Below, one piece after another: positions 1 through 64,000 of a DNA stretch of 64,000 bases. The notes below the pieces were generated by a model. It ran no database searches and had not been told where the DNA came from. It worked only from the letters and a program-made list of their open reading frames with translations. Within the stretch, counting starts at the first letter, position 1, and each line of letters opens with the position of its first letter. The position numbers were made by a program, and so were the translations under genes. Source of the DNA: Pseudobutyrivibrio ruminis CF1b (lineage in GTDB: Bacteria; Bacillota; Clostridia; Lachnospirales; Lachnospiraceae); NCBI RefSeq assembly GCF_000424005.1, contig NZ_AUJB01000009.1, positions 310,001-374,000 on the forward strand, written 5' to 3'.

Positions 1-1
1 G

Positions 2-91
2 CTCAATCATATGTACGAGGCAGAAATGCAGCAAACACGCCCATTTCTTGCCAGAGATTACGACGACAGAAAAGGACTAGAGGAATTCTAA
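2..91 (+). CDS. C-terminal end of an unidentified protein (5' truncated by window)
   Basis: An open frame enters from the window edge and ends at TAA 89-91, giving 29 residues that finish RKGLEEF. The next gene starts at ATG 92, directly after this stop, so the two are probably translationally coupled. The visible tail is hydrophilic and too short to identify. Confidence 0.55.
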   Translation, partial: LNHMYEAEMQQTRPFLARDYDDRKGLEEF

Positions 92-1003
92 ATGAACGCT
101 TTTATTAGATTACGAGATGATGTACGAAGATTTGTACTTTCGCGAGAAATGCTTTTCTTAAAAATATGGAGCGCCCTTGTGGCATTCGTAGGTCTCATGT
201 GTATCAGAGCCAATTTTGGACACAATAAGCACGTGAGCCAGTTTTGGGTTTCCATTATTATCGCTATCATCTGCGCATTTTTCCCTATTCAGGGTGTTTC
301 AATTATTCTTACAATAGTTTTATTGATCAATTTGGTCTCACTTTCGCCAATGGTGGCCGTTGTGGCACTTGGTTTGGTGGTAGTGGGTTACTTTGTTTGT
401 GCTTATTTTAGAAGCAAAGTTACTTCTAATATGGTGACCGTACCAATCTGTTATTCCTTTGGTGCGCCATATGTCATGTCGTTGGGCGCAGGCCTGATGT
501 CAAATATTAACGAGCTCACATCAGTAGTATGCGGCTCGGTTATCGCATTTTATCTCCATGTTATCAAGGATAATACCACTGCGATTGTGGACGAGACTTC
601 CGATGTATCAGTGCTTTCACTGGTTCAGGAGCAGATGTTGCAGAACCGCATGTTCTGGTTCTTCATCACAGCCATGGTTGCCATGTTTTTGGTGGTTTAT
701 ATGCTACGTCAGTCCAGCATAAACATGTCCTGGATGATTGCCAATGCAGCAGGTGTTGCAGTTGAATTTATCATCATGCTTGCAGGATATCTTCTCACCA
801 GCCAGAAGGGAGAGATTCCAGGCCTCATTCTCGGCAACATTATCGTATTTGCGGTTGGTTTTATCTTGAATTATTTTGTATTGGATTTGGATTACTCAAG
901 AATCGAAAAGGTTCAGTTTGAGGATGATGACTATTACTACTACGTCACAGCAGTTCCAAAGATTCGACTTGCAGAAGAGGACAAGGAAGTAAAGAAAATA
1001 TAA
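92..1003 (+). CDS. Polytopic membrane protein of unknown function upstream of cdaA
   Basis: A 303-residue protein with about eight hydrophobic segments, for example around residues 26-42, 50-67, 69-108, 195-212 and 225-268. A charged C-terminal tail is rich in Asp and Tyr (EDDDYYYYV). It starts at ATG 92, immediately after the upstream stop, and is followed after 33 bp by cdaA, so it likely belongs to the cdaA-cdaR-glmM transcript. I recognise no family motif. The position suggests a membrane protein linked to c-di-AMP synthesis or cell-envelope homeostasis, but that is inference from context only. Confidence 0.85.
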   Translation: MNAFIRLRDDVRRFVLSREMLFLKIWSALVAFVGLMCIRANFGHNKHVSQFWVSIIIAIICAFFPIQGVSIILTIVLLINLVSLSPMVAVVALGLVVVGYFVCAYFRSKVTSNMVTVPICYSFGAPYVMSLGAGLMSNINELTSVVCGSVIAFYLHVIKDNTTAIVDETSDVSVLSLVQEQMLQNRMFWFFITAMVAMFLVVYMLRQSSINMSWMIANAAGVAVEFIIMLAGYLLTSQKGEIPGLILGNIIVFAVGFILNYFVLDLDYSRIEKVQFEDDDYYYYVTAVPKIRLAEEDKEVKKI

Positions 1004-1036
1004 TAAATTCCCATTGGGTAGAAGGAAGGAATTTCG

Positions 1037-1903
1037 GTGGTTGATTTTGTAAACGCTGTAGATGCCTTCATCGATGATTATTTCAATGTAAATATTCCCG
1101 ATGTTTCCATCACAGATGTAATCGAGGTTTTTATAATTGCATATTTTATGTACCACCTGTTGGTTTGGGTTAAGAACAGCCGCGTTTGGATGCTTATCCG
1201 AGGCGTGCTGATTATCATGCTGTTCTTCTTACTGGCAGCTATTTTCCAGATGAATACCATTCTGTGGTTGGGCGAGAAGCTGGTATCAGTAGCGGTGACG
1301 GTGCTCATCGTGGTGTTCCAGCCAGAGCTTCGTCGAGCACTGGAGCAGATTGGTCGAAGAAAAATCACTTCGCTGTTCACATGGAACATCCTTAAGACAG
1401 GCGCTAAGAAATTCGATGACTCTACAATCGTTGGTCTTGTTACAGCCTGCTACGAGATGGGAGCAGTTAAGACTGGTGCTCTTATCGTCGTGGAAAAGGA
1501 TATGCAGCTCACAGAGTTTGAACGTACAGGTATTGGCATTGATGCAGTGGTCAGCAGACAGCTGCTTATCAATATATTTGAAAAGAACACTCCACTTCAC
1601 GATGGAGCTGTCATCGTCCGCGGAGACAGGGTGGTTTCGGCTACCTGCTATCTGCCACTTTCTGATAACATGGCCCTTTCAAAGGACCTTGGAACCAGAC
1701 ACAGAGCGGCAGTTGGTATCAGTGAGGTATCTGATTCCCTCACTATCGTTGTTTCCGAGGAGACAGGAACTGTTTCTTACGCCAGAGAGGGACGCATCGT
1801 TCGCGATGTAAAGGAAGACGAGCTTATTGCAGAGCTTAAGCGTCTCCAGAATCCTGAGGAAGCGGCAGAAGCGTTCACAAAAAGTGAAAAGGAGGGCAAA
1901 TAA
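1037..1903 (+). CDS. cdaA: Diadenylate cyclase CdaA (c-di-AMP synthase)
   Basis: Makes the second messenger c-di-AMP from two ATP, at the membrane. Of 288 residues, three N-terminal transmembrane helices (about 30-50, 55-75, 80-100) precede a DAC domain. Its two signature motifs are visible: DGA (PLHDGAVIV, about residue 187) and RHR (GTRHRAAVG, about 220). The start is GTG 1037, with a good site GGAAGGA at 1023-1029. The stop TAA is directly followed by the ATG of cdaR. The cdaA-cdaR-glmM order is the usual Firmicutes arrangement, in which CdaR and GlmM modulate the cyclase; c-di-AMP controls potassium and osmolyte uptake and envelope integrity. Confidence 0.97.
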   Translation: MVDFVNAVDAFIDDYFNVNIPDVSITDVIEVFIIAYFMYHLLVWVKNSRVWMLIRGVLIIMLFFLLAAIFQMNTILWLGEKLVSVAVTVLIVVFQPELRRALEQIGRRKITSLFTWNILKTGAKKFDDSTIVGLVTACYEMGAVKTGALIVVEKDMQLTEFERTGIGIDAVVSRQLLINIFEKNTPLHDGAVIVRGDRVVSATCYLPLSDNMALSKDLGTRHRAAVGISEVSDSLTIVVSEETGTVSYAREGRIVRDVKEDELIAELKRLQNPEEAAEAFTKSEKEGK

Positions 1904-3151
1904 ATGCAGCAGAAAATAATTAATGCCCTCACAAAGGACGTAGGATTAAAGATTTTAGCTATCGTATTCTCGTTCCTGCTTTGGCTTGTTGTTGTAAATA
2001 TCGATGATCCTAAGCAGACCAGAACATTTACCTCAGTTGTTACAGTTACCAACGAGGATGTGCTTACCCAGGCTGGTAAGCTTTACGAGATAAAGGATGG
2101 CGTCAATACAGTCAGCTTCAGAGTTACAGCAAAGCGTTCTATTATAGAGAAGCTTTCGCCTTCAGATTTCTCTGCGGTGGCTGATATGAACAACCTGGAA
2201 AACAGTGAGCGTGTGCCGGTTACAATTGCGGCGAAATCATACGTTAACTACATCACTATTTCCAGCAGACAGAATTATCTCTATGTAAATCTTAAAGATC
2301 TTACTACAGAGAGATTCCTGATTGATGCTCAGACATTTGGCGAATTGGAGCCAGAGCTTGCAGTTGAAGAAGTGACCTGCAGCCCTACAGTTATCACTGT
2401 TACGGGACCACAGGATATTGTAAATAAGATTGAATCTGTTGTTGCTTCAGCAAACATCACTGGTGTTACCGGCAACTTTACAGAAAACGTTATCCCTAAG
2501 TTTTACGATGCTAAGGGCGAGGTGGTAGATACATCATCACTGAACATGTCAGTATCTACTGTCAGCGTCAGCGTTTCATTCGTAAATACGAAGGCAGCAG
2601 ACATAGTGGTTAAGACCAGCGGCATCCTGTCGCCTGAGCTTACCCTTGGAAGTATAAAGACAGATCCATCATCTGTAATGATTATTGGTGAGCCTAGCGC
2701 ACTTAATGAAGTGAGCAACATCACCATTCCAGAAACAGTTATCAATCTGTCAAACCTTACAGGCTCATTCACCACATCAGTAGATATTTCAGCTTATCTG
2801 CCTGAGGGTGTTCAGCTGGCAGAGGGTACCTCTTCTAAGGTTTCTATCTATGTCACTATGGCTAATGAGACCGCATCTACAGTCACTGTTCCGGCGGACA
2901 ACATCGAACTTCGAAACGTTCCTGAGGGACTAGCAGTTTCATTGGATGTAGAAAAAATCACTACCGATGTATTTGGTAGCGAAGAAGCTTTGGCTGGACT
3001 AAAAGCTGATAATGTTAAGGGCTACATTGATTGCTCTAATCTCAGCGTTGGCGAAGGTCAAAACGCAGCTTTACAGTTTGATAACCTTGAGGGTATCACT
3101 GTTCAGAATACATCAGTCACTGTTACGGTAATTGAAGCGAAAAAAGAATAG
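1904..3151 (+). CDS. cdaR: YbbR-domain regulator CdaR
   Basis: A 415-residue membrane-anchored protein with one N-terminal transmembrane helix (about residues 14-32) and an extracytoplasmic part made of repeated YbbR-type beta domains, seen as recurring V-T-V and S-V-S-V-S strands with a spacing near 80 residues. Proteins of this family bind and modulate CdaA. The ATG at 1904 abuts the cdaA stop codon, so the two are translationally coupled. About four repeats is typical of the family. The gene is intact. Confidence 0.94.
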   Translation: MQQKIINALTKDVGLKILAIVFSFLLWLVVVNIDDPKQTRTFTSVVTVTNEDVLTQAGKLYEIKDGVNTVSFRVTAKRSIIEKLSPSDFSAVADMNNLENSERVPVTIAAKSYVNYITISSRQNYLYVNLKDLTTERFLIDAQTFGELEPELAVEEVTCSPTVITVTGPQDIVNKIESVVASANITGVTGNFTENVIPKFYDAKGEVVDTSSLNMSVSTVSVSVSFVNTKAADIVVKTSGILSPELTLGSIKTDPSSVMIIGEPSALNEVSNITIPETVINLSNLTGSFTTSVDISAYLPEGVQLAEGTSSKVSIYVTMANETASTVTVPADNIELRNVPEGLAVSLDVEKITTDVFGSEEALAGLKADNVKGYIDCSNLSVGEGQNAALQFDNLEGITVQNTSVTVTVIEAKKE

Positions 3152-3190
3152 ATTTCGCTTACAGTGAAGAAAAAGAAACGAGGATTAATA

Positions 3191-4540
3191 ATGGGAAGAT
3201 TATTTGGAACAGACGGAGTCAGAGGAGTAGCTGGCTCTGAGCTTACAATAGACCTTGCTCGTGCACTTGGTCAGGCAGGAGCTTACGTGCTTACAAAGGA
3301 GGCTAGCCACCAGCCTACAATCATCGTTGGTTGTGACACTCGTATCTCAGGCACAATGCTTGCATCTGCACTTATGGCAGGCATCTGCTCCGTTGGAGCA
3401 AATGCAGTTTACGTTGGAGTACTTCCAACACCTGCAATCGCTTACCTTACTCGTAAGCACAAGGTTGACGCTGGAGTTGTTATTTCAGCCAGCCACAACC
3501 CAATGGAGTTTAACGGAATCAAATTCTTCAACGGAGATGGCTTCAAGCTTTCTGATGAGTTAGAGGATGAGATTCAGGCTCTTATCGAAGCAGATATGAA
3601 GGGCGTAAGCCTTCCTACTGGCGCAGAGATTGGAAAGATTGATTATCGTTTCGATCTTGGTCGCGAGTATGTAGATTTCCTTAAGAAGACAGTTCCACTT
3701 GATTTATCAGGATTAAAGATTGTTATCGACTGTGCTGAAGGTGCTTCTTACCGCACAAGCGTAGCTTGCCTTTCAGAGATGGGTGCTGAGCTTATCACAA
3801 TTCACAACAATCCAGATGGAACAAATATCAACAGCAACTGCGGAAGTACTCACATGGATGAGCTTAGAGCTCGTGTTGTTGCAGAGAATGCACAGGTTGG
3901 TCTCGCATTTGATGGCGATGCCGACAGAATGCTTGCAGTAGATGAGAAGGGACGCCTTGTTGACGGTGACCAGATTATGGCTATCTGCGCTAAGCACATG
4001 AAGGACAAGGGTACTCTTAAGAAAGATACCTGTGTTGTTACAGTAATGACAAATCTTGGCTTCACACTGATGGCAAAGGAACAGGGCATCAATGTAGAGG
4101 TTACAAAGGTAGGCGATAGATATGTATTAGAAAACATGCTTGCCAAGGGCTACAACATCGGCGGCGAGCAGAGTGGTCACGTTATCTTCTTAGATGACAA
4201 CACCACAGGTGATGGACTTCTTTCAGCTCTTCACCTTCTTCGTGTTCTTGTGGAGACAAAGAAATCTCTTTCAGAGCTTGCATCTATTATGGATGTATTG
4301 CCACAGGCACTTGTAAATGCAAAGGTACCAAACCACAAGAAGGAAAGCTACATGGAGTATCCTGAGATTGCATCAGCAATCGCAGAGCTTGAGAAGAAGT
4401 TCGCAGGTGAAGGCCGTGTCCTTATCCGCCCATCCGGCACAGAGCCTTTGGTTCGTGTCATGATTGAGGGCAAGGACCAGACAGAAATCGAAAACGACGC
4501 CAAAGCGTTAGCAGAATTAATAACAAATACAATGCTTTAA
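3191..4540 (+). CDS. glmM: Phosphoglucosamine mutase GlmM
   Basis: Interconverts glucosamine-6-phosphate and glucosamine-1-phosphate, feeding UDP-GlcNAc for peptidoglycan and for the polysaccharides made downstream. From ATG 3191 the protein has 449 residues, the usual family length, and begins [12 protein letters not shown]. The phosphoserine loop SASHNP (about residue 100), the metal loop DGDADR (about 241) and the phosphate-binding RPSGTEP near the C-terminus are all present. An earlier in-frame GTG at 3164 would add nine Lys-rich residues, but GAGGA lies 6 nt before ATG 3191, so the later start is preferred. It is third in the cda operon. Confidence 0.97.
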
Positions 4541-4586
4541 ATTCAAAGTTTAATGTAAAGCTTTGTTCATAGAATAGGGATTTGGA

Positions 4587-4853
4587 ATGGTTTCACAAAA
4601 AGTAAAGATTAAGAATGCCACAGGTTTGCACCTGAGACCAGCGGGACTACTTTGCGAGATAGCCATGAAATATGGGTGTAAAGTCACTTTTCACACCGGT
4701 GACAACTATGAAGCAAATGCAAAGTCAGTATTAAGTGTACTTGGTGCATGTGTTAAAAGTGGTGAAGAAGTTGAGATATGCTGCGATGGGGCAGACGAGA
4801 TAGATGCTTTAGCAGATCTCGTTAGTTCAATTGAAGCAGGATTAGGAGAGTAG
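4587..4853 (+). CDS. ptsH: HPr family phosphocarrier protein
   Basis: An 88-residue HPr-fold protein. The active-site histidine is His15 in TGLHLRPAG with the conserved Arg17. Ser47 in AKSVLSVL corresponds to the regulatory serine phosphorylated by HPr kinase in Firmicutes. The site TAGGGA lies 6 nt before ATG 4587. It carries phosphate from enzyme I to PTS permeases and may act as a CcpA co-effector when seryl-phosphorylated. No ptsI is adjacent, so it could be a Crh-like paralogue, but retention of His15 favours a working phosphocarrier. Confidence 0.92.
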   Translation: MVSQKVKIKNATGLHLRPAGLLCEIAMKYGCKVTFHTGDNYEANAKSVLSVLGACVKSGEEVEICCDGADEIDALADLVSSIEAGLGE

Positions 4854-4861
4854 TAAAAATA

Positions 4862-4950
4862 GCCTGTAGGAGACAAGCTCATATATTTCTTAAGCGAAGC
4901 TTTCTATAGCTGAGTGTAGAAATCATATGGCTTGTTACCGTAACAGGCGA
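4862..4950 (+). promoter_or_regulatory. Possible folded leader of leuA
   Basis: In the 121-bp gap before leuA, GCCTGT at 4862-4867 is the exact complement of ACAGGC at 4943-4948. A competing local hairpin pairs TGTTA 4933-4937 with TAACA 4941-4945. The two structures share bases, as in an attenuator or switch. There is no T-box sequence, no leucine-rich leader peptide and no U-run, so the mechanism is unknown and the structure may be chance. Confidence 0.25.
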
Positions 4951-4974
4951 GAGATATATTAGGAGGACAGAATA

Positions 4975-6663
4975 ATGTTGAACTACAAGCGTTACAAAGC
5001 GAACCCAGTGTTAAAGTTTCCTGAGCGTACATGGCCTGAAAAGCAGATCACTAAAGCTCCAATTTGGTGCTCAGTTGACCTACGTGACGGCAATCAGGCT
5101 CTCGTCGAACCAATGTCGGTTGACGAAAAAATGGAACTATTTGACCTCCTAATCAAACTAGGCTTTAAAGAGATTGAAATTGGCTTTCCCGCAGCCAGCC
5201 AGATAGAATTTGACTTCTTAAGACAGTTAGTAGCAGAGAATAAGATTCCTGATGACGTAAAAGTCCAGGTACTTTCTCAGTGCCGTGAAGAATTAATTGA
5301 CCGTACCTTTGAGGCTATCAAGGGTATCAAAAATGTAATTTTCCACATCTACAATTCCACATCTACTCTTCAGCGTGATGTTGTTTTCAATGCTGAAAAG
5401 GATGAGATTATCGAGATTGCAAAGAAGGGTACACAGATGGTAAAAGACCGTCTCGACCGCTTCGATGGAAATTTACAGCTTGAATATTCACCAGAGTCAT
5501 TTACTGGAACAGAGGTTGAATTCGCACTCGATATTTGTACAGCAGTGCAGGAAACATGGAACAAAGCCACTCCTGCACCTATCATTTTCAATCTTCCTGC
5601 AACAGTGGAGATGAATACACCTAATGTTTACGCAGACCAGATTGAGTGGATGAGCACACACTTCAAGGACAGAGAAAACATCATCCTTTCAATTCATCCA
5701 CATAACGACAGAGGTACAGGCGTTGCTATTACAGAGCTTGGACTTCTTGCCGGCGCAGACCGTGTAGAGGGAACACTTCTCGGAAACGGTGAGCGTACTG
5801 GTAACGTAGATATTCTTACAATCGCTTACAATATGTTCTCACAGGGTGTTAACCCAGAACTTCACCTTGAGGATATCAAGGAAATCGTTGAGGTTTGTGA
5901 GCGAGTTACCAAAATGCCTACAGACGCAAGACACCCATATGCAGGTGAGCTTGTGTTTACAGCGTTCTCTGGTTCACACCAGGATGCTATAAATAAGGGC
6001 GTCCGCGCTATGAAGGATCGTCAGAATCTTTACTGGGAGGTTCCTTATCTTCCAATCGATCCTGCAGATATCGGACGTATGTATGAGCCAGTGGTTCGTA
6101 TCAACAGCCAGTCTGGCAAGGGTGGCGTAGCCTTCGTTATGGATACAGTTTACGGTTACAAGCTTCCAAAGAAGATGCAGCGTGAGTTTGCTGATGTTGT
6201 TCAGTACATTTCTGAAAAGCAGGGCGGCGAGGTTACACCACAGCGCATCATGGAGGCATTCAAGTCTCAGTATCTTGAAAACAAGGAGCCACTTACTCTT
6301 GAATACGTTGTTATTCATGATAGCAAGGAGACAGACGATACAGTTGCAGTTCTCGACTTCAGCTACAATGGAGAGAAGTTCCATTCAGAGGCAGAAGGAA
6401 ACGGACCTATCGATGCTGTTAAGCTTGCAATCAAGCAGTGCGTACCAGAGCTTGAGTTCACACTCATCGACTACACAGAGCATACACTTGCTCAGTCACA
6501 GGGTTCTGGAGCTAAGGCTGCAGCATATATTGAGATGCGTGATGAGCGCCACGGCAACACAACATTCGGTGTTGGCGTAAGCTCAAATATTACAAGAGCA
6601 TCTATCCGCAGTTTATTCTCTGCGTATAATAGATTAATTGCAAAAGCAAAGGACTATGTATAA
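4975..6663 (+). CDS. leuA: 2-isopropylmalate synthase
   Basis: First committed step of leucine synthesis, condensing acetyl-CoA with 2-oxoisovalerate. The 562-residue protein is of the long type with an N-terminal extension (KFPERTWPEKQITKAP). It has the HMGL-like barrel with DLRDGNQ (residues 36-42) and the metal motif HPHNDRGTG (about 241), and a C-terminal regulatory LeuA dimer domain (about 430-560). AGGAGG at 4961-4966 lies 8 nt before ATG 4975. No other leu gene is nearby. Confidence 0.96.
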   Translation: MLNYKRYKANPVLKFPERTWPEKQITKAPIWCSVDLRDGNQALVEPMSVDEKMELFDLLIKLGFKEIEIGFPAASQIEFDFLRQLVAENKIPDDVKVQVLSQCREELIDRTFEAIKGIKNVIFHIYNSTSTLQRDVVFNAEKDEIIEIAKKGTQMVKDRLDRFDGNLQLEYSPESFTGTEVEFALDICTAVQETWNKATPAPIIFNLPATVEMNTPNVYADQIEWMSTHFKDRENIILSIHPHNDRGTGVAITELGLLAGADRVEGTLLGNGERTGNVDILTIAYNMFSQGVNPELHLEDIKEIVEVCERVTKMPTDARHPYAGELVFTAFSGSHQDAINKGVRAMKDRQNLYWEVPYLPIDPADIGRMYEPVVRINSQSGKGGVAFVMDTVYGYKLPKKMQREFADVVQYISEKQGGEVTPQRIMEAFKSQYLENKEPLTLEYVVIHDSKETDDTVAVLDFSYNGEKFHSEAEGNGPIDAVKLAIKQCVPELEFTLIDYTEHTLAQSQGSGAKAAAYIEMRDERHGNTTFGVGVSSNITRASIRSLFSAYNRLIAKAKDYV

Positions 6664-6770
6664 GACTTCCAATTCAAATCCTTTAGATTTCTTTAGTATT
6701 TAAATTCTAAAGAGTGAAGTAATATAGGGATTATGAATGGATTAGGGAGAGAGAAAGGAATTTAATAATT

Positions 6771-7856
6771 ATGAGAACTTATCTAGTAACAGGTGGAGCA
6801 GGATTCATCGGTTCTAACTACATTCATTACATGTTTAAGAAGTACGACAACGAGATTAGAATCATCAACGTTGATAAGCTTACATACGCTGGTAACCTCG
6901 AGAATCTTAAGGATATCGAGAACCGCGACAACTACACATTTGTAAAGGCTGATATCTGCGATAAGGAAGCAATCAGAAAGATTTTCCAGGAGAACGATAT
7001 CGACCGTGTAGTACATTTTGCTGCAGAGTCACACGTTGACCGTTCTATCGTAAACCCAGAGGTTTTCGTTCAGACAAACGTACTTGGTACAGCTGTAATG
7101 CTCAACTGTGCTAAGGAAGCTTGGGAGCTCGAGGATGGTTCATTCAAGGAGGGAAAGAAGTTCCTTCACGTTTCTACAGACGAAGTTTACGGATCACTTC
7201 CAGATGATGACAACGCATTCTTCTATGAGACAACACCATATGATCCACATTCACCATACTCAGCTTCAAAGGCTAGCTCAGACATGCTTGTAAAGGCTTA
7301 CATGGATACTTACAAGTTCCCTGCAAACATTACAAACTGCTCTAACAACTACGGCCCTTACCAGTTCCCAGAGAAGCTCATTCCACTTATCATTAACAAT
7401 GCGCTTCAGGGCAAGGACCTTCCAGTATACGGTGATGGAAAGAACGTACGTGACTGGTTATATGTAGAGGATCACGCTAAGGGTATCGATATGGTTCAGG
7501 AGCAGGGTAAGCTCTTCGAGACATACAATATCGGTGGTCACAACGAAAAGCAGAACATCCAGATTATCCACATCATCCTTGATACACTTCAGGAGATGCT
7601 TCCAGAGGGCGACCCACGTAAGGAGCTCGTATCAGAGAAGCTTATTAAGTACGTAACAGACCGCAAGGGTCATGACAGACGTTACGCTATCGCTCCAGAC
7701 AAGATCAAGGCTGAAATCGGCTGGTATCCAGAGACATGCTTCGAGGAAGGTATCAAGAAGACAATCGCTTGGTTCTTCGAGCACGAGGATTGGATGAAGA
7801 ACGTTACTTCAGGTGATTACCAGAAGTACTACAACGATATGTATTCAGGAAAGTAA
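6771..7856 (+). CDS. rfbB: dTDP-glucose 4,6-dehydratase
   Basis: An extended SDR enzyme of 361 residues that converts dTDP-glucose to dTDP-4-keto-6-deoxyglucose, the branch point to dTDP-rhamnose and other deoxysugars. The NAD-binding GGAGFIGS (residues 7-14), the catalytic STDEVYG segment (about 135) and YSASK (about 163) are visible, as is the family segment CSNNYGPYQFPEKLIPL. rfbA, rfbC and rfbD are not in the window. It marks the start of the polysaccharide region. Codon use here is unusually uniform, as in a highly expressed gene. Confidence 0.95.
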   Translation: MRTYLVTGGAGFIGSNYIHYMFKKYDNEIRIINVDKLTYAGNLENLKDIENRDNYTFVKADICDKEAIRKIFQENDIDRVVHFAAESHVDRSIVNPEVFVQTNVLGTAVMLNCAKEAWELEDGSFKEGKKFLHVSTDEVYGSLPDDDNAFFYETTPYDPHSPYSASKASSDMLVKAYMDTYKFPANITNCSNNYGPYQFPEKLIPLIINNALQGKDLPVYGDGKNVRDWLYVEDHAKGIDMVQEQGKLFETYNIGGHNEKQNIQIIHIILDTLQEMLPEGDPRKELVSEKLIKYVTDRKGHDRRYAIAPDKIKAEIGWYPETCFEEGIKKTIAWFFEHEDWMKNVTSGDYQKYYNDMYSGK

Positions 7857-7912
7857 TTGGTTGATAAGACAACATCGCACATACTAGATGATATATTTGG
7901 GAGATGATGAAA

Positions 7913-10597
7913 ATGAGAGGAATAATTGAGGGCATAAGGTTTTTCTTCGCCACACACAGAGCGGCTCGTATTGCTTTAGCTGCTGTTGTGGGAGCATCAG
8001 CACTTGGTGCAGGTGGCGCAGGTATCTATGCAATCTTAAATGATGACGTCGCATCAGATGAGGTAGTTGAGGAAGTTGAGGTGGAAGAAGAGGCAGCAGC
8101 CGAAGATGTTTACATCCCAGCTTTCAAAAACATCGTCCTCACAAGTGAATCCCTTGAAAAGGATTTAACAATTTACATTTCAGATACAGAAGACAACGCT
8201 ATTACAGGCGTGCCTTTCCAGATTAAGCTTATTAAGCCTAAGGAGGCTGAGAGCTTACAGGCATCAATTGATGAGATTAAGAAGATTGATTCAGACATCA
8301 GAGAGATGGCTGGCGGAGCTTTAGGTACAGAAGAGGCAGAAGATACTGAAGAAGTTAAAGAAGAGACAACAGAGGAATCTACTGAGGAGACAGCACAATC
8401 TGATTCAGAAAAGATTCTTGCATTACTCGAATCAAGAAATGTAGATATTACAGTAACTGACGAGAATGGAGAAGTTGTTGATACTCAGAAGGGTCGCATC
8501 AAGGATGACCCACTTTATCAGCTGATTCTCGATAAAGAAACAGCAATTCAGTCATATGCTATGGCTGTAAAGGAAGCGGAGGGTACTATCGTCACTGATG
8601 AAGATGAAGATGGTGTCATCGCTGAAAAGGACATGGAGCCAGGCGATTATGTAGCCTGCCTCATGTACGACTTCGACAACGAAGAGATTTATGAGCCTTC
8701 AGATTTTGCAACTGCAGTCAATGTAAAGGACAAGGTTGAGTTCAAGGTTCAGAAGGAAATCAAAAAGCAAATCAAGAAGGATGTAGCAGCCGAGGATAAT
8801 CAGCCTAAGGAAGCAGCTCCTGTAGAGGCAGTTCTCAAGGATACAGTAGAGTATGTAGCTTCAAGCAAGGTTGAAAGCGGAGGCTCAGCAAAGGGAATCA
8901 AGGGTTCTGACATTGCAGCACCTAAGTCTACAAAGGGCACAAGCAAGGCTACAAAGAAGGATGGCGGAGTTACTTCTGTAGTACACAAGGTCGCAGCTAA
9001 GACATTTAATGTAATTATCAAATGTGTAGCAGAAGATGGTAAGGAGCTTAGCAAAGAAACCAAAGCTTTTGCTCAGAACAGTGAGCAGACATTTGAAGCA
9101 AAGACAATTGATGGATATACTCTTTCTTCTGAGAAACAGAAGAAGATAAAGGTTGATAAGGACAACATTACAGTTGAGTTCAAGTACAAGAAGAACCAGC
9201 CAAGTCCTACACCTACAACTACACCAAGTGTAAATCCTAGCCCAACAGCTACACCTACACCAACAAGTACTCCAAGTCCTACAGCTACACCAACTCCTAC
9301 AACAGAGCCTACTAAGGAGCCAACAACAGAGCCTACTAAGGAACCTTCAAAGGCTCCAAGTTCAAGTCCTAGTGCTTCACCAAGCCCTAGCACAACGGAG
9401 CCAAGTCCTACAGTTGTTGATGGTGCAGCAATCATTACTAACAGACCAGTAGCAGCTTCTATGAACATGACTAGATTCATGGCAGCAAAGCTTTCAAGAA
9501 GAATTGCAGCAAACACTACAGAGGAAAAGGCTACTCTTGATATGAGCTACTCTAACGGTGTGTTTACTATCTCAGCTACTAATAATGTTGGTTCGGTAAC
9601 AGTAAATGGCACAGCTGTCACAATGAAGGATGGCAAGGGTACATTTACAGTTACAAAGGATGGAGATTACACACTTGCAGGTGTGGCAACATTCTCAGAT
9701 AAGGCCACAGACAATACACTGAAGGTCACTTACACAGTTTCAGGCTATGGCACAGCATCTACAGAAAGACTTAAGGATAAGGAAGGACATGAGCTCTTCC
9801 TTGATGAGGGACTTACAAAGCCAGCTACTGCAGCAGATTTTGCAGCAGACAAGACTTTCTACTATAAGGCTCCAAACTATGTATATTACGGATGGCAGTC
9901 AATTAACGGAGTAAGCTATTTCTTCGATAAGAACGGAAACAAGGTAACAGGTGAGCAGGTAATCCAGGGTGTTAAATACAACTTTGGTCCTGACGGAGGC
10001 CTTCTTGTAAAGGGCAATGGTATCGATGTTTCCAAGTATCAGGGAAAGATTGATTGGAATCAGGCTAAGTCAGCTGTAAGCTTCGCAATCATCCGTTGCG
10101 GATACCGCGGACAGACCGACGGACAACTTCATGAGGACCCTTACTTCTATCAGAACATGAAGGGGGCCAAGGCGGCAGGCGTTGCAACAGGTGTTTACAT
10201 CTTCTCACGTGCTGTCAACGAGGCAGAGGCCGTACAGGAAGCATCAATGGCTGTAGCTATGGCCAATAGCGCAGGTGGATGCCCATACCCAATCTTCATC
10301 GATATGGAGGATACAGCAAGAGGCGGCGGATTATCAGCTGCACAGCGTACAGCTATCGCAAACGCATTTATCTCTACAGTACAGTCATCAGGCTACAAGG
10401 CTGGTGTTTACTGCAGTAAGAACTGGATGAACCAGAGAATGAATGCAGGCGGTATCAACGGCAACGCTTACATCTGGATCGCTCAGTACAACACATCATG
10501 TACTTACAGCGGTAAGTATTCAATGTGGCAGTATTCTTCAAAGGGTTCAGTTCCTGGTATCAAGGGTCACGTAGATATGAATAAGTCCTTCTTCTAA
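7913..10597 (+). CDS. Secreted multidomain GH25 muramidase
   Basis: A surface peptidoglycan hydrolase of about 894 residues. Order: N-terminal signal or anchor helix (about 20-40); an acidic Glu/Val-rich segment; an extracellular region with SpaA/Cna-like character; a Thr-Pro-Ser linker of PTPT and TEPTKEP repeats (about 430-500); a beta-rich segment; choline-binding-like repeats (GWQSINGVSYFFDKNGN); and a C-terminal GH25 domain. The GH25 domain begins GIDVSKYQGKIDW and has the catalytic acidic FIDMED. Three ATGs are possible; GGGAG at 7899-7903 sits 9 nt before ATG 7913, so that start is preferred over 7904. Its place inside a glycan locus suggests wall remodelling during export or attachment of polymer. 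Confidence 0.88.
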   Translation: MRGIIEGIRFFFATHRAARIALAAVVGASALGAGGAGIYAILNDDVASDEVVEEVEVEEEAAAEDVYIPAFKNIVLTSESLEKDLTIYISDTEDNAITGVPFQIKLIKPKEAESLQASIDEIKKIDSDIREMAGGALGTEEAEDTEEVKEETTEESTEETAQSDSEKILALLESRNVDITVTDENGEVVDTQKGRIKDDPLYQLILDKETAIQSYAMAVKEAEGTIVTDEDEDGVIAEKDMEPGDYVACLMYDFDNEEIYEPSDFATAVNVKDKVEFKVQKEIKKQIKKDVAAEDNQPKEAAPVEAVLKDTVEYVASSKVESGGSAKGIKGSDIAAPKSTKGTSKATKKDGGVTSVVHKVAAKTFNVIIKCVAEDGKELSKETKAFAQNSEQTFEAKTIDGYTLSSEKQKKIKVDKDNITVEFKYKKNQPSPTPTTTPSVNPSPTATPTPTSTPSPTATPTPTTEPTKEPTTEPTKEPSKAPSSSPSASPSPSTTEPSPTVVDGAAIITNRPVAASMNMTRFMAAKLSRRIAANTTEEKATLDMSYSNGVFTISATNNVGSVTVNGTAVTMKDGKGTFTVTKDGDYTLAGVATFSDKATDNTLKVTYTVSGYGTASTERLKDKEGHELFLDEGLTKPATAADFAADKTFYYKAPNYVYYGWQSINGVSYFFDKNGNKVTGEQVIQGVKYNFGPDGGLLVKGNGIDVSKYQGKIDWNQAKSAVSFAIIRCGYRGQTDGQLHEDPYFYQNMKGAKAAGVATGVYIFSRAVNEAEAVQEASMAVAMANSAGGCPYPIFIDMEDTARGGGLSAAQRTAIANAFISTVQSSGYKAGVYCSKNWMNQRMNAGGINGNAYIWIAQYNTSCTYSGKYSMWQYSSKGSVPGIKGHVDMNKSFF

Positions 10598-10609
10598 TGG
10601 AAAGATTAT

Positions 10610-11995
10610 ATGAATAATACAAATACGACAGAGACAAACAAAAAATTATTCCGCTTCGTAAGTAGCGTGGTTTTAGTAGTAGTACTAGCCACGCTCTTTG
10701 GCGTTATGTGGTACATGAGATTTCAGTACCTGATGAATCCATACACACGATTCCTTGGCAAAGGAAATTATCTGATGATAGCCCTATATATGGTTATCAC
10801 CATTTTGATGATTAACACCTTCAAGGGCTTCGATATTGGTACAGGACGTATTTCTATCCTTACCATGTCACAGGCCATTGCCATGGGACTTGTAAATGTT
10901 TTGGAATTCTTCATCCTGATTTTGATGACACGAATCAAGGCATTGATGTGGATTACACTTGCATACGTAATCGTACTTACAGTAGTAGATGCGGTGGCGG
11001 TGCTTTTGGTTACATATTTCAGCACAAAATTTTACCGCATGATTTTCCCACCATTTTCTATCCTTAACATCTTTGGTGGATATGAAAATGATTTGGTTTG
11101 GAAAATGAACCAGCGTGCTGACAAGTACAGCATCACAGGTGAAATTAGCTGCAGAGAGCCAATAGAGAAGATTACAAAAGAGCTTGAAAATTACGACGCA
11201 GTGCTTATCAACGATGTCCCAGCGGAGACACGAAATGATATTGTAAAAGCATGCTTTGCTACAGGCAAAAGAGTATATTTCACTCCAAAGATTTCAGATA
11301 TTCTCATTAAAGGTTCCGAGGAGGTAAATCTTTTTGATACACCTCTTTACCTTTGCAAGAATACAGGAATGGATGGAATTTCAGCAGCAATCAAGCGTGC
11401 AGGAGATATTTTGATTTCAGGAATTGGAATCATCCTTACATCTCCAGTCATGATTGTAACAGCAATACTTATCCACAGATACGACGGCGGTCCAGCACTT
11501 TATAAACAGACTCGCTGCACCATCGGTGGAAAAGAATATAAAATTATGAAATTCCGCTCTATGATTATGGATGCGGAAAAGGATGGAAAGGCACGCCTTG
11601 CCAGTGTAAATGATGACAGAATTACACCAATAGGCCATTTCATCCGTGCAACAAGAATTGATGAGTTGCCACAGTTCTTCAACATTTTCTTCGGTGATAT
11701 GTCAGTGGTAGGACCTCGACCAGAGCGTCCTGAAATCATCGCTGAATATGTTAAGGAAGTGCCAGAGTTTGCTTTCCGAACACATGTAAAAGCCGGTCTT
11801 ACAGGTTATGCACAGGTATACGGAAAGTACAACACTACATCATACGACAAGCTTAAGCTTGATATGATTTACTGTGAGAAGTGTAGTGTCCTTCTCGACA
11901 TACAGTTAATACTTATGACTCTTCGAGTCATATTCACAAAAGATGCCACAGAGGGTGTGGCCGAGGGAGAAACAAACGCTAATGTCCACAAGTAA
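10610..11995 (+). CDS. Polyprenyl glycosylphosphotransferase (WbaP/EpsL-like)
   Basis: Starts polysaccharide repeat-unit assembly by moving a sugar-1-phosphate to undecaprenyl phosphate. Of 461 residues, four N-terminal transmembrane helices (within 15-140) are followed by a nucleotide-binding-like middle region. The C-terminal bacterial sugar transferase domain (about 255-450) carries its membrane helix, KFRSM, DELPQFFN and GPRPERPE. It overlaps the next glycosyltransferase by 14 bp, indicating an operon. The sugar cannot be told from sequence. A second, shorter initiating enzyme (PglC type) lies at 34204, so two glycans may be made. Confidence 0.93.
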   Translation: MNNTNTTETNKKLFRFVSSVVLVVVLATLFGVMWYMRFQYLMNPYTRFLGKGNYLMIALYMVITILMINTFKGFDIGTGRISILTMSQAIAMGLVNVLEFFILILMTRIKALMWITLAYVIVLTVVDAVAVLLVTYFSTKFYRMIFPPFSILNIFGGYENDLVWKMNQRADKYSITGEISCREPIEKITKELENYDAVLINDVPAETRNDIVKACFATGKRVYFTPKISDILIKGSEEVNLFDTPLYLCKNTGMDGISAAIKRAGDILISGIGIILTSPVMIVTAILIHRYDGGPALYKQTRCTIGGKEYKIMKFRSMIMDAEKDGKARLASVNDDRITPIGHFIRATRIDELPQFFNIFFGDMSVVGPRPERPEIIAEYVKEVPEFAFRTHVKAGLTGYAQVYGKYNTTSYDKLKLDMIYCEKCSVLLDIQLILMTLRVIFTKDATEGVAEGETNANVHK

Positions 11996-13202
11996 AAAAG
12001 CACTTATGCACGCCCATACGGCGTACATGGTGACCCAGTTTAATATTGACAACATAAAGATTTTGCAGGATTTAGGATACACAGTAGATGTGGCCTGTTG
12101 TTGGAAAGATGAAGACAGCGCTCTCAGCCCAGAGGCTATGAAGGAGCGCCGTAAGAAGCTTGATGATTTGGGATGCCGAGTTATCGAGCAGGCCAGCATG
12201 CGCAAGATATTCAATATTGGCGAACTTCGTAAGGCTTATTTGGAGCTGAAAAAAGAGGTAGAGGCTAATCAATACCAGATTGTACACACACAGTCACCAA
12301 TCGGCGGAGTTATTTGTCGACTGGCATGTAGAAGGGCCAGAAAGATGTATGGAACCAAGGTGGTTTATGCAGCCCATGGTTTCCATTTCTTCAAGGGCGC
12401 ACCATTTAAGAACTGGCTTGTGTTCTACAATGTGGAAAAGTACTGTTCTAAATTCACCGACCTGTTGATAACCATCAACAAAGAGGATTACGACAATGCA
12501 CGAAAGTTTCATGCGAAGCAGGTGGCATACATTCCTGGAGCAGGAGTGGATACCCACAAGTTTGTGGCAAGCGAAGACGGCAGAGCCCGTGTCCGCAAGG
12601 AGCTTGGCATAGATGACGACACCATCGTCCTTCTTTCAGTTGGCGAGCTCATTCACAGAAAGAACCATGGGGAGGTTCTGAGAGCGCTGAAGATCATGAA
12701 GGACAACGGCACACTGCTTACACCAGACAGCGATGAGCGTGTTCAGCCAAAGTATAAGATTAAATATCTTATCGCTGGACGAGGCAAGATCCAAAAGGAA
12801 TTGGAGGAGAGCATCAAGCACCTTGGCCTGCAGGATTATGTACAGCTTCTGGGATTTAGAAGAGATGTAGCAGATGTATTTGCAGCCAGCGATATCTACG
12901 TGTTCCCATCACATCAGGAGGGACTTCCAGTAGCGCTTATGGAGGCCATGTCTGTGGGAATGCCTGTTGTCTGTTCAAAGATTCGAGGAAATATCGACCT
13001 GATTCAGGACGGTGAAGGCGGATATCTCTTCGATTCAAAGGATGCCAAGACATTGGTTGCAGCTCTTAATAAAGCCCTCGTAGATAACGAGGACAAGCGT
13101 CACGAGATGGGACAAATCAATGTCGAGACAATGAAAGAGTTTGATAAAGAGAAGGTTAATGAGATCATGAGGGGGATTTATGATAGTCTTACACATATCT
13201 AA
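11982..13202 (+). CDS. Glycosyltransferase family 4
   Basis: A 406-residue GT-B enzyme. The N-terminal half contains AAHGFHFFKGAP. The C-terminal donor domain (about 200-390) has AGRGKIQKELEE and a typical acidic segment SHQEGLPVALMEAMSVGMP. It probably adds the second sugar on the lipid-linked unit begun by the upstream transferase. The chosen start ATG 11982 has GAGGGAGA at 11963-11970; an earlier ATG at 11943 lies deep inside the upstream gene and lacks a good site. Confidence 0.92.
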   Translation: MSTSKKALMHAHTAYMVTQFNIDNIKILQDLGYTVDVACCWKDEDSALSPEAMKERRKKLDDLGCRVIEQASMRKIFNIGELRKAYLELKKEVEANQYQIVHTQSPIGGVICRLACRRARKMYGTKVVYAAHGFHFFKGAPFKNWLVFYNVEKYCSKFTDLLITINKEDYDNARKFHAKQVAYIPGAGVDTHKFVASEDGRARVRKELGIDDDTIVLLSVGELIHRKNHGEVLRALKIMKDNGTLLTPDSDERVQPKYKIKYLIAGRGKIQKELEESIKHLGLQDYVQLLGFRRDVADVFAASDIYVFPSHQEGLPVALMEAMSVGMPVVCSKIRGNIDLIQDGEGGYLFDSKDAKTLVAALNKALVDNEDKRHEMGQINVETMKEFDKEKVNEIMRGIYDSLTHI

Positions 13203-14265
13203 GTCAAACAAATACTCCGGCATGGAAAACGTGGCTATAAATATCATGAAATCCATGCCAGATGAGGTGCGCTGTGTATATCTCACAGCCACCGGTTCTA
13301 TAGAGACTAAGCTGTTGGACAACAACATTGAATACATCGGCATGGAGAAAATAGATGAGAAGGCCATCAAGGAAGTCATCGACGAGGTGAAGCCTGACAT
13401 CATCCATGCCTATGAATATGAGGTGAGTCTCATGTGTACAAAGGTGACAGATGAGATTCCTATCATCAGCCATCTTTACTCACTTCCAAAGTGGGTAGAG
13501 CGAATTGGTCCAAAGGCTGTTGTGTACGGCGGAGCCTGCAAGAGCTTTGCCAAAATAATTGTTCCTAATAGTGCAGTGCTTGAAAAATCATGGTTTAGGG
13601 ACAAGATGGAAGACAGGACTGTTGTGCTTGGCGTTCCATTTAATGCAGTGGCTATCTTTGAAAAGGGATATGTGGCTGCTACTGAGATGACAAAGGAGAA
13701 GCTGGAAGGCTTCAAATCAGACCTGCTTTTTGTAGGTTACCTCACAGAGGACAAGAATCCTCTGGAATTTATTAAGATTGTAAAAGAAGTAAGCAAGAAT
13801 CACCCTGATGTCAAAGCGACTATCGTAGGTGGTGGAGATTTAGGAAGCGAATGTCTGAAGCTTATTACAAAGCTTGGACTTTTGGACAACATAAAGATGG
13901 CGGGAATGCAGCATAACCCATACATCTATATGAATCAGACAAAGATACTTGTGGCACCATCCAAGTTCGAAGGATTTGGAATGGCGGCTGTAGAAGCTAT
14001 GGCCTTTGGAAAGCCGGTCCTCACCAGCAAGGTGGGCGGATTTATGGTCACAGTGGATGATTGCTGCGGTAAGATTTGTGGAAATGACAAAAAGCCAATC
14101 GACAGAGATGCTTTTGTTTCAAATATAGAAGAGCTCCTGACCAACAGCGAGATATATCGCATGAAGTCCAACGGAGCCAGAAAACGTGCCAAAGCACTGA
14201 ATAACTTTGACACTTACATGGAAGAAGTATTTAAAATTTATGAGGATATTTACAAAACTGTTTAA
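13180..14265 (+). CDS. Glycosyltransferase family 4
   Basis: A 361-residue GT-B glycosyltransferase. The N-terminal acceptor domain begins MIVLHISKSNKYSGMENVA. The donor domain has FVGYLTEDKNP, a nucleotide-binding VGGGDLGSE, and PSKFEGFGMAAVEAMAFGKP with the typical E-x7-E spacing. It overlaps the preceding gene by 23 bp and the following flippase by 26 bp, so the three are tightly co-translated. AGGGGGA precedes the ATG. Donor and acceptor are unknown. Confidence 0.92.
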   Translation: MIVLHISKSNKYSGMENVAINIMKSMPDEVRCVYLTATGSIETKLLDNNIEYIGMEKIDEKAIKEVIDEVKPDIIHAYEYEVSLMCTKVTDEIPIISHLYSLPKWVERIGPKAVVYGGACKSFAKIIVPNSAVLEKSWFRDKMEDRTVVLGVPFNAVAIFEKGYVAATEMTKEKLEGFKSDLLFVGYLTEDKNPLEFIKIVKEVSKNHPDVKATIVGGGDLGSECLKLITKLGLLDNIKMAGMQHNPYIYMNQTKILVAPSKFEGFGMAAVEAMAFGKPVLTSKVGGFMVTVDDCCGKICGNDKKPIDRDAFVSNIEELLTNSEIYRMKSNGARKRAKALNNFDTYMEEVFKIYEDIYKTV

Positions 14266-15604
14266 TAAGCTGAAAAGTGCAGATTTCATATTGGTTACTT
14301 TATCGACGGTAGCATGTTCTGCAATGTCATTTATTTTCAGCGTGTATTCAAAATCCAAGGTGCCCACAGGCCCTATGGGAATTTACAGTACCTGCCTTAT
14401 TGTACAGACATATATGAATTACGCACAGTTTGGTGTACTCAATGCATATAACAGGGATTACCCACAGGCACTTGGAAGAAAGGATTTTGATTCAGCAAAC
14501 AAGATGAAAAACAGTGCCATGACATTTATGCTCATGATTTACGCACTGATTTTTATAGTATTTGAGGCTTGGGTATTATTCAGATATCACGGCGAAATAG
14601 GTGTAAGTCAAAGACAGACCTATTATGCATTTGGCTATGCCATGTGCCCAATCATGATTCTGCTGAAGAGCTTTGATGATATGTCAAATGCCACAGTCAG
14701 AATGAATGGAAAGTATAATAAATCAGCCATCATAGGCTTTGTAAGAACTATTCTGGCTCTTGGCATCGGTATGGTGATGCTGAACACAGTGGGATACTAT
14801 GGCCTTTATGGAATGACAATGTCATCAGCAATCCTTGGAATCCTTCTTTTCCATAGAGATTCTCTTAAGGGTGCAAGATTTGATTTTGACCTTAGTTACA
14901 TGAAGGTGATGGTCATTGGAGGCCTTCCACTTCTTATCAACAGCTTAATCTGGACTATCGTACAGAATGTTGATAAGCATGTAATCCTTACATTTATGGA
15001 TACAGATGCACTGGGTGTCTACTCAGTACCTACTATGGGATTTACCACAATGGTGCTGGTGCCACAGACAATCGCCCAGGTATTCTATATAAAGATTTCT
15101 CATCTTTATGGAGCACATCAGGATGAGAAGGAGTTGCTTGATAAGGCTGGATATTTCACCAGCATTACAGCTCTGATTTCCGGAGCAGCCTGTCTGTTTG
15201 TATTCTATGTAATGCCGATTTTTGTACATTACTTTATGCCTAACTACACAGACGGTACAGCAGCTACCCAGATACTTGTAATCGGCGTGGCAGTATATGC
15301 CACTACCATGATTTATGGAAATATCTTCAGCGTCCTCAAGCTGAATAAGTCACTGATTGCAAACTCAGTGGCACTTTGTATTTTCAATATCATCTTCTCA
15401 AGCGCACTTGTTGTGTTTGTGGAGAGAAGTATAAACATGGTTGCCATTGGTACAGGACTTTCATATGCACTGTATTCACTTATGCTGATTATCAAGCTTT
15501 CAAGAAGGTTCAAATATTCCTTCACAAAACTGCTTATCAGAAGCTGGGGACCTGCAGTTGCACTGATTGTTCCGGGCTTAATAATATATTTGTTACTACT
15601 ATAA
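14240..15604 (+). CDS. Wzx-type oligosaccharide flippase
   Basis: A MATE/MOP-superfamily membrane protein of about 454 residues with some 12-14 hydrophobic helices throughout. It is expected to move the undecaprenyl-linked repeat unit across the membrane. ATG 14240 is preferred: GGAAGAAG lies about 12 nt upstream, and the alternative is a TTG at 14207 inside the previous gene. Local base use matches its neighbours, unlike the second flippase at 19637, so this one is probably the resident Wzx for the glycan built by the adjacent transferases. Confidence 0.9.
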   Translation: MRIFTKLFNKLKSADFILVTLSTVACSAMSFIFSVYSKSKVPTGPMGIYSTCLIVQTYMNYAQFGVLNAYNRDYPQALGRKDFDSANKMKNSAMTFMLMIYALIFIVFEAWVLFRYHGEIGVSQRQTYYAFGYAMCPIMILLKSFDDMSNATVRMNGKYNKSAIIGFVRTILALGIGMVMLNTVGYYGLYGMTMSSAILGILLFHRDSLKGARFDFDLSYMKVMVIGGLPLLINSLIWTIVQNVDKHVILTFMDTDALGVYSVPTMGFTTMVLVPQTIAQVFYIKISHLYGAHQDEKELLDKAGYFTSITALISGAACLFVFYVMPIFVHYFMPNYTDGTAATQILVIGVAVYATTMIYGNIFSVLKLNKSLIANSVALCIFNIIFSSALVVFVERSINMVAIGTGLSYALYSLMLIIKLSRRFKYSFTKLLIRSWGPAVALIVPGLIIYLLLL

Positions 15605-15617
15605 AAGAGGTATATAA

Positions 15618-16505
15618 TTGAAAACAACTTTATTCATCGGCTGTGTAGAAAGCTCTTATGTATTGCTGGAAGCGATGCTGGAGAAGGGCTACAAGGTAGA
15701 TGGAATCATTACCATGGAAAGCTCAGCCATCAACTCAGACTTTAAATCACTAGTTCCACTTGCAGAAAAATATGGCATCGATTACATCTGCACAAAGAAT
15801 GTAAACGATGAAGAGACAGTAGGATTTGCAAAATCCAAGGCACCTGATGTAATATATTGCTTCGGCTGGTCCCGTCTTATTGGAAGGGAGCTTTTAGCAC
15901 TTCCAAAATATGGCGTGGTAGGTTTCCATCCGGCAGCACTTCCTTGTAACAAGGGAAGACACCCACTTATCTGGGCGTTGGTGCTTGGACTTAAAAAGAC
16001 TGCATCCACATTTTTCATTATGGATGAGGGCGCAGATACAGGAGACATTATCAGCCAGAGAGAGGTCATCATCGATGAGACTGATGACGCTCAGGATTTA
16101 TATGACAAGGTTCTTGAGGTGGCAAAGGAGCAGGTGCTTACCTTTACAAAGGAATTTGCAGAGGATGCAGTGAAGCCTGTGAAGCAGGATCCTAAAGCAG
16201 GAAATGCCTGGAGAAAGCGTGGCCGCATGGATGGACAGATAGACTGGCGCATGTCAGGAAGAGCCATCTACAACCTGGTACGAGGACTGACACATCCTTA
16301 TGTAGGTGCCCACTTTATGGCAGGGGACAAAGAGGTAAAGGTTTGGAAATGTGAGTATGAGCTCACAGATGAATATGAGAACCTGGAGCCAGGTAAGGTA
16401 TTAAAGGTGAATTCACAGACTGATTTCGTCATCAAAGCATACGACGGAATCGTTCATATAATAGACAGCGACGCTGTCAGCTTAAAAGAAGGAGATTATC
16501 TCTAA
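15618..16505 (+). CDS. Sugar N-formyltransferase-like protein
   Basis: A 295-residue protein of the formyltransferase fold that uses N10-formyltetrahydrofolate, related to methionyl-tRNA formyltransferase and ArnA but acting here most likely on an aminosugar. The N-terminal Rossmann domain carries HPAALPCNKGRHP and DEGADTGDI (Asp140, in the place of the catalytic Asp). The usual Asn-x-His reads Gly102-Phe-His104, so the Asn is missing. The start is TTG 15618, with AAGAGGT upstream. The PIG-L deacetylase follows immediately, consistent with deacetylation then formylation of the same amino group. Confidence 0.82.
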   Translation: MKTTLFIGCVESSYVLLEAMLEKGYKVDGIITMESSAINSDFKSLVPLAEKYGIDYICTKNVNDEETVGFAKSKAPDVIYCFGWSRLIGRELLALPKYGVVGFHPAALPCNKGRHPLIWALVLGLKKTASTFFIMDEGADTGDIISQREVIIDETDDAQDLYDKVLEVAKEQVLTFTKEFAEDAVKPVKQDPKAGNAWRKRGRMDGQIDWRMSGRAIYNLVRGLTHPYVGAHFMAGDKEVKVWKCEYELTDEYENLEPGKVLKVNSQTDFVIKAYDGIVHIIDSDAVSLKEGDYL

Positions 16506-17168
16506 ATGAAGGTAATGGTAATTTCACCACATCCAGATGATGAGACTCTGGGCGCAGGTGGAACACTTTTAAAAATGAAGGCAGAAGGTCATCAGATCTA
16601 CTGGCTTAATATCACAAACATGAAGCCAGAGTATGGCTACACACCAGAGCGTATTGCAGAGCGCAACGCCGAGATTAAAAAAGTCCAGGAACTCTACGGA
16701 GTGGACGGCTTTTACAACCTTGAGCTGGAGCCAGCAGGGGTTGATAAGATTGACCTTGGGAAATTCATTCCTATGCTCAAGGAAGTTTTCGAGGAGGTAA
16801 AGCCAGAGCTTTTACTCCTTCCATATCAGCACGATGTGCACTCAGATCACCGCGTGATTTTCGAGGCAGCATATTCATGCACAAAATCTTTCCGTGCACC
16901 ATATCTTAAGACGGTGCTTGCCATGGAGATTCTTTCAGAGACAGATCAGGCCATGCAGGAAAATGGCTTCGTGCCAAACGTTTTTGTAGATGTGACAGAT
17001 TACATCGACAAGAAAATTGAAATAATGAGGGTATATAAAAGCGAAATTACAGCTCCACCATTTCCTAGAAATGCTGAAGCTATTAAGGGGCTGGCTGCCT
17101 ACAGAGGCGCTACAGCCTACTATAATTATGCGGAGGCTTTTTATCTTATTAAAAGCCGCTTAGATTAG
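16506..17168 (+). CDS. PIG-L/LmbE family N-deacetylase
   Basis: A 220-residue zinc-dependent deacetylase. The metal motif HPDDE (His9, Asp11, Asp12) and the C-terminal histidine region HDVHSDHR (about 114-122) are intact. Members remove N-acetyl groups from GlcNAc-type sugars. ATG 16506 directly follows the TAA of the formyltransferase gene with no spacer, so the two proteins are made together. I infer a two-step swap of N-acetyl for N-formyl on a glycan sugar or nucleotide sugar. Confidence 0.88.
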   Translation: MKVMVISPHPDDETLGAGGTLLKMKAEGHQIYWLNITNMKPEYGYTPERIAERNAEIKKVQELYGVDGFYNLELEPAGVDKIDLGKFIPMLKEVFEEVKPELLLLPYQHDVHSDHRVIFEAAYSCTKSFRAPYLKTVLAMEILSETDQAMQENGFVPNVFVDVTDYIDKKIEIMRVYKSEITAPPFPRNAEAIKGLAAYRGATAYYNYAEAFYLIKSRLD

Positions 17169-17179
17169 GAGAGTATAAA

Positions 17180-18607
17180 TTGTACACTATATGTTTTATG
17201 GCAAGGCATCCATTCAATGATTTTTCGCCTGCCGTGTATAAGAAGATTAAGGAAGAATTCGATTCTGATATCAGAGGCGTTTTCATTACCTGTGATAAAA
17301 AGGAATCTAAATATATCTACGATAAGTTCGGTAAGGACGAAGTAGTTGTATGCGACATGTCATCCTTCATGAATGAGCACTGGGATGAGTTCACACTTGA
17401 AAAGCTCAAAGAATACGAGCAGAAATATGATGCTGCTCCAATGTGGAAATATATCTACACAGACAGATTTTTAATTTACAGAGATTATGATTACTGCGTG
17501 CACACAGCTGCAGGTCTTTTTGCGTTCTGGGAGCACGTTTTCACTACATATCACGTGGATTTCTATTACGATGAGGTTATTGCTACACTTCTAACTTACG
17601 CAGCATATCTTGTTGGAAAGAAGACAAACACAGGCTATTATTCACTTATGTTTATGAGAGCTTGCGGCAGAGATCTTACTCATCACTACATTTTAAATGA
17701 TCCATTTGAGAAGATTTACAACATGCCAGAGGATTATGCAAATATTCCTGTGACAGAAGAGCAGAAGGCAGAGGCAGAGACTTTCCTTACAAAGTTTGAG
17801 GAGAAGCATTCAAAGCCTGCATTCATGCAGTTTTCAGGTAAGAAGCCTACATGGAAGGCTAGATTTTTCATCCTTCCATTATTCTATATCCGACAGAAGT
17901 ATTTTAATCCTCACACAAGGGATAAGGGTTCATACATCTATTACAAGGCTTACGAGGCTACACTGGACCCAATCAAGTGGTATTTCAGATATCAGAAGGC
18001 TAAGAAGTATTTCAAGAAGGCTGATTACAGCAAGAAGTTCGTATACTTCCCACTTCATCTTCAGCCAGAAGCTACCACAATTGTATGTGCACAAAAGTAC
18101 GAAAAGCAGCTCTATTTCATCGATAATTTGGTGAAATCTTTGCCTGCAGATACTGTACTTTATGTTAAGGAACATTATTCCTTCCTTGGAATCCGCCCAA
18201 ACAGCTTTTACGAGCAGCTTGAGCAGTATCCAAATGTGGTCCTCATCGACCCATGGGAGGATTCAATCAACCTCATTGACAAGAGTGAATGTGTTGCCAC
18301 ACTTACAGGTACAGCAGGTCAGGAGGCTATGCTTCTTCGCCACCCTGTATTCATGAGTGGAGACATTGTTTACACAGGAGCCCCTGGTGTTATGCACCTT
18401 GAGGAGGTCTTTGGAAATTACGAGAGCGCACTGGCAAATTACAAGCAGCCTAGCCGCGAGGACATTATTCAGTACCTTGCAGTTTATATGAGCTGCTCAC
18501 GCCCGGGTAATACTTACGTAATGAGTGAGGCTCGATTACAGGACGACAATATCAAGCTTGTAGCAGAGTCTATGTATAATTATTTTAAGGAGATGAAACA
18601 TGAGTAA
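17180..18607 (+). CDS. Capsule-type glycosyltransferase, KpsC/KpsS-like
   Basis: A 475-residue cytoplasmic protein. The C-terminal half resembles capsule synthesis enzymes of the KpsC/KpsS group: FPLHLQPEA, VKEHYSFLGIRP, and a terminal ATLTGTAGQEAMLLRHPV segment. In those enzymes such motifs belong to a GT-B-like fold that adds Kdo or related sugars. The N-terminal 200 residues are less clear. The start is TTG 17180, with TAGGAGAG 7 nt upstream; there is no alternative ATG nearby. It overlaps the next gene by 8 bp. Family assignment is moderate and the donor sugar unknown. Confidence 0.7.
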   Translation: MYTICFMARHPFNDFSPAVYKKIKEEFDSDIRGVFITCDKKESKYIYDKFGKDEVVVCDMSSFMNEHWDEFTLEKLKEYEQKYDAAPMWKYIYTDRFLIYRDYDYCVHTAAGLFAFWEHVFTTYHVDFYYDEVIATLLTYAAYLVGKKTNTGYYSLMFMRACGRDLTHHYILNDPFEKIYNMPEDYANIPVTEEQKAEAETFLTKFEEKHSKPAFMQFSGKKPTWKARFFILPLFYIRQKYFNPHTRDKGSYIYYKAYEATLDPIKWYFRYQKAKKYFKKADYSKKFVYFPLHLQPEATTIVCAQKYEKQLYFIDNLVKSLPADTVLYVKEHYSFLGIRPNSFYEQLEQYPNVVLIDPWEDSINLIDKSECVATLTGTAGQEAMLLRHPVFMSGDIVYTGAPGVMHLEEVFGNYESALANYKQPSREDIIQYLAVYMSCSRPGNTYVMSEARLQDDNIKLVAESMYNYFKEMKHE

Positions 18608-19580
18608 AGTTTTAGTTACAGGTTCAGATGGATTCATCGGTTCACATTTAGTAGAAGAGTTGGTTAAGAAGGGCTATGAAGTAAAGGCCTTCGTTTACTA
18701 TAATTCGTTTAACAACTGGGGATGGCTCGACACACTTGATAAGAGCATCATGGATCACGTAGAGGTATTCGCTGGTGATGTCCGCGACCCTAACGGTGTC
18801 CGCGAGGCTATGAAGGGCTGCGACGCAGTATTCCACCTTGCAGCACTTATCGCTATTCCATTCTCATACCACAGCCCAGATGCTTACGTAGACACAAACA
18901 TCAAGGGTACTCTTAACATCCTTCAGGCTGCTAGAGACCTTGGAACAAAGCGTGTTCTTGTTACATCTACATCAGAAGTTTATGGAACAGCTCAGTACGT
19001 GCCTATCGACGAGAAGCACCCATACCAGGGCCAGTCACCATATTCAGCTACAAAGATTGGTGCAGACAGACTTGCAGAGTCATTCTATCGTTCATTCGAT
19101 TTACCTGTTACTATCGTGCGTCCATTCAACACATTCGGACCACGTCAGTCAGCTCGTGCGGTTATTCCTACAATCATCACACAGCTTCTTGCAGGTAAGG
19201 AAGAAATCAAGCTTGGCTCACTTACACCAACACGTGATTTCAACTATGTAAAGGATACAGCCAACGGTTTCATCGCTATGTACGAAAGCGATAAGACTAT
19301 CGGTCAGGAAATCAATATCGCTACTCAGAAGGAAATCTCTATCGGACAGCTTGCTGAGGAGCTTATCCGTCAGATCAATCCAAACGCTAGAATCATCTGC
19401 GACGAGGACAGACTTCGTCCAGAGAAGTCAGAGGTAAATCGTCTTCTTGGTTCTAATGAGAAGATTCTTCAGCTCACAGACTGGAAGCCACAGTACACAT
19501 TCGAGCAGGGTCTTGCTGAGACAATTGATTTTTTAAGACACAACTTAGATAAGTATAAGGTAGATATTTATAATATATAA
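18600..19580 (+). CDS. SDR-family nucleotide-sugar 4,6-dehydratase (LegB-like)
   Basis: A 326-residue extended SDR with GSDGFIGS (residues 8-15), HLAALIAIPFSY, STSEVYG and the catalytic YSATK. The overall layout recalls the NAD-dependent 4,6-dehydratase LegB of legionaminic acid synthesis and GDP-mannose dehydratases. No other legionaminic acid gene is in the window, so the product is uncertain. It ends the first block of moderate-GC genes; immediately downstream the DNA becomes much more AT-rich. Confidence 0.8.
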   Translation: MSKVLVTGSDGFIGSHLVEELVKKGYEVKAFVYYNSFNNWGWLDTLDKSIMDHVEVFAGDVRDPNGVREAMKGCDAVFHLAALIAIPFSYHSPDAYVDTNIKGTLNILQAARDLGTKRVLVTSTSEVYGTAQYVPIDEKHPYQGQSPYSATKIGADRLAESFYRSFDLPVTIVRPFNTFGPRQSARAVIPTIITQLLAGKEEIKLGSLTPTRDFNYVKDTANGFIAMYESDKTIGQEINIATQKEISIGQLAEELIRQINPNARIICDEDRLRPEKSEVNRLLGSNEKILQLTDWKPQYTFEQGLAETIDFLRHNLDKYKVDIYNI

Positions 19581-19636
19581 CCTAGCAATTAATAATTTTT
19601 TATAAGAAAAAAATGCAAGGGAAATGTACGTAAGTA

Positions 19637-21073
19637 ATGCGAAATAAAAGTGGATACTTAATAAAAAATACAATTATTTTTACAATAAGTTCATTTGCAA
19701 CAAAATTTTTGTCCTTTCTTTTAGTACCCTTATATACTTCAGTTTTAACAACCAGTGAGTATGGTATAGCTGATTTGATTTCAACTACAAGTATTCTTAT
19801 GATATATATTTTTTCACTAAACATAAGTGATGCGGTATTAAGATTTGTTGTTGAAAGATTAGATGAGCCTATTGCAATTTTAGCCTTATCAATAGAAATA
19901 GTTATTGGAGGGGGATTGATAAGTAGTATTATTACTATAATCCTATGTCGGTTTCATTTGTTTTCATGGCCACGCTATTGTTACTTGTTTTTAATTGTTA
20001 TGTATTTTAGTTCTGCAATAAACGGGATATTATCAAATTATGCTAGAGGATTAGATAGAATTAAGATGGTAGGTGTTGCAGGAATACTAGGTACAACAGT
20101 TACTATTTGTTCAAATCTTGTATGTTTGTTGATTTTAAAAATGCATTTATTAGGATATTTATTGTCTATATTACTCGGAGTAATTGTTGTAATAGTATAT
20201 TATTGGATAGGATTAGAATTGCCAATAGGTATACAAATATTTAAAAATAAATGTAACAAAGAGATTCGAGATAGAATGCTTTTTTATAGTATTCCACTTG
20301 TATTTAGTAATGTTGCATGGTGGGTTAACGGTGCGTTTGACAGATATTGTATTACTTATATGATTGGAGTTGATGAGAATGGAATATACTCTGTAGCTTC
20401 CAAAATCCCGCTAATTATTGCAACTATAAATGGTGTTTTTGGACAAGCGTGGTCGTTATCAGCTATCAAAGATGTCAGTGAGAACGATGAAGATGGTTTT
20501 TTTTCTAACACATATAATTTATATAATTGTTTATTAGTAGGTTTAGCTAGCTGTCTTATATGTTTTAATATCCCGCTCTCTAAATTATTATTTTCTAAAG
20601 ATTTTTTTGCAGCATGGCAGTATTCATCAATTTTGGTAATTTCTACAATTTTTAATGCATTGAGTGTTTTTTTAGGTGGTGCATTTATTAAGACAATGAA
20701 GACTGACATATATGCAAAATCAACTATATTGGCAACAATAATAAATGTAATTTTAAATATTATTTTGATTAATATAATAGGAACAATTGGCGCTGCAGTT
20801 TCAACTGCCATTTCATTTTTGGTTATTTGGGGAACAAGATATGTTATGGCAAAAAAATACGTAGAAATGAAGGTTTATTTTGCTAAACATATGTTCTCAT
20901 ATGGAATACTTATTATCCAAATTGGAGTAGAACATTTAGTTGGAAAGTATTCTAATTATCAGATATGTTTTCTAGGGATAATAATAATAATTTATTGGAG
21001 AGAGATAAAAAAAATAATTGGATTTTTGTATAGTGTTATACTTCAAAAAACGAAAAATAATTTATTAAAGTAA
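19637..21073 (+). CDS. Second Wzx-type flippase, AT-rich
   Basis: A 478-residue polytopic protein of the polysaccharide flippase family with about 14 hydrophobic segments and the N-terminal pattern IKNTIIFTISSFATKFLSF. It is the second flippase in 6 kb. Base composition drops sharply compared with both the gene before and the one after 24.2 kb, with many AT-ending codons, which suggests separate acquisition. The site AAGGGA is 14 nt before the ATG, so initiation may be weak. It probably serves a different glycan from the flippase at 14240. Confidence 0.88.
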   Translation: MRNKSGYLIKNTIIFTISSFATKFLSFLLVPLYTSVLTTSEYGIADLISTTSILMIYIFSLNISDAVLRFVVERLDEPIAILALSIEIVIGGGLISSIITIILCRFHLFSWPRYCYLFLIVMYFSSAINGILSNYARGLDRIKMVGVAGILGTTVTICSNLVCLLILKMHLLGYLLSILLGVIVVIVYYWIGLELPIGIQIFKNKCNKEIRDRMLFYSIPLVFSNVAWWVNGAFDRYCITYMIGVDENGIYSVASKIPLIIATINGVFGQAWSLSAIKDVSENDEDGFFSNTYNLYNCLLVGLASCLICFNIPLSKLLFSKDFFAAWQYSSILVISTIFNALSVFLGGAFIKTMKTDIYAKSTILATIINVILNIILINIIGTIGAAVSTAISFLVIWGTRYVMAKKYVEMKVYFAKHMFSYGILIIQIGVEHLVGKYSNYQICFLGIIIIIYWREIKKIIGFLYSVILQKTKNNLLK

Positions 21074-21179
21074 TCCAATGAAATGACAAAAACATTTACA
21101 AAATTATCAAGAAGAGACTATATGGCCCGTCTAAGTTTACTTAGCGTACTGTAAAATAAAAATAGTAAAAGGGAAGAAT

Positions 21180-23057
21180 ATGTGTGGAATAGCTGGGTTT
21201 TTCGGCAATGATTTTTGGAAAAATACAATTATAAAAATGAACGACCGAATGATTCATCGAGGACCAAATGCACAGGAGTATTGGCATAGTGATGACGATG
21301 AGATGACATTTGGGCATGTAAGACTTTCTATTTTAGATTTATCAGATGCCGGAAGGCAGCCAATGCATTCGCATGATGACAGATATGTTTTGGTTTTCAA
21401 TGGAGAAGTATACAATAATAAGGATTTGAAAAATCGATTGATTAATGAAAAAAAATGCATAGATTTCAGAGGTCATTCTGATACAGAAATATTATTGGAA
21501 TATATTAGTGCATATGGTCTAAAGACTGCTTTGCAAGATTCCGTAGGAATGTTTGCCATAGCATTATTTGATAAGGATACAAAAGAGGTTTTTCTCGCAC
21601 GTGATCGTATGGGAGAAAAGCCTTTGTATTATGGCTTCGTAAATGGGAGATTTTGCTTTGCATCAGATATAGGTTCCATTTCAGTTGTTTTTAGAAATGA
21701 ATTAACAATAGATAAATCTGCCCTTTCACTATATTTTACCTATGGATATATACCTGCACCATATTCTATTTATAATGAAATCGGAAAATTGCAAGCAGGA
21801 TGTATAGCCAGAGTTTCAAGACCATATTCAAAAGCTGGTGTTCATATAGAGAAATATTGGGATGTCACAGAGGTAGCAAAAAGAGGTTCTGAAAATCCTT
21901 TCCAAGGCTCGTTTGATGAGGCGGTAAATGAGTTGGATAATCTATTACATAAATCTATAGAACGACAGATGGTAGCAGATGTTCCAGTTGGGGCATTCTT
22001 ATCAGGTGGAATAGATTCATCTGCTGTAGTTAGTGTTATGCAGGATGTTTCCTCTCAAAAGGTTAAAACATTTTCTATTGGATTTGATGATGATGTATAC
22101 AATGAGGCGTGTTTCGCAAAAGATACTGCAAAACATCTAGGTACGGATCATACAGAGTGTTATATAAGCCCAAGTGATGCAAAAAATGTAATTCCACAAT
22201 TATCCTACATATATTCAGAACCTTTTGCAGATTCTTCTCAAATACCTACATTTTTGGTAAGCAAACTTGCAAGAGAACAGGTAACTGTATCCTTGAGTGG
22301 TGACGGTGGAGATGAGTTATTTTGTGGATATAATTCATATTTTACTGTCCCACAATTATATCGAAAATTGAATACAGTTCCATTAGGAATCAGAAGGGTT
22401 ATGGCAGGAATGACAGGATGCTTTCCTGATACTGGGGAAAAAACTATTGAGGGAGTGAGAAAGTTGTTGTCGTCAGACTCTGTTGAGGACTTTTATGCCA
22501 GAATAGGAAATGGTAATTGGGCAAAGGAATTAACCTATGTAACCGAGTTTCCCCCATATGCATATAATCAATACAGTAAAGGATATGTAGAAGAATCTGA
22601 AGAAAAGAATCTGATGCTAATGGATTTATTAATGTATCACACGGATGATATATTAGTGAAAGTGGATAGGGCAGCCATGGCAGTGTCGCTGGAATCTAGA
22701 ATACCTTTATTAGATAGAGATATAATAGAATTCGCATGGTCGCTACCTACTGAGTATAATAAAAATGGACAAATTGGAAAGAACGTGCTTAGAAATGTTT
22801 TGTATAAGTATGTTCCAAAGGAGATGATGGAGAGACCCAAAAAAGGGTTTGCTGTACCAATAGACCATTGGTTAAGATTTTCTGAGCTTAAAGAGTGGGC
22901 TGAGGATTTACTAAATGAAGATAAGATACGAATGGAAGGTATACTTAATCCAAAGGTTGTTACAAGAACCTGGAAACACTTTTTAAAGACAGGTGATGGA
23001 GTGACTAAAGTATGGTATATGTTGATGTTTGAAGAATGGGTTAAGGGTAATTACTAG
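21180..23057 (+). CDS. asnB: Glutamine-dependent asparagine synthetase-like amidotransferase
   Basis: A 625-residue class II amidotransferase. The mature N-terminal nucleophile is Cys2 (MCGIAGFFG). The glutaminase domain spans about 2-200, and the synthetase domain follows with the PP-loop LSGGIDSSAV (about residue 279) and SLSGDGGDELFCGY. AAAAGGGAAG precedes ATG 21180. In polysaccharide loci such enzymes often amidate uronic acids rather than make free asparagine; that role is inferred from context. Like its neighbours from 19.6 to 24.2 kb, it is AT-rich. Confidence 0.93.
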   Translation: MCGIAGFFGNDFWKNTIIKMNDRMIHRGPNAQEYWHSDDDEMTFGHVRLSILDLSDAGRQPMHSHDDRYVLVFNGEVYNNKDLKNRLINEKKCIDFRGHSDTEILLEYISAYGLKTALQDSVGMFAIALFDKDTKEVFLARDRMGEKPLYYGFVNGRFCFASDIGSISVVFRNELTIDKSALSLYFTYGYIPAPYSIYNEIGKLQAGCIARVSRPYSKAGVHIEKYWDVTEVAKRGSENPFQGSFDEAVNELDNLLHKSIERQMVADVPVGAFLSGGIDSSAVVSVMQDVSSQKVKTFSIGFDDDVYNEACFAKDTAKHLGTDHTECYISPSDAKNVIPQLSYIYSEPFADSSQIPTFLVSKLAREQVTVSLSGDGGDELFCGYNSYFTVPQLYRKLNTVPLGIRRVMAGMTGCFPDTGEKTIEGVRKLLSSDSVEDFYARIGNGNWAKELTYVTEFPPYAYNQYSKGYVEESEEKNLMLMDLLMYHTDDILVKVDRAAMAVSLESRIPLLDRDIIEFAWSLPTEYNKNGQIGKNVLRNVLYKYVPKEMMERPKKGFAVPIDHWLRFSELKEWAEDLLNEDKIRMEGILNPKVVTRTWKHFLKTGDGVTKVWYMLMFEEWVKGNY

Positions 23058-23063
23058 AGGAAA

Positions 23064-24155
23064 ATGGAAGGTAGGAGAGTAATGTATTGCAGTGAACAAT
23101 GTGAAAGAGAACTTAGGATAAAAGAGCTGTTTTTGAACATATTGGAGCAGTGGCGTGTTATATTAATTGTTGGTATTAGCTTTTTGTTGATTTTTCCTTT
23201 AGGCCTTGGAGCAAAAGAATTGCTACAAGATTCAGCAGTTGTCTCAAATGAAGAACTTGAAAATCAGTATGAAATAATGGTTTTTGCGTTATCTTCATAT
23301 ATGCAATATCGAGCTTTAGAGATTGAATACAACGATAAAATGGCTTCTGGCGATGATGAACTTGGTGTATTGGCTAAAGAATATTCGGATACAAGAAACG
23401 CATATAGTGCTGCCTATGGCTCACTATTAGAAGATAATAAAAAGGTATTTACTGCACTTGTAAAGAAAATAAAATTGGAAGATATTCAAGCAGGGAATAT
23501 TAATTCTGCAAAAAAATCTTTAGATGATAGTTGGTATTTGAAAATTGAAGCTGATAAGAAAAAAGCGGCAATGCCATCAATGCAAGAATTATATAATGGG
23601 AAAAATATCATTATAGGATTTTGGATAGGCGTTTTCATGTATGTAATATTTTACTCTTTAACTATAGTACTTAATAAGTACATTACAAACGCTTATGAAG
23701 TTGAGAACGTTATGATGGTTCGTCATTACGGTAACACATATGAGTATCCATATAGAGGGATTTTGAATGAGCTGGCACATCATAAAGCTATATATAAGCG
23801 TATAAAGAAGTCTTCAGAAACAGCGAAAATAGCAGAGGATTTAGCTACTAAGCTTAATTATATTGAGCAGAATAATATCACATTGCTATCATTAGGAGAT
23901 ATTAGTGCAAATGAGAGATTCAGTACGTTAGTACAGAATCAAGTTGCTGTTTTAAAATCTAAAGGAATTGAAACAAAGGTTGAGAACATTACAGGAGAAA
24001 TATCTGCTAAGAGGGATTCATACTTTCTTGATTTAAGTCCGGTTTTCATTCAAGTTATCAGTGGGAAAACAGAATATAAAGCTCTTGTAGAGCTTAGGAA
24101 TAAGTTAGAAGAGTATGATGTAGAAGTTGTTGGTACTGAGTTTGTAGAAGTGTAG
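23064..24155 (+). CDS. Wzz-like polysaccharide chain-length protein
   Basis: A 363-residue protein with two transmembrane helices (about 28-46 and 177-197) enclosing a charged, coiled-coil-prone extracytoplasmic loop, the layout of Wzz/CapA co-polymerases. The cytoplasmic C-terminal 160 residues might be a degenerate kinase-like domain; I see no Walker motif. ATG 23064 and ATG 23082 are both in frame with similar sites, so the start is uncertain by six residues. It belongs to the AT-rich block. Confidence 0.7.
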   Translation: MEGRRVMYCSEQCERELRIKELFLNILEQWRVILIVGISFLLIFPLGLGAKELLQDSAVVSNEELENQYEIMVFALSSYMQYRALEIEYNDKMASGDDELGVLAKEYSDTRNAYSAAYGSLLEDNKKVFTALVKKIKLEDIQAGNINSAKKSLDDSWYLKIEADKKKAAMPSMQELYNGKNIIIGFWIGVFMYVIFYSLTIVLNKYITNAYEVENVMMVRHYGNTYEYPYRGILNELAHHKAIYKRIKKSSETAKIAEDLATKLNYIEQNNITLLSLGDISANERFSTLVQNQVAVLKSKGIETKVENITGEISAKRDSYFLDLSPVFIQVISGKTEYKALVELRNKLEEYDVEVVGTEFVEV

Positions 24156-24219
24156 AAAATCTTCATTGACATTTATACCTACATGGGGAATAATCAAAGA
24201 AAAAAGGGGGTTCATTACA

Positions 24220-24837
24220 ATGTACGAACAAATCAAATTACCTTATGCAACAAACGCTTTAGAGCCACATATAGATCAGCTTACAGTGGAGACACACCAT
24301 GGTAAGCATCATGCCACTTACACTAAGACATTCAATGAGCTTGCTGAGAAGGCTGGCATGGCTACTCTTCCAGTAGAGGAGCTTCTTGCGTCATTGGATA
24401 AAGTAAGCGATGCTACACTTCGTCAAGGATTAAAGAATCAGGGCGGTGGATATTATAACCACAATCTTTACTTTGAAATGTTTTCACCAAATCCAGCTAA
24501 AGCTCCTACTGGTAAGCTAGCAGAGGCTATTGATAAGACTTTTGGTGGCCTCGATGCTCTTAAGGAACAGCTTACTACAGCAGCAACCACACAGTTTGGT
24601 TCTGGCTGGGCATGGCTTTCTACAGATGCATCTGGAAAGCTTTCTGTTTCAAAGACAGGAAATCAGGACAATCCAATTTCCGATGGCACAGGAATGATAC
24701 CTATTCTTGCACTGGATGTTTGGGAGCATGCTTATTATCTTAAATATAAGAATCTTAGAGCAGATTACATAAAAGAGTTCTTCGAAGTGTTAGATTGGGC
24801 TAAGGTCAGCGCAAGGTATGACGAGATAGTAAAGTAA
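24220..24837 (+). CDS. sodA: Superoxide dismutase (Fe/Mn type)
   Basis: A 205-residue cytoplasmic enzyme that dismutates superoxide. The metal ligands are visible: the N-terminal His in THHGKHHATY, the second in YNHNLYFEMF, and Asp and His in LDVWEHAYY. ATG 24220 follows AAAAAGGGGG. An upstream in-frame start at 24166 would add 18 residues not typical of the family. GC rises again at this gene. It has its own terminator and is unrelated to polysaccharide synthesis, so it is probably a separate transcription unit. Confidence 0.96.
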   Translation: MYEQIKLPYATNALEPHIDQLTVETHHGKHHATYTKTFNELAEKAGMATLPVEELLASLDKVSDATLRQGLKNQGGGYYNHNLYFEMFSPNPAKAPTGKLAEAIDKTFGGLDALKEQLTTAATTQFGSGWAWLSTDASGKLSVSKTGNQDNPISDGTGMIPILALDVWEHAYYLKYKNLRADYIKEFFEVLDWAKVSARYDEIVK

Positions 24838-24844
24838 ATCGTTA

Positions 24845-24867
24845 GGGGATGCCAAGAGCATCCCTTT
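24845..24867 (+). terminator. Intrinsic terminator after sodA
   Basis: GGGATGC at 24846-24852 pairs with GCATCCC at 24858-24864 around a 5-nt loop and is followed by TTT. It lies 8 nt after the sodA stop codon. Confidence 0.8.
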
Positions 24868-24928
24868 AATATTGCACGTAATTTGTGTAAAATGTAATGA
24901 GTGATAAATTTGAAAGGGTAGAATCTTA

Positions 24929-26881
24929 ATGGATTTAATTAATAGAATAAAGCATTGGCATAAGGTTGCTTACTTGTTGGTAGCTTATGATTTTGTTACC
25001 ATAGTTTTTTCTTATTTCATTGCATTATGGTTTAGATTTGATTGTCATTTTTCTGTTATTCCTTCATCGTATCTGAATCCATATATGATGGGTATACTGC
25101 CATATGCTGCTGTTTCAATAGTAATATACTGGCTATTTGGTTTGTACCGAAGCATCTGGAGATTTGCCAGCTTTTATGAGCTGGAAAAGATGATTATGGC
25201 CACAGTGGTTACATCTCTTTTGAATATATTTGGTATGATATTGCTGGTATATAGAATGCCCGTTTCGTATTTTGTTTTTGGCACAGGATTCCAGTTTATG
25301 TTTGGAATCGCAATCAGATTCTCATACAGATTTGTTTTGTTGATGAGAGACCAGAGCGCTCCAGTGGAGGCTGATACCAATGTACTTCTTATAGGTGCGG
25401 GCTCTGCTGGACGTATGATTCTTCGCGATGTTAATTTTGTAAACGGTGGTGCCCACGGTTCGGCAAAGGTAGTGGCTATCATCGATGACAATTCTAACAA
25501 ATGGGGACGTTATATCGATGGCGTAGAGGTTATCGGTGGCAGAGATAAGATTCTGTACGCTGTAGAAAAGTATGAGATTAAGGAAATCTATATTGCTATT
25601 GCAAATATCACTCCTAGTGAGAAGCGAAACCTTATAAACATATGCAAGGAGACTAGCTGCCGTATAAAGCAGCTGCCTAATATCTACGCAGAAAAGGCGG
25701 GTGTTATCAGTGCCGGTAACTTACAGAACATTACTATCGAGGATGTACTGGGGCGTGACCCTATCAAGCTTCATCAGGAAGATGTAGCAGCCCAGCTCCA
25801 GGGAAAGGTAGTCTTAGTTACTGGTGGTGGCGGTTCTATCGGTTCGGAGCTTTGCAGACAGATAGCAAAATATCAGCCTAAGCAGCTGATAATTTTTGAT
25901 GTATATGAGAACAATGCTTACGATATTCAGCTGGAACTGAAGCGTAAATATCCAGATATGAATCTGGTTACTCTGATTGGTTCTGTTCGCGATGCACGTC
26001 GTGTGGAGTCTGTATTTGAGAAGTATAGACCAAACATTTGTTATCATGCAGCAGCGCACAAGCATGTGCCTCTTATGGAGGATAGTCCTTGTGAGGCTAT
26101 TAAGAATAATGCTGTTGGTACTTATAAGACAGCGTATGCAGCCATGAAGTATGGTTGTGATAAGTTTGTACTTATCAGTACAGACAAGGCAGTAAATCCT
26201 ACCAACGTTATGGGTGCCACAAAACGTATATGCGAAATGATTATTCAAACTTTCGACTATATGGTTCGTTCCAATAGGGAAAATGAGATGCCTTGCCTCA
26301 TCACTCACAATGTGGATGTGGATTCTAATGAGCTGGAATGCGTAAAGCCAGGTAGCGCACATTGTGAATACGTGGCGGTACGTTTTGGAAATGTTCTTGG
26401 TTCTAATGGATCGGTGGTCCCTCTTTTCAAGAAGCAGATTGCACAGGGCGGACCTGTGACACTTACACATAAGGATATCATTAGATACTTCATGACTATA
26501 CCAGAGGCGGTATCATTAGTACTTAAGGCAGGAGCCAATGCTTCAGGTGGCGAGATATTTGTTCTTGATATGGGAGAGCCTGTTAAGATTCTTGATCTTG
26601 CAAGAAACATGATAGAGTTAGCTGGTTTAAAACCAGATGTGGATATCGAGATTGAATATATTGGTCTTCGTCCAGGTGAGAAGCTTTATGAGGAAAAGCT
26701 TATGAGTGAGGAAGGCCTGAAAGAGACAGAGAATCATCTTATTCATGTGGCTGAACCTATCAAGTTTGATTCTGAAGAGTTTATAGGAAATCTAAAGAGT
26801 CTTATGCAGCTGGCTTATGAGAACGAAGCCGATGATGTGGTTCAAAAGATTAGAGATACAGTTAGCACTTTCAGGGGCTAA
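24929..26881 (+). CDS. pglF: Membrane nucleotide-sugar 4,6-dehydratase (CapD/PglF/WbpM type)
   Basis: A 650-residue protein with four N-terminal transmembrane helices (within 12-140), a first Rossmann domain (LLIGAGSAGRMIL, about 152) and a catalytic SDR domain (VTGGGGSIGSE, about 298) with STDKAVNPTNVMGATKR. Such enzymes convert UDP-GlcNAc to the 4-keto-6-deoxy sugar, the first step to N,N'-diacetylbacillosamine. PglD and PglC homologues lie at 33.6-34.8 kb and a PglE-like aminotransferase at 56 kb, which supports the pglF reading. The SDR domain carries a roughly 20-residue insertion (NVDVDSNELECVKPGSAH) not seen in the shortest family members. Confidence 0.92.
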   Translation: MDLINRIKHWHKVAYLLVAYDFVTIVFSYFIALWFRFDCHFSVIPSSYLNPYMMGILPYAAVSIVIYWLFGLYRSIWRFASFYELEKMIMATVVTSLLNIFGMILLVYRMPVSYFVFGTGFQFMFGIAIRFSYRFVLLMRDQSAPVEADTNVLLIGAGSAGRMILRDVNFVNGGAHGSAKVVAIIDDNSNKWGRYIDGVEVIGGRDKILYAVEKYEIKEIYIAIANITPSEKRNLINICKETSCRIKQLPNIYAEKAGVISAGNLQNITIEDVLGRDPIKLHQEDVAAQLQGKVVLVTGGGGSIGSELCRQIAKYQPKQLIIFDVYENNAYDIQLELKRKYPDMNLVTLIGSVRDARRVESVFEKYRPNICYHAAAHKHVPLMEDSPCEAIKNNAVGTYKTAYAAMKYGCDKFVLISTDKAVNPTNVMGATKRICEMIIQTFDYMVRSNRENEMPCLITHNVDVDSNELECVKPGSAHCEYVAVRFGNVLGSNGSVVPLFKKQIAQGGPVTLTHKDIIRYFMTIPEAVSLVLKAGANASGGEIFVLDMGEPVKILDLARNMIELAGLKPDVDIEIEYIGLRPGEKLYEEKLMSEEGLKETENHLIHVAEPIKFDSEEFIGNLKSLMQLAYENEADDVVQKIRDTVSTFRG

Positions 26882-26907
26882 GCTTGTAAATAATAGGAGA
26901 TTTATTT

Positions 26908-27852
26908 ATGGATAAAATAGCGGTATTAATACCATGCTATAACGAAGCAATTACAATTGGGAAGGTTGTAAGAGATTTTAAGGCTGTTTTGCCTGAAGCT
27001 ACAATCTATGTTTACGATAATAATTCATCAGACGGCACAGATGAGATAGCACGTGAGGCAGGTGCTGTGGTGTGCTATGAGCACCAGCAGGGAAAGGGAA
27101 ATGTTATTCGCAGAATGTTCTCTGAAATCGATGCGGAGTGTTACCTTATGGTAGATGGTGATGACACATATCCAGCAGATGCTGCTCGTGAGATGGTAGA
27201 TAAAATCTTTGAGGACAGAGCGGACATGATTGTTGGAGATCGACTTTCATCCACATATTTCGAGGAAAACAAGAGACCTTTCCACAATTTTGGAAATGCT
27301 ATTGTGCGTTGGAGTATCAACAGACTTTTCAAGAACGATATAAAGGATATGATGACTGGCTACAGAGCATTCTCATATCGTTTCGTAAAGACATTCCCTA
27401 TTCTTTCAAAGGGATTTGAAATCGAGACAGAGATGAGTATCCACGCAGTTGATAAAAACATGTTTGTGGAGAATGTAATTATTGATTATCGTGACAGACC
27501 AGAGGGAAGCGAGTCAAAGCTTAATACTTATGGTGATGGAGCAAAGGTTCTTTTTACAATCATAAGACTTTTCCGTTTCTATCGTCCGACTCTTTTCTTT
27601 GGAACTACAGCTTTAATCTTAGCTGCATTATCGGTAGGCTTCTTTATACCTGTATTCGTGACTTATAAGGAGACAGGCTTGGTACCAAAGTATCCTACTC
27701 TTATTGTGTGCGGTTTTGCGATGATTGCATCGATTCTGTCATTCTTTTCTGGAATCATTCTTAAGACAATCTATCAGAAGAACCGACAGGATTTCGAGAT
27801 GGATTTATATAGGGTTACAGATGATTTTAAGAGGAAGCTGGGAGAGGAATAA
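26908..27852 (+). CDS. Family 2 glycosyltransferase with two C-terminal membrane helices
   Basis: A 314-residue GT-A enzyme of the polyprenyl-phosphate glycosyltransferase group (DPM1/GtrB-like). Motifs are PCYNEAITIGK (N-terminus), the DXD-type DGDDTYP (about 78) and TGYRAFS. Two hydrophobic helices lie at about 227-247 and 262-286. It likely makes a lipid-phosphate sugar used on the outer face, which fits with GtrII at 30.9 kb. A strong hairpin follows the gene. Confidence 0.9.
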   Translation: MDKIAVLIPCYNEAITIGKVVRDFKAVLPEATIYVYDNNSSDGTDEIAREAGAVVCYEHQQGKGNVIRRMFSEIDAECYLMVDGDDTYPADAAREMVDKIFEDRADMIVGDRLSSTYFEENKRPFHNFGNAIVRWSINRLFKNDIKDMMTGYRAFSYRFVKTFPILSKGFEIETEMSIHAVDKNMFVENVIIDYRDRPEGSESKLNTYGDGAKVLFTIIRLFRFYRPTLFFGTTALILAALSVGFFIPVFVTYKETGLVPKYPTLIVCGFAMIASILSFFSGIILKTIYQKNRQDFEMDLYRVTDDFKRKLGEE

Positions 27853-27869
27853 AATTTGCGGAAGAATAC

Positions 27870-27909
27870 TGCCGGAAGAATATCAAGTAGAATTGATAAT
27901 CTTCCGGCA
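27870..27909 (+). terminator. Long hairpin between the GT2 and AAA-ATPase genes
   Basis: TGCCGGAAGAATATCAA at 27870-27886 pairs with the arm at 27893-27909 with one mismatch in 17, closing a 6-nt loop. The 3' side runs into ATTTG. The near-symmetry would let it work in both directions. Confidence 0.65.
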
Positions 27910-27921
27910 ATTTGTTATAAT
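27893..27921 (+). promoter_or_regulatory. Promoter for the AAA-ATPase gene, overlapping the hairpin
   Basis: TTGATA at 27893-27898 and TATAAT at 27916-27921 are separated by exactly 17 bp. The -35 box is inside the 3' arm of the terminator hairpin. The coding start is at 27960, giving a short leader with GGAAAGGG. Confidence 0.6.
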
Positions 27922-27959
27922 GAGCATATAAATAAAGTCTTTGGAAAGGGAAAAGAACT

Positions 27960-29807
27960 ATGCTTATTAGCGAAGCTGCTACAAAATGGGGCGTTTCTGA
28001 GCGCGCTGTACGTGATATGTGTATAGCCGGAAGAATACTTGGAGCGGAAAAACATAATGGCAAATGGGTACTTCCTGACGACGCGGTGAGACCAGATGAT
28101 GGTCGTATTAAAACAGGTGAGTATATCAAAACAAAGTCTCAGGCTATGCCTATAGGGGTTTCTGATTATATAAGGGCACAGTCTGACTATTACTATGTGG
28201 ATAAGACCCTGCTAATAAAAGAAATCTTAGATCAAAAATCTTTAGTAACACTTTTTACCAGACCTAGACGTTTTGGAAAAACATTGAATATGGATATGCT
28301 CCGTGTCTTTTTTGAAATTAGTAGCGATGATACGGAAAAGTATTTTAAAGATAAAAAAATAGCAAAATTTGGAAAGAAATATATGGATTATCAGGGTAAA
28401 TACCCTGTGATATTCCTTTCTTTCAAAGATGTTAAATTTGATACCTGGGAGGAGACATTTGATAAGCTGTCAGAATTGGTACAGGTTGAATTTGGAAGAC
28501 ATCAGGAGCTTATGACATCTGATGCATTGCTCGACTATGAAAAGGAATACTATTCCAAAGTCCTGAGCAAATCTGCAAATAAAGTGGAGCTTTCCTCAGC
28601 TTTGGAAAATTTATCCCGCATGCTCAATAATCACTATGGAGCAGCTCCAATTATCATCATAGATGAGTATGACACTCCAATCCAGGAAGGATATTCAAAA
28701 GATTTCTATGGAGATATTATAGATTTTATGCGTAATTTCTTCTCTGGAGGGTTTAAGGATAATAAGAATTTATCCTTTGGATTTTTAACTGGAATTCTTC
28801 GTATTGCCCAAGAGAGTATTTTCAGCGGGCTTAATAATATCACTGTCAATACCATTATGGATGATGAATATAGTGAATTCTTTGGTTTTACTAAAGGAGA
28901 AGTTGCTGATATCTTATATGATTTTGGTATGGGTGAGAACATATCTGAAGCAGAAAAATGGTATAATGGATACTGCTTTGGAAGTACAGAAATTTTTAAT
29001 CCATGGTCAATAATAAACTATGTATCTAAAAATGGATTGCCCCAGGCATACTGGGTGAGCACTGGAAAAAACGAAGTGCTGGAAGATGTCCTGAATGTGG
29101 CTACTGAAGACATCTCAGAAAGATTAAATATGCTGTTGCTTGGAGAAAAAGTGATAGCCAGGATAGATCAGAATGTAGTCTATAGGTCTCTTACAGAAAA
29201 TCCTGCAAATATATATAGTTTATTATTAATGGCAGGTTATCTTAAGCCGGTTAATAAGCAAATACAAATGGATGGTTCTTATTTATGTGAAATAGAAATA
29301 CCAAATCAAGAAATTGCTGCGGTATTTAAAATTGAAATCATGAGTCATCTGTTACAGGTGGGTGCTGTTCAGCAGAGCACTGCTAATAGAATTGCTGAAA
29401 GTTTGTATGCTCGTGATTTTGTGTTATTACAACAAGCTTTAGTTGAATACATGAATAAGTCTATGAGCTTCTATGATGCAAGTGCAGAAGGATTTTATCA
29501 TGGCCTGACACTTGGAATTGTCGCGATGATGGATAATACTTATCGCATAAAATCGAATCGAGAATCCGGTGATGGCAGGTTTGATTTAGCTCTTTTCCCA
29601 AGAGAAAATCAGTATCCGGGAATAATAATGGAATTTAAATGGAAGAATAATCTCAGTGAAAAGGCTCTATCTGATTTAGCGGAGGAGGCACTGACTCAAA
29701 TATCTGCTAAGTCTTATGACATAGAAATGAAGGATTTGGGTGTGGCTGAGACTATAAAAATCGGAGCAGCTTTTTCAGGGAAGAATGTTGTGATAAAAAC
29801 TTTATAA
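27960..29807 (+). CDS. HTH-AAA_ATPase_like-PD-(D/E)XK fusion protein
   Basis: A 615-residue three-part protein. Residues 1-50 form an excisionase-like winged HTH (SEAATKWGVSERAVRDMC). Residues about 65-370 match the AAA-ATPase_like family, with FTRPRRFGKT as the P-loop region and IIIIDEYDTP as Walker B. The C-terminus (about 510-610) has a PD-(D/E)XK nuclease pattern, with Asp in RFDLAL and the E-x-K of IIMEFKWKN. This family is multi-copy in Butyrivibrio and Bacteroidetes; its function is not established. It has its own promoter and interrupts the polysaccharide genes, suggesting a mobile or selfish insertion. Confidence 0.85.
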   Translation: MLISEAATKWGVSERAVRDMCIAGRILGAEKHNGKWVLPDDAVRPDDGRIKTGEYIKTKSQAMPIGVSDYIRAQSDYYYVDKTLLIKEILDQKSLVTLFTRPRRFGKTLNMDMLRVFFEISSDDTEKYFKDKKIAKFGKKYMDYQGKYPVIFLSFKDVKFDTWEETFDKLSELVQVEFGRHQELMTSDALLDYEKEYYSKVLSKSANKVELSSALENLSRMLNNHYGAAPIIIIDEYDTPIQEGYSKDFYGDIIDFMRNFFSGGFKDNKNLSFGFLTGILRIAQESIFSGLNNITVNTIMDDEYSEFFGFTKGEVADILYDFGMGENISEAEKWYNGYCFGSTEIFNPWSIINYVSKNGLPQAYWVSTGKNEVLEDVLNVATEDISERLNMLLLGEKVIARIDQNVVYRSLTENPANIYSLLLMAGYLKPVNKQIQMDGSYLCEIEIPNQEIAAVFKIEIMSHLLQVGAVQQSTANRIAESLYARDFVLLQQALVEYMNKSMSFYDASAEGFYHGLTLGIVAMMDNTYRIKSNRESGDGRFDLALFPRENQYPGIIMEFKWKNNLSEKALSDLAEEALTQISAKSYDIEMKDLGVAETIKIGAAFSGKNVVIKTL

Positions 29808-29840
29808 ATGTTATGAGAAAACTGGAAGAGTTTATTAGTG

Positions 29841-30902
29841 ATGGTAAAAAATAAAAATACAATTATAAATATTATATTCGTGACGGCCTGCATGTTTTTG
29901 GCTTTTTATGGCCTGTACTATAATTCGCTGGCAAATATCTGGGTGATGGTGGTCACTATACCAGTTATTGGTGTGTTGAGTTTATGTGCAGGAAGGTTAA
30001 GATTTGATATTAACCTTTTGTTTTTGATGGAGACATTTTTTGTAAAAGCAATGCTGGATCAGCACACAGGAAGAGAGGCAATAGTACCCACTACTATAGC
30101 AATGCCAATGTTGATGTATTTGTTTGGCAAGGTGCTGGTGGCAGAGAAGCCTATAAAAAAATCTGTGATAGTTATGGGTTGCATTACTGCAGGTACTACT
30201 GTGTTGGGATTGCTAGACTGGCATCTTACAAAAAGATCTCCAATCTACCCAATGGGATATTATTCAGTAGCATTTACTGGTGATACATTCTATACAAATA
30301 GAATCACATTTTATTTTAACTTTATTTTCATTGGAGCTTTTGCTATTGCTGGTGTTTTCTTTTTAATTTATAAAATGACATCAGGAAATGAGAAAATTTC
30401 TAACGCGAGACCATATATAGGGACAGGGCTTTTGGTTATTCTTTTGCTTGGCTTGTTATACAAGTATGTGAAGACAGAACGCTTCCTTGCTTTCAAGGAG
30501 GGTGTGCATCTTATTATTACTAAGCACTGGGGTAATTTTGGATTGGACCTTACATACAATAACAGTACTAGTAACATGTGGCTGGATTATGGCAGGGATT
30601 ATGGAATCCTAGTGTTTGTAACACTATTTATATTCTTCATTTTAACTATTAAAGATGCCATTATGCTTGCAGCTAATAAGCATGTTGGGATTTTCTGTAA
30701 GGCACTTTTGCTTTCGGCATTTGTAGGAGTGAATTTATATTACTTCGTGGAGGCATTTGCTTACCAGTTCGCTTACCTTTGGTACATCGGCCTGGTGGTA
30801 TGCGGTGTAATTAGTGAAGTGTCACACTATGGAACTGAAAAAGTAAAAACAGAGGAAAAAACTCTTTCAAGCTATATTGATTTGATGGGAGATTATCAAT
30901 GA
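29841..30902 (+). CDS. Polytopic membrane protein, possible Wzy-type polymerase or ligase
   Basis: About 353 residues with roughly nine to ten hydrophobic helices. A periplasmic loop near residues 225-255 reads SNMWLDYGRDYG, similar to the Wzy_C loop of O-antigen polymerases and ligases (H/N-x-x-W-L-D-x-G). GTG 29838 precedes ATG 29841; either could start. Its stop overlaps the start of the GtrII gene by 4 bp, tying it to glycan modification. The Wzy call rests on topology and the loop only. Confidence 0.6.
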   Translation: MVKNKNTIINIIFVTACMFLAFYGLYYNSLANIWVMVVTIPVIGVLSLCAGRLRFDINLLFLMETFFVKAMLDQHTGREAIVPTTIAMPMLMYLFGKVLVAEKPIKKSVIVMGCITAGTTVLGLLDWHLTKRSPIYPMGYYSVAFTGDTFYTNRITFYFNFIFIGAFAIAGVFFLIYKMTSGNEKISNARPYIGTGLLVILLLGLLYKYVKTERFLAFKEGVHLIITKHWGNFGLDLTYNNSTSNMWLDYGRDYGILVFVTLFIFFILTIKDAIMLAANKHVGIFCKALLLSAFVGVNLYYFVEAFAYQFAYLWYIGLVVCGVISEVSHYGTEKVKTEEKTLSSYIDLMGDYQ

Positions 30903-32500
30903 ATTTTACAGCACCGATAGAAAATTATTTTGAGAAGTTAAGAGGCCGTTTTAATCAGCAGCAGGCCTATGCTTTTATAGCTGCTCTGATAGCAGGACTA
31001 GTCGCTCATGGTTATGTGATTTTTAATAGAATCTCTTACCATGACAACACCGCATGCCTCTTTAACCTGGGTGGTACTTACGAATCAGGTCGATGGATGC
31101 TTGGTTTCTTCTATGACATCCAGATGATGACTACAAAGCTATTTGCAGTACCTGTATTTAATGGAATATTATCTATCTTATTTATAGCAATAGCTGCTAT
31201 GTTCATGGTAGAGCTCTTTGAAGTGGAAAGCAGATTCTTAGCTGCAGCTATTGGTGTGATTATGGTGGTGTACCCTGTAGTCACCAGTATATTCTCATTT
31301 ATGTTTACCAGCTGGGAGTATCAGCTGGCATTATTGTTGGCAGTCGTTTCTGCAAAGGTTTTAGTGGATGCTATCTCATGCCGGAAGAGCGTTGTGAAGT
31401 CATTTATAATCTCAGCACTTCTTTGTACTGTCAGCCTTGGAATCTATCAAGCATATATTGGAGTGGTAATAGCGCTTTATTTAATCAAGCTTTTCTTTGG
31501 TGTTTTAGATGAACGTTATGATAGCCCATTAGCTTATGTGAAGACTGGTCTTATTTATCTTGTTAATCTTTGTGTTAGCCTGGCACTGTGGGCTGTTCTT
31601 CGCAAGGTTACCATGGCTGTTAAGCATATCGTGGCTGTAGATTACAAGGGCATGGATGAGGGGTATCAGTTGGAAAAGCTTCCTCAGGTGTTTATCGGAA
31701 TGGTAAAGGCATTCCTTGGCTTTTCACAGGAAGGCATTAACGCTGTTCTTTATCAGCGAGCTTTTACAGCATTAATCTTTGTGATTACATTGATGCAGAT
31801 CTGTTATCTGTTGATTCAGGCAAAAGCAAAGATTTCTATTAAGTTATTTAGTCTTATTGGATTGGTTCTTCTTCCAATAGGAATGAATATAGTGTATCTA
31901 TTATCCACAAGTAGCGAGTTTGAAGTGGATTCTCTGATGCTTTATGGGGATATCTTTGTATATATACTGCCATTATTGTTGATAGAGAAAATGCAGAGCA
32001 TGCAGACTAAAGATAGTTTCGTAAATACGATAATCGTAGGAGCTACATGGATTCAGATTATCGCAATTACGATAATGACTCTCGGATATACATATATGGA
32101 TAATGCCGCATATATGAAAGGCGAGATTGCTCAGGAACAGGCAGTTGCATATTTTAATCAGATGATTACAGCTATCAAGACATGTGAAGGATTTGAAGAG
32201 GATATGGAGATTATCCTTGTAGGTCAGGCTGAACTAGAAGATGGTACTTTTGCATTAGTAGATAACAGCGACCAGCTGGACGCTGTAAAGATAGAGAAAT
32301 TCCCACGATACACAGATTTAGTTAGCTATGAAGGCTCACTCTTCTTCATGCGTGAGCACCTTGGCTTTGGCAATGAAAAGGTATCAGTGGATGACGGTAC
32401 TGTAGCTCAGGAAACAGCAGTGAAGGCTATGCCAACATATCCAAATGATGGCTCTATCGCTATTGTGGATGGCAGAGTTATTGTGAAGATGGGAGAATAG
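30899..32500 (+). CDS. GtrII-type glucosyltransferase membrane protein
   Basis: A 533-residue protein with about ten transmembrane helices. The first extracytoplasmic loop contains RISYHDN and GRWMLGFFYD, characteristic of the glucosyltransferase GtrII family (PF14264), which decorates O-antigen with a sugar from a polyprenyl phosphate. The C-terminal 110 residues are soluble and probably outside the membrane. A GT2 enzyme able to make the lipid-linked donor lies at 26908. The start overlaps the upstream stop (ATGA). Confidence 0.82.
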   Translation: MNFTAPIENYFEKLRGRFNQQQAYAFIAALIAGLVAHGYVIFNRISYHDNTACLFNLGGTYESGRWMLGFFYDIQMMTTKLFAVPVFNGILSILFIAIAAMFMVELFEVESRFLAAAIGVIMVVYPVVTSIFSFMFTSWEYQLALLLAVVSAKVLVDAISCRKSVVKSFIISALLCTVSLGIYQAYIGVVIALYLIKLFFGVLDERYDSPLAYVKTGLIYLVNLCVSLALWAVLRKVTMAVKHIVAVDYKGMDEGYQLEKLPQVFIGMVKAFLGFSQEGINAVLYQRAFTALIFVITLMQICYLLIQAKAKISIKLFSLIGLVLLPIGMNIVYLLSTSSEFEVDSLMLYGDIFVYILPLLLIEKMQSMQTKDSFVNTIIVGATWIQIIAITIMTLGYTYMDNAAYMKGEIAQEQAVAYFNQMITAIKTCEGFEEDMEIILVGQAELEDGTFALVDNSDQLDAVKIEKFPRYTDLVSYEGSLFFMREHLGFGNEKVSVDDGTVAQETAVKAMPTYPNDGSIAIVDGRVIVKMGE

Positions 32501-32516
32501 AAATAGGAGAGCTGAA

Positions 32517-33614
32517 ATGAATTTGGATTTTTATAGAGGAAAAAGAATATTAATCACAGGCCACACAGGCTTCAAGGGTTCGTGGATGTGTAAGGCATTG
32601 ATAAACGCAGGAGCAGATGTGACAGGCTATGCATTGAAGGCGCCTACAGAACCAAGTCTTTTTGATATGCTTGGGCTGGCTACACAGATGAATTCTGTGG
32701 AGGGGGACATCCGTAATCTGGCACATTTGCTTAACGTGTTCGAAGAGGTGAAGCCAGAGATTGTAATACATATGGCGGCACAGCCAATTGTACGCGATTC
32801 ATATAAGGATCCGGTTTATACATACGAGACCAATGTGATGGGAACAGTGAATATTTGCGAGGCGGTTCGTCGCACACCAAGCGTTCGTTCCTTTGTGAAT
32901 GTGACTACTGACAAGGTTTATCTGAACAAGGAGTGGCAGTGGGGCTACCGCGAGAATGAGGAACTCAATGGGTTTGATCCATATTCTAATTCCAAGTCTT
33001 GCTCGGAGTTGGTTACATCTAGCTATAGGAATTCCTTCTTTACTGATGCGGAGTATCAGAAGCTTTATGGTGTGGATGCGCCTGCAGTTACAACCTGCCG
33101 TGCTGGTAATGTGATTGGCGGTGGGGATTTTGCAAATGACAGAATCATACCTGACTGTGTGCGTGCGGTGTCGGCTGGGCAGGAGATTGTAGTGCGCAAT
33201 CCATATTCTACACGACCATATCAGTATGTGCTGGAGCCGGTTATGGCGTACCTTATGATTGCGGAGGCGCAATACAAGGATAGGGCACTGGCTGGAAGCT
33301 ATAATGTGGGCCCAGATGATAGTGATTGCTGGACTACAGGTGAGCTAGTGCAGTTGTTCTGCGATAAGTGGAATGGGGCTGCTGGTGGTGCTGGGTTGCA
33401 TGAGGCTGCTTGGATTAACAAGCATGATGGTGGACCACATGAGGCGAATTTCCTTAAGCTTGATTGTAGCAAGTTGAAGACTACATTTGGTTGGAAGCCA
33501 GTTTGGAATGTAGAAACCACTATGGAAAAGATAGTTGAATGGTCTGTGGCTTATCTGAATGGCGAGGATGTGGGAGCTGTGATGGATAGGCAGATTGAGG
33601 CGTTTTTGAGGTAG
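32517..33614 (+). CDS. rfbG: CDP-glucose 4,6-dehydratase
   Basis: A 365-residue SDR with GHTGFKGSW (residues 15-23), HMAAQPIVRDSY, TTDKVY and the catalytic YSNSK. These are the characteristic RfbG segments. The enzyme makes CDP-4-keto-6-deoxyglucose, precursor of CDP-3,6-dideoxyhexoses such as tyvelose, abequose and paratose. The usual partner rfbF (cytidylyltransferase) and rfbH (C3 dehydratase) are not in this window. TAGGAGAG precedes the ATG. It is followed after 3 nt by the PglD-like gene. Confidence 0.92.
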   Translation: MNLDFYRGKRILITGHTGFKGSWMCKALINAGADVTGYALKAPTEPSLFDMLGLATQMNSVEGDIRNLAHLLNVFEEVKPEIVIHMAAQPIVRDSYKDPVYTYETNVMGTVNICEAVRRTPSVRSFVNVTTDKVYLNKEWQWGYRENEELNGFDPYSNSKSCSELVTSSYRNSFFTDAEYQKLYGVDAPAVTTCRAGNVIGGGDFANDRIIPDCVRAVSAGQEIVVRNPYSTRPYQYVLEPVMAYLMIAEAQYKDRALAGSYNVGPDDSDCWTTGELVQLFCDKWNGAAGGAGLHEAAWINKHDGGPHEANFLKLDCSKLKTTFGWKPVWNVETTMEKIVEWSVAYLNGEDVGAVMDRQIEAFLR

Positions 33615-33617
33615 TGC

Positions 33618-34235
33618 ATGAAGGAATTGGTAGTCATTGGTGCTAGTGGCCATGGGAAAGTGGTGGCGGACATAGCACTGTTGAATGGATACGATGAAAT
33701 TGTGTTTTTGGATGATAATCCTGCTATTAAGACGCTAGGAGATTTTGAGGTTGTAGGGACGTCATCGGAAATTCCAAAGTTTGTTGAAGCAGGTGCAGAT
33801 TTTTTCGTAGCTATTGGTAATAGTGATATAAGACGTAGGATTATGGACGAGCTGGAACTTGCTGGTGCATGTGTACCAGTACTAATTCATCCTAGTGCGG
33901 TGGTTGCCTATGATGCTGCGATAGGTACGGGATCAGTTGTAATGGCGAAGGCAGTTGTGAGCGAAGGTGTGACTGTAGGTAAAGGCTGTATTGTAAATAC
34001 TGGAGCTGTCGTCAGTGTGGATAGTAAAGTGGCTGATTTTGCTCATGTATCCGTTGGGGCTGTTGTTGGTTCACAGTGTAATATTTGTGCTGGCGATTGG
34101 ATTGGAATTGGTGCGAAGGTTACTGACGAGGTATCGGTTTGCCCTGGCGTGGTCGCTGGTGCAGGAGCGCTCCTAGATGAGAATGTAAACGAGGCTGGAG
34201 TTTATGTACGCAAGATGTTTAAAAAGAGTAATTGA
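33618..34235 (+). CDS. pglD: PglD/NeuD-type sugar O/N-acetyltransferase
   Basis: A 205-residue protein. The N-terminal Rossmann-like part (VVIGASGHGKVVADI) binds the nucleotide-sugar. The C-terminal left-handed beta-helix is built from hexapeptide repeats (about 90-195), with the family segment DFAHVSVGAVV providing the active-site His region. PglD acetylates UDP-4-amino-4,6-dideoxy-GlcNAc to give UDP-diacetylbacillosamine. It overlaps the PglC-like gene by 32 bp, the usual arrangement for this pair. Confidence 0.88.
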   Translation: MKELVVIGASGHGKVVADIALLNGYDEIVFLDDNPAIKTLGDFEVVGTSSEIPKFVEAGADFFVAIGNSDIRRRIMDELELAGACVPVLIHPSAVVAYDAAIGTGSVVMAKAVVSEGVTVGKGCIVNTGAVVSVDSKVADFAHVSVGAVVGSQCNICAGDWIGIGAKVTDEVSVCPGVVAGAGALLDENVNEAGVYVRKMFKKSN

Positions 34236-34842
34236 TTTTGTTTTAGCTTTAGTGGGGATAGTTGTGCTGTCTCCACTTTTTGTGATATTGATTGTTTTGG
34301 GATGCGTTTTTATGGGAGGGAATCCTTTCTTTACTCAGCAACGACCAGGATATCATGAAAAGGTTTTTAGACTGATTAAATTTAGGACCATGGATAATCG
34401 TAGAGGTGCTGACGGTGAGTTGTTGCCTGATGAGGTGCGACTGAATAGGTATGGCAGATTCTTACGAAGTACATCTTTGGATGAGTTGCCAGAGCTTTTG
34501 AATATTTTGGTAGGGGATATGGCAATTGTTGGGCCACGTCCGTTGTTGGTACAGTATTTGCCTTTGTATAATGCGGAGCAGCGTCATCGCCATGATGTTC
34601 GTCCAGGATTGACTGGGTATGCGCAGGCACATGGACGAAATAGTGTGTCGTGGGAAGATAAGTTTGCGATGGATGTGTGGTATGTGAGGCATGTTTCGTT
34701 TGCGTTAGATGTGCAGATTTTGGTGGATACCGTTCGAGTAGTGCTGAAGCGAGACGGAATCAGTTCAGAGACAGCTGCTACTATGGAGGCTTTCACTGGG
34801 ACACCTGAGGGTGTTGTCGCTGAGTGGAAGGCGCCGGAGTGA
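34204..34842 (+). CDS. pglC: PglC-type initiating sugar-phosphate transferase
   Basis: A 212-residue monotopic phosphoglycosyl transferase. One re-entrant N-terminal helix (about 9-32) precedes the catalytic domain with KFRTM, TSLDELPELLN (the Asp-Glu catalytic dyad), GPRPLL and RPGLTGYAQ. It transfers diacetylbacillosamine-1-phosphate or a similar sugar to undecaprenyl phosphate. It is shorter than the WbaP-like enzyme at 10610, and its coupling to pglD supports the bacillosamine substrate. A 7-bp perfect palindrome lies at its stop codon (34842-34856). Confidence 0.9.
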   Translation: MYARCLKRVIDFVLALVGIVVLSPLFVILIVLGCVFMGGNPFFTQQRPGYHEKVFRLIKFRTMDNRRGADGELLPDEVRLNRYGRFLRSTSLDELPELLNILVGDMAIVGPRPLLVQYLPLYNAEQRHRHDVRPGLTGYAQAHGRNSVSWEDKFAMDVWYVRHVSFALDVQILVDTVRVVLKRDGISSETAATMEAFTGTPEGVVAEWKAPE

Positions 34843-34868
34843 GTTCGGACCGAACTGAGCATGAGGTC

Positions 34869-35330
34869 ATGAAATACAATACAAAGAAGAAAGGACTTTT
34901 GTCGATTTTGAAAACTATTAATGATATAGACGCGAGAATAGAACGAGTTTCTAAAATGCTTTTAGCAGGTGAATACGAGGATGTACCTTCAGGAATTTTG
35001 GCAGATGGAACACCTTATAGAATCTCTGAATATGAAACTAAAGATGCAAAGGATTGCATAATCGAATCCCATAGGGAGCACATTGATGTGCAATTTGTCA
35101 TTTCCGGAAGTGAATGGATTACCTTGTATGCTGGCTCGGGCTTGACTAGCGCTGGTGAGTACAATGTAGAGTCTGATGCAGAGTTTTGGCAGGATGGAAT
35201 AATAGAATCTAGGACTATCATGAGACCAGGAAGCATTATGGTTATCAAGGAAAATGTACCTCATATGGGATGTGTGCAGGTTGGTGGACCTGAGAAGGTG
35301 AAGAAGTTGGTTTGTAAGGTGGAGGTTTAG
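34869..35330 (+). CDS. YhcH/YjgK/YiaL family protein
   Basis: About 153 residues forming a cupin-type beta-barrel of the YhcH/YjgK/YiaL (EbgC) family, seen in the E-x-H-R-x-x-I-D-V-Q-F block, ITLYAG and the late NVPHMG. Members are linked to N-glycolylneuraminate or sugar-acid handling. ATG 34869 fits the family N-terminus best; the site before it is poor (GAGGT only 1 nt away), and a GTG at 34824 inside pglC is an alternative. It is the last gene before the accessory island. Confidence 0.82.
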   Translation: MKYNTKKKGLLSILKTINDIDARIERVSKMLLAGEYEDVPSGILADGTPYRISEYETKDAKDCIIESHREHIDVQFVISGSEWITLYAGSGLTSAGEYNVESDAEFWQDGIIESRTIMRPGSIMVIKENVPHMGCVQVGGPEKVKKLVCKVEV

Positions 35331-35338
35331 GAATGTAG

Positions 35339-35360
35339 TAGCCCGGCAGATGCCGGGCTA
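35339..35360 (+). terminator. GC-rich hairpin closing the polysaccharide block
   Basis: TAGCCCGGCA at 35339-35348 pairs perfectly with TGCCGGGCTA at 35351-35360. There is no T-run, so it may be a weak terminator or a boundary hairpin. Confidence 0.6.
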
Positions 35361-35429
35361 TAATAGTCTCCATAAAGGATTAGAAAAACGGATTAGCAAA
35401 ACAAACGTTTTATTTTTTGTGTAAATATA

Positions 35430-35457
35430 TTGCATGAAAAATAATATGTGCTATAAT
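35430..35457 (+). promoter_or_regulatory. Promoter of the first AbiL-like operon
   Basis: TTGCAT at 35430-35435 and TATAAT at 35452-35457 with a 16-bp spacer. It sits 61 bp before the GTG start at 35518. Confidence 0.65.
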
Positions 35458-35517
35458 TAGGGCAGATAGATGGATCTTAGCGAAAGATAATTGCGATAAA
35501 ATACGGAGGAAGAAATT

Positions 35518-36795
35518 GTGATAATCGAAATAAGAGCTAAAAATTGTTTTGCATTTGATGAAGCTATTGCTTTTTCTATGAAAGCAGACATGAGAAACAA
35601 AAAATTTGGTTCAAATGTGCATAAAGAAAACAATTTTAATGTATTGAAGACCGCTGGAATATATGGTCCAAATAATGCTGGTAAAACATGCCTTATTAGG
35701 TGTATCAAGGCAATAAAGGGAGTTCTACTGAACAAGAAAAACGGTCTTATGTCTAATATCTTTACTGAGAGTGATATTTGTGAGCTCGGGATTACTTTTT
35801 TACATGATGGCAGAAAGTTTTCATATGATTTTAAGTATGACGCTGATAAAGAGGAATATATATATGAAGAATTCTTAGAAATCATTAAAGATCAATACAA
35901 TAATGAGAAGGAAGTCTGCTGGCTTAAGAGAGATACTTTGAATGATGAGTTTACCTGCATCGATACAGAGCTTCTATCCATGATGCCTGTAGTTGCAAAA
36001 AATAATGTTATATTCCACTTGGTTGACTCAAGCAAGTTTTCTGCTCTTAATAATATGAAGCAAATTTTGGTGCAGTTTGCTGAGAAGATAGATATCATCA
36101 ACATGAATAATATTCCTATGGAGCACACTATAAATCTTATGAAGAATAAGAATCAGCTCCAGGAAAAAGTTGTTGATTTTATCAAGAATGCAGACCTTTA
36201 TATGGATAATTTTGAATATGTTGAGATGGGAAGTATAAAGGTGCGAAACAATTCTGAGGATGAAAAACCAGAAGAAAAGGTTTTAGATATTCCGGATAAG
36301 GTTATGGATCAGATCAGGCTTGTGTCCACATATAAGGGCGTGCAGGTTCCTAGTATGCTTTTCGATTCTACTGGTACCAAGAAAATTGCAGCTATGGCTA
36401 GTTATGTCATAGAAGCGCTTGAGCAGGGGAGAATACTGGTTGTTGACGAATTGGACAGCAGTATACATTTTAAGCTTACAAGAGCAACCGTAGCAATGTT
36501 TAACAACGAACTCAATACTGATGCGCAGATGATTTTTACTGTTCATGATATAAATCTTATGGACTGCAAGAGGTTATTCAGAAAAGAGCAGATATGGTTT
36601 GTTGATAAGGATGAAAATGGTGTTTATGTATATTCTTTAGCAGATTTTACAGCTGAAAATGGTGTTAGGGATACATCTGACATAATAGAGAAATATAGAA
36701 AAGGAGCCTTTGCAGCATTACCTGATCCTGAGCTGATCAATTCATTACTGAGCATTAAAGGAAATGCAAAGGAGGCTGATTTAAATGACAAATAG
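35518..36795 (+). CDS. AbiLi-like AAA_15 family ATPase
   Basis: A 425-residue ABC/SMC-type ATPase of the class found in AbiL, PARIS and OLD-like defence systems. Walker A is GPNNAGKT (residues 50-57), an ABC-like signature region lies near 275-290, Walker B is ILVVDELDSS (about 305), and a D-loop and H-loop follow (TVHDINL). The start is GTG 35518 with GGAGGA 7 nt upstream. The partner with a TOPRIM-like start overlaps its end by 11 bp. In this class the ATPase is thought to sense phage and control a nuclease or other effector. Confidence 0.85.
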   Translation: MIIEIRAKNCFAFDEAIAFSMKADMRNKKFGSNVHKENNFNVLKTAGIYGPNNAGKTCLIRCIKAIKGVLLNKKNGLMSNIFTESDICELGITFLHDGRKFSYDFKYDADKEEYIYEEFLEIIKDQYNNEKEVCWLKRDTLNDEFTCIDTELLSMMPVVAKNNVIFHLVDSSKFSALNNMKQILVQFAEKIDIINMNNIPMEHTINLMKNKNQLQEKVVDFIKNADLYMDNFEYVEMGSIKVRNNSEDEKPEEKVLDIPDKVMDQIRLVSTYKGVQVPSMLFDSTGTKKIAAMASYVIEALEQGRILVVDELDSSIHFKLTRATVAMFNNELNTDAQMIFTVHDINLMDCKRLFRKEQIWFVDKDENGVYVYSLADFTAENGVRDTSDIIEKYRKGAFAALPDPELINSLLSIKGNAKEADLNDK

Positions 36796-37417
36796 GCTTC
36801 CTAAAGTATCTGACAAACATAAGATATGCATTATCTGCGAGGGCAATGAAGAGTATAAGTATTTGGAGCGCTTGAAAAAAATTCATGTATGGAACGATAT
36901 TTATGATATTTCTTTGGTAAATGCAGAAGGAAATGGAAATATTCCGGCTAGATATCAAGATAGATACCAAAATGGGTCTTATGAAGTTGTGCTTGTGTTC
37001 TGTGATACAGAGAAGAAACCTTATGAGCAGTATGATGACATAAAGAATAAGATAAATGATTTCCATGGCGTAGATAATGCTGCTGATGAGATTGTTATCT
37101 TCGGAAATCCTTGTACAATGCAGATTATATCTAAGCATTGGACAGATGAGGTTATTAAAAAGCCGGCAAAGGCAGTTAATGCTCCTCTAATCGAGAGGTA
37201 TACCGGGGTAAAGGGATATAAAGGTAGAAGTGACCAGATTGAGAAGGTAATGAAGAGTATAACGGCCGATAACTACCAAGATATGCGTAATAGAGTTCAG
37301 GGTATGGAGCAGAATGACCACGTGGATGGCTCAAGTAATTTTGAAAAGCTCATAGAAAAACTTGGGACAGACAATATTCAGTGGATAGACGAAATAAATG
37401 ATAAGATTGGGGACTAA
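36785..37417 (+). CDS. RloB/AbiLii-like TOPRIM protein
   Basis: A 210-residue effector candidate. The N-terminal IICEGNEEYKYLERL matches the glutamate motif of TOPRIM folds, and VLVFCDTEKKPYEQYDD supplies the acidic D-x-D-like motif. These features are shared by RloB and OLD-type nucleases. AGGAGG precedes ATG 36785, which lies inside the ATPase gene. Paired with the AAA_15 ATPase, it most resembles the lactococcal abortive infection system AbiL; it may instead be a PARIS-like variant. Confidence 0.78.
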   Translation: MTNRLPKVSDKHKICIICEGNEEYKYLERLKKIHVWNDIYDISLVNAEGNGNIPARYQDRYQNGSYEVVLVFCDTEKKPYEQYDDIKNKINDFHGVDNAADEIVIFGNPCTMQIISKHWTDEVIKKPAKAVNAPLIERYTGVKGYKGRSDQIEKVMKSITADNYQDMRNRVQGMEQNDHVDGSSNFEKLIEKLGTDNIQWIDEINDKIGD

Positions 37418-37506
37418 TTTAGCATGATAGCACAATTCTGAATAAATTAGGCTAGTATGAAATGCTTTATCATTGGTCAAATTATGTGGTATAGAGGAGA
37501 AGGTAA

Positions 37507-38928
37507 ATGGCAACAAAGAGTAGGTTTTTAAAAGAATATATCAAAGCAATTAGAGACGGGAATGCTGCTGTATTTGCAGGAGCTGGTCTGTCTCGCCCAT
37601 CTGGATTTGTTGATTGGAAAGAATTACTTCGACCATTAGCTGAGGAAATCGGGCTAAATATAGATGATGAACATGATTTAACGTTGGTAGCTCAATATGT
37701 GCGTAATAAGGCTGGAAATAGAGGCGTAATTAACAAATCCATAATGGAAGCCTTTAATAGAGATGTAGACCTGAATGATAACGTCAGAGTTTTGACACGA
37801 TTACCTATCGAAACATATTGGACAACAAATTACGATCGTTTGATAGAAGACGGTCTTCGTGAGGCTAATAGAAATGCAGATGTGAAAATGGAATCTGAGC
37901 AACTGTCAAATACAAAAAGAGATCGAGATGCAGTTGTATATAAGATGCATGGGGATATGGAGCATCCTGCAAAAGCAGTTCTTACCAAGGATGATTATGT
38001 AAAATATGATACGTCGTATCCTTTATTTAGAGAGGTTCTTAAGGGAGATCTCGTATCGAAGACTTTTTTATTTATTGGGTTTAGTTTTGAAGACCCCAAT
38101 TTGGATTACGTATTAAACCAGACTCGGCGATTACTAGGTGAAAATATACGAAATCATTATTGCATAATGAAAGCAGTGAAGAAAGGTGTTTTAAGTGATG
38201 AAGAGTTTGGGTATAAAAAAGCACAGCAAGAATTGCGCGAAGCGGATTTGTCGAGACAGGGAATTCAAATAGTATATGTTGATGATTGGTCTGAAATTAC
38301 AGATATTCTTAGAGAAATAGAAAAAGCAGTCAATGCGAGTAGTGTATTCATTTCAGGAAGTGCAGAATTTTATGAAGGTGATTGGACTAAGGAGAAAGCA
38401 GAGGAATTGGCTTATAAATTATCCAATCAACTAATAAAACAAGGCTATAGAGTGACCTCTGGGTTTGGGTTAGGAATAGGCTCATCAGTTATTAATGGCG
38501 CGTTAGATGAAATTAATAGGAATAAATACAATCATGTCGATGAACATTTATGTCTTAGACCCTTTCCTCAGAATATAGTAGATCCAGATGAGCGAGCAAA
38601 AAAATGGAAAAAGTATCGTGAGGAAATACTATCCAATAATGGAATAGCTGTATTCATATTTGGAAATAAAAAAGATAGTAAGGGAAATAAAGTTGAAGCA
38701 AATGGATGCTGGCAAGAATACCAAATAGCGAAGCAGAAGGATTGTTTAATTATTCCTATTGGAAGTACCGGAAATGTTGCAGAAAAAATACTAGAGGACT
38801 TAAAGCTTGATAAAGATTTATATTGCTATATAGAGGACAGTGTAGATATTCTCGAGAAAGAAAAAGATGTCAATAAAATAATCGAAACTGTATTGAAAAT
38901 AGCAAACAAGCGTAGAATTGTAGAATAG
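37507..38928 (+). CDS. thsA: Thoeris effector ThsA (SIR2-SLOG NADase)
   Basis: A 473-residue two-domain protein. The SIR2 domain (1-275) has FAGAGLS (23-29), the catalytic Asn108 and Asp110 in TTNYD, and His148 in KMHGD. The C-terminal SLOG domain (278-470) has FISGSAEFYE and a glycine-rich TSGFGLGIGS, with Arg371 and Lys388 at positions where, as I recall, Bacillus cereus ThsA binds its cyclic ADP-ribose signal. In Thoeris, TIR proteins make that signal on infection; ThsA then depletes NAD and the cell dies. GGAGAAGG precedes the ATG. Three TIR genes follow in the same direction. Confidence 0.93.
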   Translation: MATKSRFLKEYIKAIRDGNAAVFAGAGLSRPSGFVDWKELLRPLAEEIGLNIDDEHDLTLVAQYVRNKAGNRGVINKSIMEAFNRDVDLNDNVRVLTRLPIETYWTTNYDRLIEDGLREANRNADVKMESEQLSNTKRDRDAVVYKMHGDMEHPAKAVLTKDDYVKYDTSYPLFREVLKGDLVSKTFLFIGFSFEDPNLDYVLNQTRRLLGENIRNHYCIMKAVKKGVLSDEEFGYKKAQQELREADLSRQGIQIVYVDDWSEITDILREIEKAVNASSVFISGSAEFYEGDWTKEKAEELAYKLSNQLIKQGYRVTSGFGLGIGSSVINGALDEINRNKYNHVDEHLCLRPFPQNIVDPDERAKKWKKYREEILSNNGIAVFIFGNKKDSKGNKVEANGCWQEYQIAKQKDCLIIPIGSTGNVAEKILEDLKLDKDLYCYIEDSVDILEKEKDVNKIIETVLKIANKRRIVE

Positions 38929-38940
38929 AAAAGGGAAATA

Positions 38941-39624
38941 ATGGGCAACAAGATTTTTGTTTCTTATAAGTATGCGGATAATCAAGTAGAGAATTTAAGC
39001 TCATATGGTGAATCTACAGTTAGAGATTATGTAGATGAATTCGAAAGAAAACTTGATTCATCTGACAATATTTATAAAGGTGAAAGTGACGGAGAAGATT
39101 TAAGTGACCTATCGGATAGTACGATTTGGGAAAAATTAAAAGATAGAATATACGATAGTTCGGTTACGGTTATATTTATTTCGCCTGGAATGAGGGAGTG
39201 GTGGAAAAATGATCGTGATCAATGGATTCCGTGGGAAGTTTCATATTCGCTTAAAGAGACATCTCGAAGAAAAAAGAATGGTGATCCTATAACAAGTCAC
39301 AGTAATGCAATGGTTGCGGTTGTTCTGCCGGACACGACAGGTTCGTACTCATATTATCTTGAATCTAAAAGCTGTTGTTCTGGTGGTTGTACAATGCACC
39401 ATACTAATAGTTTATTTATGATAATCAAAAAGAATAAGTTTAATCGCGTAAAAAATGCTTCCAATAGAAAATGTGACAACAAGGATACTATTTGGACTGG
39501 AACATGCAGTTATATCGAAGCTGTTAAGTGGTCTAGCTTTATCAAGGATTATCAAAAATATATTGAAAAAGCAATAGAACGTCAGGACAATATTGATGAA
39601 TATGATATATGTAAAGAGGTATAG
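38941..39624 (+). CDS. thsB: TIR-domain protein 1 (ThsB candidate)
   Basis: A 227-residue TIR-fold protein. The first strand is KIFVSYKYAD (4-13), and SVTVIFISPGM is followed by WIPWEVSYSLKE, in which Glu99 is the likely catalytic glutamate of NAD cleavage. The C-terminal part contains a Cys cluster (CCSGGC, about 147-152) with further His and Cys, possibly structural. The gene begins 12 nt after thsA, so it is in one operon. It would be a signal-making sensor of Thoeris. Confidence 0.82.
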   Translation: MGNKIFVSYKYADNQVENLSSYGESTVRDYVDEFERKLDSSDNIYKGESDGEDLSDLSDSTIWEKLKDRIYDSSVTVIFISPGMREWWKNDRDQWIPWEVSYSLKETSRRKKNGDPITSHSNAMVAVVLPDTTGSYSYYLESKSCCSGGCTMHHTNSLFMIIKKNKFNRVKNASNRKCDNKDTIWTGTCSYIEAVKWSSFIKDYQKYIEKAIERQDNIDEYDICKEV

Positions 39625-39686
39625 TTATGGCGGTGAAGATATTATTGCTGAATTGCAACTAACAATGTAGGGGGGATTTTTGTAAT

Positions 39687-40166
39687 ATGGCAAGAAGTGT
39701 ATTTTATAGTTTTCATTATCAAAATGATATAACCAGGGTTATGGTTGTAAGAAATAGATGGGTGACTCAAGGGGGACAGATCGTTTCAGGAGTTATTGAT
39801 CATGCTGATTTTGAGCAAGTAAAACGTCAAGGTGATGCAGCAATAAAGAGATGGATTGACAAACAGTTAGAAGGTACATCTGTAACGGTTGTTTTGATTG
39901 GAGCTGATACTTTAAATCGTCCCTATGTTCAGTATGAGATTTGCGAAAGCCTGAAGAGAGGAAATCCTGTTATAGGTGTTGATATACATGGAATAAAAGA
40001 TTTTAATGGCAGAACATCATCGGTATGTAGTCATCATACAATAATTGGGCAATATAATAATGGTAGACCTGCGTATTTTGATGATGTTGCCTCTGGAATT
40101 TATGATTATATATATGATGATGGATATAATAATCTTGGCAGATGGGTTGAAAAAGCTGTTAATTAA
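39687..40166 (+). CDS. thsB: TIR-like protein 2 (ThsB, DUF1863 type)
   Basis: A 159-residue minimal TIR-like protein close in size and layout to the classical ThsB. It has VFYSFHYQND at the N-terminus, TSVTVVLIGADT, then YVQYEICES with Glu84 in the catalytic position, and a final helix. It lacks extra domains. AGGGGGG lies 11 nt before ATG 39687. It follows TIR protein 1 by 62 bp, a longer gap than elsewhere in the operon. Confidence 0.87.
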   Translation: MARSVFYSFHYQNDITRVMVVRNRWVTQGGQIVSGVIDHADFEQVKRQGDAAIKRWIDKQLEGTSVTVVLIGADTLNRPYVQYEICESLKRGNPVIGVDIHGIKDFNGRTSSVCSHHTIIGQYNNGRPAYFDDVASGIYDYIYDDGYNNLGRWVEKAVN

Positions 40167-40185
40167 GAGTTTGAGGTGAGTTTAA

Positions 40186-41313
40186 ATGCCAGGAGAAGCA
40201 AAGCGAAAATATGATGCCGAAACAGTAAGGTTTTCGCAAAGTTTAACTAGACCACTGTCATTAATTGTCGAGACGTTGAAGCCAGGTTACTCAAGGGAAG
40301 ACCTATTAAAGGCCTTTAGGTATTATTATCCATATGAGTGGAATCTTATTTGGGAAAGGTACAAGGTATATAAGGAAAAAGACAAGTTCCTTGAAAAAAA
40401 TGGGAAAAAGAAAAGATATAATCCTCAAAAGCCAGAAAAATACTTTTATTCGTTACCCAAAGTCAAATATTTATTAAGTGTTGGGTTCAGAAAAAAACAC
40501 GCATCTCAGTATGATGAAAGCAAAAGAATGGAGTGTGAGTCTTCTTTAAAGAATAAGCGAATGCATAAAATAAATAAAAAGAAGACATCAATTAAAACAT
40601 ATACTAAGGAGCAACAGAAAGTAGATCCAGGTTTCATTGACGCTCTTGTATATGCTTATCACATAAAGGGTATTAGCATAAACGAGAAGTTAGAAATATG
40701 CAAAGAAATACGCAAGTATGACTGTGATAAAACCTGGGAGTTTTTTTGGAAGCTCAATGATAGTGAAAAAAATAACCAGATTAGAGGCTATGCCTTTCAA
40801 TGTTTGCAAAAATCAGGCCATTACGTAAAATTGAGAAAGAATTTTTCTGGAAAGAAAAAACAGTATATGACTGAAAAAAGCACATTTGAAGGTACACCAG
40901 AAAGTCTTGCTATAAAACTTGCGAATAATGGTAAATCTATACAGAAGCTAAAGACATATGATGTATTTATTTCACACAGTTATTTAGATCGGGAAATAGT
41001 TTATGATATTGTACGAAAGATTAACAAGTGCGGACTAAATTGTTATGTGGATTGGACAGCAGATAGCGATTTCTTAAAGCGATCTTTGGTTTCAGATTTT
41101 ACTAGAGAAGTGTTAAAGGCAAGAATGAAAAACTCAAGAAAGCTATTGTTTTTAAGCTCATCAAACTCAAGAGCTTCTTGCTGGGTTGACTTTGAACTAA
41201 AGTATTATCAAGAGGAAGTACAAAATGAAATATATATGATTGTATTAGATGGTGAGGATGCTCATAATTTTATAAAAATAGATCAGAAGAAAATAGAGTC
41301 TTTTTTTGTTTAG
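40186..41313 (+). CDS. TIR-domain protein 3 with novel N-terminal region
   Basis: A 375-residue protein. Its last 120 residues form a TIR domain: KTYDVFISHSYLDRE (256-270), CYVDW, LLFLSSSNSRASCWVDFE with Glu337 as the likely catalytic residue. The first 250 residues are basic and helical; I recognise no domain. A segment near 200-226 (QIRGYAFQCLQKSGHYVKLR) recalls HEAT-like or RNA-binding surfaces, but this is a guess. It sits 19 bp after TIR protein 2 and before a terminator, so it is the last gene of the Thoeris operon. Confidence 0.82.
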   Translation: MPGEAKRKYDAETVRFSQSLTRPLSLIVETLKPGYSREDLLKAFRYYYPYEWNLIWERYKVYKEKDKFLEKNGKKKRYNPQKPEKYFYSLPKVKYLLSVGFRKKHASQYDESKRMECESSLKNKRMHKINKKKTSIKTYTKEQQKVDPGFIDALVYAYHIKGISINEKLEICKEIRKYDCDKTWEFFWKLNDSEKNNQIRGYAFQCLQKSGHYVKLRKNFSGKKKQYMTEKSTFEGTPESLAIKLANNGKSIQKLKTYDVFISHSYLDREIVYDIVRKINKCGLNCYVDWTADSDFLKRSLVSDFTREVLKARMKNSRKLLFLSSSNSRASCWVDFELKYYQEEVQNEIYMIVLDGEDAHNFIKIDQKKIESFFV

Positions 41314-41419
41314 TGTCGTCCATCTTCATAGAGAATTGATTATGAGAATAAAAGCTGACTCTTCTGATAGTAGTTTGTATATTATCAAACTATTGCAGGT
41401 GATGTCAAAGAGCAGAGAG

Positions 41420-41453
41420 AAGCAGTCTTCCTTTAGTGGGAGTCTGCTTTTTT
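41420..41453 (+). terminator. Terminator of the Thoeris operon
   Basis: AAGCAGTCTTCC at 41420-41431 pairs with GGGAGTCTGCTT at 41438-41449 with one mismatch and one wobble, followed by TTTT. Confidence 0.75.
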
Positions 41454-41469
41454 AGTGCTACTAAAACCA

Positions 41470-41690
41470 TATAATAAATATAGGACTGTTGCTGATCAGG
41501 TGCGGGTTTGGAGCTATTCCATGATAAGGGAATAAATACTCCAAGATGATGGAATTTCGGAGACAAGTGATTTTCATTACAATAATTATGACGTAAGTCT
41601 CCAGAAGGGAGGAAACCGCACTTGATAGAGGAAGAGATTGCGAAGCGCTTGCAGAATTGCTTAAAAAGCGCAATCTTACAACATACAAGT
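41470..41690 (+). ncRNA. Candidate structured non-coding RNA
   Basis: This 656-bp gap has no convincing gene. After a TATAAT at 41470-41475, the arm 41495-41509 pairs with 41612-41626 over 15 bp with one mismatch and two G-T pairs. Inside are a hairpin (GGAG 41510-41513 with CTCC 41539-41542; TATTCC 41515-41520 with GGAATA 41529-41534) and another stem (GGAGAC 41559-41564 with GTCTCC 41597-41602). Downstream, GATTGCG 41636-41642 pairs with CGCAATC 41669-41675. This is far more pairing than expected by chance. Wobble pairs suggest RNA rather than DNA symmetry. The -35 is poor, and no known class is recognised. Confidence 0.45.
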
Positions 41691-41737
41691 AAAAAATGGT
41701 AATGTAATCATTAAGCATATAGGTAAAAATTTATAGC

Positions 41738-41847
41738 TGTAGTAAAAACTACACGTATAAAGCACATTACTCACGTCAGTAAGTGGTTTGAGGAGTTCGG
41801 GCAGGCCTGGGTGCGAGGCCTGGGTGGGAATGGTGAAAAAATATAAT
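41738..41847 (+). repeat. Divergent copy (Z) of the island multi-hairpin element
   Basis: From TTACTC at 41767 to GGGAATGG near 41833 the sequence aligns with the element copies at 43473, 50316 and 52735: TTACTC-CG-CAG--AGTGGT, then GGGCAG and CCTG, then GGAATGG. A hairpin TGTAGT/ACTACA (41738-41753) sits where the others have their first hairpin, and a TATAAT box follows (41842-41847). The CTCAC/GTAAG stem keeps pairing at one changed position and loses another. Confidence 0.4.
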
Positions 41848-41884
41848 GAAAAATATAATGATTTATAGAAAAAAATAAAGCGTA

Positions 41885-41907
41885 TTTTTGCAAAATATTT
41901 GCAAAAA
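41885..41907. promoter_or_regulatory. Perfect palindrome upstream of second AbiL-like gene
   Basis: TTTTTGCAAA at 41885-41894 and TTTGCAAAAA at 41898-41907 are exact inverted repeats with a 3-bp spacer, 13 bp before the -35 box of the following promoter. It looks like an operator. Confidence 0.5.
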
Positions 41908-41920
41908 TGAGATTTATAAT

Positions 41921-41949
41921 TTGACATACTTAAAATATAAGCATATACT
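41921..41949 (+). promoter_or_regulatory. Consensus-like promoter of second AbiL-like gene
   Basis: TTGACA at 41921-41926 and TATACT at 41944-41949, 17-bp spacer. The coding start follows 27 bp downstream. Confidence 0.75.
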
Positions 41950-41975
41950 CAACTATAGAAAGGAAGGTTGTGTAT

Positions 41976-43235
41976 ATGCTTATTCAGTTTTCGGTGAAAA
42001 ATTTCATGTCATTTAAGGAAAAGGCAATCTTAGCTTTAAATCCTTCTGTAGATAAAGAGCACCCAGAGAATATAAACGAGAATAATGGTTATGAAGCGGC
42101 AAATACCATAGCCATATATGGCGCTAATGCTTCTGGAAAGACTAGTCTGTTTAAGGCAATGACAGTAGCTGTTAATATGCTTAAAAACTCAAACTTTATG
42201 CAAGTGAATCAACCAATAGGTCTCATGATGCCATTTAAGTTTGATGACAATATTAATAACCCATCTGAATTTGAATTCATTTTTGTTGCTGACGACGGAA
42301 ACAGGTATATATACGGCTTTTCTGCTGATAGAAAAAGAATACATGAAGAATATTTGTATCAATATAAAAGTAAAAAGCCAACCATGATATTTGAGCGTCA
42401 TGGAGAGGAATATGAGTTCAAGTCTCAGAAGAATGTTTTGGAACCCTTAGTTAGATTTAACACCCAGAACAAGCTTTTCTTAGCAACGGCAACGAATTGG
42501 AACACAGAAAGCACAACAATACCTTATAAGTGGTTATCGGAGAAAATAGTCACATTTACTGACGCTCAGGTTTTGACAGATTTATCATTGAATTTATATA
42601 AGAGTTCTAAGAAAGAAGAATATTTATCGTTCACAGAAGATCTACTACATGCTGCGGATATTAATATTTCTAAATTGAAGATTAATGTTAAAAAGACAAA
42701 AATGCCTCTTGGGATGCTGACTCCTCAATTGCTTGTGAATGGACAACAGATTCCAACGGTAACAGCCCAAGAGATGGAGCAAATCGAGGTCACAACCGAG
42801 CATGTGATAGGTGAGGGAGATAATAAAAATACATATAGTTTGGGATTATTAGAAGAATCTCTTGGAACGAATCAGTTGTTTTTACTTGGACCAGTTTTAA
42901 AGGATGTTTTTGAAAATGGTACTTCATTATTTATCGATGAGATAGATAATAGTCTACATACATTTATAGTTAAGCATATTATTAATATGTTTAGGAATCC
43001 AGATATTAATAAATCTGGAGCGCAGCTTATATTTACAACACATGATACGTCCTTACTTTCGCTGTCGACATTCAGACGTGATCAAGTGTATTTTACAGAA
43101 AAGAACAACACGACAGGTGCGTCTGATTTGTATTCATTAGATGAGTTCTCAGTTAGAAAGACGGATAATATTGAAAAAGGATATCTGTTGGGGCGCTATG
43201 GTGCAATCCCATATATCAGGGGGGAGGAGTTATAG
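41976..43235 (+). CDS. AbiLi-like AAA_15 family ATPase, second copy
   Basis: A 419-residue ATPase of the same class as the one at 35518 but clearly divergent. It opens LIQFSVKNFMSFKEKA, with Walker A GANASGKT (about 49-56), Walker B SLFIDEIDNS (about 309) and FTTHDTSLL. AGGAAGG at 41961-41967 is 8 nt before ATG 41976; a GTG at 41970 is too close to it. This subtype is normally followed by an RloB gene; only a deleted remnant remains here, overlapping its stop codon. Confidence 0.87.
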   Translation: MLIQFSVKNFMSFKEKAILALNPSVDKEHPENINENNGYEAANTIAIYGANASGKTSLFKAMTVAVNMLKNSNFMQVNQPIGLMMPFKFDDNINNPSEFEFIFVADDGNRYIYGFSADRKRIHEEYLYQYKSKKPTMIFERHGEEYEFKSQKNVLEPLVRFNTQNKLFLATATNWNTESTTIPYKWLSEKIVTFTDAQVLTDLSLNLYKSSKKEEYLSFTEDLLHAADINISKLKINVKKTKMPLGMLTPQLLVNGQQIPTVTAQEMEQIEVTTEHVIGEGDNKNTYSLGLLEESLGTNQLFLLGPVLKDVFENGTSLFIDEIDNSLHTFIVKHIINMFRNPDINKSGAQLIFTTHDTSLLSLSTFRRDQVYFTEKNNTTGASDLYSLDEFSVRKTDNIEKGYLLGRYGAIPYIRGEEL

Positions 43236-43466
43236 TGGCAAAAGATTTCCATATTAAGGAGAGAGGCAAAGCCAAAAGAAAACTAAAGGCAGCATATTCC
43301 GAATTATGATAAGAATGTAGATGTGTATGCTATTCTTGAAGATAAGATGGAACAGGCTGCAAAGAATGCTGAAAAGTTAAGTGTACATTTTAAGGACGAG
43401 AAATGGCCATCCAAGGAATGCAATCCACAGACGGATGTAGGGGATTTGGTTAAGTTGTTGCAATAG
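43235..43466 (+). pseudogene. RloB remnant with internal deletion
   Basis: GTG 43235 opens MAKDFHIKERGKAKRKL, like the basic N-terminus of RloB, but stops at TGA 43307-43309 after 24 residues. A shifted frame from 43305 to TAG 43464-43466 then reads YDKNVDVYAILEDKM, AKNAEKL and a final NPQTDVGDLVKLLQ, which match the C-terminal end of RloB. The TOPRIM core between them, roughly 130 residues, is missing. So the partner of the ATPase at 41976 is inactive. Confidence 0.7.
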
Positions 43467-43472
43467 AGTTTC

Positions 43473-43620
43473 ATCGGCGGAGCCGATTACAATCATTCCT
43501 TACTCGCGCTAGCGAGAGGTCTGGGAGGGGGCAGACCTGCGGAGCTGCTCGGGATGGTACCATAAGAATCTAATAAGTTGTATAATTGAGCTGTGGCATA
43601 AGTCACAGCTTGTTTATTTT
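43473..43620 (+). repeat. Island multi-hairpin element, copy A (with promoter)
   Basis: Hairpin 1 is ATCGGC-GGA-GCCGAT (43473-43487). CATTCC 43494-43499 pairs with GGGATG 43551-43556 and encloses CTCGC/GCGAG (43503-43516) and GGTCTG/CAGACC (43518-43537). GGTACC follows, then TATAAT 43581-43586 and a hairpin AGCTGTG/CACAGCT (43589-43610) with a T-rich tail. The next gene starts at 43652, so the element probably carries its promoter. Confidence 0.8.
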
Positions 43621-43651
43621 CTATGTTTACTGAAATGTAGGAGGGGTTGTT

Positions 43652-44302
43652 ATGGCAGAAATGAATACTAAGGCGATGTATAAGTTATCTTATGGTTTGT
43701 TTGTATGTACAGCGGTGCGAGATGGCAGAGCTAATGGCTGCATCATAAACACAGCTATTCAGGTTGCATCGGAGCCAAATCGTATTTCCGTAGCGATTAA
43801 CAAGGCGAACTTCACACATGATATGGTGAAGGAGACAGGGGCATGCAATATTTCTGTCATTAGCCAGGATGCGTCCTTTGAGTTGTTTAAGCATTTTGGA
43901 TTCCAGTCGGGGCGTGATGTAGACAAGTTTGCAGATTATCCAAAGGGGAATTATCAGCAGGCAGACAATGGAATTCCTTATATTGTGGTTGGGACAAATG
44001 CGTACTTCTCACTGAAGGTGAAGGAGACAGTTGATTTGGGTTCGCATACGTTGTTTATCTGTGAGCCTACATTTATGACTGTGCTTTCAGATGTGTCATC
44101 GGTGACATATGACTACTACCAGAATAATATCAAGCCAAAGCCTGAGGCTGTTGGGACGACGCCTAAGGGGGAGACTGTATGGAGATGTCGAATATGCGGA
44201 TATGAGTGGGTAGGCGAGGAGCTGCCGGATGATTTCATCTGTCCGATTTGTAAGCATCCGAAGGCAGATTTTGAGAAGGTTGTGAGGACGCCGGAAGAGT
44301 AA
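43652..44302 (+). CDS. Flavin reductase-rubredoxin fusion
   Basis: A 216-residue redox protein. An FMN-binding flavin reductase domain (1-150; GLFVCTAV, ANGCIINTAIQV) is fused to a C-terminal rubredoxin with two C-x2-C iron ligands (CRICGYEW and CPICKHP). Such high-molecular-weight rubredoxins pass electrons to flavodiiron proteins to reduce oxygen or NO in anaerobes. GGAGGGG precedes the ATG. It is directly downstream of element copy A, an odd place for an ordinary metabolic gene. Confidence 0.92.
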   Translation: MAEMNTKAMYKLSYGLFVCTAVRDGRANGCIINTAIQVASEPNRISVAINKANFTHDMVKETGACNISVISQDASFELFKHFGFQSGRDVDKFADYPKGNYQQADNGIPYIVVGTNAYFSLKVKETVDLGSHTLFICEPTFMTVLSDVSSVTYDYYQNNIKPKPEAVGTTPKGETVWRCRICGYEWVGEELPDDFICPICKHPKADFEKVVRTPEE

Positions 44303-44381
44303 TATTATACTTGAAATATGCCAAATCTAGGATATAATGAATATATATTCACTGAAAAATATTTCAATAAAAGAGGGGCAT

Positions 44382-45743
44382 ATGTTTTTAGGCAGAGCGA
44401 AAGAATTAAAAATACTTGGTGAACAATTAAATAGTGATGGAAAGACTGCGGTTTTAATATATGGAAAACGTCGTGTGGGAAAGTCTACACTAATTGCAGA
44501 AGCATCCAAAAAATTTAATGGGTGTGTTATAAGCTATATGTGTGCCCAGTCATCGCTAGAAGGAAATCTTACATTATTATCTAAGACAATCTCGATAGTG
44601 TTAGATATACCGGAAGTGCGCTTTATGAGCTTGCAAGATGTTTTTGATTATTTATCGAAACAGAGAGGTCAGTTTTTGTTTGTTATCGATGAGTATCAAT
44701 ATCTTAAGCAGGCCGGTAAAAAGAATGAGATTGACTCATATATGCAGATAATAATTGATAAGCTTCCTAAGAATGTAAAGCTTATTCTTTGTGGTTCCTA
44801 TGTGACAGTCATGAAGGAGTTACTAGAAGAAGAAAATCCTTTATTTGGACGCTTTACGGAAATAATGCATATAGAAGCATTTGACTATTATGATGCCGCT
44901 TTATTTTATCCAAGCGCAGACTTGAAAAGGAAATGCGAGAACTATGCAGTGTTTGGCGGAAGCCCTTATGTACTTTCTAATATTGATTCTAGTATGTCTA
45001 TTAGGGACAACATAATCAAATATCTTTTGCCAGAAACTAGTATTTTAAGAACATATATAGAGAATGTTATTTTGAAGGAAATTCAAAAATCTTATGATAT
45101 AAGAATCTTTCAGCTTATAGGAAACGGACAAAAAAAATACGCTGACTTAACGTCTGGGCTAGGAGGACAAGATAAAGGACTTCTTGCCAAACAGCTAAAT
45201 CATTTAATAAAGATGGAAGCAATTGAAAAACTGGCACCTATAAATAAGCTCAATGACAAGAAAAAACAATTTTATGTCATATCTGATAATTTGATGCGCT
45301 TTTATTTTACTTATATTTTTGGATACGATGCTGCTATAAAGATGTTGGGGGAGGCTGCTTATTATGAGGGATATATTTCTAAGAGTATAGATGAGTTTAT
45401 CCAGAGAAGATTTGAGGGGATAGTTTTACAGTATTTTAAAAGAAAAGCTCGTTCTTTTGAGATACGAGATGTGTTAAATATTGGTTCATATTGGTATGAT
45501 CTTCCGGAAGAACAAAAAAATGGTCAATTTGATGTGGTACTACAGCGCAAGGAAGGATACGATATTTTTGAATGTAAGTTTTACGATCATGAAATGGATA
45601 TGGAAGAATGCAAGAAAGAGGAGGAACAGGTTAATAATATCAAAGAGCTAGCGGGGATAAGGTTGGGATTTGTAAATTTATATGGCTTTAGTTTTTATAA
45701 TGAGCAATATGAATTGATAACAGGAAGTGATTTATATAGCTAA
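44382..45743 (+). CDS. Archaeal-type AAA ATPase with DUF234-like C-terminus
   Basis: About 453 residues. GRAKELKIL opens an ATPase_2 domain with P-loop YGKRRVGKST and Walker B FLFVIDEYQYL. A winged-helix segment follows (about 260-310), then a C-terminal nuclease-like DUF234 region (about 320-450) with a possible D-E-K core, FDVVLQRK and FECKFYD. GAGGGG at 44373-44378 favours ATG 44382 over 44337. The family is widespread in anaerobes with no known role; the nuclease-like end suggests DNA metabolism or conflict. Confidence 0.83.
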   Translation: MFLGRAKELKILGEQLNSDGKTAVLIYGKRRVGKSTLIAEASKKFNGCVISYMCAQSSLEGNLTLLSKTISIVLDIPEVRFMSLQDVFDYLSKQRGQFLFVIDEYQYLKQAGKKNEIDSYMQIIIDKLPKNVKLILCGSYVTVMKELLEEENPLFGRFTEIMHIEAFDYYDAALFYPSADLKRKCENYAVFGGSPYVLSNIDSSMSIRDNIIKYLLPETSILRTYIENVILKEIQKSYDIRIFQLIGNGQKKYADLTSGLGGQDKGLLAKQLNHLIKMEAIEKLAPINKLNDKKKQFYVISDNLMRFYFTYIFGYDAAIKMLGEAAYYEGYISKSIDEFIQRRFEGIVLQYFKRKARSFEIRDVLNIGSYWYDLPEEQKNGQFDVVLQRKEGYDIFECKFYDHEMDMEECKKEEEQVNNIKELAGIRLGFVNLYGFSFYNEQYELITGSDLYS

Positions 45744-45773
45744 GGAGTGAAATCTTCGGATTCACTCCTCTTT
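45743..45773 (+). terminator. Terminator with UUCG loop
   Basis: AGGAGTGA-A-ATC pairs with GATTCACTCCT across a TTCG tetraloop, with one bulged A, followed by CTTT. It begins at the stop codon of the ATPase gene. Confidence 0.8.
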
Positions 45774-45922
45774 CAGATATTGTATATAGTTTCTGCGAGA
45801 TTGTAGTTTCTGGGAGATCAGGTAATTCATTTGCTATTACTATTGATTAAGTGCAGAAAAACAAAAATAATGAGCCCAAAGAAAATATAAGAGTAGGATA
45901 CTGGATTGAGAAGGTTGAATGT

Positions 45923-48644
45923 ATGGGTGAATCTATAAAAGAACTAAAACAGAAAATAGAACAGCTAGAGCACGAGAATCTCTGCCTCAGACAATTATTG
46001 GATGAGGCAGGGATTTCTTATAGTAGGAAGATAAATGCGGATGGCCAGGATGAGTCAAAACAAGAAAAATATGAACCAAAACAAGGAGATAGAATTGAGC
46101 CAATTGAGATAAATGATAAGAATGCCAACAATTTCTTCATGCTCTTTTGCAGAGGTAGACAGGATGTTTATGATCTTCGTTATTGTAATCCTAAAACTGG
46201 AAAAACTGGCTACTACACTCAATGCTTCAATAGATGGGAGAGAGATTGCCATATAAATAAGCACGACGGAGTTAGATGCAAAGGTTGCGAGATTAAGGCA
46301 TATAAGCCGGTCACGCCGGATTTGATAAAAGCTCATTTAAGAGGTGCTGACCCAAATGGTAATGATGTTGTGGCAATCTATCCCATGCTTGAGGATAATA
46401 TGTGTCAGTTGCTGGTGTTTGATTTTGACAATCATGCTCAGGGAGCGCAGCAGGGAGATTTTGCAAATGAAAACCAGGAGTGGATGGAAGAAGTTGATGT
46501 GCTAATGGTTATTTGTAAGGAGTTGGGAGTTCCTGCTATAGTGGAGCGTTCACGTTCGGGAAATGGTGCTCATGTGTGGATTTTCTTCAAAGAACAGATT
46601 CCTGCAAAACTGGCGAGAAGATTTGGATTTGCATTGCTTGAAAAAGGCGCACAGTCTGTAGATTTAAAATCATTTAGATATTACGACAGAATGATACCTA
46701 CACAAGATACATTACCAGCAGGAGGTTTAGGTAATGTAATAGCATTGCCATTGCAGGGACGAGCATTACAAGATGGTAATAGTGCTTTTGTTGATGAGAA
46801 TTGGAATGCATATCCAAAACAACTACAAGCATTAGGTGCAGTCCGAAGATTAACAAAGGTTGAGGTTGAAGATTATCTGTTGCAGTGGAGCAAGGTAAAT
46901 ATAAATGAAGAGGATAATGAGAACTACATTCCTTGGAAAGATTCGGATAACATTTCAGCTGTCGATGTGGATGGATCTGTAGAAATCACATTAGCTGAAA
47001 AGCTTTATATTAAAAAGAGTAATATTTCAAATGGGTTAAAGCGAAAACTGCGACAGCTTTCTGCATATACAAATAGAGATTATTTTAGAAATCAAGCTAT
47101 GAGTATGCCTAATTATGATACGCCAAGGTTTATATATCTTGGCGAGGATGACGGGGATTATATAGCACTGCCAAGGGGGCTACAAGAAAAGGTAGAGGAA
47201 CTACTGAAGGCTGCAGATATTAAACATGAGATTAGAGACGAACGTGAAAATGGTAGAAGAATTAATGTGTCTTTTAAAGGTAAATTAAAAGACTCTCAGC
47301 AGGAAGCGCTGGAAGAAATTATGAAGTATGATGATGGAATTCTTCATGCGGCCACAGCATTTGGAAAGACAGTAGTATGTTGTGATTTGATTGCGAAACA
47401 TCAGGTTAACACATTGATACTGGTAGATAAAGCAGAGCTGATGAATCAGTGGATAGAACGATTAAAAGAATTCCTAGTAATCGATGAGGAGTTACCAGAA
47501 TATGAGACTAAATCTGGACGCATAAAGAAGCGAAAAGAATTAATAGGAAATCTACAAGGTGCACATGACTCCATGACTGGAATTGTTGATGTGGCTATGA
47601 TTAGGTCCTTGAAAAAGAAAGATGGAATGCATCCACTCCTAAAACAGTATGGTCAAGTTATATTGGATGAGTGTCATCATGGTGCTTCGGATTCTGCTAT
47701 AGAGGTTCTGAGAGAAGTACCTGCAAAATATTTATATGGTGTGACTGCAACGCCAAAAAGAGGCGATGGAAAAGAGAAGACTAATGAATTCTTAATCGGG
47801 CCAATCAGGTATAGATTTACTGCGAAGGACAGAGCTAAGGAACAAGGAATACCGCATCTGGTATATCCAAGATTTACACGAACCGTTGCCACACATCATA
47901 TGAGCAAGACGTGCCCAGGTGGCCGAGCTTAATTCAGTTAGTGAAGACGAGAGCTTAATATTAGTAGGTACCGGCTCTTTACTTGGTGAAGGATTCGATT
48001 ATCCTAGGTTAGATACATTATTTATGGTTACGCCAATTAGGGGTGAAAATGTAGTGGAACAGTATGTGGGCCGATTGAATCGTGACTATCCAAGTAAAGA
48101 GAATGTCATTGTATATGATTATGTGGATATCCATGTTCCAAAGTTTAATAAGATGTATAATTCTCGATTAAAAGCATATAAAAAGATTGGGTATGATATT
48201 TGTTCTGGAATAGAAGGAGAGAAGCAGGAGGCAAATGCAATCTATGATATTGAAAGCTATGCAGAAGTTTACAATCGAGACTTGATGGAGGCAAAGGAAT
48301 CAGTTGTAATCTCAAGCCCACGTATTAACACGAAGAAGGTTGAAAAGCTTGTAGAGATGCTGGCACCTAAGTATGCGCTTGGGTTAAATGTAACAATATT
48401 AACCTGGCATCCAGATGCTTATGTATATGGCAAGGACTATGTAAGAATGGAACTGCTGGAGCGATTAAGACGTGCTGGATTTGAAGTGAGACTTAGGACA
48501 GAGGTTTGCGAACGTTTTGCTGTTATTGATAATCAGATTGTATGGTATGGGAGCATTAATCTGCTATCAAAAGAGGATGCAGAGGATAATATCATGAGGG
48601 TGTGTGATGCTGAGATTGCGGCTGAGGTGCTGGAGTTGATGTAA
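45923..48644 (+). pseudogene. TOTE-type primase-helicase-PLD protein, broken by deletion and frameshift
   Basis: The first frame (to 47932) has an N-terminal coiled coil, an archaeo-eukaryotic primase domain (VFDFDNH, ERSRSGNGAHVWIFF) and a superfamily 2 helicase with ATAFGKT and DECHHGA. It breaks after RTVATHHM. The second frame, from 47919, resumes with GTGSLLGEGFDYPRLDT and QYVGRLNRDY (helicase motifs V and VI), then a phospholipase D-like domain (about 150-235). Roughly 80 residues covering the start of the second RecA lobe are lost. The preferred start is ATG 45923, preceded by GAGAAGG; GTG 45851 is possible. The break is visible, the family name is from memory. Confidence 0.82.
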
Positions 48645-48705
48645 GATAAAAGCATTGATATAGGTTATGAATATATAACTGTGAGTTGTAAATAATTCTA
48701 CACTA

Positions 48706-48734
48706 TTGACGATATTACCTATAAGTAATATTAT
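48706..48734 (+). promoter_or_regulatory. Promoter and operator of the toxin-antitoxin-chaperone operon
   Basis: TTGACG at 48706-48711 and TATTAT at 48729-48734 have a 17-bp spacer. ATATTAC 48712-48718 and GTAATAT 48725-48731 form a perfect inverted repeat inside the spacer, overlapping the -10 box. This is where an antitoxin repressor would bind. Confidence 0.7.
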
Positions 48735-48767
48735 TGTATATACATACATTGAGGAGGAGTGCAATGA

Positions 48768-49151
48768 GTGGAACTACATAATATAGATATATATGGTTCA
48801 GACAATATTTTTGCTGTTCCTATGCTAGAGAAAGAATTCTCTAACGCTGTCAATGAGGCATGGAAAAATAAACCGCCATGGAAGAGATATCAGAAAAAAT
48901 TGATGGAGGACCTGTCGGTATTAAGTGTTGAGTTGGAAGGTGCTATTAGACTTCCACAGTATGAGAAACTAACGGGTGAGAAGTATTTGTATTCTATCAG
49001 GCACCCTAAAACTAAGAAGAATGTTAGAGTTCTTTATACTATTGTGGATGGGGATATTATCTTACTTCACGCGTTTCTTGAGAAAAATGATTCTGACTAT
49101 AGAAGAGGAATTAATCTATCAAATAAGAGATTGGATGAGCTAGAGGAATAA
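48768..49151 (+). CDS. higB: HigB/RelE-superfamily toxin
   Basis: A 127-residue protein of the phage-derived Gp49-like/HigB family. It shows IRLPQYEKLTGEKYLYSIRH, NVRVLYTIVDGDIILLHAF, and a Lys/Arg-rich end. Such toxins cut mRNA on the ribosome. Start GTG 48768 has AGGAGGAG 8 nt upstream. An ATG four bases earlier is out of frame and gives only five codons. The antitoxin gene follows. Confidence 0.85.
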   Translation: MELHNIDIYGSDNIFAVPMLEKEFSNAVNEAWKNKPPWKRYQKKLMEDLSVLSVELEGAIRLPQYEKLTGEKYLYSIRHPKTKKNVRVLYTIVDGDIILLHAFLEKNDSDYRRGINLSNKRLDELEE

Positions 49152-49176
49152 TGACAGGGGTTAAATGGAGGAAGCT

Positions 49177-49572
49177 ATGAGTTTAAAAGATAAGATTGCT
49201 AATGCTAAGAAGACTACATGGGTTACAGATGGATTTGAAGAGCAGGAAGTAAAAACAATTGTTGAATTGGCTAGAATATCAGCGAAGATAGAGTTGGCTC
49301 GATTAGATAGAGGAATGACACAAAAGGAATTTGCAGATTTTATGGGGGTTACCCAGGGAATGGTTTCTAAATGGGAGAGCCGGGAGTATAATTTTACTAT
49401 TAAGTCGTTGAATGAAATATGTGCGAAATTGGGTTTAGAGTGTAATGTTGACATATATTCAGAAAACACGAAGTCAGAATATACTGTTGATAAATGGGAA
49501 GCAGAGAACCTAAATAATATTATGAGATTCAGAGTACCTAAGGATATGGTACTTACAGAGGGGATTGCATAA
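49177..49572 (+). CDS. higA: HigA-type HTH antitoxin
   Basis: A 131-residue antitoxin. Residues about 40-95 form a Cro/CI-type HTH (GMTQKEFADFMGVTQGMVSKW). The C-terminal 35 residues (YTVDKWEAENLN) would be the disordered part recognised by toxin or chaperone. ATG 49165 and 49177 are both in frame; GGAGGA at 49167-49172 favours 49177. Its stop overlaps the start of the SecB-like gene by one base (TAATG). Confidence 0.85.
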   Translation: MSLKDKIANAKKTTWVTDGFEEQEVKTIVELARISAKIELARLDRGMTQKEFADFMGVTQGMVSKWESREYNFTIKSLNEICAKLGLECNVDIYSENTKSEYTVDKWEAENLNNIMRFRVPKDMVLTEGIA

Positions 49573-50006
49573 TGAATTTAAATGAGATTACAGCAGGGAT
49601 TGAACTGTTGGGGAATAATATAAATAAGCTTGTGATAAAGAATTCTTTGGTTAACTTTGCAGATGCTAAAGAAAAGAAAATTGATTTTTGTATTAATAAA
49701 CCTCGATTTGAAAAAGATGACGACGGTCTAATGGGGCAAATTGAGATAGAGTTTAAAATTGATTTAATCAACTCAGAAGAACAAAAATGTCATATGGAAA
49801 TAGCGCTTGAGGGTGCGTTTGTACCATCAGGAGATATAGATGAAGAACAATTTGAACAACTGGTCATGGTTAACGGTGCAGCTGCGCTTGTAAGTATAGC
49901 AAGGGGTAAGATTGAAGCTATATCAGGAAATGTATTAAACAGTGGAAAAATAGTTATTCCGTTTATAAATGTTTTGGAGTACTACAAAGAAGCTAGTATG
50001 AAGTAG
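49572..50006 (+). CDS. SecB-like chaperone of a toxin-antitoxin-chaperone module
   Basis: A 144-residue protein with the SecB beta-sheet pattern (DGLMGQIEIEFKIDL, KCHMEIALEGAFV). The C-terminal ARGKIEAISGNVLNSGKIVIPFINVLEYY matches the end of SecB, where residues near P-x-x-N-x-x-x-Y contact clients. In toxin-antitoxin-chaperone (TAC) systems, such as that of Mycobacterium tuberculosis, a SecB-like protein stabilises the antitoxin. Its start overlaps the antitoxin stop, giving fixed stoichiometry, and a terminator follows. Confidence 0.75.
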   Translation: MNLNEITAGIELLGNNINKLVIKNSLVNFADAKEKKIDFCINKPRFEKDDDGLMGQIEIEFKIDLINSEEQKCHMEIALEGAFVPSGDIDEEQFEQLVMVNGAAALVSIARGKIEAISGNVLNSGKIVIPFINVLEYYKEASMK

Positions 50007-50008
50007 TG

Positions 50009-50043
50009 AAAAAGCTGATCAGCATATGCTGGTTAGCTTTTTG
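50009..50043 (+). terminator. Terminator of the toxin-antitoxin-chaperone operon
   Basis: AAAAAGCTGATCAGCA pairs with TGCTGGTTAGCTTTTT around a 2-nt centre, using two G-T pairs. It begins 3 nt after the SecB-like stop. Confidence 0.85.
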
Positions 50044-50076
50044 TGATTTATTAGGTATATTTGTGGGGGAATTATT

Positions 50077-50187
50077 ATGAAGTACGCATTAGTCGATGGT
50101 AAGAGAAGACATATTCAGGATGTAGAACGTGGGACACACGGTTTTGATTGTTGGTTTCAAGATTATGAGGTAGTGGATATGGAGTAA
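50077..50187 (+). pseudogene. Truncated CoiA-like ORF
   Basis: A 36-codon ORF from ATG 50077 with a strong site (GGGGGA 50065-50070). It starts MKYALVDGKRRHIQDVERG and then TAA. This opening resembles competence protein CoiA-like nuclease-family proteins, which usually run to over 200 residues. Only the N-terminus is left. The assignment rests on this short match. Confidence 0.45.
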
Positions 50188-50232
50188 AACGCTCCATATG
50201 TGAATGAACTATAACGAATAGAGGGGAAAGAA

Positions 50233-50427
50233 ATGATAAATGAACTTTATAATTGTGATTGGGAAAAAGTATATGCTGACTACTGGGAAAAATACAAAGA
50301 AAAAGGATTAATCTTATCGGCGAAGCCGATTAAAATCATTCCTTACTCGCGCCAGCGAGTGGTCTGGGAGGGGGCAGACCTGCGCAGCTGCTCGGAATGG
50401 TACCATAAAATAATATATAGTGTATAA
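50233..50427 (+). pseudogene. Small ORF cut short by element copy B
   Basis: A 64-codon ORF with a good site (GAGGGGA). Residues 1-28 (MINELYNCDWEKVYADYW) look like an authentic N-terminus. From about residue 29 onward the codons are those of the repeat element, ending with IIPYSRQRVVWEGADL and a stop at its promoter. The same element-derived tail ends the ORF at 52258. Probably the 5' remnant of a larger gene. Confidence 0.5.
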
Positions 50428-50460
50428 TTGAGCTGTGGTGTTTACTGCAGCTTATTGTTT
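50316..50460 (+). repeat. Island multi-hairpin element, copy B (with promoter)
   Basis: ATCGGC-GAA-GCCGAT (50316-50330); CATTCC 50337-50342 with GGAATG 50394-50399, enclosing CTCGC/GCGAG (50346-50359) and GGTCTG/CAGACC (50361-50380); GGTACC; TATAAT 50423-50428; AGCTG/CAGCT (50431-50452) and T-rich tail. Located directly before the gene at 50480. Confidence 0.85.
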
Positions 50461-50479
50461 AGGAAAAAGGGGACAATTA

Positions 50480-51661
50480 ATGTTATTAAAAGATAGACTT
50501 AATGAATACAAGAAGGATGAACTATTAGATATTGCAAGAGGCATAGAACTAGATGGAATTTCAAAACTAAAGAAATCCGATTTAATAGAATTAATTATAT
50601 CTAAGTTATGTTGTGAAGATATGATGCGCATAAGATTTGAATGCCTGACGGATGAAGAGCTTGCGCTGTTTAAGAAATCTATCAAGGAGCCACAAGATGT
50701 AAAAATTGAAGACATTATGCCAGCCATGCAGTTGTATATATATATGCTTGGCGGTTTTGATGAAGTGACAGATTACTTTACTGTTTATGATGAGATGGCT
50801 GAAGTTTTTGAGAAGATTAACGACCAAGCCTTTGTGGCTGAACAGAAAAAACGAGGCTGGTTGGTAAAGTGTATTCACTTCTTTAGGAAATACTATGTGG
50901 TGGCACCATTAGAAGTAATTTATCAGTTATATCGCCTGAAGATAAAAGATAATATTGCAGATATGGTGGATTTGATATGGAGCATGCCAATGGATATTAT
51001 TGGTTGCTGCATATTTCCTGAAGACGAGTTTCAAATAAATGAGATGGGGATTGATAAATATCTGCATACGGAGGGTGGACTACTTGTAAATCTTGAGTCA
51101 TTTGAAGATGGAGAGGTATTTCCATTGTTAAGAGAACAGGTGGGAAAGGATTTTTATATTCCATCTGCTGCACAACTTAATGAAATAGTTATTAATGGCT
51201 ATGAGTCAAGCTCACTCGCTTATAAAAAGCTGAAGGAATTCTTCAAAAAGAAACTAAAACAGTCTGAAGAACTTGCTATAAACTGGTGCATGCAGGTTTG
51301 GCTCAGCAGTTATAATGGCGATATGCCTACAGAAGTATTGAAAATGTTGGATGAGGCAGGTGTAGTATTCGACAGCGAGGAGCAAATGAATGAGCTTGTC
51401 GGTTTAATGATGGCTGCTCATAATAATACAAGGTTAAGAGAAAACAGAGGGCATAAGCCAACTGAACTTGCTGGTAAAGAACCATTAGATAGAATGCCGA
51501 CAATAGTTCCGGGTAGCACGAAAGCTGCAGCTATTTTAGGAGAAATCAAGCCTCAGTTAGAGAATATGGGAATGACAGTAGAAATTGGAAAGAAAGTATA
51601 TCCAAATGACCCATGTCCATGTGGCTCGGGAAAGAAATATAAAAAGTGTTGTGGGAGATAA
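50480..51661 (+). CDS. Unknown protein with C-terminal SEC-C zinc motif
   Basis: About 393 residues. The N-terminal 40 residues (YKKDELLDIARGIELDG) resemble a SAP or Rho-N-like helical motif, and the middle is helical without recognisable domain. The C-terminus carries the SEC-C zinc ligand set PNDPCPCGSGKKYKKCCG, used for protein or ribosome contacts. AAGGGG precedes ATG 50480. An upstream in-frame start at 50435 lies inside the promoter of element copy B and is rejected. It is a cassette-like single gene between element copies B and C. Confidence 0.78.
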   Translation: MLLKDRLNEYKKDELLDIARGIELDGISKLKKSDLIELIISKLCCEDMMRIRFECLTDEELALFKKSIKEPQDVKIEDIMPAMQLYIYMLGGFDEVTDYFTVYDEMAEVFEKINDQAFVAEQKKRGWLVKCIHFFRKYYVVAPLEVIYQLYRLKIKDNIADMVDLIWSMPMDIIGCCIFPEDEFQINEMGIDKYLHTEGGLLVNLESFEDGEVFPLLREQVGKDFYIPSAAQLNEIVINGYESSSLAYKKLKEFFKKKLKQSEELAINWCMQVWLSSYNGDMPTEVLKMLDEAGVVFDSEEQMNELVGLMMAAHNNTRLRENRGHKPTELAGKEPLDRMPTIVPGSTKAAAILGEIKPQLENMGMTVEIGKKVYPNDPCPCGSGKKYKKCCGR

Positions 51662-51675
51662 GGGATTTCGGCAGA

Positions 51676-51756
51676 GCGCAGCTGCTCGGAATGGTACCAT
51701 AAGAATAACATATAGTGTATAATTGAGCTGTGGTGTTTACTGCAGCTTATTCTTTT
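51676..51756 (+). repeat. Island multi-hairpin element, copy C (3' half)
   Basis: Starts at GCGCAGCTGC (51676) and keeps only the right side: GGAATGGTACCAT, TATAAT 51718-51723, and AGCTG/CAGCT (51726-51747) with a T-run. The promoter and hairpin part is nearly identical to that of copy B. It lies 15 bp after the SEC-C gene and 19 bp before the DUF4869 gene. Confidence 0.8.
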
Positions 51757-51774
51757 TTGATTGGGAGACTTAAA

Positions 51775-52227
51775 ATGTTAACTATTATATTTGGTGACTA
51801 TAAGGAAGCTAATTACATAAGTAATCCTGACATGTTTTTTGATAATACATATGAGGACAAGTGGTTGGAATCAGACTTGGCCAAAGACATCGTGAAGGAT
51901 ATAGATAAGTCGGATTTGGAAGGCCCAAATCTTGTGGTCAGTCCGGTATTAGGCTCTATTCCTGTTACTAGAATATCTGGTGGTGCGAAGACATTAATAC
52001 AAATAGCCTTTGATAGTGAGCATATTTTCAATGCATCTGCTTGTGGTGATAATTGCGCAAAGTGGCTTTTAAAGATTGGCAATGATAAGGATATAGTTGT
52101 GAGAATGGGGCATGTTATGCATTTTCCGGAAGAATCATTTGATATTAAAATAGCCAATACGGGTGACATTGTACACACACCGTATGAACTGGTGGAGAAG
52201 GTAATCACGGAAGGGTTATTGGATTAA
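51775..52227 (+). CDS. DUF4869 family protein
   Basis: A 150-residue protein that begins MLTIIFGDYKEANYI and contains DNTYEDKWL, SPVLGSI, SGGAKTLI and FNASACGDNCAKWLLKI, which I recognise as DUF4869. The function is unknown. GGGAGA precedes ATG 51775. In related bacteria it is next to a small P-loop protein, as here (52258). The pair may be a two-gene conflict or toxin-antitoxin-like unit; that is inference. Confidence 0.8.
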   Translation: MLTIIFGDYKEANYISNPDMFFDNTYEDKWLESDLAKDIVKDIDKSDLEGPNLVVSPVLGSIPVTRISGGAKTLIQIAFDSEHIFNASACGDNCAKWLLKIGNDKDIVVRMGHVMHFPEESFDIKIANTGDIVHTPYELVEKVITEGLLD

Positions 52228-52257
52228 GAGAGTATTAACCGGTGGAGGTCTGTTTTA

Positions 52258-52851
52258 ATGGTTGGAAGATATGATATAGAGCTGTATAACAATAAGGTTC
52301 ATTATCATTTGAACGTAAAAAGGAATATTACGGTTTTGAGAGGTGACAGTGCCTCGGGAAAGTCAGAGCTCATTAGATTGCTGAGCGCATACAACGCAAA
52401 TCCTGAATCATCGGGTATAACGTTGATAAGCGAAAAGGCTTGTAGCGTGTTGACTGAAGAAAACTGGAAATTATTTATAGAGTCATACAAAGAGCGAATA
52501 TTTTTTATAGATGAAGGAAATACATTTTTAGCTACAGAGGAATTCGCAAAGGCGGTAAAGACAGCAGATCATTATTTTGTGATAATCTCCAGGGAACGTT
52601 TGCCACAGCTGTCATATAGCATTGAGGAAATATATGGTTTGCGAGAAGGAGATGAAGCTGGCAAATACAGAAATGCTACAAGAATATATAATGAAATGTA
52701 TCAGCTATATAATAATCAATTTGGAAATGTGGCGGAGCTGGAGCCGATTACAATCATTCCTTACTCGCGCCAGCGAGTGGTCTGGGAGGGGGCAGACCTG
52801 CGCAGCTGCTCGGAATGGTACCATAATGCTATAAATAAAGGGGACGAATAA
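52258..52851 (+). CDS. Small P-loop protein paired with DUF4869, C-terminus replaced by repeat element
   Basis: A 197-residue predicted ATP-binding protein. RNITVLRGDSASGKSEL holds the P-loop (about 22-38), IFFIDEGNTFL is a Walker B-like strand, and VIISRERLPQLSYS may be the sensor. From about residue 161 to near the end (IIPYSRQRVVWEGADLRS) the sequence is translated element copy D. The natural C-terminus has therefore been lost and replaced. It overlaps the next start by one base. Confidence 0.75.
   Translation: MVGRYDIELYNNKVHYHLNVKRNITVLRGDSASGKSELIRLLSAYNANPESSGITLISEKACSVLTEENWKLFIESYKERIFFIDEGNTFLATEEFAKAVKTADHYFVIISRERLPQLSYSIEEIYGLREGDEAGKYRNATRIYNEMYQLYNNQFGNVAELEPITIIPYSRQRVVWEGADLRSCSEWYHNAINKGDE
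52735..52825 (+). repeat. Island multi-hairpin element, copy D (no promoter part)
   Basis: Contains CATTCC 52755-52760 with GGAATG 52812-52817, CTCGC/GCGAG (52764-52777), GGTCTG/CAGACC (52779-52798) and GGTACCAT. The first hairpin is degenerate and the promoter and AGCTG hairpin are absent. It lies inside an open reading frame and is read through in frame. Confidence 0.8.
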
Positions 52852-53345
52852 TGACTAGAAGAGAACGAGAAATCACTGACAAAAATGAAATAGAAGAGAT
52901 TCTGGCCAGCTGCGGGTATCTGCACCTGGGGCTGGTGGATGAAGGAAAGCCATATGTGGTGCCGATGAATTATGGGGTGGACCATGCTGAGGATGGCCGT
53001 GTGGTGGTTTATCTACATAGCGGACTGACTGGGCGCAAGCTGGATATCATCAGGAAGAATTCTGAGTGTTGTTTCACCATGGAGAGAAATATTCAGCCAT
53101 TCGAGGGCAGGATGGCGTGCCAGTATGGTGTGGCTTACGAGTGCATCATGGGTACAGGGCAGATTCACATTGTGGATGATGTGGAAGAGAAGAAAAAAGC
53201 CCTGTCCGTGCTTATGACCACACAGACAGGGGAATCATTTTCATTTGATGATAAGATGGCATCTATCGTAGCTGTAATGCGCATCGATGTGGATGAGATT
53301 ACTGCAAAGCGCAGACCTCTTCCTGCTACATTGGAGAACAGCTAA
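52851..53345 (+). CDS. Pyridoxamine 5'-phosphate oxidase-like flavoprotein (NimA type)
   Basis: A 164-residue split-barrel FMN-binding protein. GYLHLGLVDEGKPYVVPMNYG, YLHSG and the later ECIMGTGQIHIV are typical of the NimA/PPOX-like family, which reduces nitro groups or binds flavin or haem. A good GGGGA site precedes ATG 52851. Its GC content is higher than in the island, so it marks the right edge. It converges with the minus-strand gene after one base. Confidence 0.9.
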   Translation: MTRREREITDKNEIEEILASCGYLHLGLVDEGKPYVVPMNYGVDHAEDGRVVVYLHSGLTGRKLDIIRKNSECCFTMERNIQPFEGRMACQYGVAYECIMGTGQIHIVDDVEEKKKALSVLMTTQTGESFSFDDKMASIVAVMRIDVDEITAKRRPLPATLENS

Positions 53346-53346
53346 T

Positions 53347-54858
53347 CTATCTTGGGACTACCAGTGAGTACAGATCCACGCCTGCGTGGGCGCTGGCCTG
53401 TGCCACAACGACAGGGTCGGTAGGGTTCTGATAGTAGCTGAAGCTGGTCTTTGGAGTGCCATTTTCTTTGCAAAGACCAAACCATAATCCCTGATTTATT
53501 TCGGTTCTGTTATCGGCTTCGCGCATGATGACAAGACCGTCTACATATCGATTATTAGAGGCCACCAGATAGGCGAAGACGATGGACGCGGCCTGGTCGG
53601 CCTCTCCTTTATGGCTTGAATAGCCTAGTTCTGCAATCTTCACGTTTCGCACCTCGCCCTTTGGATTCAGCATCTCTGGCAGGGTCAGGAAATCTGTGAG
53701 CACTTCGAGATTGGCCATTGTGACATATGGAGTGCTCTGGCTGTGGGTAACCTTGTTTGAGGTCTCCCATGATTTTGTGGCCAGCAGCCAGTAGTTGTTT
53801 GGGTGGGCTGCTATTTTCCAATCTATATTTCCCTCGGCGCTGACTGCGCGGTTAAACTGAACAAGGAAATCTCTGCCGGACATGTAGTAGGATGCCTCAG
53901 GAACTGCCCACTGGTGGTCGATGCAGGTGTAGACATTGGCTGTTCCGTTTGTGGCTTTGATGGCGTTGTACATGACGCGGAAGGCCTTGTAGTATTCGTT
54001 GACGAACTCGGCGTTGCTGCCTACTTTCACATAGTTCCAGAGCGGATAAGCATTTACCTCGTTGCCGATGATGAAGTTATCTACCTGGCCAAAGCCTACA
54101 TTGGAGTAGCGGCTGGCGATGATAGTAGCGGCATTTCCGATGCGCTCGAGGGCCTCAGGGCTGGATGCGTTGAAGGCGTAGAAGACAGTATCCTTGCGGC
54201 CGCCCTTAAATGAAAGTGGGCTGATGTAATCTTTGCCTGCGGCCTTGTCTGCCAGGAGAATCATGTTGACCTGGATGCCAAGGGAATTGTATTTCATGAC
54301 AAGCTTGTCGTAGACGCCCAGTGTGGCTACCTTGGAAATAGGTACATTTAGGTTGACCTGCTTGATGCCCAGAGGAACTACCTGGTTCAGGTCGGCGATG
54401 GCAGAGTGGACCTCAGGGAAAATGCCCTTGATGCCGTTGTCCATTCGCGCTGGATATACGGTGGCGCATGCCTCTGGGTTCAGGATATACATGCTGTTTG
54501 AGACAGGGGCGAGTTTGCCGCCTGCCAATACGCAGATGGTGAATTTCTTATAGAGCACTGAGTTGGCCTGGCCCTTATTTAGAGGGATGGAGAACACGGT
54601 GGCTCCCACAGCCTGCTGGGCTACCTCATCTCCGGCAGGAGCTACCTGGCATGCGGCTGAAGCAATCAGGTGATACATGCCGTCCTCGGAAGCGGCTGAG
54701 CCGGAGGTGGTGATGACTACGGCGCCACCCTGGATGGTGACGGAGTTGATGGCTACGGCGCCCTCGGCTTTTGCCACTGAAACGTTAAACGACAGAACGC
54801 CGCATAGTACAAGTGCGATGGCCATTACAATACTAGAAAATTTTTTAAATCCACACAT
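53347..54858 (-). CDS. Secreted DUF5722 protein (glycosidase-like)
   Basis: About 503 residues with a signal peptide (FSSIVMAIALVLCGVLSFNVSVAKA). The body resembles DUF5722, a clan-A-like TIM barrel. IIGNEVNAYPLWNY supplies a conserved N-E pair like the acid/base of GH-A enzymes, and IAELGYSSHKGE the second Glu. It is likely a secreted sugar hydrolase or binder. ATG at 54858-54856 is preferred, as AAAGGAG is 7 nt upstream on this strand; longer starts read through the promoter zone. It is the only clear minus-strand gene, with noticeably higher GC. Confidence 0.85.
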   Translation of the reverse strand: MCGFKKFSSIVMAIALVLCGVLSFNVSVAKAEGAVAINSVTIQGGAVVITTSGSAASEDGMYHLIASAACQVAPAGDEVAQQAVGATVFSIPLNKGQANSVLYKKFTICVLAGGKLAPVSNSMYILNPEACATVYPARMDNGIKGIFPEVHSAIADLNQVVPLGIKQVNLNVPISKVATLGVYDKLVMKYNSLGIQVNMILLADKAAGKDYISPLSFKGGRKDTVFYAFNASSPEALERIGNAATIIASRYSNVGFGQVDNFIIGNEVNAYPLWNYVKVGSNAEFVNEYYKAFRVMYNAIKATNGTANVYTCIDHQWAVPEASYYMSGRDFLVQFNRAVSAEGNIDWKIAAHPNNYWLLATKSWETSNKVTHSQSTPYVTMANLEVLTDFLTLPEMLNPKGEVRNVKIAELGYSSHKGEADQAASIVFAYLVASNNRYVDGLVIMREADNRTEINQGLWFGLCKENGTPKTSFSYYQNPTDPVVVAQASAHAGVDLYSLVVPR

Positions 54859-54937
54859 ATACATCTCCTTTAATAAACTGTTTTTGCGAGTGCATGGGTT
54901 CATTGTACAAAAGGAATGTGTAGAATCTGTTGAGTAA

Positions 54938-54968
54938 TTGTTACTAAAATGAATTGTTATGTTATAAT
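54938..54968 (+). promoter_or_regulatory. Promoter of the GT2 gene at 55009
   Basis: TATAAT at 54963-54968 is preceded by TTGTTA at 54938-54943 with a long 19-bp spacer. It lies in the divergent space between the minus-strand DUF5722 gene and the GT2 gene. Confidence 0.5.
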
Positions 54969-55008
54969 ACATAAAGCTAATCAATAATTATTTGGAAAAG
55001 GTTTTTAT

Positions 55009-55947
55009 ATGGATAAGAAATTACTTACAATCGTGGTGCCTTGCTACAATGAGCAAGAGTCTTTGCCACTGTTTTATCAGGCAATAAAAGAAATGGAAAA
55101 TGAGGGAAAGCTTTCCTCAGTTAATTTGGAATTCGTATTTGTTGATGATGGTTCTAGAGATAATACTTTAGAGGTGTTCCGTCATCTTAGCCAGCAGGAC
55201 GACAGGATTCATTATGTATCCTTCTCCCGCAATTTTGGTAAGGAGGCAGGCATCTATGCAGGTCTTGAAAAATCCACTGGAGATTATGTAGTTATCATGG
55301 ATGCAGATTTGCAGGACCCACCTGCTATGCTTCCTGAGATGCTTTCGTATATAGGCACAGGTGAGTACGACTGCGTGGCTACACGTCGTGTAGACCGTAA
55401 GGGAGAGCCACCTATTCGCTCTTGGTTTGCAAGAAAGTTTTATCGCCTTATGAATAAGATTTCCAACGCAGACATCGTAGACGGTGCCCGTGATTACCAG
55501 ATGATGACCCGCAAGGTTGTAGAGGCAATCCTTGCTATGAAGGAGTATAATCGTTTCTCAAAGGGTATCTTTGGCTGGGTAGGATTTAGACGCAAGTGGC
55601 TGGAGTTCGAAAATGTTGAGCGTGTCGCAGGCGAGACAAAATGGTCTTTCTGGAAGCTCTTCATTTATGCCATCGATGGTATCGTAGCATTCTCCACTGC
55701 ACCACTTATTATGGCATCCATCTTTGGATTGCTCATGTGCATTGTGGCATTTGTGTTTATCATTATCATTATTGTTCGCACCCTGATTTTTGGAGACCCT
55801 ACCAGTGGTTGGCCATCAATGGTATGTATAATGCTTTTGGTTTCAGGTATTCAGCTTTTATGCATGGGTATTCTTGGTGAGTACCTGGCAAAGACATATC
55901 TCGAGACAAAGAAGCGTCCTATCTACCTTGTGCAGGAAGAGAAATAA
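55009..55947 (+). CDS. GtrB/ArnC-type family 2 glycosyltransferase
   Basis: A 312-residue polyprenyl-phosphate glycosyltransferase: PCYNEQESLP, FVDDGSRD (about 47), the metal-binding MDADLQDPP (about 97), and two C-terminal membrane helices (about 230-260, 270-295). It makes a lipid-phosphate sugar that membrane transferases such as GtrII would use. AAAAGG precedes the ATG. It is followed after 36 bp by the PglE-like gene. Confidence 0.92.
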   Translation: MDKKLLTIVVPCYNEQESLPLFYQAIKEMENEGKLSSVNLEFVFVDDGSRDNTLEVFRHLSQQDDRIHYVSFSRNFGKEAGIYAGLEKSTGDYVVIMDADLQDPPAMLPEMLSYIGTGEYDCVATRRVDRKGEPPIRSWFARKFYRLMNKISNADIVDGARDYQMMTRKVVEAILAMKEYNRFSKGIFGWVGFRRKWLEFENVERVAGETKWSFWKLFIYAIDGIVAFSTAPLIMASIFGLLMCIVAFVFIIIIIVRTLIFGDPTSGWPSMVCIMLLVSGIQLLCMGILGEYLAKTYLETKKRPIYLVQEEK

Positions 55948-55983
55948 ATAGCTAATAATTATTTTAAATAGAGGTAATTTCAA

Positions 55984-57282
55984 ATGTTAACAAAGAATTT
56001 TGAGAAGTTTGAGGAAAAGGTTTTTCTTGCTACTCCTACAATGCATGGTGAGGAGTTGAAGTATATCCAGGAGGCATATGACACCAACTGGATGACCACA
56101 GCAGGAACAAACATAAATGAAGTCGAAAGACTTTGTGCTGAGAAGGTTGGCGTGAAATACGCAGTAGGCCTTTCAGCAGGTACAGCATCTCTTCATCTTT
56201 CAATGAAGCTTGCAGGTATCGAAGCATATGGTATGCCAGCAGTAGGTCATGGCTGTCTCGAAGGCCACAAGGTTTTCTGTACAGATATGACTTTTGATGC
56301 CACAGTTAACCCTGTAGTTTACGAGGGCGGTATCCCTGTTTTCATCGACACAGAGGATGATACATGGAACATGGATCCAGTGGCTTTGAAGAAGGCATTT
56401 GAGATTTATCCAGAGGTAAAGGTAGTAGTATGTGCGCATCTTTACGGTACACCTGGAAAGATTGACGAGATTAACGCTATCGTTAAGGAGCACGGCGCAA
56501 TTCTTGTAGAGGATGCAGCTGAGTCCTTCGGTGCTACATATAAGGGTGTTCAGACTGGTACATTCGGTCACTACAACACTATTTCATTTAATGGAAATAA
56601 GATTATCACAGGTTCAGCTGGTGGATGTTTCCTTACAAATTCTAAGGAAGCTGCTGAGAAGGTTCGCAAGTGGTCTACACAGGCTCGCGAGGCTGCAGCA
56701 TGGTATCAGCACGAGGAGCTTGGTTACAACTATCGTATGAGCAATGTTATCGCTGGTGTTATCCGCGGTCAGCTTCCATATCTTGAGGAGCACATCGCTC
56801 AGAAGAAGGCTATCTACGAGAGATATAAGGAAGGTTTCAAGGGACTTCCAGTTCAGATGAATCCTATGGACCTTGAAAACTCTGAGCCAAACTACTGGCT
56901 TTCATGTCTCATTATTGATAAGGAGGCTATGTGCCCACAGGTACGTGGCGAGCACGAGGCACTCTTCACACCAGAGCACGGCAAGAGCTGCCCAACAGAG
57001 ATTCTTCAGGCAATCGCCAGCATCAACGGTGAAGGTCGTCCAATCTGGAAGCCAATGCACATGCAGCCAATCTACCGTCTCAATCCATTCATCACTCGTG
57101 AGGGTAATGGACGTGCGGTTACAAACGCATACATCGCAGGCGGCATAATGGGCTCTGATGGCAAGCTTCTCGACAGAGGCGTGGACATTTTCGAGAGAGG
57201 ACTTTGTCTCCCATCTGACAACAAGATGACACCTGAGCAGCAGGATAGAATCATCGAAGTTGTTAGAGCTTGTTTTGAATAG
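55984..57282 (+). CDS. pglE: PglE-like sugar aminotransferase (DegT/DnrJ/EryC1 family)
   Basis: A 432-residue PLP enzyme. VGLSAGTASLHL binds cofactor phosphate, VEDAAESFG is the PLP-ring aspartate region, and SFNGNKIITGSAGG has the Schiff-base lysine. Segments STQAREAAAWYQHEELGYNY, RPIWKPMH and GLCLPS closely recall PglE, which aminates the UDP-4-keto sugar on the way to bacillosamine. A roughly 20-residue loop (IEAYGMPAVGHGCLEGHKV) interrupts the usual segment after the first cofactor motif. It lies about 21 kb from pglC/pglD, beyond the defence island. Confidence 0.87.
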   Translation: MLTKNFEKFEEKVFLATPTMHGEELKYIQEAYDTNWMTTAGTNINEVERLCAEKVGVKYAVGLSAGTASLHLSMKLAGIEAYGMPAVGHGCLEGHKVFCTDMTFDATVNPVVYEGGIPVFIDTEDDTWNMDPVALKKAFEIYPEVKVVVCAHLYGTPGKIDEINAIVKEHGAILVEDAAESFGATYKGVQTGTFGHYNTISFNGNKIITGSAGGCFLTNSKEAAEKVRKWSTQAREAAAWYQHEELGYNYRMSNVIAGVIRGQLPYLEEHIAQKKAIYERYKEGFKGLPVQMNPMDLENSEPNYWLSCLIIDKEAMCPQVRGEHEALFTPEHGKSCPTEILQAIASINGEGRPIWKPMHMQPIYRLNPFITREGNGRAVTNAYIAGGIMGSDGKLLDRGVDIFERGLCLPSDNKMTPEQQDRIIEVVRACFE

Positions 57283-57352
57283 TATAGGTTTTTCGCATTA
57301 TTTTTTATTTAGATGGTCTTACATAATTAGCTGAAACGGGGGAATAAATATA

Positions 57353-59374
57353 ATGTGGTATGATTTTGTGGATTTTTTATTTAACAACAGCATTGTTATA
57401 GACAAATCTGTTTATGTTACTACTCTTATCGGCGAATTAACTGTAAGTGCCATCTATTTAAATTTCTGTCAGTTTATAGCCGGCCATGGTGACAATGGGG
57501 AGCATTTATACCTTGGCGTAAATTTGGCCGACTTTTATTACAAAGATAACCTAAGTGTTATTACCCGTCTAATTAAGAGCCGGGTCTTTTTTCTATCTAT
57601 CATCTTTCAGATTTTCTACAAACCGGTTGTTGCTGTGTTTGGCCACAGGTTTCAAGCTGGCAAATTGTGTTTTTTCAACTGTCTTTGGTATGGAATCACC
57701 GCTGTTTTTTTCACACTTTTTATTTATGTGATTTTAAATTGCATACGATACGTGTATGATGCTAACGGTTATTTTTCGAAAAATAAAAAGATTATAAAGA
57801 CCAAACGTAATCATAGATTCTTGAAGAATTGTATAGGGGATTTGATTCGTAAGAGTCGAATTGAAATCCAATGTAACAAATATGAGATGATCAATGGGTT
57901 CACAAAAGCTGATGAGGACAAAGTTTATGTGGAGGATTATGCTGATTTGGTGGAACTTGTTATGAATCCATATACCTGCTATGGGATTAAAAATGGTTTG
58001 CTTGTACGAGTTCTTTATTTTATCGAGAAAAGAAAAAGAAAACCTTATATATTCAATAAGGAAGTACAGTTGCTTCGCAATATGGCAGAGAATTCTTATT
58101 TCTATGACTGTAAGAAATATCAGGGTTTATTGATACGAAATTTGAAAAAATTGATAGAAGATAATACAGAATATATCCAAGCAGATGGCGCAAAAGATTA
58201 TTATTTGAATAATAGATATGATAAGCAGTTGGAAGAAATAGCTGAACATATTTTTAAGGAAAATAACTCTGATATTAAGAATATGTTAATTGAATTCTTC
58301 AAGCAGGCAGTAGGCAAGAATGACATCACATGTGCAATTTTACGCCATATTTTGATAGAGTGGTTAAACAAGGTCGCTTACGAAGAAGTTGAAGAGGAAG
58401 AAGTAAAAAAAATATTCAAAAGTCTTCGCTTTGTGGACGATGAGTTAGGTATAGATTATATTATTTTTGATGTCTTAAAGGAGAATAATTATAGTAAGGA
58501 ATTTGCCGATAATGTTCCTGAAATATTGAATCCAACTAAGGCTACGAACGTGTTAATTTCGTTAGTAATGTATTTTGCAATATATAAGTTCAGATTTGAT
58601 TGGAAGTACATAGACATAGATCTATTACGGAATATAGCCAAGAAGGAAATGGTGTGTAATATTAAAGGGCAAGGATATCCCTTTGATGAGAAAACGGATA
58701 TAAGGTACAAAAATAAAGTACAATCATTCATTAGAAAAACTTGTTTTAGTCATCGTTTTGAAAGTGATATGCTGGACTATATATTCGCCACTTCTGATGT
58801 CACGATAACTACAGAATGGATAGACAATACATACAAGAGTTTCCCTGAATTGGCCTTTTATTGGATTGTAATAAAACTCCTTGTATTTCATAATGATTTC
58901 AACTTATGGGGTGTAAAGGGAGACTTGAACTTTAAGGTAATGTTTATAAATGAGATATCAAAGCATCCGGAGTTACTTGCCTATAGTGGGATGAGAGACT
59001 TCCTGATGGATCTAAAATCCCATTGCTTAGGGGATGTTAAGGGACTGCCAAAGGAACTGAGAATTTCTTTTAATAGCCTATTATTAATCGGTGCAGATTT
59101 GGATGCATTAAGTGAGAAAAATACAGAATTGTATTTGGACAAGCACAGCGGAAAATATTGTTTATATAAGCTTTCTAATTTTGAAGGCAGCATTGATAAC
59201 GAAAAAAAGAAAAAGCTTTACGATGTGGTAAAAGAATCTTTCAGGAATTATAACTGTAAAGAGGAAGAATATGTCCAAACTATAGTAGATGATGCCAAAA
59301 AAGTTGGCTGGGAAATCAATTACATTAATGCTGAAAAAATGAAAAAACTACTCAATGAAATAAATGCTTCATAA
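57353..59374 (+). CDS. Large unrecognised membrane-anchored protein
   Basis: A 673-residue orphan. Two to three hydrophobic segments lie in the first 145 residues (about 25-43, 75-95, 108-130). The remaining 530 residues are cytoplasmic-type, Lys/Glu-rich and helical, with no motif I recognise. The base composition is AT-rich like the island genes rather than the flanking glycan genes. CGGGGG precedes the ATG. It may be an isolated foreign gene; a defence or signalling role would be speculation. Confidence 0.75.
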   Translation: MWYDFVDFLFNNSIVIDKSVYVTTLIGELTVSAIYLNFCQFIAGHGDNGEHLYLGVNLADFYYKDNLSVITRLIKSRVFFLSIIFQIFYKPVVAVFGHRFQAGKLCFFNCLWYGITAVFFTLFIYVILNCIRYVYDANGYFSKNKKIIKTKRNHRFLKNCIGDLIRKSRIEIQCNKYEMINGFTKADEDKVYVEDYADLVELVMNPYTCYGIKNGLLVRVLYFIEKRKRKPYIFNKEVQLLRNMAENSYFYDCKKYQGLLIRNLKKLIEDNTEYIQADGAKDYYLNNRYDKQLEEIAEHIFKENNSDIKNMLIEFFKQAVGKNDITCAILRHILIEWLNKVAYEEVEEEEVKKIFKSLRFVDDELGIDYIIFDVLKENNYSKEFADNVPEILNPTKATNVLISLVMYFAIYKFRFDWKYIDIDLLRNIAKKEMVCNIKGQGYPFDEKTDIRYKNKVQSFIRKTCFSHRFESDMLDYIFATSDVTITTEWIDNTYKSFPELAFYWIVIKLLVFHNDFNLWGVKGDLNFKVMFINEISKHPELLAYSGMRDFLMDLKSHCLGDVKGLPKELRISFNSLLLIGADLDALSEKNTELYLDKHSGKYCLYKLSNFEGSIDNEKKKKLYDVVKESFRNYNCKEEEYVQTIVDDAKKVGWEINYINAEKMKKLLNEINAS

Positions 59375-59415
59375 AAAAGATTTATTGAGGTGTTTGTTGT
59401 GACTGTAGCTGATTT

Positions 59416-59443
59416 TTGATTAATCTATGAGGTGTGATATAAT
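59416..59443 (+). promoter_or_regulatory. Promoter of the transglutaminase-like gene
   Basis: TTGATT at 59416-59421, 16-bp spacer, TATAAT at 59438-59443. The bases GTGTGA before the -10 recur before the -10 at 62947. Confidence 0.55.
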
Positions 59444-59478
59444 CAAGTAGTAGTATTTGTAAGCCAAAAGGAGGATTT

Positions 59479-60093
59479 ATGAAGAAATATATTAATAAGA
59501 TTTTAGCAGGTTGTTTGTTTCTGTCTATTGCAAGTGTTGCTTTCATAGCTCATCCAGTCTCAGCAGAGGCTAAGGTTTATAACTATGACATCACTCAGGA
59601 GAATTTTCCTGCAGCAGATTATGCAGCACGCTATGCTGATGTGAAGGCAGTTTATGGCGATGATGCAGCAGCTCTCTATAACCACTACAAATTCTTTGGA
59701 GTAGAAGAAGGCCGCATCGTTAAGATTACAAAGGATGTTTTGGAATCTCAGGCTAACGCTGAGTCGGATGTTGTTGCATACAAGATTTTTGCATTGGATG
59801 TTCTCGACACTATTGTTAATGATAAGATGACAGATGCCCAGAAGGTAAAGGCTGTCGAGGCTTGGATGAAGGCTAATATTACTTATGGTTCTTGCGGCGA
59901 TACTCGCAGCTACCACATCACTGGCCCTATGACAAACCAGCCTACATTAGAGGAAGGCTACGCTGAGACTTTCGAGTTCTTCATGGATGCCCTTGGTATT
60001 CAGGCCATCACAAATTCGGATCTTAAGACTAACAAGGTCTGCGTGGATGGAGCATGGTATAGTGTGGATATTCCTGGTGGAGTGTTGTATTAA
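59479..60093 (+). CDS. Small secreted transglutaminase-like protein
   Basis: A 204-residue protein with a signal peptide (INKILAGCLFLSIASVAFIA, cleavage near AEA-K). A short repeat-like N-terminal segment (ADYAARYADVKAVYGDDAAA) resembles surface-protein modules that occur in tandem in Butyrivibrio. The rest resembles a shortened transglutaminase-like core (Cys136 in YGSCGD region), but the usual Cys-His-Asp set is incomplete. AGGAGG precedes the ATG. Two strong terminators follow. Confidence 0.7.
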   Translation: MKKYINKILAGCLFLSIASVAFIAHPVSAEAKVYNYDITQENFPAADYAARYADVKAVYGDDAAALYNHYKFFGVEEGRIVKITKDVLESQANAESDVVAYKIFALDVLDTIVNDKMTDAQKVKAVEAWMKANITYGSCGDTRSYHITGPMTNQPTLEEGYAETFEFFMDALGIQAITNSDLKTNKVCVDGAWYSVDIPGGVLY

Positions 60094-60116
60094 GAAATAG
60101 ATTTTGGGTAAAAAAG

Positions 60117-60147
60117 AAGCCTGTGGATTTGGTTCCACAGGCTTTTT
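60117..60147 (+). terminator. Intrinsic terminator 1
   Basis: AAGCCTGTGGA pairs with TCCACAGGCTT around a 6-nt loop, then TTTTT-type tail. It begins 24 nt after the stop codon at 60093. Confidence 0.9.
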
Positions 60148-60165
60148 GTTGTTATTGGGGGAGTA

Positions 60166-60196
60166 AAGCCTGTGGCGTTGTGGCTGCAGGCTTTTT
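60166..60196 (+). terminator. Intrinsic terminator 2 (tandem, related to terminator 1)
   Basis: AAGCCTG at 60166-60172 pairs with CAGGCTT at 60187-60193 with further weak pairing inside, and is followed by a T-run. It looks like a duplicated copy of the first terminator. Confidence 0.8.
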
Positions 60197-60205
60197 GTTT
60201 TGGTT

Positions 60206-60474
60206 TTATTGTGCTGAGAATTATATGGCTGGGCATAAATATGGAATGATGTTTTTATTATTTATGCCTGGATTATATGGCTGGGCATAAATAAGACGGA
60301 AAGGTTGTGGAATTTATGCCTGATTACTTTGTGGCGGCATAAATAAAGTGAAAAGGCTAGATATTTATGCCAGTGCAGTGAGAATAGGCATAAATATAAA
60401 GACAATGGCGTATATTTTATGCCAGCACAGTACCTAAAGGCATAAATATCCGGCACTAATTAATTATTTATGCC
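60206..60474. repeat. Array of ten alternating 10-bp arms with 52-bp period
   Basis: Forward GGCATAAATA arms start at 60232, 60284, 60336, 60387 and 60439; reverse (A)TATTTATGCC-type arms start at 60259, 60311, 60362, 60414 and 60465. Periods are 51-52 bp on both strands. Spacers inside each forward-reverse pair are 16-17 bp and those between pairs are exactly 15 bp, with mostly unrelated sequence. A degenerate extra half-unit (TATTGTGC) precedes the first. Two reverse arms have one change. There is no coding potential. The rest of this 550-bp gap, to 60646, is AT-rich with no gene. Confidence 0.9.
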
Positions 60475-60646
60475 AAGAGTCATTGATTATACATTTATTA
60501 CATATGCAACAGAGTGATATTTAGAAATTTTATTGAAATATCCCATAGATAAATAACGTCCTCGAGCTTAAAATAAAAGAACTTCTATAAAAATTTTTTC
60601 TTCAAAATATTTTTTTTCGTTTTGAAAATCCCAAATGAGGTATAAA

Positions 60647-61438
60647 TTGAATACAAAAGAGATGTTAAACTCTCGCATGAGCTATTTGGATGCTATTGTT
60701 TCTGAAAAATCGAGAGATATTAAAATTGCGCCCAAGGGTAAAATCAAAATTGTTAAGCACAATTCAACTTATCAATATTATATTAGAGAAAATATAAATG
60801 ATTCCCAGGGGAAATATATAAAAAAAGAGAATATTGCATTGGCGAAAGCTCTGGCACAAAAGGATTATGATCAAAAGGTACATGATTTAGCTACAAAAGA
60901 ATTGAAGCTTCTCGCAAAACTGAAGGATCTTTATAAAAATGGTGATTGTGATGCATATATTGAAAGTATGAGACCCTATAAGGCAGAACTGGTTTCGCCG
61001 ATAAAGGAACCTGATGAACAGTATATTAAAAACTGGGTGGAACAAAACACTAAATTAGAGGAAACATTCATGAGCGAAGGCCTTATCTATGACAATGGCA
61101 AGGGAGTCATGATGCGCTCTAAATCTGAAGTCATCATTTCAAAGATATTAGATGAGAAGGGAATTCCATACATCTATGAGAAGTCAGTAGCCCTCTCAAA
61201 ATTCAAAACAGTGCGCCCTGATTTCACTATTCTTGATGTGAAAAACAGAAGAGAAATCTATCTCGAGCACTTGGGCCTGATGGATGATGGTGAATACTTT
61301 GCTAAGAATGTAAAGAAAATAGCTGATTATGAGAAAGCCGGAATCTATCTAGGTGACAGACTGCTTATCACATATGAAACAAGAAAAGCGCCCTTAAATA
61401 CGCATCTTCTTGAGGAAAAGCTTTTAAAAATGTTATAA
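60647..61438 (+). CDS. PD-(D/E)XK nuclease-like protein of unknown function
   Basis: About 263 residues. A helical, Lys-rich N-terminal half (1-130) precedes a nuclease-like half with RSKSEVIISKILDEKGIPY (Glu about 163), RPDFTIL (Asp about 195) and REIYLEHLG (E-x-x), the order E-D-E of PD-(D/E)XK folds such as very-short-patch or Card1-like enzymes. Start TTG 60647 is preferred: GAGG at 60637-60640 is 6 nt upstream and matches other TTG starts here, whereas ATG 60635 overlaps that site. It is the first gene after the palindromic array. Confidence 0.75.
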   Translation: MNTKEMLNSRMSYLDAIVSEKSRDIKIAPKGKIKIVKHNSTYQYYIRENINDSQGKYIKKENIALAKALAQKDYDQKVHDLATKELKLLAKLKDLYKNGDCDAYIESMRPYKAELVSPIKEPDEQYIKNWVEQNTKLEETFMSEGLIYDNGKGVMMRSKSEVIISKILDEKGIPYIYEKSVALSKFKTVRPDFTILDVKNRREIYLEHLGLMDDGEYFAKNVKKIADYEKAGIYLGDRLLITYETRKAPLNTHLLEEKLLKML

Positions 61439-61499
61439 TAGCTTATGTTTAGCTTTTGGCAGAAACAATATTAAATATAAAGGGACGAAACCAAATAAT

Positions 61500-62462
61500 A
61501 TGGGAAAGAAACTATCAGTAGTAGTATCGGTATATAATGAGGAGCTGGGGCTCAGACAGTTCTATGAGCACACTACTCCTATTTTGAAAGAGATGTCACA
61601 GCAGTCTGGCTGGGATTATGAGTTGATTTTTGTAAATGATGGCAGTCGCGATGGCAGCCTGGATTTGCTCAAAGAATTTGCAAGCCAGGATGAGAAGGTG
61701 GCAGTTGTTAATTTCGCTGCGAACCGTGGTCATGAGGCTGCGATGATTGCAGGTATTGATTATGCATCTGGGGATGGTGTGGTTTGTATGGACGCAGATT
61801 TGCAGCATCCACCAGAGTCTATTCCAGCTATCGTTGAAAAATTCAATCAGGGATATGACGTAGTTTCCATGATCCGCACAGCCAGAGCTGATGCGGGAAT
61901 CTTCAAGAGAATCACATCAGCTGCATTCTATAAGGTGATGAATGCCCTTTCTGGAAAGACAAAGTTCGAGAATAATTCTTCGGATTTCTTTGCGATTTCA
62001 CGCCGCGTAGCATTAGTGCTTAAACAGGATTACCGCGAGCGTGTAAGATTCCTTAGAGGCTACGTACAGAACGTAGGCTTCAAAAAGACTACGCTTGAGT
62101 TTGAAGCCAGCGCCAGAGTGGCCGGCGAGAGCAATTACAATTTACGTGCTCTCGTAAAGCTTTCACTTAACGCCATCTGCAATTTCTCAGATGTGCCTTT
62201 AAAGATGGGAATCTATGCCGGAGTATTCTCGCTGATTTTAGCGTTTATATTGATGATTTATTCTATCGTGCAGTATTTCCTTGGCACCGCGCCTAATGGA
62301 TACTCGACACTTATCGTTGTTCTTTGCTTCATGTTCGGTGTGCTTTTCATAATTTTGGGATTTATATCCGAATATTTGGCAATAATTTTTGCAGAAGTTA
62401 AGAATAGACCAATATACATAGTTGATAGTATAATTACAAAAGACGGGGAAGAACTTAAGTAA
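61500..62462 (+). CDS. GtrB/ArnC-type family 2 glycosyltransferase
   Basis: A 320-residue polyprenyl-phosphate glycosyltransferase with VVVSVYNEELGLRQF, FVNDGSRDGS (about 47), the metal-binding MDADLQHPP (about 98), FRRY-like RFLRGYVQNVG and two C-terminal membrane helices (about 240-260, 275-300). It is a paralogue of the enzyme at 55009. GGGACGAAACC precedes the ATG. It is followed by a small unknown gene and the CapF gene. Confidence 0.92.
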   Translation: MGKKLSVVVSVYNEELGLRQFYEHTTPILKEMSQQSGWDYELIFVNDGSRDGSLDLLKEFASQDEKVAVVNFAANRGHEAAMIAGIDYASGDGVVCMDADLQHPPESIPAIVEKFNQGYDVVSMIRTARADAGIFKRITSAAFYKVMNALSGKTKFENNSSDFFAISRRVALVLKQDYRERVRFLRGYVQNVGFKKTTLEFEASARVAGESNYNLRALVKLSLNAICNFSDVPLKMGIYAGVFSLILAFILMIYSIVQYFLGTAPNGYSTLIVVLCFMFGVLFIILGFISEYLAIIFAEVKNRPIYIVDSIITKDGEELK

Positions 62463-62484
62463 TTTACATAAGTGGGGTTGAGTT

Positions 62485-62886
62485 ATGCTTAGTTCAAAAA
62501 ACAGAATAGTTAACGAGAGATTTTATGATGCTTACATTCTTTTCGACGATATGCTTGCCCAGCGATTCAAGCTGGAAGAAGGCGGTGTCGTAAAGTACAT
62601 GGCCAAAATGAAGGAGTGCTACACCGAGGCCAGAGAACATATCCCTGAGTGGGATGACACCTTCAAGCGATTACAGCATCTTCAGGCCAGATTCAATTCA
62701 TTGAAAGATGGCAAAGTAGCTTTCGAACATTTTCAGGGCAAGGATGAAGATGTGGTTTGGATGTCTGTTTTCAAAGAAAAAATGGATGCTGAAGCAGATG
62801 TGCTTTCCAAGTATTCAAAGATCGATTTCAGCAAAAAGAAGAAGGATGAAGGATTCTTCGGAAAGCTGTTCGGACTATTTAAATAA
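62485..62886 (+). CDS. Small charged protein of unknown function
   Basis: A 133-residue, mostly helical, Lys/Glu-rich cytoplasmic protein. It ends in a basic Phe-rich tail (KKKDEGFFGKLFGLF) that could be an amphipathic membrane-binding helix. No motif is recognised. It is 22 bp after the GT2 gene and before a terminator, so it ends that transcript. Confidence 0.75.
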   Translation: MLSSKNRIVNERFYDAYILFDDMLAQRFKLEEGGVVKYMAKMKECYTEAREHIPEWDDTFKRLQHLQARFNSLKDGKVAFEHFQGKDEDVVWMSVFKEKMDAEADVLSKYSKIDFSKKKKDEGFFGKLFGLFK

Positions 62887-62898
62887 ATGAGATATTCT

Positions 62899-62930
62899 AA
62901 GAGGTGCACAACATGTGCGCCTCTTTTGTT
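62899..62930 (+). terminator. Intrinsic terminator
   Basis: AAGAGGTGCACA pairs with TGTGCGCCTCTT (one G-T pair) around a 3-nt loop, followed by TT and a T-rich tail. It begins 12 nt after the stop at 62886. Confidence 0.85.
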
Positions 62931-62946
62931 ATTTAGACTAGTGTGA

Positions 62947-62952
62947 TATAAT
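62947..62952 (+). promoter_or_regulatory. -10 box upstream of capF
   Basis: TATAAT preceded by GTGTGA, the same context as the -10 at 59438. A weak TTGTTA lies 15 bp upstream. Start codon at 63003. Confidence 0.45.
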
Positions 62953-63002
62953 TTACAGGATTATGGGTGCCTAGGCACTTTTGGAAAATAGGAGAGACTA
63001 TT

Positions 63003-64000
63003 TTGAAAATTCTGGTTACCGGTGCAGCCGGTTTTGTTGGAAAAAATCTTGTGGAAACTCTTAAATGTGCTTCGGATGGGCGCGACAAGTTTCACGCTTT
63101 CGGCGAAGAGCTGACCGTCTACGAGTACGATAAGGAATCCACTCCTGAGGAATTAGACCGCTTCTGCAGCGATTGCGATTTTGTTTTCAATCTGGCAGGG
63201 GTCAATCGTCCTAAAGACAATAGCGAATTTATGGAAGGGAACTTCGGCTTTGCCAGCACCCTTCTTGATACTTTAAAAAAGCATAATAATACCTGCCCGG
63301 TGATGCTTTCATCATCGATTCAGGCCACACTTTTGGGCCGATATGCAGGCAGTGATTACGGCGCAAGCAAGCTCGCAGGCGAGGAGCTGTTTTTCAAATA
63401 TCAGCAGGAGACCGGCGCCAAGGTCTTGGTTTACCGTTTCCCTAATCTTTTCGGAAAATGGTGCCGTCCTAATTACAATTCTGCAGTGGCTACTTTCTGT
63501 AACAACAAGGCAAACGGCCTTGAGATAACAGTGAATGATCCAGCTACAGAGCTGACACTTGTGTACATCGATGATCTTGTGAACGAGATGATTGATGCGC
63601 TGCAGGGAAATGAGCATCGCTGCGATTATGATGACGAGGGCAAGGTGGTTCCTGATACAGCAGGTAAATACGCATACGTTCCTGTGACTCACACAGTCAC
63701 ACTTGGCGAGATCGTTGAGCTTCTGGACAGCTTTGTGGAGCAGCCAGCATCACTTATGGTGCCGGAGATTCCAAGTGGCAGCTTTGCAAAGAAGCTTTAC
63801 AGCACATATCTCAGCTATCTGCCAAAGGACAAAGCGATTTTTGATTTGAAAATGAACTGTGATCAGCGTGGAAGTTTCACGGAGCTGCTTAAGACTCCGG
63901 ATCACGGCCAGATTTCAGTTAATATAAGTAAGCCTGGCATCACAAAGGGCCAGCACTGGCATCATACAAAATGGGAATTTTTTATCGTGGTTTCAGGTCA
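63003..64000 (+). CDS. capF: CapF/WbjC bifunctional SDR-cupin enzyme (3' truncated by window)
   Basis: At least 332 residues. It starts at TTG 63003 with GGAGAG upstream: MKILVTGAAGFVGKNL is the NAD(P)-binding site, followed by FNLAGVNRP and the catalytic YGASK. The second domain begins near 280 with DQRGSFTEL, and KPGITKGQHWHHTKWEFF holds the cupin metal-binding histidines. CapF reduces the 4-keto sugar on the way to UDP-N-acetyl-L-fucosamine for capsules. CapE and CapG, its pathway partners, would be expected just beyond the window. The frame is open to the end. Confidence 0.93.
   Translation, partial: MKILVTGAAGFVGKNLVETLKCASDGRDKFHAFGEELTVYEYDKESTPEELDRFCSDCDFVFNLAGVNRPKDNSEFMEGNFGFASTLLDTLKKHNNTCPVMLSSSIQATLLGRYAGSDYGASKLAGEELFFKYQQETGAKVLVYRFPNLFGKWCRPNYNSAVATFCNNKANGLEITVNDPATELTLVYIDDLVNEMIDALQGNEHRCDYDDEGKVVPDTAGKYAYVPVTHTVTLGEIVELLDSFVEQPASLMVPEIPSGSFAKKLYSTYLSYLPKDKAIFDLKMNCDQRGSFTELLKTPDHGQISVNISKPGITKGQHWHHTKWEFFIVVSG

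Follow-up and report, generated by a model that had tools for sequence, protein, structure and literature searches.

We consider it likely that the repeat array described here is a series of double-stranded DNA docking sites for the nuclease encoded beside it, which would bind as phased dimers and carry a private specificity module. The array lies in a window of 64,000 nucleotides (the whole stretch of DNA that was analysed) from Pseudobutyrivibrio ruminis CF1b, and is an example of a more general system with two parts, a nuclease gene and an array. A search of open-access journal literature returned no earlier description of such a nuclease-array system.

Array and partner gene in the window

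In the initial annotation, the array was described as ten 10-bp arms in strict alternation with a period of 51-52 bp, and it is real: the best alternating chain that can be built in the 1 kb around it comprises 10 arms, compared with at most 4 in 100 dinucleotide shuffles. The 8-mer GGCATAAA / TTTATGCC is common to all ten arms and the alternation is strict, but the full 10-mer GGCATAAATA is present in only eight of the ten, as the minus arms at 60311-60320 and 60414-60423 deviate from it at the last one or two positions. Plus arms follow one another at 52, 52, 51 and 52 bp, and minus arms at 52, 51, 52 and 51 bp. The distinction between exact and varying spacers holds on recounting: all four minus-to-plus spacers are exactly 15 bp, whereas the plus-to-minus spacers vary by one base, at 16-17 bp measured from the 10-mer or 20-21 bp measured from the 8-mer core. 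The extent, given earlier as 60206-60474, is narrower for the array proper, which starts at 60232, or at 60220 when the duplicated flank ATTATATGGCTG is included. Coordinates are collected in Table 1.

Table 1. Positions in the window of the array, its partner gene and the adjoining features
Feature	Positions	Strand	Remarks
Array, ten alternating inverted arms GGCATAAATA / TATTTATGCC	60232..60474	.	Period 51-52 bp
Dyad 1 (fixed-length unit)	60259..60293	.	Minus arm 60259-60268, N15, plus arm 60284-60293
Dyad 2	60311..60345	.	Arms 60311-60320 and 60336-60345, N15
Dyad 3	60362..60396	.	Arms 60362-60371 and 60387-60396, N15
Dyad 4	60414..60448	.	Arms 60414-60423 and 60439-60448, N15
Unpaired end arms of the array	60232-60241 and 60465-60474		
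Two similar terminator-like hairpins just upstream of the array	60111-60150, 60166-60199	+	Repeat and inverted repeat
Partner gene, 267-aa protein	60635..61438	+	ORF of 267 codons, 160 bp downstream of the array
Predicted beta-hairpin, codons 36-51, putative DNA-recognition element	60740..60787	+	Model strands 36-42 and 45-51; residue scans
Nuclease domain, codons 147-267	61073..61435	+	Active-site residues, fold matches
Inserted cassette (array and gene), approximate	60206..61409	.	Left edge known to about 100 bp

Genome-wide, there are 23 copies of the 10-mer. Eight are inside the array, and the other 15 compare with 13 for a reversed control pattern. The paired form TTTATGCC-N13..17-GGCATAAA is restricted to the array within its own genome (4 places), and the 28 remaining genomes of the genus lack it. 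The array DNA has one match outside its genome (G057, locus L040), a lone stretch of 33 bp set in unrelated sequence, which we attribute to chance, and a search of the 60 kb-region sequence against Rfam gave six matches at E up to 5, all far under the gathering scores. The terminator-like hairpins just upstream probably insulate the array from the upstream gene.

An AlphaFold2 model of the partner protein (mean pLDDT 91) has an N-terminal domain, in which a beta-hairpin is placed between two long helices, and a C-terminal PD-(D/E)XK nuclease domain. The predicted alpha-beta-beta-beta-alpha-beta core and the acidic active-site residues are those that define the PD-(D/E)XK superfamily, and E165, D196 and E211 are jointly kept in 140 of 142 homologs. 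From this model, the partner is assigned as a PD-(D/E)XK-type nuclease that looks active. The nearest folds for residues about 150-267 are the catalytic domain of the homing endonuclease I-Bth0305I, Bax1 and TnsA; the likeness is in fold alone, and to our knowledge none of the three has this N-terminal domain or a private array. A fold search with the N-terminal half gave just coiled-coil and prefoldin-like matches and was uninformative; an AP2/integrase-arm fold would be a speculative assignment for this domain.

Database models add little. Neither Pfam nor NCBIfam has a model for the nuclease family; when 29 members were scanned against Pfam, no family was found in more than two of them, the best being RecX_HTH1 (5e-4, in two). 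Searching sequences of solved structures with the partner protein gave nothing under E 0.3. The PADLOC model PDC-S68, a candidate defence system, matches the C-terminal part only (E 4.5e-27), and membership was rejected because just the last 130 positions of the 1221-position model align. Elsewhere in the window, at 7904-10597, an 897-aa ORF has a proline/threonine/serine-rich repeat linker (repeats at 9200-9336) and a C-terminal part that, by its motif, looks like a GH25-type lysozyme.

A family of nuclease genes with private arrays

Homologs are present in 33 of 61 sampled relatives and in 28 of the 29 within the genus, and were collected as a set of 146 loci with 147 homologous ORFs; proteins shorter than 225 residues were excluded from the alignments, which kept 142 of the 147. 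When alternating inverted 8-mers are scanned for, chains of at least 5 arms turn up upstream of the gene in 91 of 139 flanks, downstream of it in 6 of 135, and in 1 of 695 shuffled sequences. Under a stricter regularity rule, regular arrays are found in 104 of 139 upstream and 9 of 135 downstream flanks, and in 3 of 417 shuffled sequences; the two upstream counts differ because this rule accepts 4-arm arrays whose periods agree. No regular upstream array was found at 35 of the 139 homologs. Two loci with irregular chains (L107 and L140) are omitted from several array statistics, and arrays sharing a 14-mer were collapsed to 54 for phasing or, by a different rule, to 64 for promoters and position. 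Among nine later loci from four other genera, seven have an array.

The genome of the window has nine paralogs, all with an array, eight of them upstream and one (L047) downstream only; the upstream arrays of L041, L045 and L046 have just 4 arms. Arms differ from paralog to paralog (those of L042, for example, read TTACGGG), and similar arms are found in 3 of 75 same-genome pairs compared with 8.3% of 2851 different-genome pairs. The array is usually close to its gene, at a median of 66 bp (64 arrays), and lies exclusively downstream of it at L047, L103, L217 and L238. Arrays on both sides of the gene are found at L046, L151, L153, L156, L212 and L216. At these six loci the arms are the same on both sides, and those of L151 form two similar copies; recombination between such flanking copies could delete the gene, so that an array alone would remain.

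Full-length homologs are narrowly distributed. In a phylum-wide sample they are present in 5 of 398 genomes, all in the family of the window, and 15 further genomes match partly, nearly all in the nuclease domain alone. The 36 named loci from genome collections are mostly from ruminant-gut Lachnospiraceae or other Bacillota bins, with three from Treponema that have no regular array. Three phage records contain homologs, one of them nearly full length (26.7% identity) and without an array. Eight plasmid records have the nuclease domain only, mostly inside ATPases or helicases, and eight viral loci likewise have the nuclease domain only, with no regular array. Searching viral contigs for the arms gave 50 stretches with one dyad apiece and no array. 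In G219, G107, G395 and the plasmid matches H4-H11, the lone nuclease domain stands at the end of ORFs of about 1000-1270 residues or within genes annotated as AAA ATPases or helicases. Gene context around the 146 loci is mixed, the biggest recurrent flank family being found at 15 of them; the families were counted unnamed and in the flanks alone, and at that level neither a ParA-type NTPase partner nor a cognate methyltransferase is recurrent.

Repeat lengths across the family cluster at 42, 52-53, 63, 73-74 and 84 bp, corresponding to 4 to 8 turns of B-DNA. The larger arrays have repeat lengths of 52-53, 63 and 73-74 bp, while 42 and 84 bp are found in L045, L148, L089 and the downstream array of L047. 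For the medians of 54 independent arrays, the best step is 10.5 bp, with phase -0.01 and R 0.848; the first 30 arrays gave R 0.86 with a Rayleigh p of 1.9e-10. The periodicity peak is broad, with R >0.79 from 9.5 to 11.5 bp in the first 30 arrays. Taken by themselves, the 16 later arrays do not point to 10.5 bp in particular (R 0.854 at 9.5 and 0.825 at 10.5), because nearly all of them are 5-turn arrays. One array is off-phase, with a median of 57.5.

Jumps in the gaps within arrays appear to be the sharper evidence for phasing. Jumps of at least 8 bp are found in 13 independent arrays; in 10 of these, one gap keeps its length while the other changes in steps of 9-12 or 19-21 bp, as in L069, where gaps of 43, 22 and 33 accompany a constant 30. 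Both gaps vary in the other three. With one gap fixed and the other jumping by whole turns, the arrays can be read as a rigid dyad repeated at integral DNA turns.

The sequence of the arms tracks the N-terminal domain of the partner. When pairs are limited to a nuclease-domain identity of 0.5-0.85 and an N-domain identity <0.8, arm similarity correlates with N-domain identity with rho 0.46 over 662 pairs from 77 arrays, a value reached in 0 of 2000 permutations. At nuclease-domain identity of at least 0.7, every one of the 51 pairs whose N domains are at least 0.6 identical has similar arms, as against none of the 5 pairs whose N domains are <0.4 identical. An earlier and smaller test over all pairs of 45 arrays, which did not control for the nuclease domain, gave rho 0.04 for the N domain (123/1000, not significant) and a small but significant rho of 0.13 for the C domain (4/1000).

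With relatives collapsed, the residues that best track the arms are 47, 51, 43, 201, 50 and 40, in that order. Region 38-64 holds only 5 of the top 15 residues and outscores the rest, a result matched in 0 of 1000 permutations. The fourth-ranked residue, 201, belongs to the nuclease domain. Residue 52, which ranked first before relatives were collapsed, drops out. Residues 40, 43, 47, 50 and 51 are located on the beta-hairpin of the model, which we propose as the DNA-recognition element.

At one locus, the array and the N-terminal domain have been exchanged jointly, with the nuclease domain retained. This locus is on contig C3 of the genome of the window, and its flank is 87-89% identical to that at the same place in relatives G008 and G022. 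Apart from a leader of 34-59 bp before the array, no match extends over the array and codons 1-139; identity resumes at codon 140, at 80-83%, and continues into the downstream flank. Protein identity is 0.79 for the nuclease domain and 0.17-0.19 for the N domain, the arms are CTCACGTA versus the GCATATAA type, and the periods are 65 versus 74. Relative G009 has neither array nor nuclease at this place. Type I restriction specificity subunits likewise have a swappable DNA-recognition module fused to a conserved part; unlike in those systems, there is no recurrent methyltransferase neighbour here, and the proposed recognised sites are clustered beside the gene itself.

The cassette in the window is optional. 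Its flanking genes are found without array and nuclease in G008, G009 and G026; in G022 (L118, G022:C24) they are present but rearranged, with the match to 61408-62887 inverted relative to both neighbours. The last ten nuclease codons (61408-61439) coincide with a promoter-like TTGAGG-N18-TATAAT, which precedes the glycosyltransferase gene following the nuclease and is kept in relatives without the cassette, and the right junction is therefore placed at about 61409. A second optional insert lies beside the array cassette: a 673-aa ORF at 57353-59374, with no Pfam match beyond E 0.22, is missing in G008, G009 and G022, where its neighbours are adjacent. Among three loci with empty relatives, the junctions differ. 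At one of them, L201 (G000:C7:20000-27000), an insert at 1901-4260 that is absent from G008 and G009 holds the nuclease, the array and a 304-aa ORF (alpha/beta-hydrolase-like, named by eye), and the flanks at the empty site in G008 overlap by 17 bp.

Selection on the arms and the competing readings

In 14 close pairs across the family, 20 of 1160 arm positions differ (1.7%), compared with 346 of 2638 spacer positions (13.1%); the pairs were hand-chosen, and the arms were defined from one member of each, somewhat favouring the arms. These counts show that the arms are conserved over the spacers and indicate that they are under selection. The spacers of these pairs are 44-99% identical and differ by point changes, not by replacement.

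One reading, modelled on type III toxin-antitoxin systems, is that the array is transcribed into a tandem-hairpin leader or antitoxin RNA by which the nuclease is bound or held in check. The anatomy is suggestive, with the repeats directly upstream of a nuclease gene as in ToxIN/CptIN, where direct repeats of a pseudoknot RNA accompany a Kid-related ribonuclease in the account cited (PMC4627078). Promoter-like sites, scored with a promoter matrix, lie upstream of 17 of 64 arrays and in the last unit or the array-gene gap of 3 of 64, and a TTGAC/TATNNT-type site is found within 350 bp upstream in 25 loci, mostly of one relative group. Where such a site precedes an array, the array would be transcribed, and some arrays probably are; the array in the window has no promoter-like site above background (p 0.57 and 0.92). 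In L055, L042, L069, L031 and others, which are related cassettes, a near-consensus TTGACA-N17-TATATT is found about 90-250 bp before the array.

The pattern of substitutions does not fit RNA hairpins. Conserved columns of the arms contain 239 changes. A change recurs in the paired arm in 10 of 206 and in 4 of 203 comparisons, less often than in a neighbouring arm of the same orientation (26 of 363); the latter recurrence reflects only duplication. Transitions in the arms are pair-keeping (G-U) in 29 cases and pair-breaking in 33 (p 0.70). RNA from the array in the window is predicted to fold by pairing of distant arms and not as five separate hairpins, steps of about 10.5 bp would be unexpected for RNA hairpins, and some arrays sit downstream of the gene. 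With inverted DNA half-sites, no base-pair compensation and a DNase-type PD-(D/E)XK fold in place of a Kid/ToxN-type endoribonuclease, membership of the type III systems, as far as the cited account describes them, was rejected, and we regard control by a structured RNA as quite unlikely.

It is still less probable that the variable spacers serve as RNA guides, as in TIGR-Tas arrays. The resemblance there lies in two alternating short repeats (8-10 bp here) with two variable spacers per unit, in repeats that are constant within a locus and differ between loci, and in an adjoining effector gene, here a nuclease, with the array upstream or downstream of it (features of TIGR as outlined in PMC12045711). 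TIGR-Tas, in the same outline, has 36-nt RNA-guide units with 9-nt spacers and a Nop-domain protein (PMC12045711). The arrays studied here have DNA-phased units of 42-84 bp and two repeats that are mutual reverse complements, and the Pfam matches of the 29 members scanned, at E up to 0.1, include no Nop domain beside the PD-(D/E)XK fold; on both unit length and protein domain, membership of TIGR-Tas was rejected. Spacer evolution by point differences and the covariation of arms with the protein also argue against guides.

A mobility or recombination site would have the nuclease insert, duplicate or move the cassette, like a TnsA-type transposase part or a homing endonuclease. Arrays are mostly one-sided, however, and only 3 of 75 loci with an upstream array of at least 6 arms repeat the same arms many times downstream. 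The three loci compared yielded neither a common insertion site nor a consistent target duplication, and the mixed gene context also speaks against mobility, which we regard as improbable. A further candidate is a centromere- or domain-like anchor as in sopC of the F plasmid, with the protein marking the locus and the nuclease fold having some other role. The sopC site consists of twelve repeats of 43 bp, roughly four turns apiece, and a dimer binds the inverted repeat within each of them (PMC9178275). Our arrays are alike in having tandem repeats near integral turns (4-8) and an inverted repeat per unit, to which we propose that dimers bind, but sopC/SopB has one array per plasmid and a ParA partner (PMC9178275), whereas here nine separate chromosomal arrays with different arms, each adjoining a nuclease gene, are found in one genome. 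The flanks hold no recurrent partner gene, and the active-site residues of the nuclease are kept almost throughout the family; an anchor is accordingly very unlikely.

Of the interpretations offered in the initial annotation, a multi-site protein-binding array with helical pitch is thus well supported, as far as sequence comparison goes, by phasing, arm conservation and protein covariation, and a series of RNA hairpins is disfavoured. The 52-bp pitch was rightly equated with five turns of B-DNA, which holds in the window and extends to 4-8 turns in the family, and the claim that arms are kept while spacers mostly vary is borne out by the close pairs. The opposite of a recent tandem duplication without conserved spacing or a linked protein was found: spacing is conserved and a nuclease gene, overlooked at the time, is linked.

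Proposed docking and possible self-control of the nuclease

Returning to docking on double-stranded DNA, its parts differ in strength. It is very likely that the protein binds the arms, and binding as phased dimers is probable. Each dyad, with two inverted half-sites at a fixed distance, would bind one dimer through the N-terminal beta-hairpin. Successive dyads are 4 to 8 whole turns apart, 5 in the window, so bound dimers would all face the same side of the helix, where cooperation between them would be possible. As the half-site sequence is private to each paralog, each nuclease would dock on its own array alone. The recognition domain together with its array would form a single specificity module, transferred and altered as a unit and joined to a conserved PD-(D/E)XK domain.

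For function, our first choice is self-control, in which the array acts as a repressing element for the gene, as a trap for the nuclease, or as both; we put this forward tentatively, as the most likely single function at somewhat less than an even chance, ahead of mobility and then of RNA-based control. Self-repression or sequestration is preferred because an active-looking nuclease must be kept off the chromosome. A simple operator at a fixed place is weakened by the varied array positions (downstream only or on both sides at some loci), which favour a home site or sink as much as an operator. The nuclease, dangerous if unrestrained, would be released only when the array is lost, displaced or out-titrated, in defence or in conflict between elements.

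A more specific and rather doubtful version is a DNA antitoxin, a new kind of genetic conflict element in which the nuclease is held captive on its own array through cooperative phased docking. Loss, displacement or dilution of the array (phage takeover, plasmid loss, allele replacement) would free the nuclease to destroy DNA, and module exchange would keep the nine elements of one cell from cross-reacting. The question of whether a stretch of DNA can serve as the antidote of a toxic enzyme would, if the docking reading is right, become directly testable.

If the docking explanation is true, the family would offer recognition domains and targets in dozens of naturally occurring and apparently separate pairings, from which the rules by which a small beta-hairpin domain reads DNA could be deciphered. 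It would also be a nuclease system with a phased array of DNA sites as its control element, and would give a testable function to hundreds of small, mostly unannotated gene clusters of gut bacteria.
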